DNA from: Gemmatimonadaceae bacterium | GTDB taxonomy: Bacteria; Gemmatimonadota; Gemmatimonadetes; Gemmatimonadales; Gemmatimonadaceae | Reading direction: 5' to 3' | Length of the DNA: 64,000 nucleotides | Assembly: GCA_019637445.1 (NCBI GenBank) | Contig: JAHBVS010000002.1 | Span: 62,001-126,000, forward strand | Shown: positions 1-64,000 of the stretch, one piece after another | Numbering within the stretch: position 1 is the stretch's first letter | How the letters are laid out: the number at the start of each line of letters is the position of its first letter | Notes under the pieces: generated by a model | Databases searched by the model: none | What the model was told of the DNA's origin: nothing | What the model saw: the letters and a program-made list of their open reading frames with translations, nothing else | Program-made: the position numbers and the translations under genes

Positions 1-418
1 GGTCCAGCGTGAGCAGCAGCGCGATGGTGAACATCCGCAGCAGCACGCCGAGCACCGGCAGCTGCGCGCTGGTATCGACGGGATCAAGAATGGCGGAACC
101 GGACAGGCCGATCTGCACGGCCATCACGTCACCGGCCATCTCGGCGGCGCCGACGATGACGGCGGCACCCAATCCAATAGCGAAGCCGACCAGTGCTTCC
201 GTGGCGACCGCCGACAGCGTCAGCTGCGGATCGGTCACCAACGGAAGCACGGCCGGCTGCAAGAGCACAGTGAGCAGCACCACAATGGCGACGCGCACGA
301 GGCGCGGGACCACGGTCGTGGCGAAGCTCGGGGCAATGAGCATCATCCCGCTCACGCGCGTGCCGACAAGCACGAGCGTCGCGGCGGAGCCGGGAGCGAG
401 GGGATCGAAGCTGGCCAT
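1..418 (-). CDS. fliR: Flagellar export protein FliR (5' part, runs off the window)
   Basis: Integral membrane component of the flagellar type III export gate, which forms the FliP5-FliQ4-FliR1 channel at the centre of the MS ring. The first 139 residues are visible, starting MASFDPLAPGSAATLVLVGT, followed by strongly hydrophobic segments and the conserved amphipathic stretch around EMAGDVMAVQIG that is typical of FliR. The ATG shares a base with the fliQ stop (TGATG), so the two are translationally coupled. The remaining roughly 120 codons lie outside the left edge. The order fliP-fliQ-fliR is the standard one, so flhB is expected next. Confidence 0.95.
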   Translation of the reverse strand, partial: MASFDPLAPGSAATLVLVGTRVSGMMLIAPSFATTVVPRLVRVAIVVLLTVLLQPAVLPLVTDPQLTLSAVATEALVGFAIGLGAAVIVGAAEMAGDVMAVQIGLSGSAILDPVDTSAQLPVLGVLLRMFTIALLLTLD

Positions 419-687
419 CAGCCCGTGATCCCCGGAATGGCGCGGAAGATCTCGGCCGTGTAGCGCACGGCGGTCTGGATCAACCAGGGCAGGGCGAGCA
501 GGAAGACAATCGCGACTGCCGCGAACTTGGGCACGAAGGCCAGCGTCTGTTCCTGGATCTGCGTCACCGCCTGCAGGAGGCTGACCACGAGGCCAAGCGC
601 CAACGCGGTGAGCAGCATCGGCGCGCCGAGCAGCATGGCCATCAGCATCGCGCGGCGCGCGAGATCGACGATCATCGCGTCCGACAT
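418..687 (-). CDS. fliQ: Flagellar export protein FliQ
   Basis: Small export-gate subunit with two membrane helices that wraps the FliP/FliR core. I start it at the internal ATG (MSDAMIVDLARRAM), giving 89 residues, the usual family length; a longer frame exists upstream but would overlap fliP by about 40 bp. This ATG overlaps the fliP stop (TGATG). The conserved core LVVSLLQAVTQIQEQTLAFV with the TQIQEQTL loop is a clear FliQ hallmark, followed by a second helix ending in the AVRYTAEIFRAIP region. Confidence 0.96.
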   Translation of the reverse strand: MSDAMIVDLARRAMLMAMLLGAPMLLTALALGLVVSLLQAVTQIQEQTLAFVPKFAAVAIVFLLALPWLIQTAVRYTAEIFRAIPGITG

Positions 688-1883
688 CAGGCGAAGCTCC
701 GGATGAGGCCCTGGATGACCAGCGTCCAACCATCCACGAGCACGAAGAGCAGCAGCTTGAACGGCAGCGAGATCATCGCCGGCGGCACCATCATCATGCC
801 CACCGACATCAGCACGGAGGCGACGACGATGTCGATGACGATGAACGGCAGGAACAGCGCGAAGCCGATCTGGAACGCGGTGCGCAGCTCGGAGGTGACG
901 AAGGCCGAGGTCAGCACGAGGATGGGGATCTCCTCGGGGCTGTTGACGGCCGGCGTGTTGGAGAGCTCGAGGAAGTTCTCGACGTCCTCCTCGCGTACCT
1001 GCGAGAGCATGAACGTGCGGAAGGGATGCGAGGCCGTCTTCAGCATCTCGGCCTGCTCCATCGCGCCGTCCATCCAGGGCGTGAAGGCCGTGCGGTTGGC
1101 TTCTTCGATCGTCGGCGCCATCACGAACAGCGTCAGCAGCAGCGAGAGGCCGGCGACCAACTGGGCGGGCGGGGCGCTCTGCGCGCCGATGGCCTGCCGC
1201 AGGAAGTGCATCACGATGAGGATGCGGGTGAAGCCCGTCATCATCAGGACCAGCATGGGCAGCATCGTGAGCAGGCCCATCATCACGACGATGCCCACGG
1301 TGCCCGAGAGGCGGAGGCCGCCGTTGTTCTGCTGCCCGACCTGCAGCGACATCTGCGGGGCGAGGCGCGGGATCAGGCTGTCGAGGCGGGCGGCCGAGGC
1401 ACCGCCCTGCGCGGCCACGGCCTGCGCGGGGGTGGCGGCACGCGGCGCAGCCTGCGCATTCAGGGAACGCGGAGCAGCCAGCGAGAGCGCGACCAGCAGC
1501 GCGAGCCCCGTGTTGCGCAGCGTCTGCGAGACGGCGCGGCTCAGGGTCTCCTGCCAGCTCGCGCGCAGCTGTACATCATTGGAAGCGAGGGCTGCCGCGC
1601 GTGCCGGCGGCAGGACCGCGGCGGCCGTGGGTGCGTCGGCGTCGAACTCCGTCAGGAGTCGCACGCCGCCGTCACCCACGGACACCGCGAGTACCCGCTG
1701 GTCGATCTGCACCAGCGCAATCGCCTGCTTCGGCCCCAGCGGCAAACGCCGGAGCACCTGCATGGGGATCCCGGACGCGCCCGCGCCGGCCACGGGCGCA
1801 TAGCGCCTGAGCAGCTTCGCCGCGAGGAAGATCAACCCCAGCACGAAGGCCAGGGCGGAGAGCATGCCGAGGATCCCCGTCAT
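687..1883 (-). CDS. fliP: FliO-FliP fusion: flagellar export gate assembly factor joined to gate subunit
   Basis: One uninterrupted 398-residue frame with two parts. Residues 1-80 look like FliO: a membrane helix at about 4-22, then a cytoplasmic beta-rich segment (VLRRLPLGPKQAIALVQI) matching the FliO core. Residues about 121-145 form a second hydrophobic stretch ending in LNAQA, which reads like the signal peptide normally found at the N terminus of FliP. Residues about 175-398 are FliP, with the Met-rich gate segment VGMMMVPPAMISLPFKLLLF. FliO normally assists assembly of the FliP ring, so the fusion is functionally sensible. No stop or frameshift separates the parts; whether the protein is cleaved at the junction is inference. 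Overlaps fliQ by TGATG. Confidence 0.9.
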   Translation of the reverse strand: MTGILGMLSALAFVLGLIFLAAKLLRRYAPVAGAGASGIPMQVLRRLPLGPKQAIALVQIDQRVLAVSVGDGGVRLLTEFDADAPTAAAVLPPARAAALASNDVQLRASWQETLSRAVSQTLRNTGLALLVALSLAAPRSLNAQAAPRAATPAQAVAAQGGASAARLDSLIPRLAPQMSLQVGQQNNGGLRLSGTVGIVVMMGLLTMLPMLVLMMTGFTRILIVMHFLRQAIGAQSAPPAQLVAGLSLLLTLFVMAPTIEEANRTAFTPWMDGAMEQAEMLKTASHPFRTFMLSQVREEDVENFLELSNTPAVNSPEEIPILVLTSAFVTSELRTAFQIGFALFLPFIVIDIVVASVLMSVGMMMVPPAMISLPFKLLLFVLVDGWTLVIQGLIRSFA

Positions 1884-1885
1884 GG

Positions 1886-2176
1886 TTACGCGGCCGACTC
1901 CTGCGGCTGCATCGGGGCCAGGATCCGCGTGATGCGGATGCCGAAGTGCTCGTTCACCACCAACACCTCGCCCTCGGCGAAGTGCTTGTCGGCGACGTAG
2001 ACATCGATCGGCTCACCGGCCAGACGCTCAAGGCGAATCACGGAGCCACGGCCGAGCTTGAGCAGGTCCTGCACGGACATCCGCGTGCGGCCCAGCTCGA
2101 TGCTCACCGAGAGCGGGAGGTCCATCAACGCGGCGAAGGGAACCTGGTCGCCGGCGGCTGCGGTCGGAGCGGTCAT
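1886..2176 (-). CDS. fliN: Flagellar motor switch protein FliN
   Basis: C-ring subunit of 96 residues, essentially one SpoA domain. Conserved features are the LMDLPLSVSIELGRTRMSVQ start, the LLKLGRGSVIRLERLAGEPI core and the DVYVADKHFAEGEVLVVNE strand region. FliN lines the bottom of the C ring, binds FliH to dock the ATPase and takes part in rotation switching. The start codon overlaps the end of fliM (ATGA). It lacks the phosphatase extension of FliY, so it is the short FliN type. Confidence 0.96.
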   Translation of the reverse strand: MTAPTAAAGDQVPFAALMDLPLSVSIELGRTRMSVQDLLKLGRGSVIRLERLAGEPIDVYVADKHFAEGEVLVVNEHFGIRITRILAPMQPQESAA

Positions 2177-3201
2177 TGGTCGGGAGTGAAGGCGATGGGT
2201 GAAGAGGACAGCGAAGAGGTGGGACGGCCGGGCTCGATCTGATCGCCCAGCTGGACGGCGACGCGCTGGCCGATGCGACCCGGCGAGGCGTTGAAGCGCG
2301 CGCGGCCGCCGACGAAGAACTCCAGCGGCGTGTCGGTGGGCAGGCCGGTCGGCAGGATGCCGCCCTCGCCCACGCGCAGCAGCTCGCGCATCGTGATGTC
2401 GAACACGGGCAGGCGGGCCGCGACATCCACCGAGACGCCGCGCAGGCTCAGCTCGGCGATGCGGCGCGTCTCCGCGCGCTCGCTGGCGGAGCCGACCATC
2501 GGCTTCACGCGGCGGCCATCACCCTCGGCGAAGAACTTCTCGAGGACGCCGAGCGGCAGGCAGATGATGAGCAGCGAGCGCAGGTTGTCGGCGGCGATCT
2601 CGATGTTCGCCACCAGCACCGGGTCCTCGCGGCTGCCGCCCTGCACCATCTCGGGGAACGACTCGAAGGTCGTCATCTCGAGGTCCAGCGGGGCGTGGTC
2701 CTGCCAGACTTCCTTGAGCAGGCCCAGCGTGCGCTCGATCAGCGTGCGCACGGTGAGGCGCTCGATCGGCGTCAGTGCGCGGTTCATCGACACCGAGGGC
2801 GCCGTGCCGCCGAAGAAGCGGTCGACCGTGAGGAAGGCCAGCTCGTGGCCGATGTCGATGACGCCCTTCTGGCCCTCGAAGTTCTTGATGTCGAAGCCGA
2901 AGGCGGCGCAGGGCGTGGACAGCGAGAGCGTGAACTCGCCGAAGCTGTACTGCTCCACCGACTGCAGGCGCAGCTCGATCTGGCGGCGCAGGCGGCTCAT
3001 CAGCCAGGCCTCGAGCGACTTGGCGAGGCGCTCGTACATCGCCTCGATCGTGCGCAGCCGGTCCTTGGAGATGCGGTGCGGGCGCCGGAAGTCATAGACG
3101 ACGTGGTCCGGCTGCCGGGTGGCCACCGACGCGCGCGACGCGGACTTGCCCGCGTTCAGCAGCGCGTCGATTTCGTTCTGGGAGAGTGCGTCGGACGCCA
3201 T
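2173..3201 (-). CDS. fliM: Flagellar motor switch protein FliM
   Basis: C-ring subunit of 342 residues. The N terminus carries SQNEIDALLNAG, the short helix that binds phosphorylated CheY; the middle domain (about 45-230) contains the CheC-like fold that contacts FliG; a C-terminal SpoA domain (about 245-325) packs with FliN. The GGTAPSVSMNRALTPIER segment marks the FliG-contact loop of the family. It lies between fliL and fliN in the classic fliL-M-N order. A CheY encoded at 23,784 is the obvious ligand. Confidence 0.97.
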   Translation of the reverse strand: MASDALSQNEIDALLNAGKSASRASVATRQPDHVVYDFRRPHRISKDRLRTIEAMYERLAKSLEAWLMSRLRRQIELRLQSVEQYSFGEFTLSLSTPCAAFGFDIKNFEGQKGVIDIGHELAFLTVDRFFGGTAPSVSMNRALTPIERLTVRTLIERTLGLLKEVWQDHAPLDLEMTTFESFPEMVQGGSREDPVLVANIEIAADNLRSLLIICLPLGVLEKFFAEGDGRRVKPMVGSASERAETRRIAELSLRGVSVDVAARLPVFDITMRELLRVGEGGILPTGLPTDTPLEFFVGGRARFNASPGRIGQRVAVQLGDQIEPGRPTSSLSSSPIAFTPDQ

Positions 3202-3207
3202 CGTCGC

Positions 3208-3726
3208 TTACTGGATGACGAACTGGGGGAACAGCACCCGCTTCGTGCGACCGGCGCCAAGCACCGAGTCGACGGCGGCTCGCACCTCGGCGCGGATGGC
3301 ATCGCGGCGCGCGTAGTCCACCAGCACCTCGAGCGTCTGTCGCGCGAGCACCGTGAGGATGCGGTCGCGCACCTCGGTCTCGCGCAGCTGGAACTCGTCG
3401 TCCGACATGGCCGGCGCGAACTCGAAGCCGACGCTGGCCAGCAGGAAGCGCGAACCGCGCGACTCCGCCGGGTTCACGATCAGGTTGTTGATCACCACCG
3501 GACGCGTCGCCGTCGACTTCACCGTGTCGGCGCCGTGCGCATCGCTGGTGTCAGCGGCGTGCGCCTCGGTGGCGTCGGCAGGCTTGGCGGAGAGGGCGGG
3601 CGCAATCCCGAAGGCACCGGCGCTGAGCCCGGCGAGCGCGCCGCCGGCAATCGCTCCGATCAGGAGCTTCTTGCCGCCCTTCGCGGGGGCCGGTGCAGCG
3701 TCGGTGGTTTCTGGCTCTTGGCTCAT
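3208..3726 (-). CDS. fliL: Flagellar basal body-associated protein FliL
   Basis: Single-pass inner membrane protein that surrounds the stator and stabilises it. I choose the ATG that gives MSQEPETTDAAPAPAKGGKK, placing a short cytoplasmic segment before the membrane helix (about residues 20-42) and giving 172 residues, in line with the family. A longer frame reaches upstream, but it would begin before the sigma-54 promoter at 3,771-3,785. The periplasmic part has the FliL pattern VINNLIVNPAESRGSRFLLA, then a stomatin-like core ending VLFPQFVIQ. First gene of fliL-M-N-OP-Q-R. Confidence 0.9.
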   Translation of the reverse strand: MSQEPETTDAAPAPAKGGKKLLIGAIAGGALAGLSAGAFGIAPALSAKPADATEAHAADTSDAHGADTVKSTATRPVVINNLIVNPAESRGSRFLLASVGFEFAPAMSDDEFQLRETEVRDRILTVLARQTLEVLVDYARRDAIRAEVRAAVDSVLGAGRTKRVLFPQFVIQ

Positions 3727-3770
3727 GGCAGATGGCAGATGGACGGAGTGCTTCTCGACACCTTGGAAAA

Positions 3771-3785
3771 GCAGGGGCCGTGCCA
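3771..3785 (-). promoter_or_regulatory. Sigma-54 (-24/-12) promoter for fliL operon
   Basis: On the minus strand the sequence reads TGGCAC-GGCCC-CTGC. The invariant GG and GC dinucleotides are separated by exactly 10 bases, as sigma-54 requires, and only one base of TGGCAC-N5-TTGC differs. A second TGGCAC lies immediately upstream. The predicted start site is about 35 nt before the fliL ATG. An NtrC-type activator is encoded at 15,320-16,792. Confidence 0.75.
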
Positions 3786-3931
3786 TCGTGCCAACGGCAG
3801 ATAAACCATTGTTTTGCAATCACTTAGATGGTTGCCGCCAATGCGGAAACGCGTGCCGAGTCTGGCACTTCCGTCCCTCGGCCTCGGACGGGCGGCATCT
3901 TTTTCCCTCAGGCCACATCTATTGGATGCAG

Positions 3932-3963
3932 ACGGGGCGGCGCCGTCGCCGGCGCCGCCCCGT
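3932..3963 (-). terminator. Stem-loop after flgE
   Basis: A perfect 14-bp GC-rich stem (ACGGGGCGGCGCCG / CGGCGCCGCCCCGT) with a TCGC tetraloop begins 24 bp past the flgE stop. No U-run follows on the minus strand, so it is either a U-less terminator or an mRNA 3'-end protector. It separates the flgB-flgE operon from the fliL promoter. Confidence 0.55.
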
Positions 3964-3987
3964 TCCCCATCCTTCACCCCTCAGCGC

Positions 3988-5310
3988 TTAGCGCTTCAGG
4001 TTCACCAACTCCTGCAGCATCTCGTCCGAGGTCGTGATCACGCGGCTGTTGGCCTGGAAGCCACGCTGGGCCACGATCATTGCCGTGAACTCGGCGGCGA
4101 GGTCGACGTTGGACATTTCCAGCGCGCCGCTAGTCAGCGTCGACTGGCTGCCCTCGAGGGCGAAGCCAAGCACCGGCCCGCCCGAGTTGCTGGACTCCTG
4201 GTACATGTTGTCGCCGATGCGGAGCAGGCCGGCCGGGTTGTTGAAGTCGGCGAGCACGATCTGCGCCAGCGCGACGCTCACGCCGTTGGTGAACGAGCCG
4301 GTGATGAGGCCGGTGCGGTCCACCGAGAAGTTCTGCAGCGTGCCGGAGGTGTAGCCGTCCTGGTCACGGAGCACGGCGGTGGTCGTCGAGGCGTACTGCG
4401 TGATGCCGTTGACGCCCGCGCCCGGGTCGATGGAGATCGTGACCGGATCCGCGCCCGGGGGGGCGAAGCTCACCGTCTGCAGCGCGGGGTTGAGCAGCGT
4501 GCCGTCGGTGTCGAACGTGAAGACGCCGCTGCCCGCAATCGAGCCCACCGGCACGCCGGCGTTCACGAGGTTGGTCGGGTCGACTTCCCAGGTCCACTCG
4601 TTCGACGCGGTCTTGTAGAGGTAGACCTTCACGTCGTACTTGCTGCCCAGCGAGTCGTAGGCCGAGATCGAGGTCTCGGTCCACGAGCCGGTGTTGGCCG
4701 CCAGTGCGCGCGTGTCGGCATTGAAGCCACCGGTGAGCGGGCCGGCGCCGTCCGGATCCGAGAGGTCGAACACGTCGGCGGCGGCGTTCAGGTTGCCAGC
4801 CATGTTCATCGACGTCGTCGCCTGCGCCGAGGTCTTCTGACCAAAGGGCAGGCGGATGTCGCGGATGCCGTCCTGGAACACGCCATTCACGGCGACGCGG
4901 CCCTGGGCGATGAAGCCGTTGGTCGGCGCCACGAGGCGGCCGTCGGCGTCGAGCTGGAAGTTACCGGAGCGCGTGAAGAAGCTCTGCGTGCCCTTACGCA
5001 CGACGAAGAACGAGTCGCCCTGGATGGCCACGTCGGTGTTGAGGCCGGTGGTCTCGAGGTTGCCCTGCGCGAACACGGTGTCCACCGAGCCGATCTGCAT
5101 GCCGAGGCCGACCTGGATCGGGTTGATACCGCCCTGGTCGCCGGGCGGACGGCTGCCGCCCTGCAGCAGCTGCGCGAAGCCTTCCTTGAAGGTCACGCGG
5201 CCGGCCTTGAAGGCGACCGTGTTGACGTTGGAGACGTTGTTGCCGATGACGTCCATCCGGATCTGGTGATTGCGCAGACCGGAAACGCCGGCAAAGAGTG
5301 AACGAAGCAT
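3988..5310 (-). CDS. flgE: Flagellar hook protein FlgE
   Basis: Main hook subunit of 440 residues. It opens with the rod/hook/filament signature [30 protein letters not shown] and ends with the matching C-terminal helix ([33 protein letters not shown] region), the two coiled D0 parts of hook-type proteins. The middle (about 90-400) is the variable surface domain. A good ribosome-binding site (GAGGAG) sits upstream of the ATG. It lies directly after flgD, the hook cap; FliK, which sets hook length, is also in this operon. FlgG has a similar start, but the length and the position next to flgD favour FlgE. Confidence 0.93.
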   Translation of the reverse strand: [440 protein letters not shown]

Positions 5311-5325
5311 CTACGGGATCTCCTC

Positions 5326-6003
5326 TCAGGAGGTGAAGTGTCCGGCGCGGATCGACGAGATCAGCCCGATGGGGAACGTGAGTGAACCAGCGGTGACGTA
5401 GGCGCCTTCGGCGCTCAGGCGGACGCCGTCCACGCGGATGGCGACCTGGGTGGCGAGCGGGGTGGTCTCGCCCTCGGACTCGAAGTCCACGGCAATCCGA
5501 TACGACCCCTCGGGAAGGCCGTCGAGTGCGTCGGCGACATCGAGGCTGCGCTCGCCGCCCGCCATGTAACCGAGCGGGATCGTGCGCAGCGTGTTGCCCT
5601 CGAGGTCGGTGACGCGCAGCGTGCCCACGCCGCCACTCGACGGCACCATGACCTCGGCCCGCTCGGTGCCGTTGGGGCCTGCCGCCACGAGGTCATCCAT
5701 CACCATCGCCTCGCGGCCAATCAGGCCCACGGCGGCGGTGTTGTTGATGACGCCGAGCATCGCGTCCAGGCCGGCGGCCTGGTTGTCGAGCTTGGTGCCG
5801 AGGTTGACGAGCTGCTCAACCGACGAGAACTGCGCCAGCTGGGCGGCCATCTGCTGGCCGTCGAGCGGGTTGAGTGGATCCTGATGCGTCATCTGGGCGA
5901 CGAGCAGCTTCAGGAACTCGTCCTTGCCAAGCTGCCCGCCGGCCTGCGTGAGCGGTGCGGCGGTTGGTGCGCCACCCCAAACGGGCGAAATGGGCGCGGT
6001 CAT
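5326..6003 (-). CDS. flgD: Flagellar hook assembly (cap) protein FlgD
   Basis: Hook scaffolding protein of 225 residues that caps the growing hook and is discarded later. The N-terminal export and capping region has the conserved GQLGKDEFLKLLVAQMTHQD-PLNP motif, followed by the QFSSVEQL segment found in nearly all FlgD proteins. Residues about 95-215 form the FlgD Tudor/FnIII-like domains. The start overlaps the fliK stop (ATGA), coupling the ruler and cap genes, and flgE follows after 15 bp. Confidence 0.95.
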   Translation of the reverse strand: MTAPISPVWGGAPTAAPLTQAGGQLGKDEFLKLLVAQMTHQDPLNPLDGQQMAAQLAQFSSVEQLVNLGTKLDNQAAGLDAMLGVINNTAAVGLIGREAMVMDDLVAAGPNGTERAEVMVPSSGGVGTLRVTDLEGNTLRTIPLGYMAGGERSLDVADALDGLPEGSYRIAVDFESEGETTPLATQVAIRVDGVRLSAEGAYVTAGSLTFPIGLISSIRAGHFTS

Positions 6004-7961
6004 TGGGTCTCTCCTTCCTGCTCGCGCCGCGCGCGATGCCGGTGATGTGGGTTCTGGTGCGCGTGCTGCTGCTGTCCGTCTCGCCCCTCGCCGCCGTGGC
6101 GGGAGTCGGAGGCGTGGCTGGACTCGGTGGTCAGCGTGCGCACCTGCAGCGCCGACGCTTCGTAGCCGTGCTCGCCCAAGCGCTGCGCGAGTTCCGGCAG
6201 TCGGCGCGTCAACGCCGACACTTCGGACGAGCGCGCCACAGCGATGTCCGCGGCGACGCTGTCACCGCGGAGGTCCACACGGATGCGATGATCGCGGCCG
6301 GCCTCGTCCTCGACGCGCAGCGTCAGGCTCTGCAGCGGCTGCGACCTCTTGGCCTCGGCCAAGGCCTCAATGCGGTCGAGGCGCTCAGAGACGCGTGGCC
6401 CATCAATGCGATCGGTGCCGGTTGTGGTGCCGCTGCCCGCGCTGCGCTCGGTGCGCCCGCGGAGCTCGAACGCCGGACGCTCCGCGTCGGCGGAGGCAGC
6501 GGCATCCATTGCCGTCGCGTCCGTGAGATCGGAGGACTCAAGTTCCTCGTCGACCGGCCGAGTCTCGCTGGTGCGGAGGGACAGCTCGGCGCCGCGCGAC
6601 GCGGCGGCTGTGCCAGTAGCCGGCCCTCCCAGAGCCCCGCGACTCGTGTCGTCGGAGGGGATGGGGGCGGATGCGTCGTCTGACGTGGCCGAATGGACGG
6701 GTGTGCCCATTGCAGATTCCGACGCCGACGAAAGCGCCGGCGCTGCGGCCGTCGCCGGCGATGCGGTCGGCGTTGCAGGTGTCGCAGCCGTTGCAGACAT
6801 CGCCGCCGCTGAAGCCGAGGACGCTGCGATCGGCTTGCTGCCGGGCTCGTGCACCAAGGCCACTGTGGCCACCCGCGCAACGATTGCCGGCGTGGCAACT
6901 GCCGCAGCGCCGACGACAGCAGGCGCTGCCGGCGCCGCGACGGACGCGCCGGCACTCGCGAACGGCGTTGCAGTGCTGCTCGTGGCCGCCGCCGTCGCAA
7001 CAGCCGAGGCGCGCGGTGCCAAGCCCGCGCGCCCGCCCGCGTTCGCAGACGCACCGGCGAGCGCGCCCTCGCGCAGCTCAACGTGTCCCGCGTCCTTCAT
7101 CCCCAGCGTCGAAAGGCCTTCCTCGCGCGCAATGCGCTGCAGGCGCTCATACGCGGCCGTGTTCGACCAGTCACCATCGACCACCAGGTCCGCAGCGCGG
7201 CCCTGTGTGTGCAACGAGTCCATCGTCCAGGTCACGATCTCGCCGGGCGCGCTGCGGCCCTTGGCGTGCAACGCCGCCTGCCGCTCCTCGCTGCGATACG
7301 TCTCGACCACGCTGACGCTGTGCCCGTGCTCGCTTGCCATGCGCGAGATGACGCGCTCGACGCGGATGCGTAGCTCTGGATGCAGCGCTTCGAGATCGCG
7401 CACGGGGCGCAGCGCCTCCGCGGACGACGCACTCGGCTTGGCGGACGTCGCCGCGAGTTCCGTAGCTGCAATGCCCGATGCATCAGCGGAGGCAGCGGCC
7501 GACGATCCGCTCGCCGCGGCGGCGACCATCGCGGCAACGGCGATGCCGTCGTCGACGGCACCGAGCTGCGCGTGAGCGGTCGGCGATGACGCAGCGCCGG
7601 ACGCGATAGCGTCGGCTGCCGCGGTCGAAGCGTCCGATGACTCATCAGCGGCACTATCGGCGTGGGCGTCAGAACCCGTGGCCCCGGCGGTCACGCCTTC
7701 GACGAACGCACGCAGTGCCTCGCGCGCCTTCAGCGCCTCAGCCGACGGCGCGGCCTCAGCCTCTCCTGCGAGCGTGGCAGTTGGCGCCGCCTGCGAAAGC
7801 CCTTCGCGCGTGGTGATGCGGCCGGGATGTGCGAGCATGGACATCAGCGCCGCGAAACGCGTCGCCGTTGCGGCATCCGCCGCGGCGCTCGCCGCCGTCG
7901 CCGAGGTCGAGGCCTCGCCTGTCGCAGCTGCGGCAGTCGGGAACAACGTGGATGGCACCAT
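6000..7961 (-). CDS. fliK: Hook-length control protein FliK with an internal M15-type peptidase domain
   Basis: Predicted 653-residue protein from the ATG that overlaps the motE stop (TGATG). The C-terminal domain (about 543-607) matches the FliK hook-length domain (LQSLTLRVEDEAGRDHRIRV onward) and ends in a His/Gln/Arg-rich tail. The linkers (about 55-185 and 300-530) are Ala/Ser/Thr-rich, like other FliK rulers. Unusually, residues about 189-297 form a compact M15-family (VanY/CwlK/endolysin-like) peptidase: ETYRSEERQAALHAKG, then S249-L-H251-xx-G-xxx-D258, then D290-A-G-H293. These fit the zinc ligands and catalytic Asp of M15C L-alanyl-D-glutamate peptidases. FliK is itself exported, so the domain could reach the cell wall; that is inference. 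Confidence 0.88.
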   Translation of the reverse strand: MVPSTLFPTAAAATGEASTSATAASAAADAATATRFAALMSMLAHPGRITTREGLSQAAPTATLAGEAEAAPSAEALKAREALRAFVEGVTAGATGSDAHADSAADESSDASTAAADAIASGAASSPTAHAQLGAVDDGIAVAAMVAAAASGSSAAASADASGIAATELAATSAKPSASSAEALRPVRDLEALHPELRIRVERVISRMASEHGHSVSVVETYRSEERQAALHAKGRSAPGEIVTWTMDSLHTQGRAADLVVDGDWSNTAAYERLQRIAREEGLSTLGMKDAGHVELREGALAGASANAGGRAGLAPRASAVATAAATSSTATPFASAGASVAAPAAPAVVGAAAVATPAIVARVATVALVHEPGSKPIAASSASAAAMSATAATPATPTASPATAAAPALSSASESAMGTPVHSATSDDASAPIPSDDTSRGALGGPATGTAAASRGAELSLRTSETRPVDEELESSDLTDATAMDAAASADAERPAFELRGRTERSAGSGTTTGTDRIDGPRVSERLDRIEALAEAKRSQPLQSLTLRVEDEAGRDHRIRVDLRGDSVAADIAVARSSEVSALTRRLPELAQRLGEHGYEASALQVRTLTTESSHASDSRHGGEGRDGQQQHAHQNPHHRHRARREQEGETQ

Positions 7962-8560
7962 CACTTGGACGCTCCGTTGCCGCGCGCGAGCATCGAGCGC
8001 GTCAGCAGCGCCGAGCGCTCGGCGGACATCAGCGCAAGGATCTCGCCGGCGCGACGCTCAGGCAGCGCGCTGAGGATCGTGATCACGTCCTGGTCCGCCA
8101 TCTGCTCGAGCACCTTGGCGGCGTCGCGGGCGGACATCGACTGGAAGAGCTTGGCGACCTTGCCGGTGCGCTCAAGCGCCATCGAGTCCGCGGCGGCCAC
8201 CGCAGCGGTCGGCCGTATCTGCAATCCGGCGGTTGCGCGTGCGGCCACCGATGCATCCGGCGCACCGAGTCCGGAGGTGGTCGGAGCCGCAGGTGACGTC
8301 GCGTCGATGCCGGTCGCTGCCAACTCGGTGTGCGCGGCTTCTGCTTCGGCGTCGGAGGCGTGGTCCACGCCCGCGTCGGCATTGAGCACCAGCTCGCCGG
8401 ATTCCAACACGCCCGCATCCGCCCCGTCGTGGGTCGAGTCGGCGGCGGCCAACGTGCTGTCCGTGGCCACGTGCTTCGGCGCGCGCAGCATCCCGACGCC
8501 CGTACCCGCAGCGGCGAAGATGGCAAAGGCCGCCGCAGCGGCAATGATCGGCTTCAACAT
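7961..8560 (-). CDS. MotE-like flagellar membrane protein (MgtE N-domain type)
   Basis: Predicted 199-residue protein between fliJ and fliK, the place where MotE-type proteins are found. From the chosen ATG (MLKPIIAAAAAFAIFAAAGT) it has one N-terminal membrane helix, an Ala/Asp/Ser-rich linker (about 40-140), and a C-terminal helical repeat (KLFQSMSARDAAKVLEQMAD, then ITILSALPERRAGEILALM) with the MgtE-N/FliG-like fold pattern. Proteins of this kind act as chaperones or partners for MotB and the stator; that role is by analogy. The longer upstream frame would overlap fliJ, so I rejected it. No motA or motB is in the window. Confidence 0.75.
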   Translation of the reverse strand: MLKPIIAAAAAFAIFAAAGTGVGMLRAPKHVATDSTLAAADSTHDGADAGVLESGELVLNADAGVDHASDAEAEAAHTELAATGIDATSPAAPTTSGLGAPDASVAARATAGLQIRPTAAVAAADSMALERTGKVAKLFQSMSARDAAKVLEQMADQDVITILSALPERRAGEILALMSAERSALLTRSMLARGNGASK

Positions 8561-8561
8561 C

Positions 8562-9026
8562 CTAGGCAATCCCTCGCTGTGGTCCAGTCGTCGCGTGCCG
8601 CAGGGCAATGGCGTCCATTGCCAGGCGTGCCCGCTGTTCGGCGTCGGCGCGCCACGCGGCGCGGTGCTTCTCGCGCAGGCGCTCCAGCACGCGGCGCTCC
8701 TGTGTGCGGGCGGAGAGCGCCTCGAGGCAGCTGCGTTCGCTGGCCTCCGCTTCCGCGATCTGCGTGCGGATCTCCGCGGCGCGGCTCTCGGCCTGCTCGA
8801 GCAACAGTCCCATTGCCACGCGGTCGCCCGGCGACGTGTCGCGGCCGGTCTGGCCGAGCATGCGCAGGCGTGCCTGCTTCACGATGCCCTCGACCTCTCG
8901 CAGCACATCGCGCAGCGTCTCGACACGCGCGCGCGCGCCGGCCACTGCCGCGCCGGCCTCCTCCTCAGAGCGCTCGCGCAGCGCGAGCAGGCGGTCCATC
9001 CGGAAGTCGAACTGTTCACCCTTCAC
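8562..9026 (-). CDS. fliJ: Flagellar export chaperone/ATPase stalk protein FliJ
   Basis: Predicted 154-residue, almost wholly helical, charged protein with the antiparallel coiled-coil pattern of FliJ (RMDRLLALRERSEEEAGAAV at the start, LERLREKHRAAWRADAEQRA near the end). FliJ inserts into the FliI hexamer like the gamma subunit of F1-ATPase and links it to FlhA. The start is a GTG overlapping the fliI stop (GTGA). Low sequence conservation is normal for this family; position after fliI supports the name. Confidence 0.85.
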   Translation of the reverse strand: MKGEQFDFRMDRLLALRERSEEEAGAAVAGARARVETLRDVLREVEGIVKQARLRMLGQTGRDTSPGDRVAMGLLLEQAESRAAEIRTQIAEAEASERSCLEALSARTQERRVLERLREKHRAAWRADAEQRARLAMDAIALRHATTGPQRGIA

Positions 9027-10348
9027 GCGGCTGCCCCCCGATCCGGTGTCCCAGCGATGCGCTGGGACAGTTTCTGCAGGCGGTCCGTGGTGCCGATGAA
9101 CGGCGCGTGCTCGTCGGGCGCCTGCCGCAGGAACTCATTGATGGGCGTGCGGTTGGCGATGGCGGCATCCACCAGCGCGCTCGCACCCTTCTGGTAGGCG
9201 CCCACGAGAATCAGGTCCTCCTGCTCGCGGTACGCGGCCTCGGTACGCATCACCATCGTGGCCGCGTCGCGCTGGGCGGGCGGGATTACCTGGTCGCGCA
9301 CGCGGCTCTTGCTGTCGAGGATGTCGATGGACGGGAAGTGGCCGGCCGACGCGAGCTTCCGTGTCAGCACGAGGTGCCCATCGAGGATCGAGCGGGCGGC
9401 ATCCGCCACGGGCTCATTGAAGTCGTCGCCGTCCACCAGCACGGTATAGAGCGCCGTGATGGCGCCCGTGGCCGAGGTGCCGGCGCGCTCGAGCAGGCGC
9501 GGGAGCATCGCGAACACGGAAGGCGGATAGCCCTTCGTCGTCGGCGGCTCGCCGATGGCGAGTCCGATCTCGCGCCAGGCCATCGCCACGCGCGTCACGG
9601 AGTCGAGCATCAGGCAGACGTGCTTGCCCTGGTCGCGGAAGTGTTCGGCGATGGCGGTCGCCACCGACGCGCCGCGCGCGCGGGCCAACGCCGACTGGTC
9701 GCCGGTCGCGACAATCACCACGGAGCGCGCCAGGCCCTCAGGGCCCAACGAATGTTCAATGAACTCGCGCACCTCACGGCCACGCTCGCCCAGCAGCGCA
9801 ATCACGTTTACGTCGGCCGAGGCCTGACGGGCGATCATGCCCAGCAGCGTGCTCTTGCCCACGCCGGAACCGGCGAAGATGCCCATCCGCTGGCCGCGAC
9901 CGATGGTCAGCAGGCCGTCGATGGCGCGCACGCCGGTGACAAGGGGCTCGGTGATCGGCGCGCGCGTGAGCGGATTCGGCGGTTCGGCCGACATCGGCAC
10001 GCGGTCCGTGATGCGCAGCGGCGGACCGCCGTCGATTGGCTGCCCGAATCCGTCGAGCACGCGGCCGAGGAGGCCGGGTCCGACGGAGACCAGCAACGAA
10101 TGGCCGAGCGGCGTCACCATCGCGCCGGGATGCACGCCCTCGAGTTCACCGAGCGCCATCAAGAGCGCCCGCTCCGAGTCGAAGCCGCAGACCTCGGCCA
10201 GCACACGACGGCCCGTGGACAGCGACTGCAACTGGCAGATGTCGCCGACGCCGACATCGAGGCCGACGGCCTCGACAACGAGTCCCGTCACGGACGTCAC
10301 ACGCCCGTGGGGCACCACGCGAGGCAGACTCGCGATGCGGCGCTCCAT
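9023..10348 (-). CDS. fliI: Flagellum-specific ATPase FliI
   Basis: ATPase of the flagellar type III export apparatus, 441 residues from the chosen ATG (MERRIASLPRVVPHGRVTSV). Walker A is GSGVGKST and the Walker B region is VCLMLDSVTRVAMAWREIG; the DGFGQPIDGGPPL segment and C-terminal helical domain match F1-beta-like export ATPases. A longer open frame runs upstream through fliH but has no FliI homology. The ATG lies 4 bp past the fliH stop. It forms a complex with FliH and FliJ, both encoded alongside. Confidence 0.96.
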   Translation of the reverse strand: MERRIASLPRVVPHGRVTSVTGLVVEAVGLDVGVGDICQLQSLSTGRRVLAEVCGFDSERALLMALGELEGVHPGAMVTPLGHSLLVSVGPGLLGRVLDGFGQPIDGGPPLRITDRVPMSAEPPNPLTRAPITEPLVTGVRAIDGLLTIGRGQRMGIFAGSGVGKSTLLGMIARQASADVNVIALLGERGREVREFIEHSLGPEGLARSVVIVATGDQSALARARGASVATAIAEHFRDQGKHVCLMLDSVTRVAMAWREIGLAIGEPPTTKGYPPSVFAMLPRLLERAGTSATGAITALYTVLVDGDDFNEPVADAARSILDGHLVLTRKLASAGHFPSIDILDSKSRVRDQVIPPAQRDAATMVMRTEAAYREQEDLILVGAYQKGASALVDAAIANRTPINEFLRQAPDEHAPFIGTTDRLQKLSQRIAGTPDRGAAA

Positions 10349-10352
10349 CAGC

Positions 10353-10973
10353 TCAAGCACGCGAGTGCACCAAACGGCGGTACACGCGCTCCAGCGCGGT
10401 CTCGATGCGACCGTCCACGATGCGCTCGCGACCCTCGACCATGCAGCCGCCGCGCGAGACGCGGGCGTCGGCGACCCAGATGGTCGTCGTCTCGTCGCGA
10501 CCAAAGGCCATCGCCGGCCGCTCGTCGCGCAACGCGCGAATGATCGCGAGGTCGTCCGGGTGCACGCGGATCTGCACGGGCTGGTCCACGGGGAAGCTCT
10601 CGAGCGCCTTGCGTACCAGCCGCTCCACCACCTCGGGGTCCTGCGCGACCTCGCGGTCGATCACGTGCCGCGCAATCGCCAGCGCGAGCGTGACAAGGTT
10701 GTCCTCGACTGCGCCGGTCCAGCGGCCATCGGCTTGGTTCACCGCCTCGATGGCTTCCTCGGCGGCACGCACCGAAGGACCGAGGCGCGCGCGCTCGGCG
10801 CGCTCGCCTTCCTGCCGACCCTGCGTGAAGCCAAGCGCGTAGGCCTCAGCCACGGGATCCACGTCAGGCTCCGCCTTCGGCGCGGCCTTGGACCGCAGGT
10901 CGAACGCCAACGGCGTCCAGGCCTGGGCGACGCCGTCGTTGGCGAAGGCGCGCAGCCTAGCCGAGGACGACAT
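10353..10973 (-). CDS. fliH: Flagellar export regulator FliH
   Basis: Regulator of FliI of 206 residues. It has the expected N-terminal charged segment, a central helical region (YALGFTQGRQEGERAERARL), and the C-terminal FliH/YscL/VATPase-E-like domain (VTLALAIARHVIDREVAQDP, then VQIRVHPDDLAIIRA). FliH anchors the ATPase to the C ring through FliN. It overlaps the end of fliG by 17 bp. The glycine-repeat segment of enteric FliH is not prominent here. Confidence 0.9.
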   Translation of the reverse strand: MSSSARLRAFANDGVAQAWTPLAFDLRSKAAPKAEPDVDPVAEAYALGFTQGRQEGERAERARLGPSVRAAEEAIEAVNQADGRWTGAVEDNLVTLALAIARHVIDREVAQDPEVVERLVRKALESFPVDQPVQIRVHPDDLAIIRALRDERPAMAFGRDETTTIWVADARVSRGGCMVEGRERIVDGRIETALERVYRRLVHSRA

Positions 10974-11982
10974 CGTCGCCTCCGCCGGTGAGCACGATCT
11001 CGCCCGCTTCCTCGAGCGCGCGTGCCTGTGCGACGATCGTCGCCTGCGCCGCCTCGGCGTCCTTCATGCGCGTGGGGCCGAGCATCTCCATCTCTTCCAC
11101 CAGCGCCTGCGCGGCGCGCTGCGACATCTGGCCCGTGATGCGCTGGCGCAGTTCCGCGCTGGCACCCTTGAGGGCGGTCGCGAGCGTCTTCGTGTCCACG
11201 TCGCGCAGCAGGCGCTGCAGCGCGCGGTCGTCGAGGCCCCGCAGGTCCTCGAACACGAACATCAGGTTCTTGATCTGCTCGGAGAGCTGGAAGTCCTGCT
11301 CGGCGACCTTCTCGAGAATCGACTTCTCGAGCGCGCCCTGGAGCAGGTTGAGAATCGAGGCCACGGAGGCGGGGCCACCCGCGCTGGACATGCCGCGCTG
11401 GAAGTCGAGGTCGGAGTCGCTGCCGAGCGAGCGCTCAATCAGCTCGAGCATCTCGGGCGAGACCTTCTCCATGCGCGCCATGCGCAGTGCGACATCGGCG
11501 GCGACGATGGGGTCGAGTTCCTTCAGTACCGCCGCCGCCTGCGGCGTCGCGAGGTGCGCGATCACCAGCGCCGTGGTCTGGGGATGCTCGCTGCGGAACA
11601 TCCCCGCGATCTGCTTGGGATCGGCGTGCCGCAGGCGCTGCAGCCCGGCGGTGTCCGCCAGATGGCTGGTGATGCGCTTGAGGATCGCCTGCGCCTTCTG
11701 GGTGTTGTATGCCTTCTCGAGCATCAACCGCGCGTACTCGACGCCACCGGTAGAGACCGCCTCGCTGGCCAAGGCCAGGTCGATCCACTCCATCAGGGTG
11801 TTCTTGGCGACCTCGGGATCCACGCGATCCATCCGCGCGATCTCGAGCGAGATCACCTCGGCCTCCTCGGCGGAGAGTCGCTGCGTCACCTTGGCCGCGT
11901 TCTCGGCGCCCAAGGCGAGACAGAGCACGGCCGCCTTCTGGCGACCGGTCAGTGACGGGTTCCCACTCGGCAGGGCGCGCAC
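10957..11982 (-). CDS. fliG: Flagellar motor switch protein FliG
   Basis: C-ring rotor protein of 341 residues that binds the MS ring with its N domain and the stator with its C domain. The start LTGRQKAAVLCLALGAENAA is the usual FliG N domain; the middle domain contains the EHPQTTALVIAHL motif; the C-terminal domain (about 225-340) has the charged torque helix region DLRGLDDRALQRLLRDVDTK. The start codon is GTG, 3 bp after the fliF stop. It ends under the start of fliH. Confidence 0.96.
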   Translation of the reverse strand: MRALPSGNPSLTGRQKAAVLCLALGAENAAKVTQRLSAEEAEVISLEIARMDRVDPEVAKNTLMEWIDLALASEAVSTGGVEYARLMLEKAYNTQKAQAILKRITSHLADTAGLQRLRHADPKQIAGMFRSEHPQTTALVIAHLATPQAAAVLKELDPIVAADVALRMARMEKVSPEMLELIERSLGSDSDLDFQRGMSSAGGPASVASILNLLQGALEKSILEKVAEQDFQLSEQIKNLMFVFEDLRGLDDRALQRLLRDVDTKTLATALKGASAELRQRITGQMSQRAAQALVEEMEMLGPTRMKDAEAAQATIVAQARALEEAGEIVLTGGGDDVVLG

Positions 11983-11985
11983 GAC

Positions 11986-13515
11986 TTAGCCTTCCTTGAG
12001 CCAGCTCTTCACGAGCCGGGCGGCGGAGTCGGGGTCCTTCTCCACGGTCTGCGTGACGCGGTCGCGCACCTGCGTGTCCGCTTCGGGGAAGACGATGCGC
12101 GGGGCGGGGCGTGAGCTCGGCGCGGGCGAGGCGGCAGGCGCGGCCGCCTCACCGGCAGCAAGCGAAGCCGTCGCCGTGGCGTTGCCGCCGCTGGCAAGCG
12201 CTGCGGTCGGGACGCCCGGCCCCGAGTTGCGGATCGCATTCAAGGTCATCAACGCGATGATCGCCATCGCGCCGATGCCGACGAGATTGAGCGCCGGTCG
12301 CTGGTAGCGCTCGATGAGCGTGACCACGCCGGGGCCGGACTCGGGAACTGCCGCGTCGGTCGTCGGCAGCGCAACCGTTTCGAACGGCGCGCCAACCACG
12401 GTGATTCCGTCGCCACGCGCGTCATCGAGGCCGATGGCCCCGCGCACCAACGACTCCAACTGCTGCAGCTCGGCCGGCGAACGGCGCACGACCTGCGTAT
12501 TGCCGTTCGCGCCGCGCCGCACTTCGTTGACGACCACTGCGACCGTGAGGCGCTCGATGCCGCCGACGGCGCCCGAGTACACCTCGGTGCTCTTCGACGT
12601 CTCATAGCTGTTCGCCACGTTGCTCGAGGCGGCACCGCCCTCGGCGCCGGGGATGATCTCGGCCTTCTGTTCCTGCGCGATCGCCTGGCGCGCCGGATCG
12701 ACCGAGAGCGTCGTGCGCTCGATACGGTCGAAGTTCAGCGCCGCCGATACGCGGATGCGCGAGTTGCCGGCGCCCACGACGTCGGCGACGATCGCCTCGG
12801 CCTTCTGTTCGAGATAGTGCTCGATTTCCTGCTGCATCCGCAGCTGCCGCGCGGAGAGCACGGCCGAGCTTCCATCGTTGGGCTCGGACCACAGCCGGCC
12901 CGAGACATCGTGCACGCTGACTTGGTCGGACTCGAGTCCGTCCACGCTTGACGAGACGAGCTGCGCGATGCCGCGCACGACCTCGGCACTCGGTGCCTGG
13001 CCGTTGCGCATCGAGAGCACCACCGAGGCGGTGGCCGACTTGGCGTCACTTCGACGGAAGGCCGCGCGCTCGCCGATGGCGATATGCACGCTGGCGCGAT
13101 CCACGCCTCCCATGCGGCCGATCGTGCGCTCGAGTTCGCCCTCGAGCGCACGGCGGTAGTTCACCCGCTGCGTGAAGTCGTTCCAGCCCCAGGTCTGTTG
13201 GTCGAAGAGCTCGAGACCCGGGCGGCTGCCCGTGGCGAGACCGTCGCGGGCCAATGCAACGCGGGCCGCCGCAAGGTCCTGCTCCTGTACCATCACGTCG
13301 CTGCCACCGCGGTCCAGCTTGTTGGGAATGCCCGCCTCGTCGAGGCGCGCCGTCAACTGACCACTCAGCGCGAGCTCGACGCCCGTCGCCGCCGGCACCC
13401 AGGTCGGGCGCGTCAGCCACTGCGTCACGCCGAACATCGCCACCGCGAGCGCCACGCCCACGACACCGATCATCACGCGGCGGTCATTGCCCATCCGTCC
13501 CAGCATCTCGGTCAT
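11986..13515 (-). CDS. fliF: Flagellar MS-ring protein FliF
   Basis: MS-ring subunit of 509 residues. One membrane helix lies near the N terminus (about 14-31) and one near residues 400-425, bracketing the periplasmic ring-building domains. Typical motifs are the LGRMGNDRRVMIGVVGVALA start and the GLELFDQQTWGWNDFTQRVN-YRRALEGELERTI stretch of the family. The cytoplasmic tail (about 430-509) ends RDRVTQTVEKDPDSAARLVK, the FliG-binding region. Between fliE and fliG, as usual. Confidence 0.96.
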   Translation of the reverse strand: MTEMLGRMGNDRRVMIGVVGVALAVAMFGVTQWLTRPTWVPAATGVELALSGQLTARLDEAGIPNKLDRGGSDVMVQEQDLAAARVALARDGLATGSRPGLELFDQQTWGWNDFTQRVNYRRALEGELERTIGRMGGVDRASVHIAIGERAAFRRSDAKSATASVVLSMRNGQAPSAEVVRGIAQLVSSSVDGLESDQVSVHDVSGRLWSEPNDGSSAVLSARQLRMQQEIEHYLEQKAEAIVADVVGAGNSRIRVSAALNFDRIERTTLSVDPARQAIAQEQKAEIIPGAEGGAASSNVANSYETSKSTEVYSGAVGGIERLTVAVVVNEVRRGANGNTQVVRRSPAELQQLESLVRGAIGLDDARGDGITVVGAPFETVALPTTDAAVPESGPGVVTLIERYQRPALNLVGIGAMAIIALMTLNAIRNSGPGVPTAALASGGNATATASLAAGEAAAPAASPAPSSRPAPRIVFPEADTQVRDRVTQTVEKDPDSAARLVKSWLKEG

Positions 13516-13521
13516 CGCGCC

Positions 13522-13860
13522 TTAACCCTGCATCGTGGTGAGGGTGCGATACGCTTCCGTGAACTTGTTGCGCACCTCGATCAGCATCTCCAGCGCGATC
13601 TGCGCCTCTTCCGTCGCGGCCATCACGCGATGCAGCTCCACGTCGTCGCCGCGCAGGAACGCCTGCAGGGTGTCCGTCGCGGTGTCCTGCTGCTGCGACA
13701 CGCCGTTGATCGCCTTGGTCAGCGAGTCGGCGAAGCTGTCGCCCTGCCCGTCGGCGGGAAGGACGTTGAACGACCGCACGCCCGTGTCCTGCCCGACGCG
13801 CATCGCGCCACTGGCCAGCTCGTATGCCCGCGCGACGGCGGCGCCGATCGGATCGGACAT
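13522..13860 (-). CDS. fliE: Flagellar hook-basal body complex protein FliE
   Basis: Small rod adaptor of 112 residues that joins the MS ring/export gate to the proximal rod. The second half has the conserved FliE segment: DTATDTLQAFLRGDDVELHR, VMAATEEAQIALEMLIEVRN and KFTEAYRTLTTMQG. It lies 6 bp upstream of fliF. The N-terminal half, with ADGQGDSFADSLTKAINGVS, fits the SFadvLk motif of the family. Confidence 0.94.
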   Translation of the reverse strand: MSDPIGAAVARAYELASGAMRVGQDTGVRSFNVLPADGQGDSFADSLTKAINGVSQQQDTATDTLQAFLRGDDVELHRVMAATEEAQIALEMLIEVRNKFTEAYRTLTTMQG

Positions 13861-13862
13861 CG

Positions 13863-14264
13863 TCAGACCCGCACGTCCATCCGGCCACCGCGCGGCATCG
13901 CCGCGGCGCTCGGACGGTTGATCTGGTTCATCATCCGCGTGTAGGTCAGCGGGCCCTGCGAGACGCTGCGCGCAAAGAACGAGCGCTCATCGGCGGTCAA
14001 CACGCTCCACAGCTGCGGGTCCACACCCTCGGGCGCATCGGCGGGGACCGCCGAGGTGGGGCGGGGCACGACACGGTTGGCCTCGCGTGCCGCATCGCGA
14101 ACGTTGTCGCGCCTGATCTGCGCCTCGTCCGTCCGCGCGGGCACCGCAGCGGCGGTCTGGCCCTTGGCGGGAGCGACGTCATTCGTCTGCGCCGGCGTGC
14201 GCGGCTCGGCGCGCGTCGGATACAGGTTCGGGAGATTCGTGGACGGGATGCCGTGGATGCTCAT
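13863..14264 (-). CDS. Uncharacterised protein of the rod/MS-ring operon
   Basis: Predicted 133-residue soluble protein between flgC and fliE. I do not recognise its family. The first 75 residues are Pro/Ala-rich and probably disordered; residues about 78-120 are better ordered (EGVDPQLWSVLTADERSFFA, then RSVSQGPLTYTRMMNQI). No signal peptide or membrane helix is visible. The tight spacing (8 bp to flgC, 2 bp to fliE) means it is co-translated with rod genes, so a rod-assembly or export-chaperone role is possible, but this is guesswork from position only. Confidence 0.7.
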   Translation of the reverse strand: MSIHGIPSTNLPNLYPTRAEPRTPAQTNDVAPAKGQTAAAVPARTDEAQIRRDNVRDAAREANRVVPRPTSAVPADAPEGVDPQLWSVLTADERSFFARSVSQGPLTYTRMMNQINRPSAAAMPRGGRMDVRV

Positions 14265-14272
14265 ATGTGACC

Positions 14273-14758
14273 TCAGATGTCGATTGCGCGGCGCAGCATT
14301 GCCTTCGCGACCTGGAAGACCGTCGCGTTCGCCTCGAACAGGCGCCGCGCGTCCATCAAGTCAATGATCTCGTCCGTCACGCGGACGTTTGGGTACGTCA
14401 CGTAGCCGTCGGCATCCGCGTCGGGATGGCCGGGCTCGTACACGCGCGGACCGGCCGTCTGGTCCTCGCTCACGCCGGACACCGCGACGCCGAACTCCTG
14501 GTTCGGTCCCGTCTCGCCCGGCAACTGCGAGACCGCGGCGATCTTGGCGACCTCGGCGGGCATCAAGCCCTGCGCCTTGCTCAGCGCCTTCGTGAACTGC
14601 GTCTGCGAGGCCGTCTCCAGCTCGACCACGCGCCGCTTGTATGGGCCACCCTCGGCCGTGCGCGTGACGTCGGCGTTGGCGATGTTCGCTGCCGCCACGT
14701 CCATCCGTAGGCGCTGCGCATCGAGGCCGCTGGCCGCGATGCCAAGCCCGCGGAACAT
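14273..14758 (-). CDS. flgC: Flagellar proximal rod protein FlgC
   Basis: Rod subunit. I start it at the ATG giving MFRGLGIAASGLDAQRLRMD, the usual FlgC N terminus (161 residues); an in-frame GTG 57 bp upstream (14,815) is an alternative that would sit 2 bp past the flgB stop. The AANIANADVTRT motif and the C-terminal helix VTDEIIDLMDARRLFEANAT are the paired D0 segments of rod proteins. The VYEPGHPDADADGYVTYPNV segment is the strongest FlgC-specific marker. Confidence 0.94.
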   Translation of the reverse strand: MFRGLGIAASGLDAQRLRMDVAAANIANADVTRTAEGGPYKRRVVELETASQTQFTKALSKAQGLMPAEVAKIAAVSQLPGETGPNQEFGVAVSGVSEDQTAGPRVYEPGHPDADADGYVTYPNVRVTDEIIDLMDARRLFEANATVFQVAKAMLRRAIDI

Positions 14759-14817
14759 CGGCGGGCGCTTGTTGACCAAGGAGGCCGGGTTCACCGGCGG
14801 GTTGATGCGCGGCACGA

Positions 14818-15075
14818 TCAGCGATCCCGCAGGCTGGCGCGCAGCCCGGCGTAGGCCTTCTGCAGCAGGGTGCTGGCTGCGTCGAAGCGCAGCTGCTCGT
14901 CGGCCAACCGCGACATCTCGGCCTCGAGGTCCACCGGTTCCGGCGCCTGGGCCGCCGTCGCACCCGGCACGGGCGGCAGCACGAAACCATCGCGGCCGGC
15001 ACGCGCCACACGGTCGGCGATGGACCGGACGCGCGCGGCGCTCTGGTCCAGGCTGACCTTGAGGGGTGCTGCCAT
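14818..15075 (-). CDS. flgB: Flagellar proximal rod protein FlgB
   Basis: Short (85 residues) but recognisable FlgB-like rod protein heading the rod/basal-body operon. From the chosen ATG the start is MAAPLKVSLDQSAARVRSIA and the end FDAASTLLQKAYAGLRASLR, which matches the C-terminal helix of FlgB. Typical FlgB is about 130 residues; the ordered middle with the usual NxANxxTPG motif is missing here, so this is a reduced form. A sigma-54 promoter lies about 65 bp upstream. A longer frame upstream would cross that promoter's start site. Confidence 0.72.
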   Translation of the reverse strand: MAAPLKVSLDQSAARVRSIADRVARAGRDGFVLPPVPGATAAQAPEPVDLEAEMSRLADEQLRFDAASTLLQKAYAGLRASLRDR

Positions 15076-15137
15076 TGTGGTTCTGTCGATGAAGCTCACG
15101 GGGGTCGGTCTCCGGGTTGCTGTCGCCGTCCGTAAAG

Positions 15138-15152
15138 GCAACGGCGATGCCA
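15138..15152 (-). promoter_or_regulatory. Sigma-54 (-24/-12) promoter for the flgB-flgE operon
   Basis: On the minus strand the sequence reads TTGGCAT-CGCCG-TTGCC. The invariant GG and GC are exactly 10 bases apart, and TGGCAT-N5-TTGC differs from the consensus at one position. The predicted start site near 15,126 leaves a leader of about 50 nt before flgB. A TTGCAA-centred AT-richer block lies about 45 bp upstream and could be an activator site. Confidence 0.75.
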
Positions 15153-15247
15153 AAGGAGAATCCGACCTGCCGCCGGTGAGCTAACCCCTGTTATTGCAAA
15201 CGGTTACGTGGCATCGGTCGCCGCGATCGGCAGCACCTGAACGCACG

Positions 15248-15287
15248 GAAAAAAGGGACGCCAACGGCAACTTGTGCCGCTGGCGTC
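15248..15287 (-). terminator. Intrinsic terminator of the sigma-54 activator gene
   Basis: On the minus strand a stem GACGCCA-CGGCA / TGCCG-TGGCGTC (one mismatch/bulge) is followed by CCCTTTTTTCC, a proper U-run. It lies 32 bp past the stop of the activator gene at 15,320 and insulates it from the flgB promoter. Confidence 0.85.
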
Positions 15288-15319
15288 TTCTATTGCTTCC
15301 GGTTTTTCCGGGGGGCGAG

Positions 15320-16792
<1,473 letters not shown>

Positions 16793-16863
16793 TGCAGGGA
16801 AGTGGGACGGTCAGACTGCGGAACGTTAACGCCCCGCCCCCTGCCACGACAGCCGCGAATGGC

Positions 16864-17223
16864 TCAGCCGACCATATCGAGCTGCGCCATCCGCGTGCGC
16901 GGCGGCCGCGCGTAACCGAATGCGGCCTCGCGCTGGTTGCGCAGCTGGCCCATCTCGCGGGAGAGCTCGCCCATCCGCTGGCGCATTCGCTCCTGCAGTC
17001 CCTCAGCCTTGGCGGACATCTCCAGCAGCAGCGTGATTACCGCACCGCGCTCGGCGTGGTATTGGGGGTCACGCGCGGCAATGCCGATGACCGGCAACAG
17101 CTCAAGCACGGACCCAAGGCGCTGTTCGAGCATTGCACCGGGCGTCGAGACGTCGTCGCCGATGGCAATCATTTCGCGCTCCAGCGTCTCCAGAGCCGCG
17201 CGCGGTGTGGCGTGGCGCATCAT
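16864..17223 (-). CDS. FliT-like flagellar chaperone (tentative)
   Basis: Predicted 119-residue helical protein directly after fliS. The start ATG overlaps the fliS stop (TGATG). The sequence is mostly amphipathic helix (ALETLEREMIAIGDDVSTPG, LLEMSAKAEGLQERMRQRMG, ELSREMGQLRNQREAAFGYA). This fits FliT, the FliD chaperone, which usually follows fliS and is poorly conserved, but no residue motif proves it. It lies in a fliD-fliS-fliT order with its likely client. Confidence 0.6.
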   Translation of the reverse strand: MMRHATPRAALETLEREMIAIGDDVSTPGAMLEQRLGSVLELLPVIGIAARDPQYHAERGAVITLLLEMSAKAEGLQERMRQRMGELSREMGQLRNQREAAFGYARPPRTRMAQLDMVG

Positions 17224-17609
17224 CACGAGGCCAGCCGCTGCGGCGTGTCCTGGATCTGCACCCAGGCATCGCGCAGCTCGCGCACGATGTGGATGTGCCG
17301 GTCCAGCATGTTCACGTCCCCACGCAGCGCCACCGACCCCATCTCGGTCAGCAGGAACACGTAGAGGGCGGAGAGCTGCTTGGAGAGATCGCCGCCGACG
17401 GAGTGGTCCAGCGTGGCCAGCAGTTCGCCGAGCAGGCCGCGCGCGCGGTCGAGGCCGCTGCTCGTCACCTGCTCGTCCTTCATCGCGATGCCGACGCGGG
17501 CGCGCGTCATCGCGGCCAGCAGGGCATCGTAGGTGATGACCAGTAGACGGCCAGGCGAGGCGGTGAGGATCTCGGCTTCGCGGTACTGCTGCACCGACGG
17601 ACGCGGCAT
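17223..17609 (-). CDS. fliS: Flagellin export chaperone FliS
   Basis: Flagellin-specific chaperone of 128 residues that binds the C-terminal helix of FliC and keeps it unfolded for export. The conserved start YREAEILTASPGRLLVITYD and the ARGLLGELLATLDHSVGGDL region match the FliS four-helix bundle. The gene lies between fliD and the FliT-like gene, the common order. The initial MPRPSVQQYREAE replaces the usual MYxNAYxxQYxxx start. Confidence 0.93.
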   Translation of the reverse strand: MPRPSVQQYREAEILTASPGRLLVITYDALLAAMTRARVGIAMKDEQVTSSGLDRARGLLGELLATLDHSVGGDLSKQLSALYVFLLTEMGSVALRGDVNMLDRHIHIVRELRDAWVQIQDTPQRLAS

Positions 17610-17640
17610 TTCCTGATCCCGTGGCGGGAGTGGGCCCGCG

Positions 17641-20331
17641 TCAACGGTCTGAGGTCGTTGCGCGGAGGGAATCGATCTGAGCGGTCAGGGCGGAACTCAG
17701 TGCCTGGGACTTCGCGAGGGCACCTTCCATCGCCACGAACTGGCGAATCAGGGCATCGCGCCGGGCATCGAGCCGCTTCTGGATGTCGTCTAGTCTCGGA
17801 TCGATCGCGTCAGCCTTAAGCGTTGCCGTCGTGCTTTGGAGGGCCGCACCGCTGGCTTCGGACGCCAACTCCTGCGCAATGCGCCCCAACACCCCGCCAA
17901 TGCCAAGCGAGAGTGTGACGCTGCCGGCCGCGCGGGCCGTCGCCCCGGTGTACCGGATGGCCAAGCCCTCGGCGTCGTCGCTGGCGCCGCCCGTGAGGAT
18001 CTGCCCACGGCCGCTCGCCACGACACCATTGATGCTGCCGGCGACATCGAGTCCGCTGTAGCTGCCGGCGGCGATGCCCAGCGTAGAGGTGCCGTCCGCC
18101 GAGCCCGGCGTGTAGGCCACCGTGAAGCCGCCGTCGGAGCCGTACTCGGCCGACACGATGCGCAGCGCACCGCCTGACTCCTCAGCCGTCAGCCGCACGC
18201 TCTCCGCGGCAAACGCCGTGTTCAAGCGCAGCACGATGGCGGCCAGGGTGTCGCCGTCAGCCAGCGCCACGCTCGCCGTGCGACCCGTCGCCCCATCCGT
18301 GATGGACATCGTGTCCGGCGTGCCGGCGGTGGAGTAGGTCGCGAACGCCGCGCCGATGGTCTCCGCCTGCGTGGCCACCTGCGTGATGTCCACCGCGTAG
18401 CCCGTGTCGGAGGGCTGCGTCTTGCTGCCAGCGGCGATGAACTCCACCGACGCATCGCTGGCGCTGCCGGCGAGCGAGAAGAGGCGCCGCACACCCGTGG
18501 GGTCGGCCTCGAGGGCGGCGCGGAAGGCGGTGTCCTTCAGCGAGAGCACGCCGTTCTTGTCGCGCTCCAGGCCCGCCAGCGCCGCCGACGTGTACACGCC
18601 CGTGGCGCCGACCACGGTCTGCAGCAGCGCCGTGCTCATCGACTGTGCCATCGAGCGCAGCGAGGAGCTGTTGGCCAACGTGCCGCCGGCGGCGCTGTTG
18701 GTCGTGGCCCAGGACTGCACGGCGTTGTAGGCCGTCGCGAAATCGCGCAGCGTCTTGGCCACGGCTTCGAGGTCCTGCTGCACCTGCACCGTCGTGATCG
18801 CGCCGACCTCGGCGCTCAGCGCCGAGATGGTCAGGCCGGGGATGGCGCTGGAGATGGTGTTGGTGGAGCTGCGGATCAGCTGGCCGTCCACGCGCACCTG
18901 CGCGTCGGCGCCGGCGGTGATCACGCGGTCGCGGCCCACGGTGCCGTTGGCGGTGTTGAAGGTGCCAAGGCTGATCGACGAGCCACCGCTGCGCGTCAGC
19001 GTCAGCGAGAGGCTGAGGGCGGAATCGCCCGCGGTGCCATCGCTGAGCTGCACGCGGCCCGCGCTGAGCGAGGCGGCCGCGCTGCGGCTGCCGGCGCCGA
19101 AGCCACTCGTGCCATCGCCGATGGCATCGAGCAGGTCCTGCAGCGTGCTGCCCGCGCCAACCGCGAAGGTGTGCTGCACGGTTGTTCCGTCGCCGCGCGT
19201 GCCACCGATGGTGATCGTGTCACCATCGGCCAGCGCGAGTGCCTGGCCATTCACCGTGAGGTTGCTGAGCAGGGAGCTGCCGGTCGCGGCAAGTCCGCTG
19301 CTGCTGTCGCCGTAGGCCTGCGTCGCGGCCACGACCTGGGCAATGCCACTGCGGCCTTCCTTCGTGAAGCCGAGCACGGCCATCGCGCGCGCCGAGTTCA
19401 CCGCGTCGCCCGCATCCACTTCGACCGGGAGATCCGTCTCCAGCCAGTAGCGCGTGGATGATCCCACTTTCTCGCTCATCACGCGCGCGGAGTCGGGCAG
19501 GCCGGTGGCCGCCGCGATGCGCGCCGCGATGCTGGTCAGCGAGTCGTTCTCGAGGTCGACCGTGATGCTCTGACCGCCCACCGTGATGGTCGACGGCGTC
19601 GGCAACGGGATGCCGAGCATCGTGGCCACCGCGGCCGTGCCGCTGGAGACGCGGAAGGTCTTCGTGGCGCCATTGGCACCGATGTTGGCCTGCACGCTGC
19701 CGTCGGTGAAGCCGAGCGACTGCAGCACGCCGCTGCCGTCGCCCAACAGTTCCACGCCGGCAGTGCCGGTGGCCTGCGCGCCGAGCACGAGGCGAACGCC
19801 GGTGCCGGACGAGAGCAGGGTGGCCGTCACAGCGGTCGAACCGCCGCCGGCGGCGGCCGTGTTGATCTTGTCGCGCAGCGTGGTCAGCGTGTCATCCGCC
19901 GTGACCGTGACGCTGCGTCCATTGATGCTGAAGCTGCCGGCCACGCCAAGCGCGGTCGTCGCCGCCGACGCGACGGCGCCGCTCAGGCGCTCTGCGCGCG
20001 CGGTGCCGAGCACCTCGATGGCATAGCTGCCGGGTTGAGCCTTCTCGCCGGCGGAGACTGAGACCAGCTCACGTCCACTGGCGGGACGGAGCAGCGTCGT
20101 CTTGAAGACATCGAAGCTCGTGGGGGCCTGCAGACGCGACGCCGCATCACGGAAGGTGCCGACCAGCGTCTGGAATTGCCGCCAGGCGTCGGCCTGCGAG
20201 CGCAGCGCGCTCTGGCGCTGGGCCAACGGGTCGAAGCGGCGGGCGGCCTCGGCGTCCATGATCTGGTCCACGAGGTCGCGCCATTGGATGCCGCTGGCAA
20301 TGCCACTGATTGATGCGAGAGGTTGCGTCAT
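17641..20331 (-). CDS. fliD: Flagellar filament cap protein FliD (long form)
   Basis: Cap protein (HAP2) on which flagellin polymerises. At 896 residues it is longer than the usual 450-700. The N-terminal FliD domain starts MTQPLASISGIASGIQWRDL and VDQIMDAEAARRFDPLAQRQ, both family hallmarks. The middle is filled with Ser/Thr/Gly-rich repeats suggesting extra surface domains. The C-terminal FliD domain has LSLKDTAFRAALEADPTGVR and the final coiled-coil PRLDDIQKRLDARRDALIRQ-FVAMEGALAKSQ. Upstream is fliC; downstream are fliS and a FliT-like gene. Confidence 0.94.
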   Translation of the reverse strand: MTQPLASISGIASGIQWRDLVDQIMDAEAARRFDPLAQRQSALRSQADAWRQFQTLVGTFRDAASRLQAPTSFDVFKTTLLRPASGRELVSVSAGEKAQPGSYAIEVLGTARAERLSGAVASAATTALGVAGSFSINGRSVTVTADDTLTTLRDKINTAAAGGGSTAVTATLLSSGTGVRLVLGAQATGTAGVELLGDGSGVLQSLGFTDGSVQANIGANGATKTFRVSSGTAAVATMLGIPLPTPSTITVGGQSITVDLENDSLTSIAARIAAATGLPDSARVMSEKVGSSTRYWLETDLPVEVDAGDAVNSARAMAVLGFTKEGRSGIAQVVAATQAYGDSSSGLAATGSSLLSNLTVNGQALALADGDTITIGGTRGDGTTVQHTFAVGAGSTLQDLLDAIGDGTSGFGAGSRSAAASLSAGRVQLSDGTAGDSALSLSLTLTRSGGSSISLGTFNTANGTVGRDRVITAGADAQVRVDGQLIRSSTNTISSAIPGLTISALSAEVGAITTVQVQQDLEAVAKTLRDFATAYNAVQSWATTNSAAGGTLANSSSLRSMAQSMSTALLQTVVGATGVYTSAALAGLERDKNGVLSLKDTAFRAALEADPTGVRRLFSLAGSASDASVEFIAAGSKTQPSDTGYAVDITQVATQAETIGAAFATYSTAGTPDTMSITDGATGRTASVALADGDTLAAIVLRLNTAFAAESVRLTAEESGGALRIVSAEYGSDGGFTVAYTPGSADGTSTLGIAAGSYSGLDVAGSINGVVASGRGQILTGGASDDAEGLAIRYTGATARAAGSVTLSLGIGGVLGRIAQELASEASGAALQSTTATLKADAIDPRLDDIQKRLDARRDALIRQFVAMEGALAKSQALSSALTAQIDSLRATTSDR

Positions 20332-20373
20332 TGGTCCTGCTTGGGCCGAAGCCCGGTTGTGGGACGCCGACGC

Positions 20374-20399
20374 CCCCGGTGCCTAGATCGGCGCCGGGG
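20374..20399 (-). terminator. Stem-loop after fliC
   Basis: A 10-bp stem (CCCCGGTGCC / GGCGCCGGGG, one G-U) with a 6-nt loop lies 31 bp past the fliC stop. No U-run follows on the minus strand. It may end the very abundant fliC transcript or stabilise its 3' end. It overlaps the candidate fliD promoter. Confidence 0.5.
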
Positions 20400-20411
20400 A
20401 CGGCGGGTTAA
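20385..20411 (-). promoter_or_regulatory. Possible sigma-28 promoter for fliD-fliS-fliT
   Basis: On the minus strand TTAA-N15-GCCGATCT resembles the FliA consensus TAAA-N15-GCCGATAA (-10 matches 6 of 8). The spacing is exact, but the -35 match is weak and the site overlaps a hairpin after fliC. The predicted start lies about 47 nt before fliD. Confidence 0.45.
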
Positions 20412-20429
20412 CTCGTCCTGCGGCTCCGA

Positions 20430-21539
20430 CTACTGGAGGAGCCGAAGGATCCCCTGGCCAGCCTGGTTCGCCTGCGCCAGCATCGCGGTGCCGGCCTGAG
20501 CCAAGATCTGGTTCTTGGAGAACTTCACCATCTCGTCCGCCATGTCGACGTCGCGGATCGTGCTCTCCGCGGCCGAGAAGTTCTGGATGACGGTGCGGAG
20601 GTTCGAGACCGCGGACTCAATGCGGCTCTGGCCGGCGCCGATCTCACCGAGGGCGGTGTTCACGGCCGAGATAGCACCGTCGATCGCCGTCAGCGCGGTC
20701 TGCGCGTTGGCCAGCGAGTCCACCGTCGACGCGTCAACGCCGAGGGCCGAGGTGCGGAGGTCGAGCGTGGCGCCCGAGATCGTCAGCGAGTCCTGGCCGG
20801 CGTAGTCGCCGGAGGCGCCGATGAGGAAGGTGCCCGAGCCGGCGGTGACCGTCACCGTCAGCGTGTCCAGGCCAGCGGCCGTGAACGAGCTGTCGGTGTT
20901 CACCGTCAGGCCGAAGGTGGAGAAGTTCAGCGAGGCAATCGAGCCGTCCGCCGGCATGTCGCCCGCGGCGATCGTCTGCGAGACGCCGTTCGCGTCGGTC
21001 ATCGTGACCGCGCCAGCAGCGTGCGAGAGCGTGTAGGTCCCGGCGGCCGTGCCCGAGATCTCCGCGCTGTAGACGCCGGTGCCGGCGGCCAGGGCGGTGC
21101 CGCCCGAGACCGAGGCGCCGAAGCCGCCGTTGAGCAGCGTGTTGCCCTGGAACTTCGTGGTGTTGACCGTACGGTCGATTTCCGAGCGCAGCGCCACGAA
21201 CTCGGCGTTGATGCGCGTGCGGGCGGCGCCGTCCACGGAGTCCGAGGCGGACTGCGAGGCCAGCTCCTTCATGCGGTCAAGCATCTTCTGCACGGACTGC
21301 GCAGCGCCGTCGGCGATCGCGTACACCGAGTTCGCCTGCTCCGCGTTGCGGGTCGCCTGCTGGTACGCACGGATGTCCGAGCGCAGCTTGTTGGCGATAC
21401 CCAGGCCGGCGGCATCGTCCGCGGCCTTGTTGATCCGGAAGCCCGACGCGAGCTTCTCGCTCGACGACTTCACAGACTCCTGGACCATGCCCAGGCTGCG
21501 GGCGGCCTGCATCGCGCCCACGTTCGTGTTGATACGCAT
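20430..21539 (-). CDS. fliC: Flagellin FliC
   Basis: Filament subunit of 369 residues. The N-terminal D0/D1 domains (MRINTNVGAMQAARSLGMVQ, then SEKLASGFRINKAADDAAGL) and the C-terminal D1/D0 (AESTIRDVDMADEMVKFSKN, ending GQGILRLLQ) are strongly conserved. The middle (about 140-270) is a short Thr/Ala/Gly-rich variable domain exposed on the filament. A single flagellin is seen here. Its leader carries a sigma-28 promoter and two GGA motifs suggestive of CsrA control; FliW is encoded next door and FliS, its chaperone, nearby. Confidence 0.97.
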   Translation of the reverse strand: MRINTNVGAMQAARSLGMVQESVKSSSEKLASGFRINKAADDAAGLGIANKLRSDIRAYQQATRNAEQANSVYAIADGAAQSVQKMLDRMKELASQSASDSVDGAARTRINAEFVALRSEIDRTVNTTKFQGNTLLNGGFGASVSGGTALAAGTGVYSAEISGTAAGTYTLSHAAGAVTMTDANGVSQTIAAGDMPADGSIASLNFSTFGLTVNTDSSFTAAGLDTLTVTVTAGSGTFLIGASGDYAGQDSLTISGATLDLRTSALGVDASTVDSLANAQTALTAIDGAISAVNTALGEIGAGQSRIESAVSNLRTVIQNFSAAESTIRDVDMADEMVKFSKNQILAQAGTAMLAQANQAGQGILRLLQ

Positions 21540-21547
21540 CCTTGCTT

Positions 21548-21581
21548 CTCCTGATTGGGTGTCGGGAGCATCCGTGCTCCC
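21548..21581 (-). promoter_or_regulatory. Candidate CsrA-binding leader of fliC
   Basis: In the fliC mRNA, GGGAGC-ACGGAU-GCUCCC is a perfect 6-bp stem with GGA in a hexaloop (or 7-bp with a CGGA tetraloop), very like the CsrA consensus. A second GGA lies in the ribosome-binding site AGGAGA, 8 nt before the ATG. Two GGA sites, one over the Shine-Dalgarno, is the arrangement known for the Bacillus subtilis hag leader. Confidence 0.65.
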
Positions 21582-21618
21582 TCGGGTCTGGGCCTAGGTG
21601 CCTCGACCTCACCCAGCA

Positions 21619-21645
21619 GTGTCGGGCGGTCGGCGCGGGACTTTA
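21619..21645 (-). promoter_or_regulatory. Sigma-28 promoter for fliC
   Basis: On the minus strand TAAAGTCC-N11-CCCGACAC, close to the FliA consensus TAAAGTTT-N11-GCCGATAA with exact spacing. The predicted start site lies about 70 nt upstream of the fliC ATG, giving room for the hairpin leader. Confidence 0.7.
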
Positions 21646-21672
21646 CTGCCCGCCCCAAACCGCTCGCTGCGG

Positions 21673-22164
21673 TCAGTCCAGGACACCCGCGGGAACGGTC
21701 GACCGCACGGACCAGGCGCCACCGTCAATGACGCACTGCACGCCCGTGCGCGTGCGCCAATTGATAAGGATGAGCCCGCAGAGATTCGCCGTCGCCGGCA
21801 CGCCCTCGGCCCCAAGCGTAACGGGCGCGAACACGGCCACGTCGTCGGTGGGCACGGCCCGCAACGCGCGCTGCGCGTCGCTGGGCACCATCACCGAGAA
21901 GCCGGGGAACGCCGCGAAGGGATCGACCAGCAGGAGCGCGAGCTCCGGCGTCTCCGCCGACTGCAGCCAGGCCGCCTGTGGCCGGTCGGAAGCCAAGACC
22001 AGCCACTCGCGCTGCGCGGGGAAGCCGAGCAGGCCATCCGCGAAGGTGAGCACGTGCGCGCGGTCCACGGACAGCGGGCCGAAGAGCGTGTGCACTTCGC
22101 GATGCGAACCGGTGGTCGGCGGCGTGGAGTGCGAGGTCGGGGCAGGGAGCGTCGCGAGACTCAT
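21673..22164 (-). CDS. fliW: Flagellar assembly factor FliW
   Basis: Predicted 163-residue FliW: it binds flagellin in the cytoplasm and otherwise sequesters CsrA, so that flagellin translation matches export. Conserved parts are the ILTF-like start (VLTFADGLLGFPAQREWLVL), the PELALLLVDPFAAFPGFSV stretch and ATANLCGLILINWRTRTGVQ. About 20 extra residues precede the family start. It lies between flgL and fliC; its start overlaps the flgL stop. No csrA, its usual neighbour, is present in the window. Confidence 0.92.
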   Translation of the reverse strand: MSLATLPAPTSHSTPPTTGSHREVHTLFGPLSVDRAHVLTFADGLLGFPAQREWLVLASDRPQAAWLQSAETPELALLLVDPFAAFPGFSVMVPSDAQRALRAVPTDDVAVFAPVTLGAEGVPATANLCGLILINWRTRTGVQCVIDGGAWSVRSTVPAGVLD

Positions 22165-23066
22165 CGGATGTAGTCGGCGAGGGAAAGGCCCGCCACGCGG
22201 GCCGTGGCCGCCATCGCGGCCTGATAGGCGGTCTGACGACCGGCCAGTTCGGTGAGCGCGGTCTCGAGGTCCACGTCGCGCAGGTCCGAGATGTTCGCCT
22301 CGAGGTCCAGCGCGACCAGCGTGTGCGTGAGCTCGACGCTCTGCAGCTGGTTGGCGCGGGCGCCCGTCTCGGCGATCAAGGTCTGTGTGCGCGACAGTGC
22401 GGTGTCGAGCGCCGGGAGCGCATCGCGGACCGCGGCGCCGTCGCCCGAAGCCAGGGCGGCGGTCAACTGCGTCAGCGCCGCCAGCGGCCCGGTGGTGTCG
22501 TCACCGAAGACCGTGAGTCCGTCGTGCGTGGCGGTGAAGCGCTGGCCCGCGGCAATCTCCACGGCGCGCGTTCCAACTGGTGCTGGCGTGGCGACCGTGA
22601 GGACGGGCGCCGCGCCGGACGTATCCAATGAAAAGGGCGCCGCGTCGCTGCGCACGCCGCCAAAGAGGAACTCGTTGTCGAATTTCGTCGCCGCCAACTG
22701 CACGGCGTCGCTGAGCAGCTGTTCTGCCTCGCGCGCCACCGCCGCACGTGTGGCCGGGGTGGCGGTGTCGGAACCCTGGCTCACCGCGAGCTCGCGCGCG
22801 CGCGTGATCAGGTCGGTGAGACGGCTGAGCACGCTGTCCTCGAGGTTCACCCGCGAGGTCGCGCTGCCGATGTTCCGACGATACTGCTCACGCGCACGCA
22901 GCTGCGCCTCGTTCTGCATGATGCCCAGCGCGGCGCCGGGATCGTCGGATGCGGTGTTGACGCGCCGGCCCGACGAGAGCCGGGCGAGCACATCCTCCAG
23001 GCTCGATCGCGACGCCGTGATGGCGTTGATGGCCTGCAGGGTCGAAGCGTGGTTGGTGACGCGCAT
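22161..23066 (-). CDS. flgL: Flagellar hook-filament junction protein FlgL
   Basis: Junction protein (HAP3) of 301 residues. The start MRVTNHASTLQAINAITASR and the LARLSSGRRVNTASDDPGAA segment are the flagellin-like D0/D1 signature of FlgL; EFLFGGVRSDAAPF is the FlgL-specific loop. The C terminus (ALTELAGRQTAYQAAMAATA) is the matching helix. flgK, its usual neighbour, is not here. The best promoter candidate lies almost against the ATG. Confidence 0.94.
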   Translation of the reverse strand: MRVTNHASTLQAINAITASRSSLEDVLARLSSGRRVNTASDDPGAALGIMQNEAQLRAREQYRRNIGSATSRVNLEDSVLSRLTDLITRARELAVSQGSDTATPATRAAVAREAEQLLSDAVQLAATKFDNEFLFGGVRSDAAPFSLDTSGAAPVLTVATPAPVGTRAVEIAAGQRFTATHDGLTVFGDDTTGPLAALTQLTAALASGDGAAVRDALPALDTALSRTQTLIAETGARANQLQSVELTHTLVALDLEANISDLRDVDLETALTELAGRQTAYQAAMAATARVAGLSLADYIR

Positions 23067-23074
23067 ATGCAGGA

Positions 23075-23102
23075 GTATCGGGCGCGAGCCGGCGGGTCTT
23101 CA
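23075..23102 (-). promoter_or_regulatory. Possible sigma-28 promoter for flgL
   Basis: On the minus strand TGAAGACC-N12-CCCGATAC: the -10 agrees with that of fliC (CCCGAYAC), but the spacing is one base longer and the -35 is weaker. The predicted start would fall only a few bases from the flgL ATG, implying a leaderless or near-leaderless mRNA. It is back to back with the promoter at 23,111. Confidence 0.4.
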
Positions 23103-23110
23103 CTCCCCGC

Positions 23111-23137
23111 TCAAGTGGCGGCGCGAGCGACCGACAC
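23111..23137 (+). promoter_or_regulatory. Sigma-28 promoter for the small gene at 23,148
   Basis: TCAAGTGG-N11-ACCGACAC, spaced as in FliA promoters. It closely matches the fliC (TAAAGTCC...CCCGACAC) and flgM (TCAAGTGT...GCCGAAAC) sites. The predicted start lies within a few bases of the ATG. Confidence 0.55.
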
Positions 23138-23147
23138 CTTCTGGCGT

Positions 23148-23399
23148 ATGTCGACGACTCCGACCCCCGATCGTGTGTCCCTGACCTCCAGCGGCTCCGC
23201 CTCCGCGTCTTCTATAGGACGTGTCGCTCGGCCTCAACCGATTCAGGGCAAGTCTGGCGGAGAGAAGTGGCCATCATCAAAACAGTTTCAGCAAGTCATC
23301 GCGTCATATCTCGATTCAGCGAACGAAGCGATCCAGCCCCACGAGGTCGCCCTTCGCCTAATCGACATGGCCGCCGAGGGATATCGGCGGTCCGCCTAG
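23148..23399 (+). CDS. Small uncharacterised protein upstream of flgM
   Basis: Predicted 83-residue protein of unknown family. I use the ATG giving MSTTPTPDRVSLTSSGSASA, because an earlier frame would cross the promoter at 23,111. The first half is Ser/Pro-rich and likely disordered; the second half is helical (QFQQVIASYLDSANEAIQPH-EVALRLIDMAAEGYRRSA). The DRVSLTSS start and helical C terminus loosely resemble the layout of FlgM, encoded 70 bp downstream, but I cannot show homology. It is less GC-rich than its neighbours. The promoter and position suggest a late flagellar gene. Confidence 0.55.
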   Translation: MSTTPTPDRVSLTSSGSASASSIGRVARPQPIQGKSGGEKWPSSKQFQQVIASYLDSANEAIQPHEVALRLIDMAAEGYRRSA

Positions 23400-23418
23400 G
23401 GGATTGCGGCTGCCGCAC

Positions 23419-23445
23419 TCAAGTGTGGGCGCGCGCGGCCGAAAC
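23419..23445 (+). promoter_or_regulatory. Sigma-28 promoter for flgM
   Basis: TCAAGTGT-N11-GCCGAAAC matches the FliA consensus at 6 of 8 bases in each box with exact spacing. The predicted start is about 17 nt upstream of the ATG, just before a strong AGGAGGA ribosome-binding site (23,456-23,462). It would let sigma-28 raise expression of its own antagonist, a known feedback. Confidence 0.7.
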
Positions 23446-23468
23446 TCCGTTGCAGGAGGATTCATCGC

Positions 23469-23753
23469 ATGAAGATTGACCGTTCCGTCGGCCCCGCGCC
23501 GATCCAGCCCACCCCGACCTCGTCGCCGCGCGTTCCTGCGCGCCAGTCGGAGTCTACCGAAGCGCCCAGCGCGCCCGCCCCTCGCCGCGACTCCGTGGAG
23601 TTTTCCGCGGCCGGTCGCGAGTTCGCCTCGCTGCACCCCGATCGTGTCGCGCGCCTCGAGCAGGTGCGTGAGCGCCTCGCCACCGACTTCTACTCGTCGC
23701 CGGACGTGCTCCAGTCCGTCGCCCGTCGCCTGCTCGCCTCCGGCGAGATCTGA
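23469..23753 (+). CDS. flgM: Anti-sigma-28 factor FlgM
   Basis: Predicted 94-residue FlgM-family protein. Such proteins bind sigma-28 (FliA) and are exported through the finished hook, releasing the sigma factor. The N-terminal half is Pro/Ser/Thr-rich and disordered, as in FlgM; the C-terminal half has RRDSVEFSAAGREFASLHPD then ARLEQVRERLATDFYSSPDV-LQSVARRLLASGEI, matching the FlgM pattern D-x-V-x-L-S, helix R-x-x-L/I, and the final ...va..ll.sg.. helix. A good ribosome-binding site precedes the ATG. The next gene is cheY. No fliA is in the window. Confidence 0.8.
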   Translation: MKIDRSVGPAPIQPTPTSSPRVPARQSESTEAPSAPAPRRDSVEFSAAGREFASLHPDRVARLEQVRERLATDFYSSPDVLQSVARRLLASGEI

Positions 23754-23783
23754 CCGTCCCTCAACACGTCTCCGGACCCTCGT

Positions 23784-24155
23784 ATGCGCTTCCTCGTCGT
23801 AGATGACTCCGCCACGATGCGCCGTATCGTCGTCAACTCGCTGCAGCGCATTGGCTACAGTGATGTCGTCGAGGCCGGCGATGGCGTCGAGGCGCTCGAG
23901 AAGCTCGATGCCTCCATCGGTTTCATCATCACCGACTGGAACATGCCGAACATGTCCGGCGTGGAGTTGGCCCAGGCGGTGCGTGCCAAGGATGGCTTCA
24001 AGCAACTGCCCATCCTGATGGTCACCGCGCGCTCCGTGCGCGAAGACATCATGACGGCGCTCGAGTCGGGCCTCAACTACTACATCGTCAAGCCCTTCAC
24101 GCCGCAGGTGCTGAAGGAGAAGATTGACGCGCTGCTCACCGGCGCGCCGGCCTGA
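23784..24155 (+). CDS. cheY: Chemotaxis response regulator CheY
   Basis: Single-domain receiver of 123 residues. It has the DD acidic pair (FLVVDDSATMRR), the phosphoacceptor D in FIITDWNMPNMSG, T in LMVTARS and K in YIVKPFTP. The DWNMPNMSG sequence is typical of motor-binding CheY. Its partner is the FliM N-terminal peptide encoded at 3,201. It lies 30 bp after flgM. The kinase CheA is not in the window. Confidence 0.95.
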   Translation: MRFLVVDDSATMRRIVVNSLQRIGYSDVVEAGDGVEALEKLDASIGFIITDWNMPNMSGVELAQAVRAKDGFKQLPILMVTARSVREDIMTALESGLNYYIVKPFTPQVLKEKIDALLTGAPA

Positions 24156-24157
24156 TC

Positions 24158-24310
24158 ATGACCCCCGCCCATCGGGAAGTCCTGCTCGACGACTCCGCCG
24201 CCGCCCTGCGGATGGTCATCGCCCAGCTGAAGGAGTTCGCGCCGACCCCGCGTCGCGACACCAACGACTTGGCCGAGGCTGCCGCCCGTGGACGCCGCCG
24301 AGACGCCTGA
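24158..24310 (+). CDS. Short ORF between cheY and a second receiver gene
   Basis: A 50-codon frame starting with ATG 2 bp after the cheY stop (MTPAHREVLLDDSAAALRMV, ending RGRRRDA). It overlaps the next gene by 23 bp. I do not recognise it. The tight packing suggests it is translated, and a 25-residue amphipathic helix follows the start; it may be a small regulator or the remnant of a larger gene such as cheZ, which is speculation. Confidence 0.4.
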   Translation: MTPAHREVLLDDSAAALRMVIAQLKEFAPTPRRDTNDLAEAAARGRRRDA

Positions 24311-24743
24311 GGCTGCCGCAGCCGCCGGCGACGGCACAGGCCCTCGCATCCTCGTCATCGATGACGACCCCGAGATGCGCCTCCTCCTTGAGGTGGCGCT
24401 CTCTGCCTTTGGAACGGTCGAGACTGCCGAGGACGGCCTCGTGGGACTCGAGCTCTATCGCAATGCCCTGCGAGGCTCGCGGCCGTACGCGCTCGTCTGC
24501 TGCGACGTGCAGATGCCCGGGATGGACGGCCACCAGACGGTGCTCGCCCTACGACGCGCCGAGTCGCACGTCAGCGCCAACCAACCCTCGCGCATCCTGA
24601 TGCTGACGGCCCTCTCCGATCGATCGCACGTGCAGCGCGCCATCGCCGTCGGCTGCGATAGCTACCTGGTGAAGCCCTTCGGCCCCGACCAGCTTGCCGA
24701 GCGCGTGCGCGCGCTCGGCATGGTGGAACAGCAGGCCGCCTGA
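24288..24743 (+). CDS. Single-domain response regulator (CheY-like)
   Basis: Predicted 151-residue receiver starting at GTG. After a 15-residue Ala-rich lead, the receiver has DDDPEMRLLLEVAL, phosphoacceptor D in LVCCDVQMPGMDG, T in LMLTALSD, and K in YLVKPFGP. No output domain is present, so it must act through another protein, such as the motor, a sensor kinase or a diguanylate cyclase. It is the last gene of the flgM-cheY group; the next gene converges on it. Confidence 0.85.
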   Translation: MDAAETPEAAAAAGDGTGPRILVIDDDPEMRLLLEVALSAFGTVETAEDGLVGLELYRNALRGSRPYALVCCDVQMPGMDGHQTVLALRRAESHVSANQPSRILMLTALSDRSHVQRAIAVGCDSYLVKPFGPDQLAERVRALGMVEQQAA

Positions 24744-24758
24744 CTGCCCGCGCCGAGG

Positions 24759-26399
24759 CTAGTCGTCGGCGATATCCACATCCTTGGTCTCCGGCACGAA
24801 CAGCAGGCCGATGACCAGCGTGAGCGCTGCCACTGCGATCGGGTACCAGAGTCCAGCGTAGATGTTGCCCGTCGCCGCGACGATCGCGAAGGCCGTCGTC
24901 GGCAGGAAGCCGCCGAACCAGCCGTTGCCGATGTGATACGGCAGCGACATGCTGGTGTAGCGGATGCGCGTGGGGAAGAGCTCCACCAGCATCGCCGCGA
25001 TCGGGCCGTACACAATCGTCACGAGGATGACGAGTGCGACTAGCACGGCCACCACCGAGACGCGGTTCAACCGCGCCGGGTCGGCCGCGCGAGGATAGCC
25101 TGCCGCCTGCAGCGCTTCGTCCAACGCGCCTTCGAAGCGCGCGCGCTCCGTCGACGCGTCGGCCGCGGCGCCATCGTACGACGCCACGCGGACCTCACCC
25201 ACCAGCACCGCGACCGCTCCCTCCGACGCATCGTTGCGATACGGCACCCCGCGTCGCACCAACGCACTCTTGGCCACGTCGCAGGCAGCGGTGAAGGCGC
25301 TGGTGCCGACGGGATTGAACTGCACCGAACAGCCCGCCGGGTCCGCCAACACCGCCACCGGCGCCGCAGCCTGCGCCTCGGCCAACGCCGGATTCGCCGC
25401 GCGCGTCAGCGCCTTGAACAACGGGAAGTAGCCGATCACCGCCAGCGCGCATCCCAGCATCACCACCGGCTTTCGGCCCACGCGGTCCGACAGCCAACCG
25501 AACACGATGAAGAACGGCGTGCCAATGGCCAGGGCGATGGCCACGAGGATGTTGGCCGTCTGCGCGTCCACCTTCAGCGTCTGCGTCAGGAAGAACAGCG
25601 CGTAGAACTGACCCGTGTACCAAATCACTGCCTGGCCCGCCACGATGCCGAACAGCGCCAGCAGCACGATCCGCAGGTTGCCCCAGCGCCCAAACGACTC
25701 GCGGAGCGGCGACTTCGAGTGCTTGCCCTCGGCCTTCATCTTCTTGAAGAGCGGCGACTCGTCGAGCGACAGCCGGATCCAGGTCGAGACGCCGAGCAGC
25801 ACAACCGAGAAGAGGAAGGGCACACGCCAGCCCCAGGACTCGAAGCGCTCCGTGCCCATCCAAATGCGGCAGCCCATGATCACCAGCAGCGACAGGAAGA
25901 GTCCGAGCGTCGCCGTGGTCTGGATCCAGCTCGTGTAGAGCCCGCGCTTCCCTGGCGGCGCGTGCTCGGCCACGTACGTCGCCGCGCCGCCGTACTCGCC
26001 ACCCAGCGCCAGGCCCTGCAGCAACCGCAGGAGAATCAGGGCCACCGGCGCCACGATGCCGATGCGTGCGTAGGTGGGCAGCACGCCGACCAGGAAGGTC
26101 GAGGCACCCATCAGCACGATGGTCACGAGGAAGGTGTGCTTGCGCCCCACGAGGTCGCCGAGTCGCCCGAACACGACGGCACCAAACGGCCGCACCGCGA
26201 ATCCCGCCGCGAAGGCAAGCAGGGCGAAGATGAAGCCGGCGGTCTCGTTCACGCCGGAGAAGAACTGTCGGGAGATGATCGCCGCGAGCGACCCGTACAG
26301 ATAGAAGTCGTACCACTCGAACACCGTCCCGAGGGACGAGGCGAGGATGACGCGGCGAACGTCCTTGGTGGGGGCGAGGGTCTCGATCACGGGGGACAA
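24759..26399 (-). CDS. MFS transporter, metabolite:H+ symporter (MHS) family
   Basis: Inner membrane secondary transporter, 546 residues, of the ProP/KgtP/ShiA group that imports organic acids, betaines or similar metabolites. The start has SSLGTVFEWYDFYLYGSLAA, a hallmark of MHS proteins, and the loop motif GRLGDLVGRKHTFL. A second copy of the MFS loop, GWLSDRVGRKPVVML, lies near residue 300. A soluble segment of roughly 110 residues (about 340-450), with two cysteines, interrupts the later helices. Substrate cannot be told from sequence. It lies 45 bp downstream of an efflux operon on the same strand but is probably separate. Confidence 0.88.
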   Translation of the reverse strand: MSPVIETLAPTKDVRRVILASSLGTVFEWYDFYLYGSLAAIISRQFFSGVNETAGFIFALLAFAAGFAVRPFGAVVFGRLGDLVGRKHTFLVTIVLMGASTFLVGVLPTYARIGIVAPVALILLRLLQGLALGGEYGGAATYVAEHAPPGKRGLYTSWIQTTATLGLFLSLLVIMGCRIWMGTERFESWGWRVPFLFSVVLLGVSTWIRLSLDESPLFKKMKAEGKHSKSPLRESFGRWGNLRIVLLALFGIVAGQAVIWYTGQFYALFFLTQTLKVDAQTANILVAIALAIGTPFFIVFGWLSDRVGRKPVVMLGCALAVIGYFPLFKALTRAANPALAEAQAAAPVAVLADPAGCSVQFNPVGTSAFTAACDVAKSALVRRGVPYRNDASEGAVAVLVGEVRVASYDGAAADASTERARFEGALDEALQAAGYPRAADPARLNRVSVVAVLVALVILVTIVYGPIAAMLVELFPTRIRYTSMSLPYHIGNGWFGGFLPTTAFAIVAATGNIYAGLWYPIAVAALTLVIGLLFVPETKDVDIADD

Positions 26400-26444
26400 T
26401 AATCGCCCTCCGACGGCCGTCTGTGAAGCGCCCGCCGGATATCG

Positions 26445-27590
26445 CTAGGCGCCGCCTTTGCGATACTGCCGTACGGCCAAGGACATCAACACCGCGCCCG
26501 CCGTGGCCAGCACCCCCAACTGCGGCCACACATCCCGCACCGTGGCCCCCTTGAGCAGCACCGCGCGCATCAACTTGATGAAGTGCATCAAGGGATTGAG
26601 CTGCGCCAACCACTGCGTCCACGTCGGCATCGCGCGCACCGGCGTGAACAGCCCGCTCATCAAGATGTAGACCATCAAGACGCTGAAGGCGAGGAAGAGC
26701 GCCTGCTGCTGCGTCTCCGCCACCGTGGAGATCCAGAGCCCCAGTCCCAGTGCCGCCACCAGATAGATTGCCGCCGCCGTATAGACGAGCGCTAGCGAGC
26801 CCTCAAACGGCACCGCAAACAGGAAGCGCGCCACCACGAGCCCAATCGACAGCTGCACCAGCGCGATGATCCATAGCGGCAGCAGCTTCGCGATGACAAA
26901 CGTCGAGCGGGCAATGGGCGTCACGTTCAGCTGGTCCAGCGTGCCGATCTCCTTCTCGCGCACGATGTTGAGCGCCGTGAGGATCGTGCCGACCACCGTG
27001 ACCAGCTGCACGAGGATGCCGGGGACCATGAACTGCCGATAGTCGAGCGACTCGTTGTACCAATCGCGCGTCTGCACCTCGAGGCGCGGCGTACCGCGCT
27101 GTAGCGCCGCGCGGGCCGCAAGCGCCGGGCTGGCGAGTGCAAGTTCCGCCGACAGCTCCGCCGCGTAGCGCCGCAGCACCTCGTTGGCATAGGCCGAGGC
27201 CACGCCGGCCTGCGCGCCGTCCTCGGCGTTAAAGCTCAGTCCCACCGTCGCCCGCCGTGTGCGCCGCAGGTCGCGCGCGAAGTCGGGTGGGATGCTGACC
27301 ACGGCGTCCGTGCCGCGCTCCATCAGCGCGGCCTCGGCCTCGGTGAACGTCGGCGAGGCGCCCACCACGCGGAAGCGGCCGGTGCCGACCAGGCGGTCCA
27401 CGACGCCGCGCGACTCCGCGCTGCGGTCCTGGTCCACGACCCACACACGGCTCTCCTTCACCTCAAAGGTCGCAGCGTTCGCCAGCACGATCAGCTGGAT
27501 GATGGGGATGACGAACATCATCCGCAGCAGCACCGGATCGCGACGGATCTGCAGGAACTCCTTGCGGAGCAATACCCGGAGTGCGCGCAT
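26445..27590 (-). CDS. ABC-2 type transporter permease (YbhR-like)
   Basis: Predicted 381-residue permease from the ATG that overlaps the stop of the preceding permease (TGATG). An N-terminal helix (RMMFVIPIIQLIVLANAATF) is followed by a large extracytoplasmic domain (about 45-180), then five C-terminal helices with the ABC-2 motif GTLDQLNVTPIARSTFVIAK. The layout matches the E. coli YbhS/YbhR pair. It is the last gene of the TetR/TolC/HlyD/ABC efflux operon. The longer upstream frame is a shadow of its neighbour. Confidence 0.9.
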   Translation of the reverse strand: MRALRVLLRKEFLQIRRDPVLLRMMFVIPIIQLIVLANAATFEVKESRVWVVDQDRSAESRGVVDRLVGTGRFRVVGASPTFTEAEAALMERGTDAVVSIPPDFARDLRRTRRATVGLSFNAEDGAQAGVASAYANEVLRRYAAELSAELALASPALAARAALQRGTPRLEVQTRDWYNESLDYRQFMVPGILVQLVTVVGTILTALNIVREKEIGTLDQLNVTPIARSTFVIAKLLPLWIIALVQLSIGLVVARFLFAVPFEGSLALVYTAAAIYLVAALGLGLWISTVAETQQQALFLAFSVLMVYILMSGLFTPVRAMPTWTQWLAQLNPLMHFIKLMRAVLLKGATVRDVWPQLGVLATAGAVLMSLAVRQYRKGGA

Positions 27591-28762
27591 CAGTCGAGCC
27601 GAACCGAGAAGCGTCGCGTGGCGACGGTGAGCATCGCCAGCAGCATCAGGGTCAACACGGCGAACTCCTGCCAGAGGTGTTGCCACCCGGCACCCTTGAG
27701 CATCACGCTGCGGGAGATCTCCACGAACCAGCGTGCGGGCACGATGTTCGAGAGCACCTGCAACACGCGCGGCATCGAGGCGATCGGGAAAATGAGCCCG
27801 CTGAGCAGCGTGCTCGGCAGCATCGTGCCGCCAAGGGCGGCCAGCATCGCGGCGCGCTGCGAGCCTGTGACGGCGGCGATGAGCACGCCGAGGGCGAGGC
27901 CGACCAGCGCGTAGAGCGTACTGCCAAGCAACAGCAGGGCCAGCGACCCGCGGAAGGGCACGCCGAACACCAGCCACGCGGCCAGCAGGATTGTCACGAC
28001 GTTGACGAAGGCCAGCAGCAGGTACGGCGCGACCTTGCCCAAAATCACCTGCCAGGGCCGCAGCGGGGAGACCAGCAGCACCTCGAGCGTGCCCCGTTCC
28101 TTCTCGCGCGAGAGCGAGATGGCGGTCATCAGGGCCGTGACCATCGTGAGGATCAGCGCGATCAGCCCGGGGACGAAGAGGTTGACGCTCTCCAGCGTCG
28201 GGTTGAAGCGCATCCGGATGCGCGGCTCGAGCATGACGCCCGCCGCGCGAGTCGCGCGGTCGCGCTGCCAGCTGTCGAGCACGGCGAGGGTATGGGCGCG
28301 CATCGTGGTCCCGGTGTTGGGATCCGAGGCATCCGCGACGACCCGCACACGAGCCGCCCGCCCGTCCGCGTTGCGTTCGGCCAGCCCGGATTCGAGTTCC
28401 ACGGCGACGTCCAGTCGGTTGGCCCTGAAGAGGCCTTCGACCTCGTCGGCGCGCGCATCGACCACGGTGAAGCGGCCGTTCTGCGCGAAGCGCGTGCGCA
28501 GGGCCGCCGTCTCCGCGTCCGGCGCCTGCTCCACGAACGCGAGGCGGATGTCTCGGATGTCCGAGCGCAGCGCGAAGCCGAACAGCACCACCTGCGCCAG
28601 CGGTAGCGCCAAGAGAATGACCAAGGTCTGCCGGTCGCGCACAATGTGGCGGAGTTCCTTGCGGACGAAGGCCGCCAGCGCCTTGCGGCGGCTGCCAATG
28701 ACGCGCCGCCGCGCCGCCGCGCCGCGCACCGCGTCGCTCGTGCCCTCAGCTGCGCCACTCAC
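27590..28762 (-). CDS. ABC-2 type transporter permease (YbhS-like)
   Basis: Predicted 390-residue permease of the same type as its downstream partner. A cytoplasmic N terminus (about 1-40) is followed by TM1 (LVILLALPLAQVVLFGFALR), an extracytoplasmic domain (about 65-200), then five helices with the motif RGTLEVLLVSPLRPWQVILG. The GTG start overlaps the stop of the upstream ATPase gene (GTGA). With the next permease it would form a heterodimeric channel. Confidence 0.9.
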   Translation of the reverse strand: MSGAAEGTSDAVRGAAARRRVIGSRRKALAAFVRKELRHIVRDRQTLVILLALPLAQVVLFGFALRSDIRDIRLAFVEQAPDAETAALRTRFAQNGRFTVVDARADEVEGLFRANRLDVAVELESGLAERNADGRAARVRVVADASDPNTGTTMRAHTLAVLDSWQRDRATRAAGVMLEPRIRMRFNPTLESVNLFVPGLIALILTMVTALMTAISLSREKERGTLEVLLVSPLRPWQVILGKVAPYLLLAFVNVVTILLAAWLVFGVPFRGSLALLLLGSTLYALVGLALGVLIAAVTGSQRAAMLAALGGTMLPSTLLSGLIFPIASMPRVLQVLSNIVPARWFVEISRSVMLKGAGWQHLWQEFAVLTLMLLAMLTVATRRFSVRLD

Positions 28763-29493
28763 GCCGCCGCTCCCGTGCCGCGTGCCAGCCGCACGAACAC
28801 CGCGTCGAGCGACTCCGCCGCATACTCGCGCTTCAGGTCCTCTGGTGTCCCCAACGCCGCCACGCGTCCGTCCACCATGATGCAGATTCGGTCGCAGTAC
28901 TCGGCTTCGTCGAGATAATGCGTCGTCACGAACACTGTCGTTCCAGCCGCCGCCGTCGCGTAGATGCGCTCCCAGAACTGGCGGCGCGTCACTGGGTCCA
29001 CGCCGCCGGTGGGCTCGTCGAGGAACACCACCTGTGGCTCGTGCAGCAGCGCCACGGAGAAGGCCAGCTTCTGCTTCCAGCCCAGCGGCAGGCTGCGCAC
29101 CAAGTCGTCGGCGTGTCCCTCCAGGCCAAGCTCGGACAGCAGCCGGCCGCCACGCTCGGCGATCACGCGGTCCGCGAGGCCGTAGATGCCGCCATACAGC
29201 GCGATGTTCTCGCGGATGGTGAGATCCTCGTACAACGAGAAGCGCTGGCTCATGTAGCCGATCGCCCGCCGTACGCGCTCAGACTCCGTGGCCACGTCGA
29301 ACCCCGCCACGCGCGCCGATCCGTCGGAGGGCGCCAGCAGGCCGATCAGCATGCGGATCGCCGTGGTCTTGCCGGCACCGTTGGCGCCAAGGAAGCCGAA
29401 GACCTCGCCGGGTGCGACGTCGAAGGAGATGGCATCGACGGCGGTGAAGTCGCCGAAGCGCCGCGTCAGGCCACGTGCCTCGATGGCGGTCAC
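28759..29493 (-). CDS. ABC transporter ATP-binding protein (YbhF half)
   Basis: Predicted 244-residue ATPase. Walker A is GANGAGKTT, Walker B is VVFLDEPTGGVDP. Instead of LSGG the signature reads LPLGWKQK, a degenerate form. In E. coli YbhF two such ATPase domains are fused; here they are separate genes, this and the next upstream. The GTG start overlaps the preceding stop (GTGA). Confidence 0.93.
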   Translation of the reverse strand: MTAIEARGLTRRFGDFTAVDAISFDVAPGEVFGFLGANGAGKTTAIRMLIGLLAPSDGSARVAGFDVATESERVRRAIGYMSQRFSLYEDLTIRENIALYGGIYGLADRVIAERGGRLLSELGLEGHADDLVRSLPLGWKQKLAFSVALLHEPQVVFLDEPTGGVDPVTRRQFWERIYATAAAGTTVFVTTHYLDEAEYCDRICIMVDGRVAALGTPEDLKREYAAESLDAVFVRLARGTGAAA

Positions 29494-30476
29494 GCCGCGG
29501 CTCCAGGTGTGGCGCCCATCAAGGCGATGAACGTGTCCTCGATGCCGGGGTTGATGGGCCGTACCTCGGCCGCCTCGATGCCTGCGTTGCGCAGCGCTTC
29601 CTCGAGCTCACGGACCAGCGTCGCCTGGTCCGCGCCCGTGCGAGCATCGCTGACGTGGATCGTCTCGCCGAAGGGCAGGACGGAGACGGCGTGCGGAAGC
29701 TGACGCAGCGCCGCAATGGCCGCCGCACGCTGGCGCGTGCGCACGGCGAACAACGGGCGCGGAAAGCGTTCGCTGATGCGCGACGGTGCGTCGACCGCGA
29801 GAATGCGGCCCGCTTGCACCAGCGCCACGCGATCACAGCGTGCGGCTTCGTCCATGTATGGGGTGGACACGAGGATCGTGAGCCCATCCGCGCGTAGTCC
29901 GTCGAGCAGGTCCCAGAACTCGCGCCGGCTGACCGCGTCCACGCCGGTCGTCGGCTCGTCGAGCAGCAGCAGCGACGGGCGATGCACCAGCGCACAGGAC
30001 AACGCGAGCTTCTGTTTCATCCCACCCGAGAGCGCGGCGGCGCGTCGGTCGCGGAATCGCTCCAGCTGGGAATAGATCGGGGCAATCAACTCGTAGCCGG
30101 CCTCGAGCGAGGTGCCGAAGACATCGGCGAAGAAGCGGAGGTTCTCCTCCACGCTCAGGTCGCCGTAGAGCGAGAAGCGGCCCGGCATATAGCCGACGCG
30201 GGCGCGGATCTCCCACAGGTCGGTCGCGACGTCGAAGCCCAACACCCGTGCGCGGCCCGCATCGGGCAGCATCAGCGTCGTGAGGATGCGGAACAGCGTC
30301 GTCTTTCCCCCGCCATCCGGTCCGACAAGCCCGAAGAGCTCACCGGCGCCGACGTGCAGGCTGACGCCGTCGAGTGCCGTCGTGTCGCCGAAGCGCTTGA
30401 CGAGTCCGTCGACCTCGATTGGCGCCGACACCCCAGGTCCCTTGGCGCCGCCTGTCGCGTCAGCGGCCGGACTCAC
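29490..30476 (-). CDS. ABC transporter ATP-binding protein (second YbhF half)
   Basis: Predicted 328-residue ATPase with Walker A GPDGGGKTT, a good signature LSGGMKQKLALS, and Walker B LLLLDEPTTGVD. It has an extra C-terminal domain (about 220-310), as in drug-export ATPases of the DrrA/CcmA class. The canonical signature contrasts with the degenerate one in its partner, so the pair may have one normal and one weak ATP site. Starts at GTG overlapping the hlyD-type gene's stop. Confidence 0.93.
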   Translation of the reverse strand: MSPAADATGGAKGPGVSAPIEVDGLVKRFGDTTALDGVSLHVGAGELFGLVGPDGGGKTTLFRILTTLMLPDAGRARVLGFDVATDLWEIRARVGYMPGRFSLYGDLSVEENLRFFADVFGTSLEAGYELIAPIYSQLERFRDRRAAALSGGMKQKLALSCALVHRPSLLLLDEPTTGVDAVSRREFWDLLDGLRADGLTILVSTPYMDEAARCDRVALVQAGRILAVDAPSRISERFPRPLFAVRTRQRAAAIAALRQLPHAVSVLPFGETIHVSDARTGADQATLVRELEEALRNAGIEAAEVRPINPGIEDTFIALMGATPGAAA

Positions 30477-31375
30477 CGCGGGCTCCCGTCAGGCTCGCGA
30501 AAGTTCAGATCGCCAGGCATACCGATCTTCAGGCGCCCGTCCGGATCGTCCACGCGCACCTTCACGGCGTACACGAGGTCCGAGCGCTCGCTGCGCGTCT
30601 GCACCGGGGTGGGCGTGAACTCCGCCTTGGCCGAGACCCAGGCCACGGTGCCAGCGAATTGCGCCACACCGTCCGCAGCGTCGGCGTGCACGGAGACGCG
30701 CTGGCCGAGCTGGAAGCTCGCGAGTTGGTCGCCGGTCACATAGGCGCGCAGCGTCAGCGTGCGCAGGTCGGCCAGCGCGAGCAGGGGTTGTCCCGGCTGG
30801 ATGGTCTCGCCAGAGCGCGCATAGGTCGCCAGCACCGTTCCGTCGAACGGCGCACGCAGCGTGGCGCGGCGCAGGCGATCCTCGGCGCTCTCAAGCCGCG
30901 TCTCGAGTGCGCGCAGCTCTGCCGCCAGGCTCGACGCGGCAGCCTCGGCGGCGAGGCGTTGGGCGGCGAGCACGCGCACCTCACGCTCGGCGGCATCCGC
31001 CTGCGCGGCCGTCGCCGCAGCGTCGGCGCGGAGCCGGTCGGTACGCTCTCGGTTGCGAGTGGCAATCTCCGCTTGCGCGTCAATCGATCGCAGCTGCGCC
31101 TCGACCTCGCGAACGCGGGCGCGCAGCACCTCGCGCTGCGACAGCAGCTGGCGGCGCTCGAGCGAGAGTGGGACCGTGTCCACGATGGCGAGCACACTGC
31201 CCGCAGCCACGCGGGCGCCTTCCTCCGCCTGCATCAGGAGGATCGGGCCCGGCGTCTCCGCGGAGAGCACGACATCATCGGCTTCGAAGTTGCCGTAGGC
31301 ATCGGGCTCGTCGCCGTTGCCGCAGGCGAGCGCGAGGACGAGTAGGCCAGGGAGGCCAAGTGCGAGGCGACGCAT
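30473..31375 (-). CDS. HlyD-family periplasmic adaptor lipoprotein (YbhG-like)
   Basis: Predicted 300-residue membrane fusion protein. The N terminus MRRLALGLPGLLVLALACGN carries a lipobox (LALAC), so it is probably a lipoprotein anchored to the inner membrane. A lipoyl-like half motif (PGPILLMQAEEGARVAAGSV) is followed by a long coiled coil (about 75-175) and the second lipoyl and beta-barrel halves (RAPFDGTVLATYARSGETIQ). It would bridge the ABC permeases and the TolC-type channel next to it. The ATG overlaps the upstream stop. Confidence 0.92.
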   Translation of the reverse strand: MRRLALGLPGLLVLALACGNGDEPDAYGNFEADDVVLSAETPGPILLMQAEEGARVAAGSVLAIVDTVPLSLERRQLLSQREVLRARVREVEAQLRSIDAQAEIATRNRERTDRLRADAAATAAQADAAEREVRVLAAQRLAAEAAASSLAAELRALETRLESAEDRLRRATLRAPFDGTVLATYARSGETIQPGQPLLALADLRTLTLRAYVTGDQLASFQLGQRVSVHADAADGVAQFAGTVAWVSAKAEFTPTPVQTRSERSDLVYAVKVRVDDPDGRLKIGMPGDLNFREPDGSPR

Positions 31376-32664
31376 CAGTGCAGCTCCTGCCCGAGGGTGA
31401 TGAGGATGCGTGCGCGCGTCTCGGCGAGCTGCACCCGATGGCGATCGCGCGCAATGCGCGCGGTCAGTAGGTCCGTGAGGCGGTCCGTATACTCCGCGCC
31501 GGTGGCCGTGCCCTCGCGGAAGCGACGCTCGGTCTCGGCCAGCACGGTGCTGTGGATGGCGACGATGCTTGAGTCGCTCTCCAGCGCGCGCTCGAGTCGC
31601 CCGGCCGTGGCCCGGTCGCGCGTGACCGCACGTTCCAGTTGCTCCCGAAACGTCGTCTCGTCGTGGCGCAGCATCTCGCGCTGCAGCAGCTGCACCTCTG
31701 CATCGCGGTCGTTCACGCGCCAATTGAGCAGCGACCACTCCAGCTGCACGCCGATGATCCAGTAAGACTGGAAGTCGCGCGCGAGGGGATTGATGCCGGG
31801 CCGGCCGTATCCCCCGCGCCCGAAGGCCGAGACGCGCGGGAGGTCCTGTCGCGTGCTGGCCCGTGCGCGCGCGTCGAGCGCGGCGCGAGCGGCGTCGAAC
31901 TGCGCGAACTCGGCGCGCTCGCGCAGCGTGTCGAGGGCCGCGAGGGTCGCCGCGGCATCGGTATCAAGATTGGGTGGCTCGAGTTGGGCGTCATCGCCGA
32001 CGGCGACGCCACTCAGCGAGCGCAGGATCTCCAGCGTGGCCCGGCGATCCGTGGCCACGGCATCGAGCCGCTGCGCGAGCCGCAGCCGCTCCGCCGCGAG
32101 CAGTTCGCGGTCGCCTGGCAGGGCCACGCCTGCCGAGACGCGGGACGACACCAGCGCGAGTTGCGCGTCGAGGTCCTGATTGCTGGCTTCGAGTGTGCGC
32201 TGCTCCGCATCCAGCGCGAGCACCGTAAAGAACGCATCGCTCACGGCCTGCCGCCGCTGCCAGAGTGTGCCGCGAATCCGCGCGGCCGCCTCGGCGGCCT
32301 GCGCGTCATCGGCGCCCCGGCGCGCGCTGCGCGTGGGATCCCAGAGCCGCTGCCGAAGCATCAGGTAGGCATCGTATTGCTGGTAGGGCACCACGGGCAC
32401 ACCACCGATCGATGGCACGTCCGAGACGTACTGGCCCGTGGCCTGCGCCTGCAGGCTGGGCAGCCGCTCCGCGTTGAGCGAGGCGCGACGAAGCGCCGCC
32501 TGGGAGTCCGCCAATGCGAGCTGGGCACGGCGGGCGTCGGCCTGCGCACTCGCCGCGAGCAGGTCCGGCAGGGTGATGCGTTGCGCGGGCAGCCGCGATG
32601 CGCCGGCTCCGATCGCCAACGCGACCGTGGCCAGTCCAAGAAATGGGGAAGGGAGGAGTCTCAT
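31375..32664 (-). CDS. TolC-family outer membrane efflux protein
   Basis: Predicted 429-residue outer membrane channel. A signal peptide (MRLLPSPFLGLATVALAIGA, ending near LPAQ) precedes two similar halves rich in Ala, Arg, Glu and Leu forming the alpha-helical barrel (DSQAALRRASLNAERLPSLQ; later EQLERAVTRDRATAGRLERA). It provides the outer membrane exit for the ABC system. The start ATG overlaps the tetR-type stop (ATGA). Confidence 0.9.
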   Translation of the reverse strand: MRLLPSPFLGLATVALAIGAGASRLPAQRITLPDLLAASAQADARRAQLALADSQAALRRASLNAERLPSLQAQATGQYVSDVPSIGGVPVVPYQQYDAYLMLRQRLWDPTRSARRGADDAQAAEAAARIRGTLWQRRQAVSDAFFTVLALDAEQRTLEASNQDLDAQLALVSSRVSAGVALPGDRELLAAERLRLAQRLDAVATDRRATLEILRSLSGVAVGDDAQLEPPNLDTDAAATLAALDTLRERAEFAQFDAARAALDARARASTRQDLPRVSAFGRGGYGRPGINPLARDFQSYWIIGVQLEWSLLNWRVNDRDAEVQLLQREMLRHDETTFREQLERAVTRDRATAGRLERALESDSSIVAIHSTVLAETERRFREGTATGAEYTDRLTDLLTARIARDRHRVQLAETRARILITLGQELH

Positions 32665-33308
32665 CGCGAGATGGCGTTGAGGATGAACGTGGGCAGCGTG
32701 CGGCGACGCTCGTCGAGGAAGGCGGCAAAGGCCGCCTCGTCCTGCCCGAGGATGCCGTTGAGCACGGGTCGCGCGACGAAGGGGAATGCGGACAGGGCCA
32801 TCAGGTTGAGGAGGAACTGCTCTGCGTTGAGTCGTGTGCCGAGCAGGCGCTGCACGCGCGCGAGGCCCTGGTGGACGACGGCCTGCGGGTCGCGGCCCGA
32901 GAGCCGCTGCACGAGTGTGCGGATGCGCGTGGGATCGTGGTGCAGCTCGGCCAGCACATAGCCGGGCAGAAACGGCGCCTCGCGCACCGTATCGATGTAG
33001 CCGTGCACGAAGGTGGTGACCATCTCCTCGAGCGTCGCGCTGTCGCGGAACGCGGTCGGGATGATCTGCACGAGCCGCCCCGCGGCCTCAAGGAAGACAC
33101 GCTCGCTGAGTGCAGCCTTGGAGCGGAAGTAGTAGTGCAACAGGGCTTGGTTGACACCCGCTTCCTTGGCGATGTCCTGCATGCGCGCGCCGGCCGTGCC
33201 CTTGGCCGTGAAGACGCGCCGCGCGGCCGCGAGGATCTTGGCCTCGGTGTCGGCATCGGGCGCAGCGGTGCGCGATCGTGGGATCCGCTTTTGTTTGGCG
33301 CCAGTCAT
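32661..33308 (-). CDS. TetR-family transcriptional regulator of the efflux operon
   Basis: Predicted 215-residue repressor. An N-terminal helix-turn-helix (TEAKILAAARRVFTAKGTAG, then MQDIAKEAGVNQALLHYYFR) is followed by a ligand-binding C-terminal domain. First gene of the operon, in the order of E. coli cecR(ybiH)-ybhG-F-S-R. A near-perfect palindrome overlapping the promoter just before its start is the likely operator, implying autorepression. The ligand is unknown. Confidence 0.93.
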   Translation of the reverse strand: MTGAKQKRIPRSRTAAPDADTEAKILAAARRVFTAKGTAGARMQDIAKEAGVNQALLHYYFRSKAALSERVFLEAAGRLVQIIPTAFRDSATLEEMVTTFVHGYIDTVREAPFLPGYVLAELHHDPTRIRTLVQRLSGRDPQAVVHQGLARVQRLLGTRLNAEQFLLNLMALSAFPFVARPVLNGILGQDEAAFAAFLDERRRTLPTFILNAISR

Positions 33309-33310
33309 AG

Positions 33311-33345
33311 TTTAACTATGTAGTTAAATCAAACGGATAACGCAA
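33311..33345 (-). promoter_or_regulatory. Efflux operon promoter with overlapping TetR operator
   Basis: On the minus strand TTGCGT-N17-TACATA (33,345-33,317) forms a -35/-10 pair. An AT-rich perfect inverted repeat TTTAACTA-TG-TAGTTAAA (33,311-33,328) covers the -10. The predicted start of transcription falls within about 2-5 nt of the ATG at 33,308, so the mRNA would be leaderless or nearly so. Confidence 0.75.
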
Positions 33346-33496
33346 GCCTTCGGCGGACGGCCGGAGCCAGGGTCGGGTGCCTGTCCCCGGCCGCGCTCGC
33401 GCTATCTTCCGGCGTCCGGCGGCGCGCATCTATAGAAAGGGGCCTTTTCGTCGAAACCCCCGGCGCGCCAACCTTCCGCCCCAATCCCGTCTTCCC

Positions 33497-35689
33497 ATGC
33501 GTGCGATGATCCTGCGGACCGTCCTGCTCCTCTCCGCGCCTGCGCTGCTTCTGGCGCAGTCGACCTCCCGGCAAGTCAGTGTCGAGGACTACCAGCGCGC
33601 CGAGCGCATGCTGGCGCCGTCCGTGATGCGGCTGATGTCCGGCACCGCGAGCCAGGTCAGCTGGCTGCCCGATGGCCGGCTGTGGTATCGCCTCTCTACT
33701 GAGGGCGGCTCGGAACTCCGCATCGTGGACCCGGCGCGCAACACCAGCCGCGCCTGCGTGGCTGACCAGGATCCCTGCGCGCCCACGCGCACGACCGCGC
33801 CGGCGCAGCGCCCGCCCGCGAACAGCTCCGTGAGCCCCGATGGCTCGCGCGCGGTCTACATCCGTGACCACAACCTCTGGGTGAAGGACCTCACCACAGG
33901 CGCCGAGTCCGCGCTCACCACGGACGGCGTCGATGGCTTCGGCTACGCGACGAACAACGCCGGCTGGGTGCACTCCGACAATCCGGTCGTCACCTGGAGC
34001 CCGGACAGCAAGCAGATCGCGACCTTCCAGCACGATGGCCGTGGCGTGGACAACATGTACATGGTCTCCACGAACGTCGGCTCGCCGCAGCTGCAGGCCT
34101 GGAAGTATCCGCTGCCTGGCGACTCGGTGATCTTCCGCATCCATCGGGTGGTGATCGCGCTCGATGGCGGCAACGGCCGTCCGAAGATGACGCGCCTGCA
34201 GATGGCGCCGGACGCGCATCGTTCCACAGTCAGCGACCACATTGCCTGCGGCCGCGAGCTCTGCGACCTCCAGTGGTTCCCCGACGGTTCCAAGCTGGCC
34301 TTCGTCTCCGTCTCGCGTGACCACAAGCAGGCCTGGTTCCGCGTGGCCGACGCCCGCACGGGCGAGGTGCGCACGCTGTTCGAGGAGCGCAACGAGACCC
34401 ACATCGGCGATGCCAGCATCGACTCCGAGCTGTGGCGCATCCTGCCGGAGAGCAACGAACTCATCTGGTGGAGCACGCGCGACAACTGGTACCACCTGTT
34501 TCTCTACGACCTCAACACCGGCCAGCTCAAGAATCGTATCACCTCGGGCGACGGCAACGTGCTGCGTATCGCACGCATCGACACGAAGGCCCGCCAGGTC
34601 TACTACGTGGGCAACAGCCGCGAGGCCGGCCGCGATCCGTACTTCGCGCATCTCTACCGCGTGGGCCTCAACGGCCGCGGCCACACGCTGCTCACGCCGG
34701 AGAACGCCAACCACTCGCCTTCGCCCTCGCCAGACGGCAACTGGTGGATCGACAGCTACTCCACGCCCAACACGCCCACGGTCACGGTGCTCCGCCGCGC
34801 CGACGGCCGCGTGGTGCGCGAACTCGCGCGCGCCGACGTCTCGCGCCTCGTGGCCGCCGGCTGGACGCCGCCGACGCCGATCGTCGTGAAGGCCCGCGAT
34901 GGCGTGACCGACCTGTACGGGCTGATGTTCACGCCCACGCAGCTCGACTCCACGCGCAAGTATCCGGTCGTCACCTACATCTACCCGGGCCCTCAGGGCG
35001 GCTCGGTGGGCTCGCGCTCGTTCTCGCCCGCCCGCGGTGATCACCGCGCGCTGGCCGAGCTCGGCTTCATCGTCGTGGCCATCGACGGCATGGGCTCTTC
35101 GCCGCTGCGCTCGAAGGCCTTCCACGATGCCTATTACGGCCGGATGGGCGACAACACGATCCCCGACCAGGTCTCTGGCATCCGCGATCTCGCCAAGCAG
35201 TACCCGTTCGTCGACCTCAACCGCGTCGGCATCTGGGGTCACTCGGGCGGCGGCTTCGCCACCGCGGCCGCGATGTTCCGCGCGCCGGACTTCTTCAAGG
35301 TCGGCATCGCGGAGTCGGGCAACCACGACAATCGCAACTACGAGGACGACTGGGGCGAGCGCTACCAGGGCCTGCTCGTCAAGAACGGCAACTCGGACAA
35401 CTACGCCGACGAGGCCAACCAGACGCACGCCGCGCGCCTGCAGGGCAAGCTCATGCTGATCCACGGCATGATGGACGACAACGTGCCGGTGTCGAACACA
35501 CTGCTCGTCGTGGATGCGCTGATGAAGGCCAACAAGGATTTCGACCTGATCCTGCTGCCGCACGCCCGGCACGGCTTCGGCCCGGACGGCGCCTACATCA
35601 TGCGCCGCCGCTGGGACTACTTCGTCGAGCACCTGCAGGGCAACGTGCCGCCGCGGGAGTTCCGGATGGGACAGCAGATGCAGCGCTGA
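33497..35689 (+). CDS. Secreted S9 prolyl oligopeptidase (dipeptidyl peptidase IV type)
   Basis: Predicted 730-residue secreted serine peptidase. A signal peptide (MRAMILRTVLLLSAPALLLA) is followed by a DPP IV-type beta-propeller (about 30-480) and an alpha/beta hydrolase domain (about 490-730). The catalytic Ser583 lies in WGHSGGGF, Asp660 in MMDDNVP and His692 in ARHGF; the spacings (77 and 32) match DPP IV closely. It should remove X-Pro dipeptides from peptides outside the cytoplasm. The start is the ATG before the signal peptide, not the longer frame. A strong hairpin follows. Confidence 0.92.
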   Translation: MRAMILRTVLLLSAPALLLAQSTSRQVSVEDYQRAERMLAPSVMRLMSGTASQVSWLPDGRLWYRLSTEGGSELRIVDPARNTSRACVADQDPCAPTRTTAPAQRPPANSSVSPDGSRAVYIRDHNLWVKDLTTGAESALTTDGVDGFGYATNNAGWVHSDNPVVTWSPDSKQIATFQHDGRGVDNMYMVSTNVGSPQLQAWKYPLPGDSVIFRIHRVVIALDGGNGRPKMTRLQMAPDAHRSTVSDHIACGRELCDLQWFPDGSKLAFVSVSRDHKQAWFRVADARTGEVRTLFEERNETHIGDASIDSELWRILPESNELIWWSTRDNWYHLFLYDLNTGQLKNRITSGDGNVLRIARIDTKARQVYYVGNSREAGRDPYFAHLYRVGLNGRGHTLLTPENANHSPSPSPDGNWWIDSYSTPNTPTVTVLRRADGRVVRELARADVSRLVAAGWTPPTPIVVKARDGVTDLYGLMFTPTQLDSTRKYPVVTYIYPGPQGGSVGSRSFSPARGDHRALAELGFIVVAIDGMGSSPLRSKAFHDAYYGRMGDNTIPDQVSGIRDLAKQYPFVDLNRVGIWGHSGGGFATAAAMFRAPDFFKVGIAESGNHDNRNYEDDWGERYQGLLVKNGNSDNYADEANQTHAARLQGKLMLIHGMMDDNVPVSNTLLVVDALMKANKDFDLILLPHARHGFGPDGAYIMRRRWDYFVEHLQGNVPPREFRMGQQMQR

Positions 35690-35710
35690 CCCACGCGATT
35701 CACGGCACAG

Positions 35711-35742
35711 ACGGGGCGGCCTCGGCGACGAGGCCGCCCCGT
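35711..35742 (+). terminator. Stem-loop terminator after the S9 peptidase gene
   Basis: A perfect 14-bp stem (ACGGGGCGGCCTCG / CGAGGCCGCCCCGT) with a GCGA tetraloop starts 22 bp past the stop and is followed by CGTGCTTT. Its outer arm is the same as in the hairpin after flgE. Confidence 0.7.
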
Positions 35743-35867
35743 CGTGCTTTGGGAGGACTCCGCGCACCAGAGGCAGACGGCGGGTGCCTCGGTCTGCACC
35801 CACGCGCTCGGGTGTCCGCCGCCTGCGCCAGACGATAGGTTGGAGGCACTTCAACCGGAGCCTGTCC

Positions 35868-36530
35868 ATGTTCCGCTCCAGTTCCGTGCTCGGATCGCTC
35901 CAGGACTCGTGGGCGCGATTCGTCGAGTTGCTGCCGGACCTCCTGCTCGCCGCCGCACTCCTGATGGCAGGTTGGCTGCTCGCGCGGATTGCGCGGCGCC
36001 TCTCGATCCGCCTGCTGCGCTGGCTGAAGGTGGACGTGCTGGCCGAGCGCGTGGGCTTTGACGACTTCCTCGTGCAAGGCGAGGTCAAGATGACGACGGT
36101 CACCCTGGTGGCGAACGCCATCTACTGGGTGATTCTCGCCGGCGTCTTCGTGGCGCTGCTCGACGCCCTCGGCGTCAACGCGGCCAACGACCTCATCCTC
36201 GCGGTGTGGGACATCATCCCGAACATCGTGCTGGCCATCGGCATCCTGCTCTTTGGTTCGCTGGCGGCGCGCGTGCTTGGGCGCGCCGTTCTCAGCTACC
36301 TGAACAACGTCGGCTCGCCGGCGGCACGCGGGCTCGCCGTCCTCACCCGCGCCGGCGTGCTCATCTTCACCGTGTTCATGGCCGCCGAGCAGCTGGCCAT
36401 TCGCAGCGAAGTGCTCGTGTCGGCATTCCAGATCGCCTTCGCCGCTGTCTGCCTGGCGGCGGCCATCGCCTTCGGGCTGGGAGGGCGTGCCTGGGCCGAG
36501 GACATCCTGAACCGACACTTCAAGTCCTGA
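35868..36530 (+). CDS. Membrane protein with MscS-type conserved TM helices
   Basis: Predicted 220-residue integral membrane protein. It has about five hydrophobic helices and two copies of the conserved helix-loop found in small MscS relatives (LLPDLLLAAALLMAGWLLAR and IIPNIVLAIGILLFGSLAAR, with G-x-L-A-R). The beta-domain of full MscS channels is absent, so it may be a pore-only protein or a subunit. A GGAG ribosome-binding site precedes the ATG. The amidohydrolase gene follows after 2 bp. Confidence 0.75.
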   Translation: MFRSSSVLGSLQDSWARFVELLPDLLLAAALLMAGWLLARIARRLSIRLLRWLKVDVLAERVGFDDFLVQGEVKMTTVTLVANAIYWVILAGVFVALLDALGVNAANDLILAVWDIIPNIVLAIGILLFGSLAARVLGRAVLSYLNNVGSPAARGLAVLTRAGVLIFTVFMAAEQLAIRSEVLVSAFQIAFAAVCLAAAIAFGLGGRAWAEDILNRHFKS

Positions 36531-36532
36531 CG

Positions 36533-37372
36533 ATGATCATCGACTGCCACACGCATCTCAACAACTATCACGACGAGACTCTCGACGACCTCCCAGGCTG
36601 CCTCGAGAAGCTGCAGACCTCGATGCGCCGCAATCGCGTGGACATCTCGATGGTGCTCACCTCGTACAAGGTCACGCCGGGTCGCCCCTCCACGCGCGCC
36701 GTCGTGGACGCGACCAAGGGGATGGCCAACATCCACGTCATCGCCGGCATCTCGTACAAGACCTTTTCCGAGAAGGACGTCGCCGAACTGCGCGCGATGC
36801 TCGAGGCCAAGGAGATCAAGGGCCTCAAGCTGTATCCGGGCTACGAGCCGTTCTATCCAGCGGACACCAAGCTCGCGCCCGCGTATCAGCTCGCCGAGGA
36901 GTTCGATGTCCCGGTGATGATCCACTGCGGCGATACCTACGCGCCGCAGGGGCGCGTGAAGTATTCGCACCCCATCAACGTCGATGACGTCGCGGTGGAC
37001 TTCCCCAAGGTCCGCTTCCTCATCTGCCACCTCGGGAATCCTTGGTTCCGCGACTGCATGGAAGTCGTGTACAAGAACAACAACGTGTACACGGACATCT
37101 CCGGCCTCACGCTTGGTGACTTCAGCGATCGCTTCGAGGCGTACATGCGCACGCAACTCAAGGAGATGATCCTCTGGGGCGTGAACCCCAAGAAGGTGCT
37201 GTGGGGCACGGACTGGCCGCTGGTCTCGATGGAGTCCTACCTGCAGTTCATGGACGAACTGCGGCTGCCGCCCAAGGACAAGGAGTTGATGCTGTGGCGC
37301 AATGCCGTCGAGTTCTACAAGCTCGATGTGCAGGAGCACGCCAAGAAGGGACTCGGCAAGCTCTTCGGTTAG
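36533..37372 (+). CDS. Amidohydrolase family 2 (ACMSD-like) protein
   Basis: Predicted 279-residue TIM-barrel metal hydrolase or decarboxylase. Metal-ligand motifs are DCHTHLNN near the start, VMIHCGDTYA in the middle, ICHLGNPW, and VLWGTDWPLV near the end, as in the PF04909 family. The substrate cannot be determined. It shares a transcription unit with the MscS-like membrane protein (2 bp apart). Confidence 0.88.
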   Translation: MIIDCHTHLNNYHDETLDDLPGCLEKLQTSMRRNRVDISMVLTSYKVTPGRPSTRAVVDATKGMANIHVIAGISYKTFSEKDVAELRAMLEAKEIKGLKLYPGYEPFYPADTKLAPAYQLAEEFDVPVMIHCGDTYAPQGRVKYSHPINVDDVAVDFPKVRFLICHLGNPWFRDCMEVVYKNNNVYTDISGLTLGDFSDRFEAYMRTQLKEMILWGVNPKKVLWGTDWPLVSMESYLQFMDELRLPPKDKELMLWRNAVEFYKLDVQEHAKKGLGKLFG

Positions 37373-37469
37373 ATGCTTCGTGCGTTCTCCGTCTGTCTAG
37401 CTCTCCGCGGTTCACAGGCTTCCAAGATTCCACTGTGCATTGGCGCACCCTGACCCGAGGTCGTTCGGC

Positions 37470-40400
37470 ATGTCGCTCCTGACCATCACGACTCGCCGCG
37501 CGCTCGCGGCGCTGATCCTTCTACCGCTGCTCCCTGGAGTCGGCGCCACGCAGGCCACGGCGATCCCCGCCCGCGCCGCAGAATCGCTGCCGATGCGCAG
37601 CGTCGGGCCCGCGCTGATGGGCGGGCGCATCGCCGACATCGCCGTGCATCCCGGCGACCTGCGCACCTGGTACATCGCTGTCGGTTCGGGCGGTGTGTGG
37701 AAGACCACGAACAGCGGCGTGACCTTCACGCCCGTGTTCGATCGCCAGGCCTCGTACTCGATCGGCACCCTGGCCATCGACCCATCGAACCCGCGCACGG
37801 TGTGGGTCGGCACGGGCGAGAACGTGAGCGGCCGCCACGTCGGTTGGGGCGACGGCGTCTACCGCTCCCGCGACGGCGGCGCATCGTGGCAGAAGATGGG
37901 GCTCGGCAACTCGCAGCACATCGGACGCATCCTCGTGGATCCGCGCGACGGCAACACGGTGTTGGTGGCCTCGGAAGGTCCACTGTGGTCGGCCGGCGGC
38001 GAGCGCGGCGTGTACCGCTCCACCGACGGCGGCGCGACCTGGAGCGCAACGCTGCAGATCGACGAGAACACCGGCGTGACGGACCTTGAGTTCGATCCCG
38101 CGAACCCCGACGTGGTCTACGCCGCCGCGTACCAACGGCGCCGGCACGTGTGGGGCTTCCTGGCGGGAGGCACCGGGTCGGGCATCTACAAGTCCACCGA
38201 CAACGGCCGCACCTGGCGGAAGGTCTCGCAGGGCCTGCCGAGCGGTGAGATCGGGAAGATTGGCTTGGCGACGACGCCGGCCGACCCGTCGCGTGTGTAT
38301 GCGACCATCGAGGCGGCCGGCGCCAGCCGCGGCTTCTACGCCAGCGTGGACCGCGGCGAGAGCTGGGAGAAGCGCAATGCCTACATCTCCGGCGGCACCG
38401 GGCCGCATTACTACCAGGAGATCGAGGCCTCGCCGACGGATGCGGATCTGGTCGTGCAGATGGATGTCTTCCTGCAGGTCACGCGCGATGGCGGACGCAG
38501 CTTCGGCAACCTCGAGACCGGGCACGACAAGCACAGCGACAACCACGCGCTCTGGATTGACCCCACCGACGGTCGGCACATGATCGTGGGCACTGATGGC
38601 GGGCTCTACGAAAGCTTCGATGAAGGCTCTCACTGGCGGCACTTCCCGAACCTGCCCGTCTCGCAGTTTTACAAAGTGGCGCTGAATGACCGCGCACCTT
38701 TCTATGACATCCTCGGTGGCGCGCAGGACCTGGGCACGCTGCACGGTCCGGCGCGCACCCTGCACGAGGAGGGCGTGCGCAACCAGGACTGGTACGTGCC
38801 GCTTGGCGCCGATGGCTACGGCGTCGCCTTCGAGCCGGGCAATCCCGACCTGATGTACCTGATGTGGCAGCAGGGCAGCCTGGCGCGGAAGGACCGTCGC
38901 AACGACGAGACGGTGCTCATCAAGCCGCAGCCCGCAGCATCGGATCCGCCGGAGCGTTGGAACTGGGATTCGCCGCTACTGGTGAGCCCGCATCGACCGA
39001 CGCGCATCTACTACGGCTCTCAGCGCGTTTGGCGCAGCGACGACCGCGGTGACAGCTGGACCGCTATCAGTGGCGACCTGACCACGGGCGCCGAGCGCTA
39101 CAACCAGCGCTACTACGGTCGCACCTGGAGCGTGGACGCGCTCTATGACCACGGTGCGATGTCCAAGTACGCAACGACCACGGCCATCAGCGAGTCGCCG
39201 CGCGCGGAGAACACGCTGGCCGTCGGAACGGATGACGGGCTGGTGCAGGTCACCAGCGACGGCGGTGCCACGTGGACGCGTGCCGCCGCGATGCCGGGCC
39301 TGCCCCCGCTCTCGTTCGTCAATGACGTGGAGTTCTCGCAGCACGACGCGCGCACACTCTACGTGGCCGCCGACGCGCACAAGAACGGCGACTTCGCGCC
39401 ATACGTGTACGTGTCCACCGACCTCGGCCGCTCCTGGCGCTCGATCGCCGGCGACCTGCCGCGCGGCACCGTTGTGTGGGCAGTGCAGCAGGACCACGAG
39501 CGGCCCGAGCTCCTCTTCCTCGGCACTGAATTCGGCGTGTATTGGTCGCCGAACAGCGGCACGAACTGGCACAAGCTCGGCGGCGGGATGCCGACGATCG
39601 CTGTGCGCGACATCAAGCTGCATCGGCGCGACAATGACTTGGTGGCGGCGACCTTTGGCCGCGGCTTCTACGTGCTCGATGACTATACGGCGCTGCGCAG
39701 CCTGAGCACCGGCGCTCGCGCCGATGTCGCCGCACTGATGCCGGTGCGCGATGCCTGGTGGTATGTGCCCTATGTGGTCGGCCAGGCCACGGGCCGTCCG
39801 GAGCTCGGCACCGACGACTACGCCACGGCCAATCCGCCGCAGGGTGCGCTGCTGACCTACTATGTGTCCTCGATGCCCAGCACGGCGCAGGAGGCGCGCC
39901 GCGCCGAGGAGCGGCGGCTGTCCGAGCGCAACGCGGACGTGCCGTTCCCGGGATTCGATCGCCTGCGTGCGGAGCAGCAGGAGCGCGGGCCGCAGCTGTT
40001 CGTCGCGATTCGCAATGCGTCGGGAGTGGTCGTTCGGCTGTTGGACGCGCCGTCGCGCACGGGACTGCACCGCATCAACTGGGATATGCGCCTCGCGAGT
40101 CCGCAGCCTGTGGACTTGAATCCGCCGGCGTTCCGGCCGCCCTGGGCTGGTGAACCGCTTGGTCCGCTCGCGGCGCCGGGCGAGTACACGGCGCAGCTGC
40201 AACTGGTGTCGGCGTCAGGTGTCCGCGCGCTCGGCGAAGCCCAAAGCTTCACGCTGCGGCCCGTGCCGAACATCCCGGGCAACCCCGACTACGTGGCGGT
40301 GGCCGCGTTCCAGCAGCGTGTGGCAGGGTTGCAGCTGCGGTCGGCGGCTGTCGGACGCGAATTGGGATGGCTGCGCGAGCAACTGCGGCACGCGCGCGCG

Positions 40401-40751
40401 TCGGTCGTCGCGGCCTCGCGGCCGGATGCGGCATTGTTCGCGCGGATTGATGCGTTGAACAACCAAGTGGCAGGGCTCGCGCGTCGCATGAACGGCGATC
40501 CGGCCCGCTCCTCGCTGAACGAATCCAACGAGCACAGCATCGGCGCGCGACTCGGCGCTGCGGCGCAGTTCGACAATCGCTATCCGCCGACGGCCACGCA
40601 ACGCCGCGAGGCCGACCTGGCGGCTGGCGAACTCACTGCGCTTGAGGGAGACCTGCGGACGCTCCTGGAGCGCGACCTGCCGGCGTTGCAGGCCGCGATG
40701 GCGGCGGCGGGCGCCCCCTGGAGTGCGGGCCGTGGCCTGCGGAACCCATGA
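37470..40751 (+). CDS. Secreted BNR/VPS10-like repeat protein
   Basis: Predicted 1,093-residue exported protein. After a signal peptide (RRALAALILLPLLPGVGATQ) it has many Asp-box/BNR repeats (STDGGATWS, STDNGRTWRK, SVDRGESWEK, TRDGGRSF, SSDDRGDSWT-type, STDLGRSWRS) across about 50-720, giving one or two beta-propellers. The C-terminal 350 residues hold a beta-sandwich-like segment (LDAPSRTGLHRINWDMRLAS) and then coiled coil. Such proteins are often labelled glycosyl hydrolase, but I see no catalytic motif that supports an activity. Common in predatory or polymer-degrading soil bacteria. Confidence 0.85.
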   Translation: MSLLTITTRRALAALILLPLLPGVGATQATAIPARAAESLPMRSVGPALMGGRIADIAVHPGDLRTWYIAVGSGGVWKTTNSGVTFTPVFDRQASYSIGTLAIDPSNPRTVWVGTGENVSGRHVGWGDGVYRSRDGGASWQKMGLGNSQHIGRILVDPRDGNTVLVASEGPLWSAGGERGVYRSTDGGATWSATLQIDENTGVTDLEFDPANPDVVYAAAYQRRRHVWGFLAGGTGSGIYKSTDNGRTWRKVSQGLPSGEIGKIGLATTPADPSRVYATIEAAGASRGFYASVDRGESWEKRNAYISGGTGPHYYQEIEASPTDADLVVQMDVFLQVTRDGGRSFGNLETGHDKHSDNHALWIDPTDGRHMIVGTDGGLYESFDEGSHWRHFPNLPVSQFYKVALNDRAPFYDILGGAQDLGTLHGPARTLHEEGVRNQDWYVPLGADGYGVAFEPGNPDLMYLMWQQGSLARKDRRNDETVLIKPQPAASDPPERWNWDSPLLVSPHRPTRIYYGSQRVWRSDDRGDSWTAISGDLTTGAERYNQRYYGRTWSVDALYDHGAMSKYATTTAISESPRAENTLAVGTDDGLVQVTSDGGATWTRAAAMPGLPPLSFVNDVEFSQHDARTLYVAADAHKNGDFAPYVYVSTDLGRSWRSIAGDLPRGTVVWAVQQDHERPELLFLGTEFGVYWSPNSGTNWHKLGGGMPTIAVRDIKLHRRDNDLVAATFGRGFYVLDDYTALRSLSTGARADVAALMPVRDAWWYVPYVVGQATGRPELGTDDYATANPPQGALLTYYVSSMPSTAQEARRAEERRLSERNADVPFPGFDRLRAEQQERGPQLFVAIRNASGVVVRLLDAPSRTGLHRINWDMRLASPQPVDLNPPAFRPPWAGEPLGPLAAPGEYTAQLQLVSASGVRALGEAQSFTLRPVPNIPGNPDYVAVAAFQQRVAGLQLRSAAVGRELGWLREQLRHARASVVAASRPDAALFARIDALNNQVAGLARRMNGDPARSSLNESNEHSIGARLGAAAQFDNRYPPTATQRREADLAAGELTALEGDLRTLLERDLPALQAAMAAAGAPWSAGRGLRNP

Positions 40752-40829
40752 CCAACAGGGCGGGTGAAACGTCCTGATGTTGGAGCACTGCTGTCGGATG
40801 CTCGTCCATCCTTCAACCGGAATACCACA

Positions 40830-41294
40830 ATGATCCGCCGTCTCGCTGCAACGCTTGGTCTGCTCGCGCTGGTCGCCGCCCCGGCCCAGGCACAGATCCC
40901 ACTGCTCGACGTGCGCATCGGCGCGCACGCCGCCCTGCCGCAAGGTGACTTCGGCGACGCTTACGACGCCGGCTTTGGCGCGTATGCACGCGTCGGGGTG
41001 CCACTGCTGATGTTCAAGTTGATGGGCAGTGCGACCTTCACGCAGTTCAAGGCCGCCAATCCGCTGGTCGAGGACACCAACGAGATCACGCTGCAGGTCG
41101 GCCCGCACTTCTCGCCGATTCCGCTGCTCGACCTCGGGCTAGAGGCAGCGTACCTCACCGACGCCAAGGAGTGGGCGTACTCGCCGAACGTCTCCATCGG
41201 CCTGCTGATGCTCGACGTCACCGCCTCGTACAACAAGACCTTTGAGAGTGGTGGCGCCAGCTGGCTGACGCTGGGCGTCGGCTTCCGCTTCTAG
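40830..41294 (+). CDS. Small outer membrane beta-barrel protein
   Basis: Predicted 154-residue protein with a signal peptide (MIRRLAATLGLLALVAAPAQ-AQ) and about eight amphipathic beta strands ending with the C-terminal Phe (LTLGVGFRF), the standard outer membrane targeting signal. Function unknown. Its stop codon overlaps, on the opposite strand, the stop of the GGCT gene (CTAG). Confidence 0.8.
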   Translation: MIRRLAATLGLLALVAAPAQAQIPLLDVRIGAHAALPQGDFGDAYDAGFGAYARVGVPLLMFKLMGSATFTQFKAANPLVEDTNEITLQVGPHFSPIPLLDLGLEAAYLTDAKEWAYSPNVSIGLLMLDVTASYNKTFESGGASWLTLGVGFRF

Positions 41295-41698
41295 TGCTTG
41301 TCGCGGGGCGTCGCAGCTGATGCGGCGTCCCGCTCGCGCTCTCGGCGCCAGCGCCGCCAATCCCCGTCCTCGATCACGGCGCGCTGCGCCGTGAATCGCG
41401 CGGGCAGGATGTAGGTCTCGACGCGCTCGCCGTCGGCCAGCACGATTGGTCGGCGGACGTACCAGTCGGGATGTCCCTCGAGCGCATCGAGCGCCTGCAA
41501 GGTTGTGGCATCGACGTCGAAGACCTCGCCAAGTACGCCTGTCACGCCCTCGTCGCCCATCCCTGGATGGCCGTCGAGGGCGTAGAGCGTGTAGGCCGGC
41601 GGCGTGGCTGCCGGACGCACGAACCGGGCCTCGGCGAGCAGGCCGTAGTTCAGCTCGCCGCGCAGTAGGGTTCCGTAGACGAACAGGCGGGTGGGCAC
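41291..41698 (-). CDS. Gamma-glutamylcyclotransferase-like (AIG2/GGCT) protein
   Basis: Predicted 135-residue protein of the GGCT fold. The start VPTRLFVYGTLLRGELN has the substrate-binding YGTLLRG motif; the catalytic Glu is probably in LDALEGHPDWYVRR. Such enzymes release 5-oxoproline from gamma-glutamyl amines or peptides. I use a GTG start just before the core (41,698), since upstream sequence is unrelated. Divergent to the DUF808 gene across a 162-bp gap that shows no other gene. Confidence 0.82.
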   Translation of the reverse strand: MPTRLFVYGTLLRGELNYGLLAEARFVRPAATPPAYTLYALDGHPGMGDEGVTGVLGEVFDVDATTLQALDALEGHPDWYVRRPIVLADGERVETYILPARFTAQRAVIEDGDWRRWRRERERDAASAATPRDKH

Positions 41699-41860
41699 GA
41701 AGGGCGATTCGTGGAGGGGAGCCAGGCTCTCGCCGCGAGGGCCGTCGATGAAACCTAGCCCGCGCCGTCCCGCCGGCGACTCGTCCCGCGCGACGCAGCC
41801 CAAGCGGCCTTGCTCTCTCGCCCCCCGCGCGTTGCTTTCCTGCATCCCCAACCCCACGCC

Positions 41861-42769
41861 ATGGCCGGCGCCAGCCTCCTCGCCCTGCTCGATGACATCA
41901 CCACGCTGCTCGACGACGTCGCGACCCTCAGCAAGGTCGCGGTGCAGAAAACCAGCGGCGTGGTGGGCGATGACCTGGCGCTCAACGCCGAGCAGGTGAG
42001 CGGCTTCGCCGCGGAACGTGAGCTGCCGGTGGTGTGGGCGGTGGCCAAGGGCAGCTTCGTCAACAAGGCCATCCTCGTGCCCGCCGCGCTGCTCATCAGT
42101 GCCTTCGTGCCCAAGCTGGTGGTGCCCCTGCTGATGCTCGGCGGGGCCTACCTCTGCTTTGAGGGCTTCGAGAAGGTCTTCCACAGGTGGCTGCACCCCC
42201 AGGAAAGCACGCAGCACAAGGAAGAGCTCTCGACGGCGCTGCGGACGCCCGAGATCGACCTGGTCGAGCTGGAACGCGCGCGCATCAAGGGCGCCATCCG
42301 CACGGACTTCATCCTGTCGGCAGAGATCATCGTGATTGCGTTGGGCACGATGGCCACGGCGCCGATCGGCCAACAGGTCGTCGCACTGAGTGTGATTGGC
42401 GTGGCCATCACGGTGCTCGTGTACGGACTGGTGGCAGGCATCGTGAAGGTCGACGACCTCGGCGTGCAACTGGTGCAGGGCGGGGGCGCGGGCGCCTCCT
42501 TCGGACGATGGATCCTCGCGGCCGCCCCGTGGTTGATGCGCGCGTTGAGCGTCGGCGGCACGGCGGCGATGTTCCTCGTCGGCGGCGGCATCATCGTGCA
42601 TGGCATCCATCCAATCGCCGTGGTGGTGGAGCGCTGGGCGCACGCGGCGGGTGCAGCGAGTGGACTGGTCACGTGGCTGCTGAACGGCGCGATTGGCGTT
42701 GTGGCAGGCGGCGTACTGGTCGGCGTCGTCACCTTGGCGCAACGCCCGCGCGCGCGTGGCAGCGAGTAA
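41861..42769 (+). CDS. DUF808 inner membrane protein (YedI family)
   Basis: Predicted 302-residue membrane protein. The start MAGASLLALLDDITTLLDDV is highly typical of DUF808/YedI, and the NAEQVSGFAAERELPVVWAV stretch is conserved. About seven helices follow. The function of the family is unknown. Confidence 0.9.
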   Translation: MAGASLLALLDDITTLLDDVATLSKVAVQKTSGVVGDDLALNAEQVSGFAAERELPVVWAVAKGSFVNKAILVPAALLISAFVPKLVVPLLMLGGAYLCFEGFEKVFHRWLHPQESTQHKEELSTALRTPEIDLVELERARIKGAIRTDFILSAEIIVIALGTMATAPIGQQVVALSVIGVAITVLVYGLVAGIVKVDDLGVQLVQGGGAGASFGRWILAAAPWLMRALSVGGTAAMFLVGGGIIVHGIHPIAVVVERWAHAAGAASGLVTWLLNGAIGVVAGGVLVGVVTLAQRPRARGSE

Positions 42770-42801
42770 CCGCCGCCGAAACAACGGCGACGCGACGAAA
42801 C

Positions 42802-44355
42802 CTAGGAACTGCAGGAGAGCATCGAGCAACCCGCCCGATGCCGTGCCCACTCCGGCCGCCGCTCGGCGAAACGCTCACGCCCCGGCTGCCACGTGTACGG
42901 CTGCCGCATCGTATCGAGCAGTTCGTCCAGCAGCGACGCATCGCCCTCGGCGGCGCGATCGATGGCTTCCTGTGCGAGGTAGTTGCGTGGGACGTACACG
43001 GGATTTGTCGTGGCCATTGCTTCGCGTGCGGTGGCCAGTGCGTCCCAGCGTCGGAGCCACGCCCCAATCGCTGCTGCGTTGCGGTCTCGCGCGGACTCAT
43101 CGTAGAACACGTCGCCCAGCCAGGCCACAGCCTCGGCACCTCCACTGGGCACGGTGCTGCGCGCATCCGTGAGCGCGCGGAAGAACCGCGTGTAGTCCAT
43201 CGCTGCAGCCTCGAGCAGCGCCAAGCCTTCGGTGATCAGGGCCTCGCCATCCCCCGCAAACACGGGGAGCCCGAACTTCCGCGCCAACATCGCCGTGTAC
43301 TCGCGGTTAAACGTCTCGACGTAGCGCGCGAGCCCATCGCGCAGTGGCGCGATGTCCGCGAACAACGGTCGCAGTGCGTCCGCCAGCCGCTCCAGGTTCC
43401 ACTGCGCAATCGCCGGCTGGTTGCCGTAGCGATAGCGCCGTCCCATCGCGTCGGTGGTGTTCGGCGTCCAGTTGGGGTCGAAGTCCTCCACCCAGCCGTA
43501 GGGCCCGTAGTCGATCGTCAGGCCGAGCACGCTCATGTTGTCCGTGTTCATCACGCCGTGCACGAACCCCACGCGCATCCAGTGCACGATCATCACCGCC
43601 GTACGCTCGCAGACCTCGGCGAACCAGCGCGCGTCTCGATCAGTGGCCGGCGCCCCGAGCCGAGGGAAGTCGCGGTCGACCGTGAAGTCCAGCAACTGTC
43701 GCAGCAGCGCGTGGTCGCCGCGGGCGGCGAGGATCTCGAAGTTGCCGAAACGCAGGAAGCTCGGCGCCACGCGGCAGACCACGGCACCAGGCTCGAGTGC
43801 GGGATTGCCATCGTAGAACATGTCGCGCAGCACCTGCTCGCCCGTGGTGACCACGCTCAACGCACGCGTTGTGGGCACGCCGAGGTGATGCATCGCCTCG
43901 CTGCAGAGGAACTCGCGGAGGCTCGAGCGCAGCACGGCGCGGCCGTCGGCCGTGCGCGCGTAAGGCGTGGGCCCGGCGCCCTTGAGTTGCAGCTCCCAGC
44001 GCTCGCCGCCCGCCGTGAGCACCTCGCCGAGGGAGATGGCGCGTCCGTCGCCGAGTTGGCCTGCCCAGTGGCCGAACTGATGGCCGCCGTAACAGGCGGC
44101 AACGGGGTCCATCCCGTTGAGTAGCGCGTTGCCCGCGAAGACCTGTGCGAACCACGGCTCGCGATGGGCGTCGGGCGCGAGACCGATCATCGCGGCCACT
44201 TCGGTTGCGTGCGAGAGAAGCTGCGGTGCCGCGACCGGTGTTGGCCGCACGCGCGTCCACGCGGCCCCGAGCACCTGCCGCCGCTCGTTGCTGTCGAGCG
44301 GGTCGCCGGGAAGCTCCCTGACGAAGCGATTGTCGAAGGTCAGCCTACGGTCCAC
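42802..44355 (-). CDS. selO: Protein adenylyltransferase SelO (YdiU)
   Basis: Pseudokinase-fold enzyme of 517 residues that transfers AMP to protein Ser/Thr/Tyr residues and is linked to oxidative stress. Characteristic motifs are [20 protein letters not shown], the catalytic region [20 protein letters not shown], and the extreme C terminus SCSS, where the Cys lies at the position of the selenocysteine in animal SelO. ATG start at 44,355 ([15 protein letters not shown]). Preceded on the same strand by a MOSC gene. Confidence 0.95.
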
Positions 44356-44404
44356 GCCCGAAAGCTACTGTGTCCGCCGCAGTGGCTCGCGAGCGCGTGG
44401 CTCT

Positions 44405-44860
44405 TCAGGCCGCGCCGGTCTTCGGCTCGACCCAGTCCACCGAGTCACCGACGGCGATGTCGCCACCCTCGATGACCTGCGCGAAGGCGCCGCCGCCCCA
44501 GTCGTCGCGCAGCGCCTCCTGCAGTCCCGCCGCGGCCTCCTCCATGCGCTCGCAGGGCGTGGTCTCACCGCCGATCTGCAGCAGCGTCGAGCCGATACGC
44601 AGGAGCCGGCCCCGCGTCTCCGCGAGCACGACGCCGGAGACCAGCAGGTTCGCCCTCCGCGCGATGGGATCCACCGGCTCCGGCAGCAGCGCGACGGCAC
44701 GCGCCCAGCGCTCGGCGTCGACCAGCGTGACCTGGCGCCGTCGGCTGCGGTCAACGCTGCCCTCGAGGCCTGCGTCCGTCACCAGTGTGGCCGACTCCAC
44801 GGCATCCATCGGCCCGCGGTGCGAACGCTTCTTCCAGATGGCGATCAGTGTGCCTGACAT
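44405..44860 (-). CDS. MOSC-domain protein
   Basis: Predicted 151-residue small MOSC-domain protein (molybdenum cofactor sulfurase C-terminal domain). The motif GLEGSVDRSRRRQVTLVDAE fits the family G-xx-D-x-H/R...RQVTL pattern, and DWGGGAFAQVIEGGDIAVGD the C-terminal half. A conserved Cys occurs in TPCERM. It may act in sulfur or cofactor transfer; the substrate is unknown. 49 bp upstream of selO on the same strand. Confidence 0.85.
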   Translation of the reverse strand: MSGTLIAIWKKRSHRGPMDAVESATLVTDAGLEGSVDRSRRRQVTLVDAERWARAVALLPEPVDPIARRANLLVSGVVLAETRGRLLRIGSTLLQIGGETTPCERMEEAAAGLQEALRDDWGGGAFAQVIEGGDIAVGDSVDWVEPKTGAA

Positions 44861-44898
44861 GGGCCAATGATAGCGCCTCCAGCCCAGCGCGGTAACTT

Positions 44899-46212
44899 GT
44901 GCGCGTGTCCCAAGAGATCCGCAGCCTCGGTGTCGTCACCGCCACCGCGGTGCTCATCTCGAACATGGTGGGCACGGGCGTGTTCACCAGCCTTGGCTTC
45001 CAGGTCGTGGACATCACCAGCGGCTTCGCCCTGCTCGCGCTCTGGGCCGTGGGCGCGCTGTTGGCGCTCACCGGTGCCTTCTGCTACGCGGAGCTCGGCA
45101 CGACCATTCCGCGCTCGGGTGGTGAGTACGTCTACCTCAGCTGGGCCTGGTCCCCGCGACTGGGCTTCATCGGTGGGTTCGTCTCGATGACCGCCGGCTT
45201 CGCGGCGCCAATCGCCCTGGCCGCCATCGCGTTCGGACGATATGCCACGGCCGTCGTGCCGGTGGATCCCCGCCTGCTCACGCTTGCGGTGTTGCTGGTG
45301 GTCGGCGCGGTACACGCCCGGCACGTCTCCAGCGCACGGCGCTTCCAACTGCTCACGACCGGCAGCACGCTGGTCGTCATCCTCGCCTTCATTGTGGCCG
45401 GCCTGGCGATTGGCCCTCGTGAACCACTGTCATTCGCCCCGGAGGCCGCGGCCTTCCGGTCCATTGGTTCAGCGCCGTTCGCGATCTCGCTCATCTACGT
45501 GGTCTACGCTTACACGGGTTGGAACGCGATTGGCTACGTCGCTGGTGAGGTGCGCGAGCCGCAGCGCACGATCCCGCGGGCGGTCGTCATCGCCGTGCTC
45601 ATCGTCGCGCTGCTCTACTTGTTGCTGCACTGGGTTTTCCTGCGCGCAGTGCCCATCGCCGAGCTGCGCGGCACGGTTGAGGTGGGCGCGCTCGCCGGCA
45701 CGCGCGTCTTCGGCCCACTTGGCGGACGCCTGATGAGCGGCGTGATCGCGCTCGTGCTCGTCGCGACGATCTCCGGCTTCCTCTACGCCGGTGCACGGGT
45801 GACACAGGCTGTCGGTGCCGGGTCGACGGCGCTGCGCTGGATGGGCGCCGCAGGACCCGATGGCGTGCCACGGCGCGCGCTCGCGCTGCAGATGGCGCTG
45901 GTCGCGCTGCTCATCGTCACCGCGTCGTTCGAGCAGGTGCTCGCCTACGCCGGCATCGTGCTCAATCTGATGAATCTCCTGGCGGTGGCCGGCCTGATGC
46001 GGATGCGTCGGCGCGAGCCGGGGCTCGAACGACCGTTCCGCACGCCGCTTTACCCGGTGGTGCCGCTGGCCTTCGCCGCGCTCAGCGTCTGGATGATCGG
46101 CTTCACCGTGTGGCAACGACCTGTGATCATCCTTGCCGCGCTGGGCACCCTCGCGATTGGCTCGGGGCTCTACTCGCTCACGCTGCGCCCGGTGACTCCA
46201 CCAGTCGCGTGA
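44899..46212 (+). CDS. APC-family amino acid permease
   Basis: Predicted 437-residue secondary transporter with about 12 helices. The start VVTATAVLISNMVGTGVFTS and the early motif ATIPRSGGEYVYL-like (TTIPRSGGEYVYLSWAW) are typical of APC superfamily amino acid permeases. The start is GTG at 44,899 or at 44,905. Its last 35 bp overlap, tail to tail, the end of mqnD on the other strand. Substrate unknown. Confidence 0.88.
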   Translation: MRVSQEIRSLGVVTATAVLISNMVGTGVFTSLGFQVVDITSGFALLALWAVGALLALTGAFCYAELGTTIPRSGGEYVYLSWAWSPRLGFIGGFVSMTAGFAAPIALAAIAFGRYATAVVPVDPRLLTLAVLLVVGAVHARHVSSARRFQLLTTGSTLVVILAFIVAGLAIGPREPLSFAPEAAAFRSIGSAPFAISLIYVVYAYTGWNAIGYVAGEVREPQRTIPRAVVIAVLIVALLYLLLHWVFLRAVPIAELRGTVEVGALAGTRVFGPLGGRLMSGVIALVLVATISGFLYAGARVTQAVGAGSTALRWMGAAGPDGVPRRALALQMALVALLIVTASFEQVLAYAGIVLNLMNLLAVAGLMRMRRREPGLERPFRTPLYPVVPLAFAALSVWMIGFTVWQRPVIILAALGTLAIGSGLYSLTLRPVTPPVA

Positions 46213-46969
46213 TGGCGCGCAGGCCGGCGTCGCCGATGTCGAGGCTCCACTCATTCACGTACAGCGCGATGTGCTGCGCACAGACCTCGGTGGACATCTC
46301 CTGCGCGTGGGCGCGCACGTAGTCCGCGCTGGCCGTCGGATGGTCGAAGGCGTAACGCACCGAGGCGCGGATGGCGGACTCGGCGGCATCGCGCGTCTCG
46401 ACGTCGAGGTCCTCGCGCGCGCAGATGCCGGCAAGCGGCACGGGCAGCTGCGTTTCGCGTTCCCACCACTCGCCGAGGTCGGCGACGCGCACGAGGCCGT
46501 GGTCCTGGTAGGTGAAGCGGCTCTCGTGGATGATCAGCCCGGCATCCACCGCGCCGTCCGCGACGGCGCGCAGGATGCGGTCGTAGCGCATCTCGATGGG
46601 GTCGCCGAGCCCTGGCGCCGCGAGTCGGAGCAAGCGAAACGCCGTCGTCTCACGTCCGGGAATCGCCAGGCGGCCACGCACGGCTTCGGCCAATGACATC
46701 GTGGCGCGTGCCACGACCAACGGTCCAACGCCGTGCCCGAGCGCGCCGCCGCTACGCAGCAGCCGGTACTTGGACCCGACGCTGGCAAAGGCGCCCACGC
46801 TGAGCTTGGTGAGCTCGAACTCGCCCTCGTGCGCGCGGCGATTCAGCTCCTCGATGTCCAACAACACCGGCCGCAGTCTGAACGGCGCCTCGACCAACCC
46901 GTGCGCCAACGCGTGGAAGGCAAACGTGTCGTTGGGGCAGGGGGAGTAGCCGAAGCTCAGTTCACGCAC
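46178..46969 (-). CDS. mqnD: 1,4-dihydroxy-6-naphthoate synthase MqnD
   Basis: Enzyme of the futalosine route to menaquinone; it converts cyclic dehypoxanthinyl futalosine to 1,4-dihydroxy-6-naphthoate. 263 residues, with a periplasmic-binding-protein fold. Motifs: LSFGYSPCPNDTFAFHALAH at the start, LLDIEELNRRAHEGEFELTK, and AGLIIHESRFTYQDHGL. It overlaps mqnB by 13 bp in a two-gene unit. MqnA, C and E are not in the window. Confidence 0.95.
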   Translation of the reverse strand: MRELSFGYSPCPNDTFAFHALAHGLVEAPFRLRPVLLDIEELNRRAHEGEFELTKLSVGAFASVGSKYRLLRSGGALGHGVGPLVVARATMSLAEAVRGRLAIPGRETTAFRLLRLAAPGLGDPIEMRYDRILRAVADGAVDAGLIIHESRFTYQDHGLVRVADLGEWWERETQLPVPLAGICAREDLDVETRDAAESAIRASVRYAFDHPTASADYVRAHAQEMSTEVCAQHIALYVNEWSLDIGDAGLRAITRLVESPGAA

Positions 46970-47526
46970 GACGCCACGGCCTCCACCAAGCGTGGGGTGA
47001 TGCGATGCAACGCGTCGAACGCCGCCTCGAAGTGCCAGCGCGCGCGATCGGTCTCCTCGACTTCATTCGAGATGACGCGCAGCTCGATGGCTGGCACCGC
47101 CGCCAGTGCCGCCGCGCGCAGCACGCCGAAGCCTTCCATCGCTTCGACATCGCCGGCGGCACTCGCGCCGACCCGTGCGGCCGTCGCAATCGGCAGGCAG
47201 GGTGCGTCGGGGAACGCGGCGGAGCAGGCGCGGAGCAGTCCGTGGTCGGGCAGGATCTCGCTGCTGCCGAACTCCGGCGGCACAATCAAATCCGTGTAGA
47301 GCGAGGCGGAACCGATGACCAGCGAGCCTGGCGCGAGCGCGGCCCGTCGCCGCGCGCCAGCAATGCCGACGTGCAAGACCGCACGCGGCTGTGCCGCGGC
47401 GAGCGCATTTGCCGTGCGGGCCGCGGCGTCCACGGGGCCGACTCCGCAGAGTAACGTGCCCCAACCCTGCGGTGGCGCCAGCTCGCGGGCCGTGGCCGCG
47501 ACGACGAGGATGTCCGCGATTCCCAT
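46957..47526 (-). CDS. mqnB: Futalosine hydrolase MqnB
   Basis: Nucleosidase-type enzyme that removes hypoxanthine from futalosine. 189 residues, phosphorylase/nucleosidase fold. Typical parts: VLHVGIAGARRRAALAPGSL, the catalytic-region sequence DVEAMEGFGVLRAAALAAVP with the E-x-M-E-like motif of the MTA/SAH nucleosidase family, and RVISNEVEE. It overlaps mqnD, the next steps of the pathway. Confidence 0.93.
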   Translation of the reverse strand: MGIADILVVAATARELAPPQGWGTLLCGVGPVDAAARTANALAAAQPRAVLHVGIAGARRRAALAPGSLVIGSASLYTDLIVPPEFGSSEILPDHGLLRACSAAFPDAPCLPIATAARVGASAAGDVEAMEGFGVLRAAALAAVPAIELRVISNEVEETDRARWHFEAAFDALHRITPRLVEAVASCVN

Positions 47527-47604
47527 GCGTGGGAAGCTAACGCGCCGCTGGCGCCACCCCGCGCCAGGCCACGGCGCAGAGGCGCGCGTCCGGGTCCTCC
47601 GGCA

Positions 47605-48174
47605 TCAGCGCGGCCCGCGATCCAGCACCGGCAAGTAAGCGCGCCAAGGCCCCACGTCCGCCCGATAACGCTTGGCCTGCACCCGCGCGATCTGGCCGAT
47701 GTGGCCCAAGTCGTGCACGACCCAGGTGGCAAGCAGTTGCTGGAGCGTGACCGTGCCGAGTTCGGGGTGTTCACCAGTCAGCGCGAGCTGCGAGCCGCTG
47801 AGCGACCAGCCCCGAAGCTCCCGCAGGTTGCTCGCGCGACGTTCGCGAAACTCATCGAGCAGTTGCGCGATGGACCGGCCGGCGCAGGCGGTACGGTGCG
47901 CGCGCCGGTCGAAGGGCGTGAAGCGCCGCGACTCACCTTGTGCCAGGATGATTCGCGCGCGAGGGATCCAGTCGGCGCGCTCGCCCTGCAGGAGATGCGC
48001 GAGGTTCTCCCAGGTGGAAAACGTGTCGGGGCCCTCGTCGGCATCTGTCCAAGTGCTCGACAGGTCCGCGCAGAGCGCCTGCAGCCGGTCCGGCGTGCGC
48101 GCGAGCATCTCGATTGCCTCGTCGACCTTGAACCGCAGCGGCTCGGCCTTCGGGTCCTTCCCATCGTCGTGCAT
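47605..48174 (-). CDS. DinB-family metalloenzyme-like protein
   Basis: Predicted 189-residue four-helix-bundle protein of the DinB/YfiT group, often thiol S-transferases with a divalent metal. The three putative His ligands fall in LAHLLQGE, and in WVVHDLGHIGQIAR near the C terminus. I use the ATG at 48,174, since the longer frame upstream is a shadow of the divergent gene. Its reaction is unknown. Confidence 0.8.
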   Translation of the reverse strand: MHDDGKDPKAEPLRFKVDEAIEMLARTPDRLQALCADLSSTWTDADEGPDTFSTWENLAHLLQGERADWIPRARIILAQGESRRFTPFDRRAHRTACAGRSIAQLLDEFRERRASNLRELRGWSLSGSQLALTGEHPELGTVTLQQLLATWVVHDLGHIGQIARVQAKRYRADVGPWRAYLPVLDRGPR

Positions 48175-48247
48175 CCGGCGTCCCCCGTGGTGGAATGCGC
48201 CCGCTGATGTCATTCTATCGCCATCCGCACTCGCTTTGGGAGCCACC

Positions 48248-48889
48248 GTGGACCACAAGTCCCGCGACCGCTGGTCATTACAATGGATGGTCGACCAAGG
48301 CTTCCTGCACGGGCTGCTCGTGGGCGGCGTCGGGTTCATCTGGCTGATGATTGCCACCGGCGGCGTGCTCGGCGGCTTCCTGGGATTGCCGCCGGGTTTT
48401 TTGATCGGTCTCGTCGTGCACCGCGTGACCGCTGCCACAGGTGCCAAGCTCGCGGGCTCACTCTATGCGCCGAGCGGCGAAACCACGTCGTACGTGCCGA
48501 CCTACTCACACATCGACGCGATGATTGCGCGCGGGGATCTCGATGCGGCCGCCGCAGCCTTTGACGAGGAGATCGCCAACAGCGGCGGCAGCGTCGGCGT
48601 CGTGGTGAAGGCGGCGGACTTCCATCTGCGCGAACGCCGCGATGCCGCGCGGGCACTCCAGCTCTTCCAGCACGCGCGAAGCTCGGGTGCGGGGTCTGTC
48701 GACACGAAGCGCTACATCCAGCAGAAGGTGGTCGACATCCACCTCGGTCCGCTGCAGGACGAAGGGCGGGCGATGGCAGAGCTGCGTCGGCTCATCGATG
48801 CCTTCCCCGGAACGCGCGAGGCTGATGCGGCGCGCGAGTCGCTGGCGGCCCTCAAGCGCCAGCGTGGCGAGGCGGGTTCGCCAGGATGA
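48248..48889 (+). CDS. Membrane protein with TPR-like C-terminal domain
   Basis: Predicted 213-residue protein. One or two hydrophobic helices (GLLVGGVGFIWLMIATGGVL-GGFLGLPPGFLIGLVVHRV) precede a soluble helical part (DAMIARGDLDAAAAAFDEEI through the C terminus) with the alternating pattern of TPR repeats. The GTG start has a good ribosome-binding site (GGGAG); an in-frame ATG at 48,287 is the alternative. The next gene overlaps it (ATGA). Confidence 0.7.
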   Translation: MDHKSRDRWSLQWMVDQGFLHGLLVGGVGFIWLMIATGGVLGGFLGLPPGFLIGLVVHRVTAATGAKLAGSLYAPSGETTSYVPTYSHIDAMIARGDLDAAAAAFDEEIANSGGSVGVVVKAADFHLRERRDAARALQLFQHARSSGAGSVDTKRYIQQKVVDIHLGPLQDEGRAMAELRRLIDAFPGTREADAARESLAALKRQRGEAGSPG

Positions 48890-49392
48890 GGCTCCTTCGC
48901 GTTCACATCACGAGACGTTCGGACGGCGGCGGAACGCTCGTGCTCGAGCGCGCCGACGGCTCGCGCACCTGGCAACGGCAGACGGATCGGCACGCGGCGT
49001 TCTTCGCCGCGCACGACCTGACGCACCTCGCCGTCGAGTCCGTGCTGCGGCTGCGCGGTGCCTTCTATGGACTGGTGGCCTCCGGCTGGGAGTTCGACGA
49101 CTTCCTGCCGCCGTATCCCCGCGGCGCCCTGCCGACCGAGGCGTTGTGGGTCGAGTTGCTGGTCGGCCTGCTGGATGCCGAACGCGCCAGCGAAGCGGCT
49201 GGCGCGGCGCGCAGCAGTGCACAGGACATGGCTGAGATGCTGGCAACCGCTTGGCCATCAAGCGCCGGCCCCCAGCCTCACGCACTCGACGAGGCGACGC
49301 TCGTGGCCGTGCGCGACGCGCGCGATTCGCACTTGCAGCGCTGGGCAGCCGTCGGCGTCGGCGATATGCTCGAGCTCGAGTTCGCGCCGTGA
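48886..49392 (+). CDS. Uncharacterised protein, middle gene of a coupled trio
   Basis: Predicted 168-residue soluble protein of no family I recognise. It starts MRLLRVHITRRSDGGGTLVL, has a His-rich segment (DRHAAFFAAHDLTHLAVESV) that could bind a metal, and acidic and Ala-rich helices to the end. It overlaps both neighbours by 4 bases (ATGA at its start, GTGA at its end), so the three genes are made together. Confidence 0.65.
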   Translation: MRLLRVHITRRSDGGGTLVLERADGSRTWQRQTDRHAAFFAAHDLTHLAVESVLRLRGAFYGLVASGWEFDDFLPPYPRGALPTEALWVELLVGLLDAERASEAAGAARSSAQDMAEMLATAWPSSAGPQPHALDEATLVAVRDARDSHLQRWAAVGVGDMLELEFAP

Positions 49393-50837
49393 TCCCGCGC
49401 TGGGCGATCTGGACGGCAGCCATCGCCGTGCTTGCAGTTGTCGCGTTGCTCGTGTGGCGCCGCTGGACCGCCCGCGCCGCGCGTCGCGCGCTGCTGCGCT
49501 TCCGCGCCCGCGTGGATCGCTTCAAGCTCACCGGCAAGCGCTACATCGTGCAGTCGCTGTTGGCGGATCCAGCAATCGCCGCCGGCGTCGCCGCACACGC
49601 CGAGGAACACGCACTGCCCAGGGCCCAGGTCTGGCGTCGCGTCGAGACCTACCTCGACGAGATCGTCCCGGTCTTCAACCTCTTCATGTACTACCAGTTC
49701 GGCTACGCCATTTCCAAGGCGGCGCTGGGACTCTTCTATAAGACCACGGTCAAGATCCGGAATCGCGCGGCGCTCACGGCGCTCCCGCGCGAGAGCATTG
49801 TGCTCTACGTGATGAACCACCGATCCAACGCGGACTACGTGCTCGCCGGCTACGCCCTCGCCGGGCAGGTCGCCATCAGCTACGCCGTGGGCGAGTGGGC
49901 GCGCGTGTTCCCACTCGAGTACCTGTTCAAGAGCTTCGGTTCGTATTTCATCCGCCGCCGTTACCGCGAGCCGCTCTACCACACGGTGCTCGAGCGCTAC
50001 GTCCAGCTCATCACGCGCAACGGGGTCACGCAGGGCATCTTCCCCGAGGGCGGCCTCTCGCGCGACGGGAAGTTGCGGCCGGCAAAGATTGGTCTTCTCG
50101 ACTACTTCCTGGGGACTGCCTGCGAGCCCGGCTTCGCCGAGCGGATGTACATCGTGCCGGTGGGGATCAACTACGACCGCGTGCTCGAGGACCGCTCGCT
50201 GATGCGGGAGCTGCGGGCGAGCGAGGGCGGGGAACGGCCCTCGCGCCTCAGCCAGCTGCGCGAGGTGCTGAACTTTGCCATCTCGTCGTTCGGGCGACTG
50301 GGCAGTGGCCGCTGGCGGCGCTATGGCCGAGCTGCTGTGGTGGTCGGTGAGCCGCATCCCGTGGCCCCGTGGCTCGAAGGGATCCGCGCCGAAGGCACGG
50401 CCTTATTCGAATTGCCGCGCGCCGAGCGCCTGGCCCGCGTGCAGGCCTTCACCGACACGATGATGCAACGCGTCGGCGCCATCGTGCCCGTGACCGCCGT
50501 GCCGTTGGTCTGCGCCGCCCTGCAGACCTTCGAGAGCGAGATCGTTCCCGAGGCACCGCTGCTCGCGCGCATCGAGGAGCTGCGTGACGTCTTGGTCGCG
50601 TCGGGCGCCGAGGTGGCGGAGGCGCAGCGCGATGGTGGCGAGACCTTCGAGCGCGCCTACCGGATGCTCAGGATGCGCCGCGTGCTGCACCGCGACGGGG
50701 ACCGGTTTGTCGTCCTGCCGCGCGGCCGTGAGCTGATCTCGTACTACGCCAACGGCATCGCCCATCTCTGCGGCGCCTTCACGGCCCAGGTGCGAGAGCG
50801 CGATGCCCTGCCGGTCGACCAGGTCGTGGACCTGTAG
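49389..50837 (+). CDS. PlsB-type glycerol-3-phosphate acyltransferase
   Basis: Predicted 482-residue membrane-associated acyltransferase. An N-terminal helix (AIWTAAIAVLAVVALLVWRR) is followed by the acyltransferase domain: motif I NH144-R-S-N-A-D149, motif III FPEGGLSRDGK with GxR-like follow-up. It would acylate glycerol-3-phosphate in phospholipid synthesis, though a related acyl acceptor is possible. The GTG start overlaps the upstream stop. Confidence 0.85.
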   Translation: MIPRWAIWTAAIAVLAVVALLVWRRWTARAARRALLRFRARVDRFKLTGKRYIVQSLLADPAIAAGVAAHAEEHALPRAQVWRRVETYLDEIVPVFNLFMYYQFGYAISKAALGLFYKTTVKIRNRAALTALPRESIVLYVMNHRSNADYVLAGYALAGQVAISYAVGEWARVFPLEYLFKSFGSYFIRRRYREPLYHTVLERYVQLITRNGVTQGIFPEGGLSRDGKLRPAKIGLLDYFLGTACEPGFAERMYIVPVGINYDRVLEDRSLMRELRASEGGERPSRLSQLREVLNFAISSFGRLGSGRWRRYGRAAVVVGEPHPVAPWLEGIRAEGTALFELPRAERLARVQAFTDTMMQRVGAIVPVTAVPLVCAALQTFESEIVPEAPLLARIEELRDVLVASGAEVAEAQRDGGETFERAYRMLRMRRVLHRDGDRFVVLPRGRELISYYANGIAHLCGAFTAQVRERDALPVDQVVDL

Positions 50838-50883
50838 GCCAGTGGGCTGGACGTCCAGACCTAGGTCCCACATCTTCGAGGCG

Positions 50884-51276
50884 ATGCCCCTGCGTCGCAC
50901 GCTTCCACTGCTTGTCGTCGCGGTCGGCCTGCTCAGCGGCTGCTTCCATTACCGGGCGGTCGGCAGGCTCCGTGAGGGCCAGCCCCTGCCGCCCTCCTCG
51001 CGCGTGACCCTCTACACAGGTCGTGTCCTCGTGCTGGCCTCGGGGTGGGTGGAGAACGACAGCATCAAGGGCTACCAGCCGGGGCAGTCCCGCCGCACCG
51101 AGGTGCCGCTGGCCTCCGTGGACTACATCGAGTCCAAGCGGCTCGATGGCAAGAACACCGTGATCACGGTGGGCATCCTCACGGTCACGGTCCTGCTCGC
51201 CCTCAAGGCGCGGTCGATTGCCGGCGGGCTGAATTCCGCCTCAATCGGGATGACGGCGCCGCCCCTCGTGCCCTGA
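50884..51276 (+). CDS. Small lipoprotein
   Basis: Predicted 130-residue lipoprotein with lipobox LLSGC after PLLVVAVGLLSGCFHYRAVG. The body has a beta-rich part (RVTLYTGRVLVLASGWVEND) and a second hydrophobic stretch (VITVGILTVTVLLALKARSI). I do not recognise it. It ends 10 bp before the rpsL promoter. Confidence 0.72.
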   Translation: MPLRRTLPLLVVAVGLLSGCFHYRAVGRLREGQPLPPSSRVTLYTGRVLVLASGWVENDSIKGYQPGQSRRTEVPLASVDYIESKRLDGKNTVITVGILTVTVLLALKARSIAGGLNSASIGMTAPPLVP

Positions 51277-51286
51277 GCCGCGCCGG

Positions 51287-51315
51287 TTGACCAAGGCCCC
51301 TTGGTCGCCTACCTT
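51287..51315 (+). promoter_or_regulatory. rpsL-rpsG promoter
   Basis: TTGACC-N17-TACCTT is a near-consensus housekeeping promoter about 71 bp before the rpsL ATG. The spacer is a perfect inverted repeat, GACCAAGG-CC-CCTTGGTC (51,289-51,306). Confidence 0.7.
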
Positions 51316-51386
51316 TTAAGGCTCTGTTCCGTGCCGCCCGTCGGGCGATCCACGTAGTTACAGAAGTCCGAACACCTTAGGGTAAG

Positions 51387-51785
51387 ATGCCGACGATCAA
51401 TCAGTTGGTCCGGCAGAGCCGCAAGGAAGTCGTCAAGAAGGACAAGGCGCCGGCTCTGAAGGAGAATCCGTTCAAGCGTGGCGTGTGCACCCGCGTGTAC
51501 ACCACCACCCCCAAGAAGCCAAACTCCGCGCTGCGTAAGGTCGCGCGCGTGCGTCTCGTCAACGGCTTCGAAGTCACTGCCTACATCCCCGGCGAGGGCC
51601 ACAACCTGCAGGAGCACTCGATCGTGCTCATCCGCGGTGGCCGTGTGAAGGACCTCCCCGGCGTGCGCTACCACATCGTGCGCGGCAAGCTCGACGCCTC
51701 CGGCGTCAACGGGCGCAACAAGAGCCGCTCCAAGTACGGGACCAAGAAGCCGAAGGCGGGTGCCCCGGCTGGAGGGAAGAAGTAA
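51387..51785 (+). CDS. rpsL: 30S ribosomal protein S12
   Basis: Decoding-centre protein of 132 residues starting [14 protein letters not shown]. The universally conserved loops [19 protein letters not shown] and [16 protein letters not shown] are intact; both lysines where streptomycin-resistance changes occur are present, so the sequence is of the sensitive type. First gene of rpsL-rpsG; rpsG follows directly. Confidence 0.99.
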
Positions 51786-52256
51786 ATGAGCCGCCGCAAG
51801 AGTGCCGTGAAGCGCACCATCCTGCCGGATGCGCGCTACGACAGCCAGACCGTCTCCAAGTTCATCAACGTCCTGATGTACCAGGGCAAGAAGTCCACCG
51901 CCGAGCGCATCTTCTACGGCGCGATGGACGTCGTCGAGGCCAAGGCGCAGCAGCCGGGCGTGCAGGTCTTCAAGCAGGCGCTGACCAACCTCAAGCCGGT
52001 CGTCGAGGTGAAGTCCCGCCGCGTCGGCGGCGCCACGTATCAGGTGCCGGTCGAGGTGCGTCCCGAGCGCCGCACCGCCCTGGCCATGCGCTGGCTGATC
52101 AGCTACTCGCGCGAGCGCAACGAGAAGTCGATGGCCGAGAAGCTGGCCGCCGAGGTGCTCGCCGCCGCCAAGGGCGAGGGCAACGCCATCAAGAAGAAGG
52201 AAGACACGCACCGCATGGCCGAGGCCAACAAGGCCTTCGCGCACTACCGCTGGTAA
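51786..52256 (+). CDS. rpsG: 30S ribosomal protein S7
   Basis: Primary 16S rRNA-binding protein, 156 residues. Start [20 protein letters not shown], core [20 protein letters not shown], end [16 protein letters not shown] all match S7. It begins right after the rpsL stop. A strong hairpin follows, and unlike most str operons fusA is not next. Confidence 0.99.
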
Positions 52257-52276
52257 GCGCTGTCGTCCGCAGGCAT

Positions 52277-52313
52277 CACGAGGGGCCCCGACCGATGGTC
52301 GGGGCCCCTCGTG
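52277..52313 (+). terminator. Stem-loop after rpsL-rpsG
   Basis: A perfect 17-bp stem (CACGAGGGGCCCCGACC / GGTCGGGGCCCCTCGTG) with a 3-nt loop, 20 bp past the stop. There is no U-run, but its strength and the opposite-strand gene beyond it make it the likely end of the unit. Confidence 0.7.
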
Positions 52314-52357
52314 GCATTCGAGGCCTTAGAGGCCGAGCCTTCCTTCAATGCCGCCAC

Positions 52358-53842
52358 CTACCGCCGCCAGCGCGGCGGGTTGATGGCCAGCCCCAACCAA
52401 AACTCCGGCGCGTAGGCCCGCGTGCGTGGTTGATCGGCGAAGTAGCTGCGGCGCGTCTGGTACCGGAGACCGGCCTCGAATCTGGTGCGATGTCCCAGTG
52501 GGGCATCGAGCAGGAACTCCTGCCGCTCAAGCACGTGCGAGGTGGCGACGCCGTCGATTACCCGAAGGGCCGTCTGGCTACTGCGGGTGCGCACTCGGAA
52601 GTCGTTGGGGAAGGTGAAGGAGGTCTGCAACTCGAGCCCGCCACCATACGTGTAGTCGTAGTTCCGCCCCTCGTCGCTCGGCGGCTGGAAGTCGTCCTCT
52701 ACGGCCGCGATCGGGATGGCGCGCAGACGGGTGCCCGCAGTCACGCGCACCTTCTTGAACAACATGTAGTCGCGCTCGACGCCGAAGGTCACCGATTGCG
52801 CGCCGATCTCGAAGGCGCGGCTGCGCACGTAGTCGTATCGCAGGTGCGAAGACAGCAGCCAATCGGTGCCGGTGGCTTGGCGGCGAAGCACCTTGCCCCA
52901 GAGGTTGCCTTCCGAACGCATGAAGTAGAGCGGCGCTCCCGGAATCGACGTGAGCTCGAAGTCCACCTCAAAGGTCGAGAACGGCGCCTCGGTCAGCTGG
53001 CTGGGATCGCCGTAGACGACGCGGCCCGCCAACTTCGCGCCGGTCAGCCACTGCGTCTCGCCGGTGCGGTTCGTGCCCAAGGCGAGCGCTCCCGTGACCA
53101 CGCTCGCCCGATAGTTGTGCGGGCGAGCGTCCGGCGGGTTGGCGCCGACGCGGTGCGCGTGACCGCGCACGATCCGATCGAAGCCGCGCACGGGGTTCAC
53201 GGCGAACGCGCCCGCCTCGCGCCAGAAGCGCTCGGCGCCGCGGGCCTCGTTGTCGAGCACGGCGTCCGAGAGCCGTCGTGTGATCTCGCCCACGCCCGTC
53301 CCGCCGATCCAGGTGGTCAACAAGTCGTTGACTGCCGGAAGGTTCTTCTCGCCGCAGCACTCCCAGACGAAAGAACCAACCAAGGTCATCGCCGAAGCGG
53401 TCCAGAAGGAGTAGCCGTTCGTGCGATACCCGTTGAAGTAGGTCGCGCCCTGCAGCGGGTGGCCGATCTGGTTGACGACGAAGCCGTTTGGATCCCAGTC
53501 CCAGCGTCCGCGCCAACTCGTGAGCCACTGGTTGAGCGAGATGTCGCCGACGTCGCCCTCGCGCAGGAATCGATTAAAGGCCCAGGCCGTCCACATGCCC
53601 AGCGTCCACTCACCGAATGCGGGCCAGGCTTGACGCGCGCGGTCGCAGTCCCAGCAGGGCAAGGAATCCTGCCCCTGCGCGCTCCCGACTGCCCGCAGTC
53701 CGGTCGCCGTCGGCTTCGCCCAGCCCTGCGCCAGCGTCGGCGGTTCCAACCGAAGTGCCGAGAGCCGAGGCGGCGATTCCTGCGCCGACGTCGGCTCCGC
53801 AGCCAAGAGCGCCGCGCCGAGCAGGCCGAGCTTCAGTCGCAA
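52358..53842 (-). CDS. DUF3943 outer membrane protein
   Basis: Predicted 494-residue exported protein. From a TTG start the signal peptide reads MRLKLGLLGAALLAAEPTSA. The middle contains the DUF3943-like region (NQIGHPLQGATYFNGYRTNG, then CCGEKNLPAVNDLLTTWIGG) and the second half is rich in amphipathic beta strands ending PEFWLGLAINPPRWRR, which suggests an outer membrane barrel. Function unknown. The start is uncertain because no ATG/GTG lies near; the larger frame upstream is a shadow of other genes. Confidence 0.75.
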   Translation of the reverse strand: MRLKLGLLGAALLAAEPTSAQESPPRLSALRLEPPTLAQGWAKPTATGLRAVGSAQGQDSLPCWDCDRARQAWPAFGEWTLGMWTAWAFNRFLREGDVGDISLNQWLTSWRGRWDWDPNGFVVNQIGHPLQGATYFNGYRTNGYSFWTASAMTLVGSFVWECCGEKNLPAVNDLLTTWIGGTGVGEITRRLSDAVLDNEARGAERFWREAGAFAVNPVRGFDRIVRGHAHRVGANPPDARPHNYRASVVTGALALGTNRTGETQWLTGAKLAGRVVYGDPSQLTEAPFSTFEVDFELTSIPGAPLYFMRSEGNLWGKVLRRQATGTDWLLSSHLRYDYVRSRAFEIGAQSVTFGVERDYMLFKKVRVTAGTRLRAIPIAAVEDDFQPPSDEGRNYDYTYGGGLELQTSFTFPNDFRVRTRSSQTALRVIDGVATSHVLERQEFLLDAPLGHRTRFEAGLRYQTRRSYFADQPRTRAYAPEFWLGLAINPPRWRR

Positions 53843-53877
53843 AAGGGCACGGCGCGCTTGGCGGAGCGCGTTCGGGC

Positions 53878-54444
53878 TCAGTTGCTCCAGGGTGGCTTCA
53901 CGTTGTTGGAGCGCGCATACGCAATCAGTTGCCCGAGGTGCTCGTGCAGGTGCGTCACCGTGCCGACCATCGCGTTCAACCGCGCCGACTGGCTCCCGAA
54001 CCAGTTGATCTGCTCGGTCAGGTTGGCGTCGGAGTTGACGCCAATGGCGCGGTGCAGATGCATGAATGACGCCTCGAGGTCGGCCACGATCTGCGCCTTG
54101 GTCAGGCCCTTCCGCGACTCGTAGGCCACCGCGGTGTTGTAGTCGGCCGTGATGTTTGTCGAGGCGGGCGCCGGTGTGCCCATCAGGACTGGGAGGATGT
54201 AGTTGTCCGCGGCGATGTGCTGCAGGACCTCCCCGATGGAACGCACGCCGGCCCCAGGTCGCCACGCGTAGGCCGACTCCGGGATGGCGTTGGCCAACCC
54301 GACGATCTTCCGTTGGGCCTGATTGATGTCGGCATGCATCGCGGCCATGAAGCCCTGCTGGGCGGCGGTGCTCCGGGGAGCGCTCGCCAGGGCGCACACG
54401 GCAAGCGCCGCGGCAGCAAGCGCGGGACGGGCGACGGTAATCAT
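53878..54444 (-). CDS. Exported DinB-like protein
   Basis: Predicted 188-residue DinB-superfamily protein with a signal peptide (MITVARPALAAAALAVCALA). Putative metal-binding histidines are in IGEVLQHIAADNY and VTHLHEHLGQLIAYA. DinB relatives are mostly cytoplasmic; several soil phyla have exported ones. It lies 35 bp upstream of the DUF3943 gene on the same strand. Function unknown. Confidence 0.82.
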   Translation of the reverse strand: MITVARPALAAAALAVCALASAPRSTAAQQGFMAAMHADINQAQRKIVGLANAIPESAYAWRPGAGVRSIGEVLQHIAADNYILPVLMGTPAPASTNITADYNTAVAYESRKGLTKAQIVADLEASFMHLHRAIGVNSDANLTEQINWFGSQSARLNAMVGTVTHLHEHLGQLIAYARSNNVKPPWSN

Positions 54445-54567
54445 CGACGACTCCGGTCAGGGGGATGGCGCGGCGGCGATCCACGCCTGCCTCTAGCCTA
54501 CGACGGGGGCGGCAGAGTGCAAGCACCCGCGCAACTGTTCCCCCGGCAGCGTTGTCCGATACCGCAT

Positions 54568-56082
54568 ATGACGACCCCCACCCATTGCTACGCCGCCCGC
54601 GTCCTTGTCGCAGCGGCCTTTGCCATATCCACGGTCGATGCCCAGTCCCTCGGCACGCCAGCGCCCGCGCCGCCTCGCGAGGCGGTCGCCCTGATGGGGG
54701 ACGCACTGCTCCGGGTGCTCGGCGACTCCTCGCGGGCGGATGGCGACGCATTCATTGAGGCGCAGCACTCGCCGCGCCAGTCACCCGAGGAGGTCGCCGC
54801 GCAGCGTCGGTTGCTGGGCGTCCTCCTCCGGGATGGTGCACCCTTCGTGGTGCAAGGGCAGCAACAGACGGCCTCCGGTCGCATCCTCGAACTGTGGTCC
54901 ACACGCGCCGGCCGCGGGTTGACGCTGGCCTATGCAGTGGACCGACAGGATCCCAGCCGGCTGTGGTCGCTGCGGGCCTTGCGTGCCGTGGATCCTGCCG
55001 CCGAGGTCCGCGACATTGCCGTGGCCGGCGCGCTGCCCGGGAACGAGGCCAGTCTCGAGGCGGTTTCGGCGGCAGTCCACGACGAGGTGCAGCGACTGGG
55101 TGCCGTCGGGGGATTCAGCGGTCAGGTCGTCGTGGCCAGCCACGGAAGGATTCTCGCCAACGAGGCAGTGGGCTTCGTCGATACCCTCGGCACACGCCTG
55201 CTGCCGTCCTCGCTACTCGGACAGGCGTCCACGCCAAAGATGCTGGTGGCGATCAGCATCGCGCAGTTGGTCGAGAAGGGGCGCCTGCGCTGGGACGACA
55301 CCTTGGCCGCCCTGCTGCCCACATTGCCTTGGGATCCGAGTGCGCGCGCTGTGAGTGTGCGCCAGTTGCTGACGCACACGGCAGGCTTCGGGGAACTGTG
55401 GGACGTTCCAGGGTTCGACGCCACGCGCGAGTACGCGCGCATGACGGAGATTGCCCGCCTCATTGCGCCGCGGCCCATTCAGCCAGTGCGCGGATTTTCG
55501 TATTCCAACGAGGGCTTCGAGATTCTGGCGGCGATTGTGGAGGCCGTGAGCGGTGAGCCGTATCCACAATATTTGAGGGATCACCTGCTGCGGCCCGCCG
55601 GCGTTGCTCGCGATCCGGGGCGGGCCGACAGCAGCGCAATGGCACGGCGAGCCCACGGCCTGCCGGGCTCCCCGGCCGACCCCCTCAACCTCCGACCGCG
55701 TACGCGGCAGGGCACGCTAGGTCCGTACGGGGGGACGGGTGCGGGCGGCGGCTACGCCACGGCCGAGGAGTGGGCCCTGATCCTGGGCGCCCTCCACGAC
55801 GGGCGCCTCGTGGGCCGCGAACTCTTGGATAGCCTCACCCAGCCGCGGGTGGAGGTACAGGGCGGCGCGCAGCCCTCCCACTACGGCTTCGGGATGATGG
55901 TCGACGACATCGGCGGCACGCGATACGTCGGCCACGGAGGCGGCGGCCCGTACGCGGGTGTCTGCAACGAGGTACGGACGGCGGTCGACGGCTCGTGGAC
56001 GGTCATCGTGCTGTCCAACCTGGACGCCCCTTCCTGCCAGCGGCTCCTAGCCGCACTCCTGCGTGCCCGCCCCCGAGCGTAG
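54568..56082 (+). CDS. Exported serine hydrolase, class C beta-lactamase-like
   Basis: Predicted 504-residue protein of the beta-lactamase/D-alanyl-D-alanine carboxypeptidase (PF00144) type. It has a signal peptide (ARVLVAAAFAISTVDAQS), an extra N-terminal domain of about 140 residues (30-170), and the catalytic domain with S221-T-P-K224, Y312-S-N314 and a late HGG motif (RYVGHGGGGPYAG). It probably cuts a peptide or ester outside the cytoplasm; true beta-lactam hydrolysis is not implied. It lies inside the gap that splits the str genes. Confidence 0.85.
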   Translation: MTTPTHCYAARVLVAAAFAISTVDAQSLGTPAPAPPREAVALMGDALLRVLGDSSRADGDAFIEAQHSPRQSPEEVAAQRRLLGVLLRDGAPFVVQGQQQTASGRILELWSTRAGRGLTLAYAVDRQDPSRLWSLRALRAVDPAAEVRDIAVAGALPGNEASLEAVSAAVHDEVQRLGAVGGFSGQVVVASHGRILANEAVGFVDTLGTRLLPSSLLGQASTPKMLVAISIAQLVEKGRLRWDDTLAALLPTLPWDPSARAVSVRQLLTHTAGFGELWDVPGFDATREYARMTEIARLIAPRPIQPVRGFSYSNEGFEILAAIVEAVSGEPYPQYLRDHLLRPAGVARDPGRADSSAMARRAHGLPGSPADPLNLRPRTRQGTLGPYGGTGAGGGYATAEEWALILGALHDGRLVGRELLDSLTQPRVEVQGGAQPSHYGFGMMVDDIGGTRYVGHGGGGPYAGVCNEVRTAVDGSWTVIVLSNLDAPSCQRLLAALLRARPRA

Positions 56083-56132
56083 GGGGCACCCTAGGCCCGC
56101 ATCCCTCGCCTAGCATAACCACAAGCGGGGAG

Positions 56133-56160
56133 TTGACTTCCGGTCACTGGGGAGTACTTT
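56133..56160 (+). promoter_or_regulatory. Likely fusA operon promoter
   Basis: TTGACT-N16-TACTTT, the best -35/-10 pair in the 469-bp gap before fusA. It would give a leader of about 385 nt. Confidence 0.55.
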
Positions 56161-56551
56161 TCACGGGCTACGGAGAAACGCTGCAAGGCGTCTCGCCGCA
56201 GCAAGGTGTTCGAGGCGATCATTTTCGAGCACCCCGGAGCACTGCGTTCCGGCAATATGGGCCCGCCAACGTCGGCATGTTCGAGACGCGCGGGGGGAGT
56301 GGACAGCCCGATCGATCCCGCATCACGCGAGTGATGCGCCGAGATTCCCGAAAAGCACGCAGGACAACTGAACGTCGAGGGATGGTTCGCGTTGGCCCTC
56401 GACGCGCCGTGGGTCCCCAGTCGCGCAGCAGTGGCGACTGTACCCGGCGAGTGCGGATGGATACCGGTTCCCCGGATCGCTTCATGGGGGGAACGCCTGG
56501 TCCAGCCGCGTTTTTGTTCCCCTGACTTCCCAAGCTTTCCGACCGAATACG
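56161..56551 (+). promoter_or_regulatory. Structured 5' leader of fusA
   Basis: No gene is convincing in this stretch. It holds an 8-bp hairpin with a GCGA tetraloop (CGCATCAC / GTGATGCG, 56,319-56,338), a 9-bp hairpin CGTCGAGGG / CCCTCGACG (56,372-56,403), and three segments near the end: GGTTCCCC (56,466-56,473), GGGGGGAAC (56,486-56,494) and GTTCCCC (56,516-56,522). The middle segment can pair with either flank but not both, as in attenuators. No clear Shine-Dalgarno precedes the ATG. Confidence 0.5.
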
Positions 56552-58669
<2,118 letters not shown>

Positions 58670-58678
58670 GCAAACGGC

Positions 58679-58720
58679 AGTTGTAAGTCATGAGTTGTGA
58701 GTCGTAAGTCAGAAGCACAG
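58679..58720 (+). repeat. Heptanucleotide-period direct repeat
   Basis: Six units of seven bases fit AGTYGTR-like: AGTTGTA, AGTCATG, AGTTGTG, AGTCGTA, AGTCAGA, AGCACAG, starting 10 bp past the fusA stop. A related set occurs between rpsJ and rplC. Confidence 0.8.
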
Positions 58721-58763
58721 CACTGAAGTCGAATTCCTTTCACACCACCTCAGGAAGCAAGAA

Positions 58764-59966
<1,203 letters not shown>

Positions 59967-59980
59967 CAACGAACGGGGCA

Positions 59981-60009
59981 CGTCGGGGCGGCGACCGCCG
60001 CCCCCGACG
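59981..60009 (+). terminator. Stem-loop after tuf
   Basis: CGTCGGGGCGGC / GCCGCCCCCGACG, a 12-bp stem with one bulged C and a GACC loop, lies 14 bp past the stop. It lacks a U-run and the next gene follows closely, so it may attenuate rather than end transcription. Confidence 0.45.
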
Positions 60010-60026
60010 AACCCAGTGGAGAATCA

Positions 60027-60335
60027 ATGGCTGGACGTATTCGCATCCGTCTCAAGGCATTCGATCACGCGGTGATCGACCAGGCCTCGGCGGACATCGT
60101 GCGGACCGCGGAGAAGACCGGGGCCCAGATCTCGGGTCCGATCCCGCTCCCCACGAAGACGCAGCGCTGGACGGTCCTCCGTTCGCCGCACGTCGACAAG
60201 AAGTCGCGTGAGCAGTTCGAGCTGAAGACGCACAAGCGGGTGATCGACATCCTCGACTCGAAGGCCGTGACGGTGGACGCGCTGACCAAGCTCGATCTGC
60301 CGGCCGGTGTCGATGTCGAGATCAAGGTTGAGTAA
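60027..60335 (+). CDS. rpsJ: 30S ribosomal protein S10
   Basis: Small-subunit head protein (also NusE in transcription antitermination), 102 residues. [40 protein letters not shown] and [13 protein letters not shown] are all standard. A GGAG ribosome-binding site precedes the ATG. First gene of the S10 part of the block. Confidence 0.99.
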
Positions 60336-60338
60336 CGG

Positions 60339-60434
60339 CAGTGGTGAGTTGTGAGTTCTGAGTCGTAAGTGAAGGGCGATGCGGGGTGTCCCGCTTCTCT
60401 CACCACTTACAACTCACGCCTCAAAACTCACCGC
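60339..60434 (+). repeat. Inverted heptamer-repeat element between rpsJ and rplC
   Basis: Left arm (60,340-60,374): AGTGGTG, AGTTGTG, AGTTCTG, AGTCGTA, AGTGAAG. Right arm (60,398-60,434) is the inverse (in reverse complement GGTGAGT, TTTGAGG, CGTGAGT, TGTAAGT, GGTGAGA). The outer 17 bases match 15 of 17. The loop holds a small GCGGG / CCCGC hairpin. The whole can fold as a long imperfect hairpin inside the operon mRNA. Confidence 0.75.
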
Positions 60435-60506
60435 TGATGGTCCTCCGGCCACAACGGACCGCACACAAGGGTGCGCCCGGGCCGCGACTAACTGAGCGAG
60501 AGAGCA

Positions 60507-61187
60507 ATGATCGGAATCATCGGGAAGAAGCTGGGCATGACCCAGATCTTCGACGACAAGGGGCAGCAGATCCCCTGCACGGTGGTGGAGGCCACGCCGA
60601 ATCCCGTCACGAAGGTCGTGACGTCGGAGCAGGCGGGCTTTGCTTCCGTCGAGCTCGGCTATGGCGCACAGCGCCTGCCGCGCGAGTCGAAGAAGGGAGA
60701 GAAGACGCCGAAGGGCCGTCGCGCGAACAAGGCCGTCATCGGGCACGCCAAGAAGGCGGGCCTCGAGACGCCGCCCGCCGTGCTGCGTTCCTTCCGGCTG
60801 GACGATGCGCCTGGGAAGGCCGAGGTGCCGACGTACAACGTCGGTGACGTGATCAAGGTGGACATCTTCGCCCCCGGCGAGATCGTCAAGGTCACCGGCA
60901 CGTCGAAGGGCCGCGGCTTCCAGGGCGTGGTGAAGCGCCACGGCTTCGGCGGTGGTCCCAACACCCACGGCAACACCAAGCACCGGCGCCCCGGCTCCAT
61001 CGGCCCCGGCACCGACCCGTCGCGCGTCATCAAGGGCAAGAAGATGCCCGGCCACTACGGCGCCGCGCGGCACACCCAGATCAACCTCCGCGTCGAGAAG
61101 ATCGATGCCGAGCGCAACCTGATCTATATCCGCGGCTCCGTCGCCGGCCCGACCAACGGGATCGTCCTCGTCCGCAAGCAGGGCTAA
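60507..61187 (+). CDS. rplC: 50S ribosomal protein L3
   Basis: Predicted 226-residue L3. MIGIIGKKLGMTQIFDDKGQ is the universal start; GTSKGRGFQGVVKRHGFGGG and KKMPGHYGAARHTQINLRVE are the extended-loop and core motifs. It is the first gene after the inverted heptamer element. Confidence 0.99.
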   Translation: MIGIIGKKLGMTQIFDDKGQQIPCTVVEATPNPVTKVVTSEQAGFASVELGYGAQRLPRESKKGEKTPKGRRANKAVIGHAKKAGLETPPAVLRSFRLDDAPGKAEVPTYNVGDVIKVDIFAPGEIVKVTGTSKGRGFQGVVKRHGFGGGPNTHGNTKHRRPGSIGPGTDPSRVIKGKKMPGHYGAARHTQINLRVEKIDAERNLIYIRGSVAGPTNGIVLVRKQG

Positions 61188-61190
61188 CCG

Positions 61191-62069
61191 ATGTCCGACA
61201 ACAACAACTTCCAGGCCGCCACGTTCACGGCGCTCGGCACCCCGCGCGACAAGGTCGCGCTGCCGGCCGCGACGTTCGACGGCACTGTCAACCTGCCGGT
61301 CATGCACCAGGCGGTGAAGGCGCAGCTCGCCAACGCCCGCCAGGGCACGCACGCCACCAAGACCCGCCGCTGGGTCGTCGGTGGCAACCAGAAGCCGTGG
61401 AAGCAGAAGGGCACCGGCCGCGCCCGTCAGGGCTCGACCCGCGCCCCGAACTGGGTCGGCGGCGGCACCGTGTTCGGTCCGCAGCCCCGTGGCTACGAGC
61501 AGAAGGTCCCCAAGCAGATCAAGGCGCTGGCCCGCAAGTCCGCGCTCAACGCCCGCGCCCGCGAGGAGTCGGTGTTCGTCATCGACCGCTTCGCCTACGA
61601 CAAGCCCAAGACGGCCCAGCTCGTGCAGCTGCTGGCCCGCCTCGAGCTCAATCATAAGAAGGCGCTGATCCTCACCGACGGCGTGAAGCCGAACGTGTAC
61701 CTCTCGGGCCGCAACATCCCGAACGTCATCGTGATGCCGTACAGCGACGCCAGCACCTACGACCTGCTCTGGTCGGACGTGGTGCTCGTCGAGGCGGGCG
61801 CGATCGGCCAGGAGCTGGAGCCGGTGGCCGAGAAGGCGGTCGAGAAGGTGAAGGTCGCCCGCAAGAAGGCCTCGCCGGCCAAGGCCGAGAAGGCCGCGGC
61901 GAAGGCCGAGAAGAAGAAGGCGCCGGCCGCGAAGAAGGCCGCCGCCAAGAAGCCGGCGGCGAAGAAGCCCGCTGCCAAGAAGCCGGCCGCCAAGAAGGCC
62001 GCTGCCAAGAAGCCGGCGGCGAAGAAGGCGGCTGCCAAGAAGGCCCCTGCCAAGAAGAAGGGGAAGTAA
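61191..62069 (+). CDS. rplD: 50S ribosomal protein L4 with a Lys/Ala-rich C-terminal tail
   Basis: Residues about 20-206 are normal L4 (RWVVGGNQKPWKQKGTGRAR with the exit-tunnel loop, LARKSALNARAREESVFVID). Most L4 proteins end near residue 205; here about 85 more residues follow, rich in Lys and Ala, including eight AAKKP/AAKKA pentapeptides (246-285). The tail resembles histone H1-like tails and is a strongly basic, disordered region. Joined in frame to the rest, with no stop. Confidence 0.97.
   Translation: MSDNNNFQAATFTALGTPRDKVALPAATFDGTVNLPVMHQAVKAQLANARQGTHATKTRRWVVGGNQKPWKQKGTGRARQGSTRAPNWVGGGTVFGPQPRGYEQKVPKQIKALARKSALNARAREESVFVIDRFAYDKPKTAQLVQLLARLELNHKKALILTDGVKPNVYLSGRNIPNVIVMPYSDASTYDLLWSDVVLVEAGAIGQELEPVAEKAVEKVKVARKKASPAKAEKAAAKAEKKKAPAAKKAAAKKPAAKKPAAKKPAAKKAAAKKPAAKKAAAKKAPAKKKGK
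61926..62045 (+). repeat. 15-bp coding repeat in the tail of rplD
   Basis: Eight tandem 15-bp units encode AAKKA, AAKKP (3), AAKKA, AAKKP and AAKKA (2). Codons for Ala and Pro vary (GCC/GCG/GCT, CCG/CCC) while every Lys is AAG, so the repeat is old or kept by protein-level selection. Confidence 0.85.
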
Positions 62070-62072
62070 CCA

Positions 62073-62360
62073 ATGCCGACTACGCATCGCACCATCGTCC
62101 GGCCCATCGTCACCGAGAAGACCTCGGCGGCGTACCAGAGCCGTGGCGAGTACACGTTCGAGGTCCATCCGACCGCGAACAAGATTGCCATCAAGCAGGC
62201 CATCGAGTCGCTCTTCGGGGTGAAGGTGACGGGGGTCTGGACCTCGCAGCAGCGCGGGAAGCCGCGTCGCGTGGGGTCGACGTCCGGCCTGCGGCCGCGG
62301 TGGAAGAAGGCCATCGTGACGCTCAAGGCGGGCGACACGATCGAGATCTTCGAGGGCTGA
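62073..62360 (+). CDS. rplW: 50S ribosomal protein L23
   Basis: Tunnel-exit protein, 95 residues ([38 protein letters not shown]). It is the docking site for trigger factor and SRP. 3 bp after rplD. Confidence 0.98.
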
Positions 62361-62364
62361 GCCA

Positions 62365-63198
62365 ATGGGTATCCGTCAATTCAAGCCGGTGAGCGCCGCG
62401 ACGCGGTTCCGTTCCGTGTCCGACAACGCCGAGATCACGCGCAGCACGCCGGAGAAGTCGCTGACCGAGCCGCTCAAGAAGAGCGGTGGTCGTGACAACC
62501 ACGGCCACATCTCGATGCGCCGCCTCGGCGGTGGTCACAAGCGCAAGTACCGCATCATCGATTTCAAGCGCAACAAGCACGGCGTCACGGCGACCGTGCA
62601 GCACATCGAGTACGACCCGAACCGTTCGGCGCGCATCGCGCTGGTCGAGTACGCGGACGGCGAGAAGCGCTACATCCTGCACCCCAAGGGCCTCGCGGTG
62701 GGCGACACCATCGTGAGCGGCAAGGGGTCGGACGTGCGCACGGGCAACGCGATGCCGCTCAAGGAGGTGCCGCTGGGCACCGCCGTGCACAACGTGGAGC
62801 TCAAGCCGGGCAAGGGCGGCCAGATGGCCCGCTCGGCCGGCACCTCGCTGCAGGTGGTCGCGAAGGAAGGCGACTACGTGACGCTGCGCATGGCCAGCAC
62901 CGAGATGCGCCTGATCCACGGCGATTGCCTCGCCACCATCGGTGAGGTCGGCAACGCCGAGCACGAGCTGGTCTCGTGGGGCAAGGCCGGCAAGACGCGC
63001 TGGATGGGGCGTCGCCCGAAGGTGCGCGGTGAAGTGATGAACCCGGTGGACCACCCGCACGGTGGCCGCACGCGCGGCGGCCGCAACGTGGTGAGCCCCT
63101 GGGGCAAGAAGGAGGGCGTCAAGACGCGCAACAAGAAGAAGGCGTCGCAGCGTCTGATTGTCCGTGGCCGGAAGCGCGGCAAGGCCACCCAGAGCTGA
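62365..63198 (+). CDS. rplB: 50S ribosomal protein L2
   Basis: Peptidyl-transferase-centre protein, 277 residues. [20 protein letters not shown] and [20 protein letters not shown] (with the essential His of PHGG) are intact. Next to rpsS as usual. Confidence 0.99.
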
Positions 63199-63213
63199 TC
63201 AAGGAACCCAACT

Positions 63214-63534
63214 ATGTCACGTTCCATCAAGAAGGGCCCGTTCATCCAGGAGGCGCTGCTCAAGCGCGTCGTGGCGATGAACGCCAAGAACGAGAAGAAG
63301 GTCGTGAAGACCTGGTCGCGCGCGAGCACGGTGATCCCCGAGTTCGTCGGGCACACGTTCGCCGTGCACAACGGCAACAAGTTCATCCCGGTCTACGTGA
63401 CGGAGAACATGGTCGGGCACAAGCTCGGCGAGTTTGCCCCGACGCGCCTCTTCCGTGGCCACACCGGCAACAACAAGACCGACAAGAAGGCGGCGCCCGC
63501 TGCGGCGGCGGCCCCGGCCAAGGGAGGCAAGTAA
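63214..63534 (+). CDS. rpsS: 30S ribosomal protein S19
   Basis: Head protein of the small subunit. Start [20 protein letters not shown] and [17 protein letters not shown] are standard; the last about 20 residues add an Ala/Pro/Lys tail ([17 protein letters not shown]), longer than usual. 106 residues. Confidence 0.98.
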
Positions 63535-63537
63535 GCC

Positions 63538-63897
63538 ATGACCGAGGCACGGGCCATCCAGCGGACGACGCGGCAGTCGCCCTACAAGATGCGGCTGGTC
63601 ATTGACCAGATCCGAGGGCTGCCGGTCAACGACGCGCTCTCGATGCTGAAGTTCAGCAAGAAGCACGCGGCGCAGCAGATCTCCAAGGTGCTGTCGTCGG
63701 CCGTCGCCAACGCCGAGCAGGCCGCGAAGCAGAACAACGCGGCGCTCGACGTGGACGCGCTGTACGTGAAGCACGCGATCGTGAACGAGGGACCGAAGCT
63801 CAAGCGGTGGACGCCGGCGGCCATGGGCCGGGCGACGCCGATGATCAAGCGAACCAGCCACGTCGAGATCGTCGTGGCCGAGAAGGAAGGTCGATAA
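63538..63897 (+). CDS. rplV: 50S ribosomal protein L22
   Basis: Predicted 119-residue L22 with tunnel-lining loop ([20 protein letters not shown]) and the usual start [20 protein letters not shown]. Its stop overlaps the rpsC start (TAATG). Confidence 0.98.
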
Positions 63898-64000
63898 TGG
63901 GACAGAAGACGCATCCGGTTGGCTTCCGCCTCGGCGTGAGCACCCAGCACCGGTCCAAGTGGTTCGCCAAGAAGGACTTCCCGGCGCTGCTCAAGGAAGA
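63897..64000 (+). CDS. rpsC: 30S ribosomal protein S3 (5' end only)
   Basis: The first 34 codons: [34 protein letters not shown], the standard S3 start. The rest lies beyond the right edge. Confidence 0.97.

Follow-up and report, generated by a model that had tools for sequence, protein, structure and literature searches.

The window, that is, the whole 64,000-nucleotide stretch of Gemmatimonadaceae DNA that was analysed, encodes a set of flagellar proteins, among them the hook-length protein FliK (654 aa; 6000..7964, minus strand), which was identified from its open reading frame, a weak match to Flg_hook, and the flagellar gene order. The gene is read here from a GTG on the 7964 side; an ATG one codon later, at 7961, is an equally possible start. 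The end of fliK is overlapped by flgD, encoding the hook cap (5326..6003, minus strand; PF03963, E 3e-21), beyond which lies the hook gene flgE (3988..5310, minus strand). On its other side, fliK is flanked by genes for a MgtE_N-domain protein, FliJ, and FliI. A place beside flgD/flgE and fliJ/fliI is a usual one for fliK. In related loci, an flgE homolog is present in 54 of 65, and flgD lies on the strand of fliK in all 56 loci in which it was found. The MgtE_N-domain protein is MotE-like and is encoded directly upstream (7961-8608, minus strand), overlapping the start of fliK. Elsewhere in the window, FliO and FliP form a single open reading frame of 398 aa (687-1883, minus strand) with FliO at residues 24-96 and FliP at residues 201-393.

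The C-terminal domain of FliK (FliK-C; Flg_hook, PF02120; 6132..6347, minus strand) is only weakly matched by Pfam with E values of 1e-4 to 1.8e-5, which is under the curated cut-off, as is also the case for several other FliK proteins of the phylum. It is preceded by a linker of about 240 aa rich in Ala, Gly, Ser, Thr, and Pro (6348..7073, minus strand), and N-terminal of this linker lies a cysteine-free domain resembling L-Ala-D-Glu peptidases of the M15C type (residues 181-297; 7074..7424, minus strand), which was recognized by profile, fold, and tblastn. A family profile detected FliK-C in 47 of 47 open reading frames that contain the M15 domain and do not run off a contig, with distances between the two domains of 87-309 aa. 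In a second collection, FliK-C was found in 59 of 65 loci, the remaining six being cut by contig ends.

FliK thus holds an M15C-type domain that is related to known peptidases by sequence and by predicted fold. A profile built from the domains of 39 relatives and run against the PDB matched the endolysins LysB4 (6akv, E 3.1e-12) and Ply500 (2vo9, E 4.5e-12), and a tblastn search with the domain retrieved phage L-alanyl-D-glutamate endopeptidases with a best E value of 2e-13. In contrast to the profile, the single sequence gave only sub-threshold Pfam matches to VanY (E 7e-4; 19.7 bits, cut-off 25), M15_2 (E 2e-3), and M15_3 (E 4e-3; 17.7 bits, cut-off 23.2), and Pfam alone would therefore miss the domain. 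In relatives, E values for M15 families reach 3.4e-6. PF13539 had no match anywhere in the genome, and NCBIfam yielded weak M15-type matches only. An AlphaFold2 model of the domain based on 47 sequences (pLDDT 90.5, pTM 0.83) matched Ply500 in Foldseek with 3.5e-7 and in VIA-align with a Z score of 13.4 and an rmsd of 2.3 over 113 residues. The four best structural chains, Ply500, LysB4, LysECD7, and ChiX (Z 13.4-12.7, 103-113 residues, rmsd 2.1-2.6), are all L-Ala-D-Glu peptidases, and VanY-like enzymes and Hedgehog rank below them in both programs. These results bear out a preliminary description of this DNA, in which a compact M15C-type domain within FliK had been proposed from the letters alone and a significant M15 match and the zinc site of a predicted structure had been named as checks; for the structure, the support is at the level of the fold. 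The location given there, 7071-7397, was right, but its limits were not, the domain being slightly longer.

In the M15C peptidase EndoT5, zinc is bound by H66, D73, and H133, and D130 is the catalytic residue (PMC10487532). The H-x6-D and D-xx-H spacings of the FliK domain are the same, which assigns H252 (7209..7211), D259 (7188..7190), and H294 (7083..7085) as predicted zinc ligands corresponding to H66, D73, and H133, and D291 (7092..7094) as predicted catalytic Asp corresponding to D130, all on the minus strand. The preliminary description had recognized this pattern as H251/D258/D290/H293; the pattern stands, and the numbers shift by one because they had been counted from the ATG at 7961. 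The domain also has the YRS..RQ..L..QGR..PG..VT motif in common with Ply500, LysB4, EndoT5, LysECD7, CwlK, and ChiX, from which it differs in being embedded in FliK, and in lacking a wall-binding domain, and with which its identity is about 30-45%. A further invariant residue, W246 (7227..7229, minus strand; 115 of 115 aligned sequences), belongs to a VTWT motif six residues N-terminal of H252 and also occurs in the endolysin of Aeromonas phage Lolek. A different Trp is missing. In phage M15C enzymes, the Trp represented by W114 of EndoT5 is strictly conserved and critical, and a W114A variant is inactive (PMC10487532). Its counterpart in EndoRB49, W109, lies five residues ahead of the catalytic Asp. 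The FliK domain has an invariant Thr286 at this position, and the loop ahead of the last motif, which bears the Trp in the phage enzymes, is shortened. Since this Trp near the active site is absent, the domain is referred to as divergent M15C-like rather than as a typical phage-type member.

The predicted active site is strongly conserved. In an alignment of 115 rows, H252 is retained in 114 and D259, D291, and H294 in 115 each, and 83 of the 84 distinct cores retain all four residues. One metagenome-assembled genome (MAG) has H252Q. A chance arrangement of residues, a candidate explanation of the H/D/D/H pattern, is ruled out by this conservation across 84 distinct sequences. The retention in relatives that the preliminary description had made a point of possible refutation was thus found. 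In a set of 51 domain rows collected purely by similarity and not selected by motif (two of them from this genome), no row deviates at D259, D291, or H294, and a single row deviates at H252. The peptidase domain is the most conserved of the parts of FliK measured across three families, with a mean pairwise identity of 59%, whereas FliK-C reaches 40% and the linker 26%, and it exceeds FliK-C in 98% of pairs.

The distribution of the fusion was determined in a phylum sample of 298 genomes, of which 80 contain FliG and were taken as flagellated and 218 do not; counts per family were tallied by hand. As the preliminary description had suggested looking for, other FliK proteins of the phylum carry the same insertion: it was found in 62 of the 80 genomes with FliG, as opposed to one of the 218 without, and this single genome (G236) is an incomplete assembly. 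Strong matches within the genomes with FliG are confined to the families f1 (54 of 56), f4 (2 of 2), and f5 (6 of 7) and were not obtained in f2 (0 of 8), f7 (0 of 1), and f11 (0 of 6); the FliK proteins read in f2 and f11 have no M15 domain at all. The exceptions in f1 are G169, whose FliK ends at a contig end, and G039. Two fragmented assemblies, G187 and G203, yielded no FliK of any kind, so that loss of the M15 domain is not demonstrated in these two or in G169. In the flagellated genome G039, the M15 domain of FliK (L058, 2334-4055, minus strand) is decayed and the active-site residues are lost; in G089 (L020), which belongs to the same genus, the domain is intact. When 84,980 species genomes were scanned for the motif, all matches looked like Gemmatimonadota-type loci, including those in two records that bear other names and are probably misbinned. 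The scan would overlook FliK fusions with more distantly related M15 domains. Its pattern included D291 and H294, so that its loci are no independent evidence for these two residues, for which the set found by similarity has to be used. Resolution of the domain tree is insufficient to tell whether the fusion arose once. Weak M15 matches in f6 proteins of 364-446 aa (L052-L056, L061, L065) were rejected as FliK because their genomes have no FliG match and five of the proteins formed a separate clade in a tree. These proteins carry an M15-like SWH...AADYDV...NDPGHVY motif, and two that were tested had no Pfam match.

What is known of how the flagellum passes the wall concerns chiefly enzymes that cut glycan and are part of FlgJ or accompany it. 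In agreement with the preliminary description, FlgJ is not encoded in the window; flgJ of this genome is located some 10 kb outside it, ahead of its first position (within L117:7656-8168, minus strand), adjoining the P-ring gene flgI and the L-ring gene flgH, whose presence means that the rod must cross the wall. The encoded FlgJ consists of the rod cap domain alone without a hydrolase domain, which settles a check proposed there, and the same holds for FlgJ in all genomes of f1, f2, f4, and f5 examined. A search of 14 genomes yielded no GH73 glucosaminidase, and FliK has no match to the rod-binding domain PF10135. A single SLT protein is encoded in this genome, on another contig. Of the flagellar proteins examined, FliK alone was found to bear a wall-hydrolase domain; this comparison does not extend to all envelope enzymes encoded elsewhere in the genome. 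The distant flagellated family f11 combines a FliK without M15 with a FlgJ whose C-terminal domain is of the SLT (lytic transglycosylase) type and not GH73 (L075, L076, L081, L084, L086, L096). The flagellated f2 genomes (G029, G036, G043, G118, and others) have neither FliK-M15 nor a FlgJ hydrolase, which indicates that a different source of wall cutting can suffice. The earlier suggestion that the peptidase stands in for a FlgJ enzyme is thus compatible with the bare FlgJ of f1, f4, and f5 but does not apply universally.

From these computed results, namely the domain with its fold and family, its conservation and distribution, and the FlgJ without hydrolase, we infer with reasonable though not firm confidence that the FliK domain is an active peptidase delivered via the rod to open the peptidoglycan; export, zinc binding, activity, substrate, place, and timing all belong to the inferred part. 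FliK would accordingly have two functions, one as ruler and export switch, residing in the N-terminal region, the linker, and FliK-C, and one as a catalytically competent M15C-type zinc peptidase. Export by the flagellar type III system would take place in the unfolded state, in which a small zinc domain without cysteine could cross the channel and then fold outside. With the rod tip still in the periplasm, the emerging domain would fold, bind zinc, and cleave stem peptides of peptidoglycan, most likely between L-Ala and D-Glu, immediately in front of the rod or around it. This may open the wall for rod and P-ring, a task that is performed elsewhere by the C-terminal hydrolase domain of FlgJ. 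Published work on Salmonella describes periplasmic secretion of FliK while the rod is being built, and activity there of an enzyme joined to it. Clearing of peptidoglycan for the rod is an inference that fits this published periplasmic secretion as well as the hydrolase-less FlgJ, and a stem-peptide peptidase that opens the wall is favoured because the domain would lie at the peptidoglycan while the tip is in the periplasm. Somewhat less assured, but still rather to be expected, is the wider proposal that the ruler molecule itself measures rod and hook and cuts the peptidoglycan ahead, as a peptide-cutting replacement of the glycan-cutting FlgJ- or Slt-type enzymes in several families of Gemmatimonadota. 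Against an active peptidase that opens the wall speak the missing Trp that is critical in phage enzymes, the absence of biochemical or genetic data, the decayed domain of G039, the MAG with H252Q, and the f2 genomes without either enzyme. FliK is also secreted once the outer membrane has been crossed, where peptidoglycan is absent, which likewise counts against opening of the wall.

The same loss of the Trp and shortening of its loop would be compatible with a merely structural role, in which the M15 fold, stabilised by zinc, forms a plug once it has emerged at the tip and, without cutting, blocks back-sliding of FliK or binds the rod/hook cap or the wall. A folded ball at the exit would fit a ruler, and the fold has non-enzymatic relatives such as Hedgehog. 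This explanation nevertheless appears unlikely, because D291, a catalytic Asp rather than a zinc ligand, is invariant (51 of 51 in the unselected set), the variable spacing between M15 and FliK-C is odd for a fixed ruler stop, and genomes whose FliK is without the domain cope. Slightly less plausible still is that an active wall peptidase acts at another step, such as local reshaping of the wall where the P-ring or the stators sit, or the liberation of wall fragments, and not in rod passage. FliK secretion persists through rod and hook assembly (PMC13344023), which would allow such a role, and the one general SLT protein of the genome could serve the rod; the lack of a hydrolase on FlgJ in these genomes and of any other wall-hydrolase domain among the tested flagellar proteins argues against this reading.

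Cleavage of a flagellar protein as a checkpoint, for example of the FlgJ rod cap or the FlgD hook cap, is conceivable insofar as FliK is described in the literature to reach the tip, where the caps are located, but the close relatives of known function all cleave peptidoglycan peptides, and we regard this as very improbable. Even less credit can be given to a neutral insertion without any role: the decayed domain of G039 speaks for it, yet the identity of the domain across three families, higher than that of FliK-C and linker, largely refutes it.

Both halves of this FliK belong to known families, and a wall hydrolase fused to an exported part of the flagellum is already known from dual-domain FlgJ. 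The latter combines a rod cap with GH73, or with SLT in f11, and is likewise exported by the flagellar type III system at the rod/hook stage and fused to a wall-cutting domain. It differs in that the hydrolase is borne by the rod cap and not by FliK and cuts glycan and not stem peptides, and the catalytic families are unrelated. SltF-type enzymes such as Rhodobacter SltF and Borrelia BB0259 provide wall cutting for flagella with a single-domain FlgJ, as is proposed here, but they are free enzymes and not part of FliK. These lytic transglycosylases are stand-alone and cleave glycan strands (PMC8517470). Rulers of the FliK/YscP type (PF02120) have the low-complexity linker, the order of flgD/flgE and fliJ/fliI, and the C-terminal Flg_hook, only weakly matched here, in common with this FliK, whereas the FliKs of f2 and f11 are without its enzyme domain. 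No previously described FliK with an enzyme domain is known to us. The combination, and wall cutting on a ruler, were not found in the literature searched, which left subscription journals largely uncovered; within this limit, the statement of the preliminary description that no described FliK of this kind is known is upheld.

If the proposed function is correct, it adds a domain to a protein long viewed as ruler and switch only, couples the opening of the wall to both ruler and type III export, and supplies bacteria whose FlgJ is single-domain with a means of cutting the wall. Wall passage would then apparently be assigned to a FliK-borne peptidase in place of glycan cutters on or beside FlgJ, and the growing flagellum probably brings its own wall-opening tool in most of the sampled flagellated relatives. 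Among cultured species, G. phototrophica and G. groenlandica have been shown to possess flagella (PMC10581226). The FliK-M15 domain is encoded in a MAG that bears the name G. phototrophica (L137), so that the prediction can be tested experimentally in cultured, flagellated Gemmatimonas species.

Follow-up and report, generated by a model that had tools for sequence, protein, structure and literature searches.

The closest described systems to the fliC leader considered here are CsrA-controlled flagellin leaders. In the Bacillus subtilis hag leader the CsrA sites lie at A51-A55 and C75-G82, and sites in Clostridioides difficile fliC have been predicted (PMC8523840). The Campylobacter jejuni flaA leader is described as carrying two ANGGA stem-loops, the second over the ribosome-binding site (RBS), with a third GGA as the second codon, and the evidence reported for it includes compensatory changes in relatives, gel shift, footprints and mutants (PMC4894983). 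The hcnA loop bound by RsmE reads ACGGAU, and an ANGGAX hexaloop set directly on its stem has been proposed as the high-affinity form (PMC4005645). In Leptospira a single flgN-flgK-flgL-fliW-csrA operon is described (PMC8668096). Among the literature retrieved with Gemmatimonad names and CsrA or FliW, none was on the subject by title or abstract, most subscription papers falling outside the coverage.

The window, that is, the whole stretch of 64,000 nt analysed from a Gemmatimonadaceae bacterium, contains a flagellar locus in which the fliC leader is read here as a CsrA-controlled translational operator within a FliC-FliW-CsrA homeostasis loop (probability about 0.9). Features of the locus are collected in Table 1. 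Scored against the sigma-28 consensus over 270 nt, 37 of 47 loci have their best sigma-28-like place between -104 and -115. In the window this predicted promoter occupies the gap separating fliW from the hairpin, so a separate fliC transcript is probable. Other frames near the flagellar cluster include a 94-aa frame at 23469-23753 (+), FlgM-like (anti-sigma-28) by eye and with no Pfam match at E 0.01; a 120-aa frame after fliS at 16864-17226 (-), with a weak FliT match of 20.2 bits (cut-off 29.5); and, adjoining the cluster at 15320-16792 (-), an NtrC-type response regulator with a sigma-54 activation domain.

Table 1. Features of the fliC region, in window coordinates.
Feature	Position	Strand	Basis and remarks
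Leader hairpin GGGAGC-ACGGAU-GCUCCC	21564..21581	(-)	Direct reading, conservation and covariation; predicted high-affinity CsrA site
Hexaloop ACGGAU	21570..21575	(-)	GGA at 21571-21573; matches hcnA RNA loop in RsmE structure (PMC4005645)
AGGAGA, Shine-Dalgarno with second GGA	21547..21552	(-)	Direct reading; spacing from loop GGA 22 nt, 20-26 nt in relatives' leaders where measured
Further GGA overlapping A of start codon	21539..21541	(-)	Direct reading; conservation not claimed
fliC, flagellin, 369 aa	20430..21539	(-)	Pfam Flagellin_N 117.2 bits, Flagellin_C 89.6 bits
fliW, flagellin-binding CsrA antagonist, 163 aa	21673..22164	(-)	Pfam FliW 83.6 bits; PDB 5dmb_A E 3.5e-12
flgL, hook-filament junction protein	22161..23066	(-)	Pfam Flagellin_N 70.5 bits, weak Flagellin_C; named by size and gene order
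fliD, filament cap	17641..20331	(-)	Pfam FliD_C and FliD_N
fliS, flagellin export chaperone	17223..17609	(-)	Pfam FliS 91.3 bits
Sigma-28-like promoter TAAA-N15-CCCGACAC	21619..21645	(-)	Best-scoring place against the sigma-28 consensus

Read directly on the minus strand, the leader runs ...GAG GGAGC ACGGAU GCUCC CGACACCCAAUCAGGAGAAGCAAGG AUG, with the hairpin stem GGGAGC/GCUCCC. The initial annotation had described this hairpin in the fliC mRNA with a GGA in its loop, a second GGA in AGGAGA at the RBS, and FliW encoded one gene upstream. Direct reading confirms both GGA elements, the stem forms in ViennaRNA, and the upstream gene is identified as fliW by Pfam; the range 21548-21581 that was given covers both hairpin and AGGAGA, and the description is correct. 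ViennaRNA also closes the loop A-U as a seventh pair, which would be open if the loop acts as a CsrA hexaloop. The leader contains four GGA: one each within the loop (-34), the Shine-Dalgarno (SD) sequence (-12) and the 5' arm of the stem, and one overlapping the ATG. The structure of the RsmE-hcnA RNA complex is presumably PDB entry 2jpp.

The layout had been likened to the CsrA target of B. subtilis hag; the match is upheld and extends to C. jejuni flaA (PMC8523840, PMC4894983). As in hag, an upstream site is followed by a second, which in hag lies some 24-27 nt further by the printed positions (PMC8523840). Shared with flaA, as described for C. jejuni, are a first GGA site in a stem-loop upstream, a second over the RBS and another GGA close to the start codon, along with compensatory changes among relatives and the presence of both csrA and fliW in the genome (PMC4894983). 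Unlike flaA, the SD site of the window is without a clear hairpin, although many relatives have one, and unlike the C. jejuni arrangement fliW adjoins fliC and the CsrA site is a predicted one (PMC4894983). The hexaloop is identical to that of hcnA and likewise set directly on the stem, whereas the hcnA hairpin covers the RBS itself and the target there is hcnA mRNA (PMC4005645).

Taken alone, the motif is not unusual: the 64-kb window contains four ANGGAN hexaloops on stems of 6 bp or more, where 30 dinucleotide shuffles average 1.57. Folding energy of the 116 nt around the hairpin is ordinary (z-score only -1.23), and whole-leader folding energy was set aside as evidence. The case rests on comparison, namely position, conservation and covariation. 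An Rfam search of the leader gave no match over the gathering score and three sub-threshold ones, all on the opposite strand.

FliC is present in 52 of the 149 genomes searched, own genome included; one scan against named genomes places the closest FliC proteins in Gemmatimonadetes or Gemmatimonas metagenome bins, and the organism is accordingly assigned to Gemmatimonadota. Leaders were read from 48 genomes, one each and the window's included (47 by script, L025 by hand), and the hairpin is present in 47 of them, with its GGA at -33 to -39. Alignments A1 and A3 hold 47 of the 48 leaders and A2 holds 46; L049, which lacks the hairpin, was left out of all three. In A1, which is gap-free with 47 rows (44 distinct), the invariant columns are loop A11, G13, G14 and A15, and all six stem pairs counted show changes on both sides. 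Cells of the stem pair in 92.8% of cases, compared with 74.8% in shuffles, and the covariation score is 0.549 versus 0.232 when shuffled (0 of 500) and at most 0.162 for slid versions of the stem. Without any structure as input, RNAalifold recovers precisely the inner 5-bp stem. The hairpin, whose absence from relatives would have counted against the initial annotation, is thus conserved and covarying through the phylum.

The exception, L049 (also L253; G001:C60), comes from a same-genus assembly and precedes a divergent, flagellin-like 679-aa frame on a 5.5-kb contig; the leader has no hairpin, and the genome no csrA or fliW. It is possibly a contaminant or a divergent flagellin outside the switch. 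Since the short contig may be contamination, G001 was given no weight as a natural negative control.

Two rival readings of the hairpin were weighed. As an inverted repeat in the intergenic space separating fliW and fliC, it could be a terminator or attenuator; it is not followed by a run of T, however, it stands just upstream of the SD and downstream of the predicted fliC promoter, and conservation is higher in its loop than in its stem, so that this reading is given almost no credence. Alternatively, the hairpin could be a conserved structure that, without CsrA, stabilises the fliC mRNA or insulates the RBS, which would be compatible with a G+C-rich stem located 5' of the RBS. Protection by a stem does not depend on a particular loop, yet A-N-GGA-N is read in 47 of 47 leaders while every stem pair varies, and, together with the distribution of the hairpin given below, this makes such a role improbable.

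At the second site, the SD GGA lies at -10 to -15 in all 46 hairpin-bearing leaders measured. A small local hairpin around it is possible in 34 of the 46, and in 23 the GGA sits in a 6-nt loop with at least 3 bp. Treated as a fixed 4-bp helix, the SD hairpin has a covariation score of 0.305 against 0.151 in shuffles (0 of 500), with only 51.7% of cells paired and a one-column slide still scoring 0.202. From these alignments the SD hairpin is taken to be real in a subset of relatives. As a general rule it is rejected for the leader of the window, in which a local hairpin scan finds no clear hairpin holding the SD GGA; being outside a clear hairpin, the SD site of the window may be a weaker one. 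In one family of leaders from a sister order, L238, L240, L241, L246 and L247 (5/11 of the family) display two tandem upstream ANGGAN hairpins in addition to the SD GGA, which makes three candidate CsrA sites per leader.

No csrA lies in the window, as the initial annotation had stated, and its proposal that the gene be sought in the genome is answered by a single csrA over the Pfam cut-off (PF02599), at G000:C2:49540-49695 with 68.6 bits. The gene comes directly after flgK, its start 11 nt past the flgK stop (L001; G000:C2:48040-51195); its distance is 12.3 kb from the window and about 34 kb from fliC. The order flgK then csrA is kept in 30 of 31 loci and flgL then fliW in 31 of 31, with a 4-nt overlap of fliW with the flgL stop in the window. 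As in B. subtilis, CsrA, FliW and flagellin are all present; fliW and csrA, adjacent and coupled in B. subtilis, here follow flgL and flgK respectively, about 34 kb apart (PMC6529632, PMC8523840). As in Leptospira, csrA and fliW are carried by hook-filament junction genes, which are described there as one operon and form two separate pairs in the window organism (PMC8668096).

Both proteins resemble partners of known structure. CsrA matches 1t3o (E 1.8e-8) and chain D of 5dmb, the CsrA of the FliW complex (E 9.6e-6), and FliW resembles the CsrA-bound FliW of the same entry (Table 1). Residues were surveyed in 17 CsrA sequences out of 31 loci tried, 14 loci without a simple start-pattern match being left out. 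L4, R6 and R44, which we take to be the RNA-contact residues, are invariant in 17 of 17, the window organism's CsrA included. In B. subtilis N55 of CsrA matters for FliW binding. At position 55, 10 of the 17 have N and 7 have T; the organism of the window has T, so that binding of FliW to CsrA is not assured from sequence.

In a first draw of 149 genomes csrA occurs in 48 and fliW in 47. A wider draw of 395 Gemmatimonadota genomes was searched with R1, a covariance model made from 47 leaders; the building leaders match by construction, and the wider draw includes many genomes not used for the model. Here fliW is found in 97 genomes, csrA in 102 and both in 96. R1 reaches at least 28.9 bits in 90 genomes, comprising 87 of the 96 with both genes, 1 of the 292 with neither, and G183 and G342. 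The sole positive genome with neither gene, G165, contains no flagellin. R1 matches of 25-30 bits in G165, G157, G013, G029, G309, G372 and G253 are without a flagellin match and were judged false. Nine genomes with both genes score below 28.9 bits; six of these have a 4-8 bp hairpin by eye (G149, G215, G219, G332, G360, G393). G152 has a 28.4-bit match before flagellin, G327 a stem of 3 bp only, and G266 no fliC in the assembly, just a flgL-like match. A FliW match is absent in G342, but the contig ends 38 nt beyond the hairpin. Two fragmented assemblies are incomplete for the set, G183 having fliW and hairpin with csrA not found, and G305 having csrA, flagellin and hairpin with FliW not found. 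This tracking of csrA and fliW by the hairpin also argues against a merely stabilising structure.

The same counts bear on how CsrA activity would be set. CsrA might bind the leader and yet be governed by CsrB-like RNAs rather than by FliW, as gamma-proteobacterial CsrA is controlled (PMC4894983). A search for the CsrB family gives no match in the own genome, with the E. coli control positive, although other antagonist RNAs are possible; fliW and csrA co-occur, both being present in 96 genomes of the 97 with fliW and 102 with csrA; and FliW and BarA-UvrY are reported as anti-correlated (PMC4682653). Control by such RNAs is accordingly considered highly improbable, and FliW is the antagonist favoured here.

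Within the own genome R1 scores 36.2 bits at fliC and 15.2 bits at the next place, which is inside coding sequence; as a search for other CsrA targets it gives nothing above 15.2 bits besides fliC. Within the window, the two places that rank next fall in the tuf-rpsJ spacer and at the RBS of tuf. As R1 is tuned to the fliC layout, low scores elsewhere are no proof that CsrA has no further targets.

R1 also picks up flagellin leaders in other phyla. A survey of 67 flagellin loci from other phyla, most of them clostridial, finds ANGGAN hairpins with 4 bp or more between -55 and -24 in 26, compared with 9 of 1340 random places drawn within the same loci; 4 of 79 loci were left out because the match started at the C-terminus. 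That flagellins of other phyla share the loop again counts against a simple stabilising stem. The three alpha-proteobacterial loci of the survey have no such hairpin.

Leaders of similar form occur before genes other than flagellin. G150 and G153, genomes of a deep class that carries two csrA genes, have the twin-hairpin leader before an orphan protein of 76-79 aa with no Pfam match (L269, G150:C7:4595-4869; L271, G153:C109:21724-22006). By its leader sequence this protein is a possible non-flagellin CsrA target; searches of the own genome and of four further members of the deep class did not find it. The same leader layout precedes a 170-aa frame (L270, G150:C40:28297-28341) in what by eye is a phage-like gene cluster.

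Three things are read from the genomes themselves: the covarying leader, the csrA and fliW genes, and the fact that these genes and the hairpin occur together. Membership of the leader in the known kind of CsrA-FliW flagellin control is well supported; its working as a switch is modelled on B. subtilis, C. jejuni and C. difficile, from which all binding and regulatory steps are taken. On this model fliC would have a sigma-28-type promoter of its own, and the transcript would begin with a leader of about 73 nt that would offer one GGA in the ANGGAN hexaloop at -34 and another in the SD at -12. With the two GGAs 22 nt apart, one CsrA dimer could bridge both and block the ribosome. FliW free of flagellin would bind CsrA and lift the block, and cytoplasmic flagellin would trap FliW, so that unsecreted flagellin would shut off its own synthesis until export resumes. 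In this way a switch of the kind found in Bacillus and Campylobacter probably couples flagellin production to filament assembly. The FliW-CsrA-flagellin switch predicted in the initial annotation is supported as a prediction, csrA being present, the hairpin conserved and covarying, and the layout matched.

Whether the switch is wired differently from that of the model organisms is a more speculative matter. With csrA after flgK and fliW after flgL, flagellin translation could report the balance of FlgK and FlgL production, not just free flagellin, and three-site leaders could bind more than one CsrA dimer; both together are regarded as doubtful. If more than one dimer were bound, three-site leaders could give a sharper response or make fliC mRNA a CsrA sponge. 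Specialists might not expect to see csrA and fliW divided between the two junction genes, nor leaders with three sites.

With nothing at threshold in Rfam and R1 finding flagellin leaders of other phyla, the leader could become a searchable RNA family. The FliW-CsrA-flagellin checkpoint is extended as a prediction to a phylum with little genetics, by phylum-wide covariation and not by resemblance alone. This supports the view, raised for Campylobacter, that flagellar control may be an old core job of CsrA (PMC4894983).
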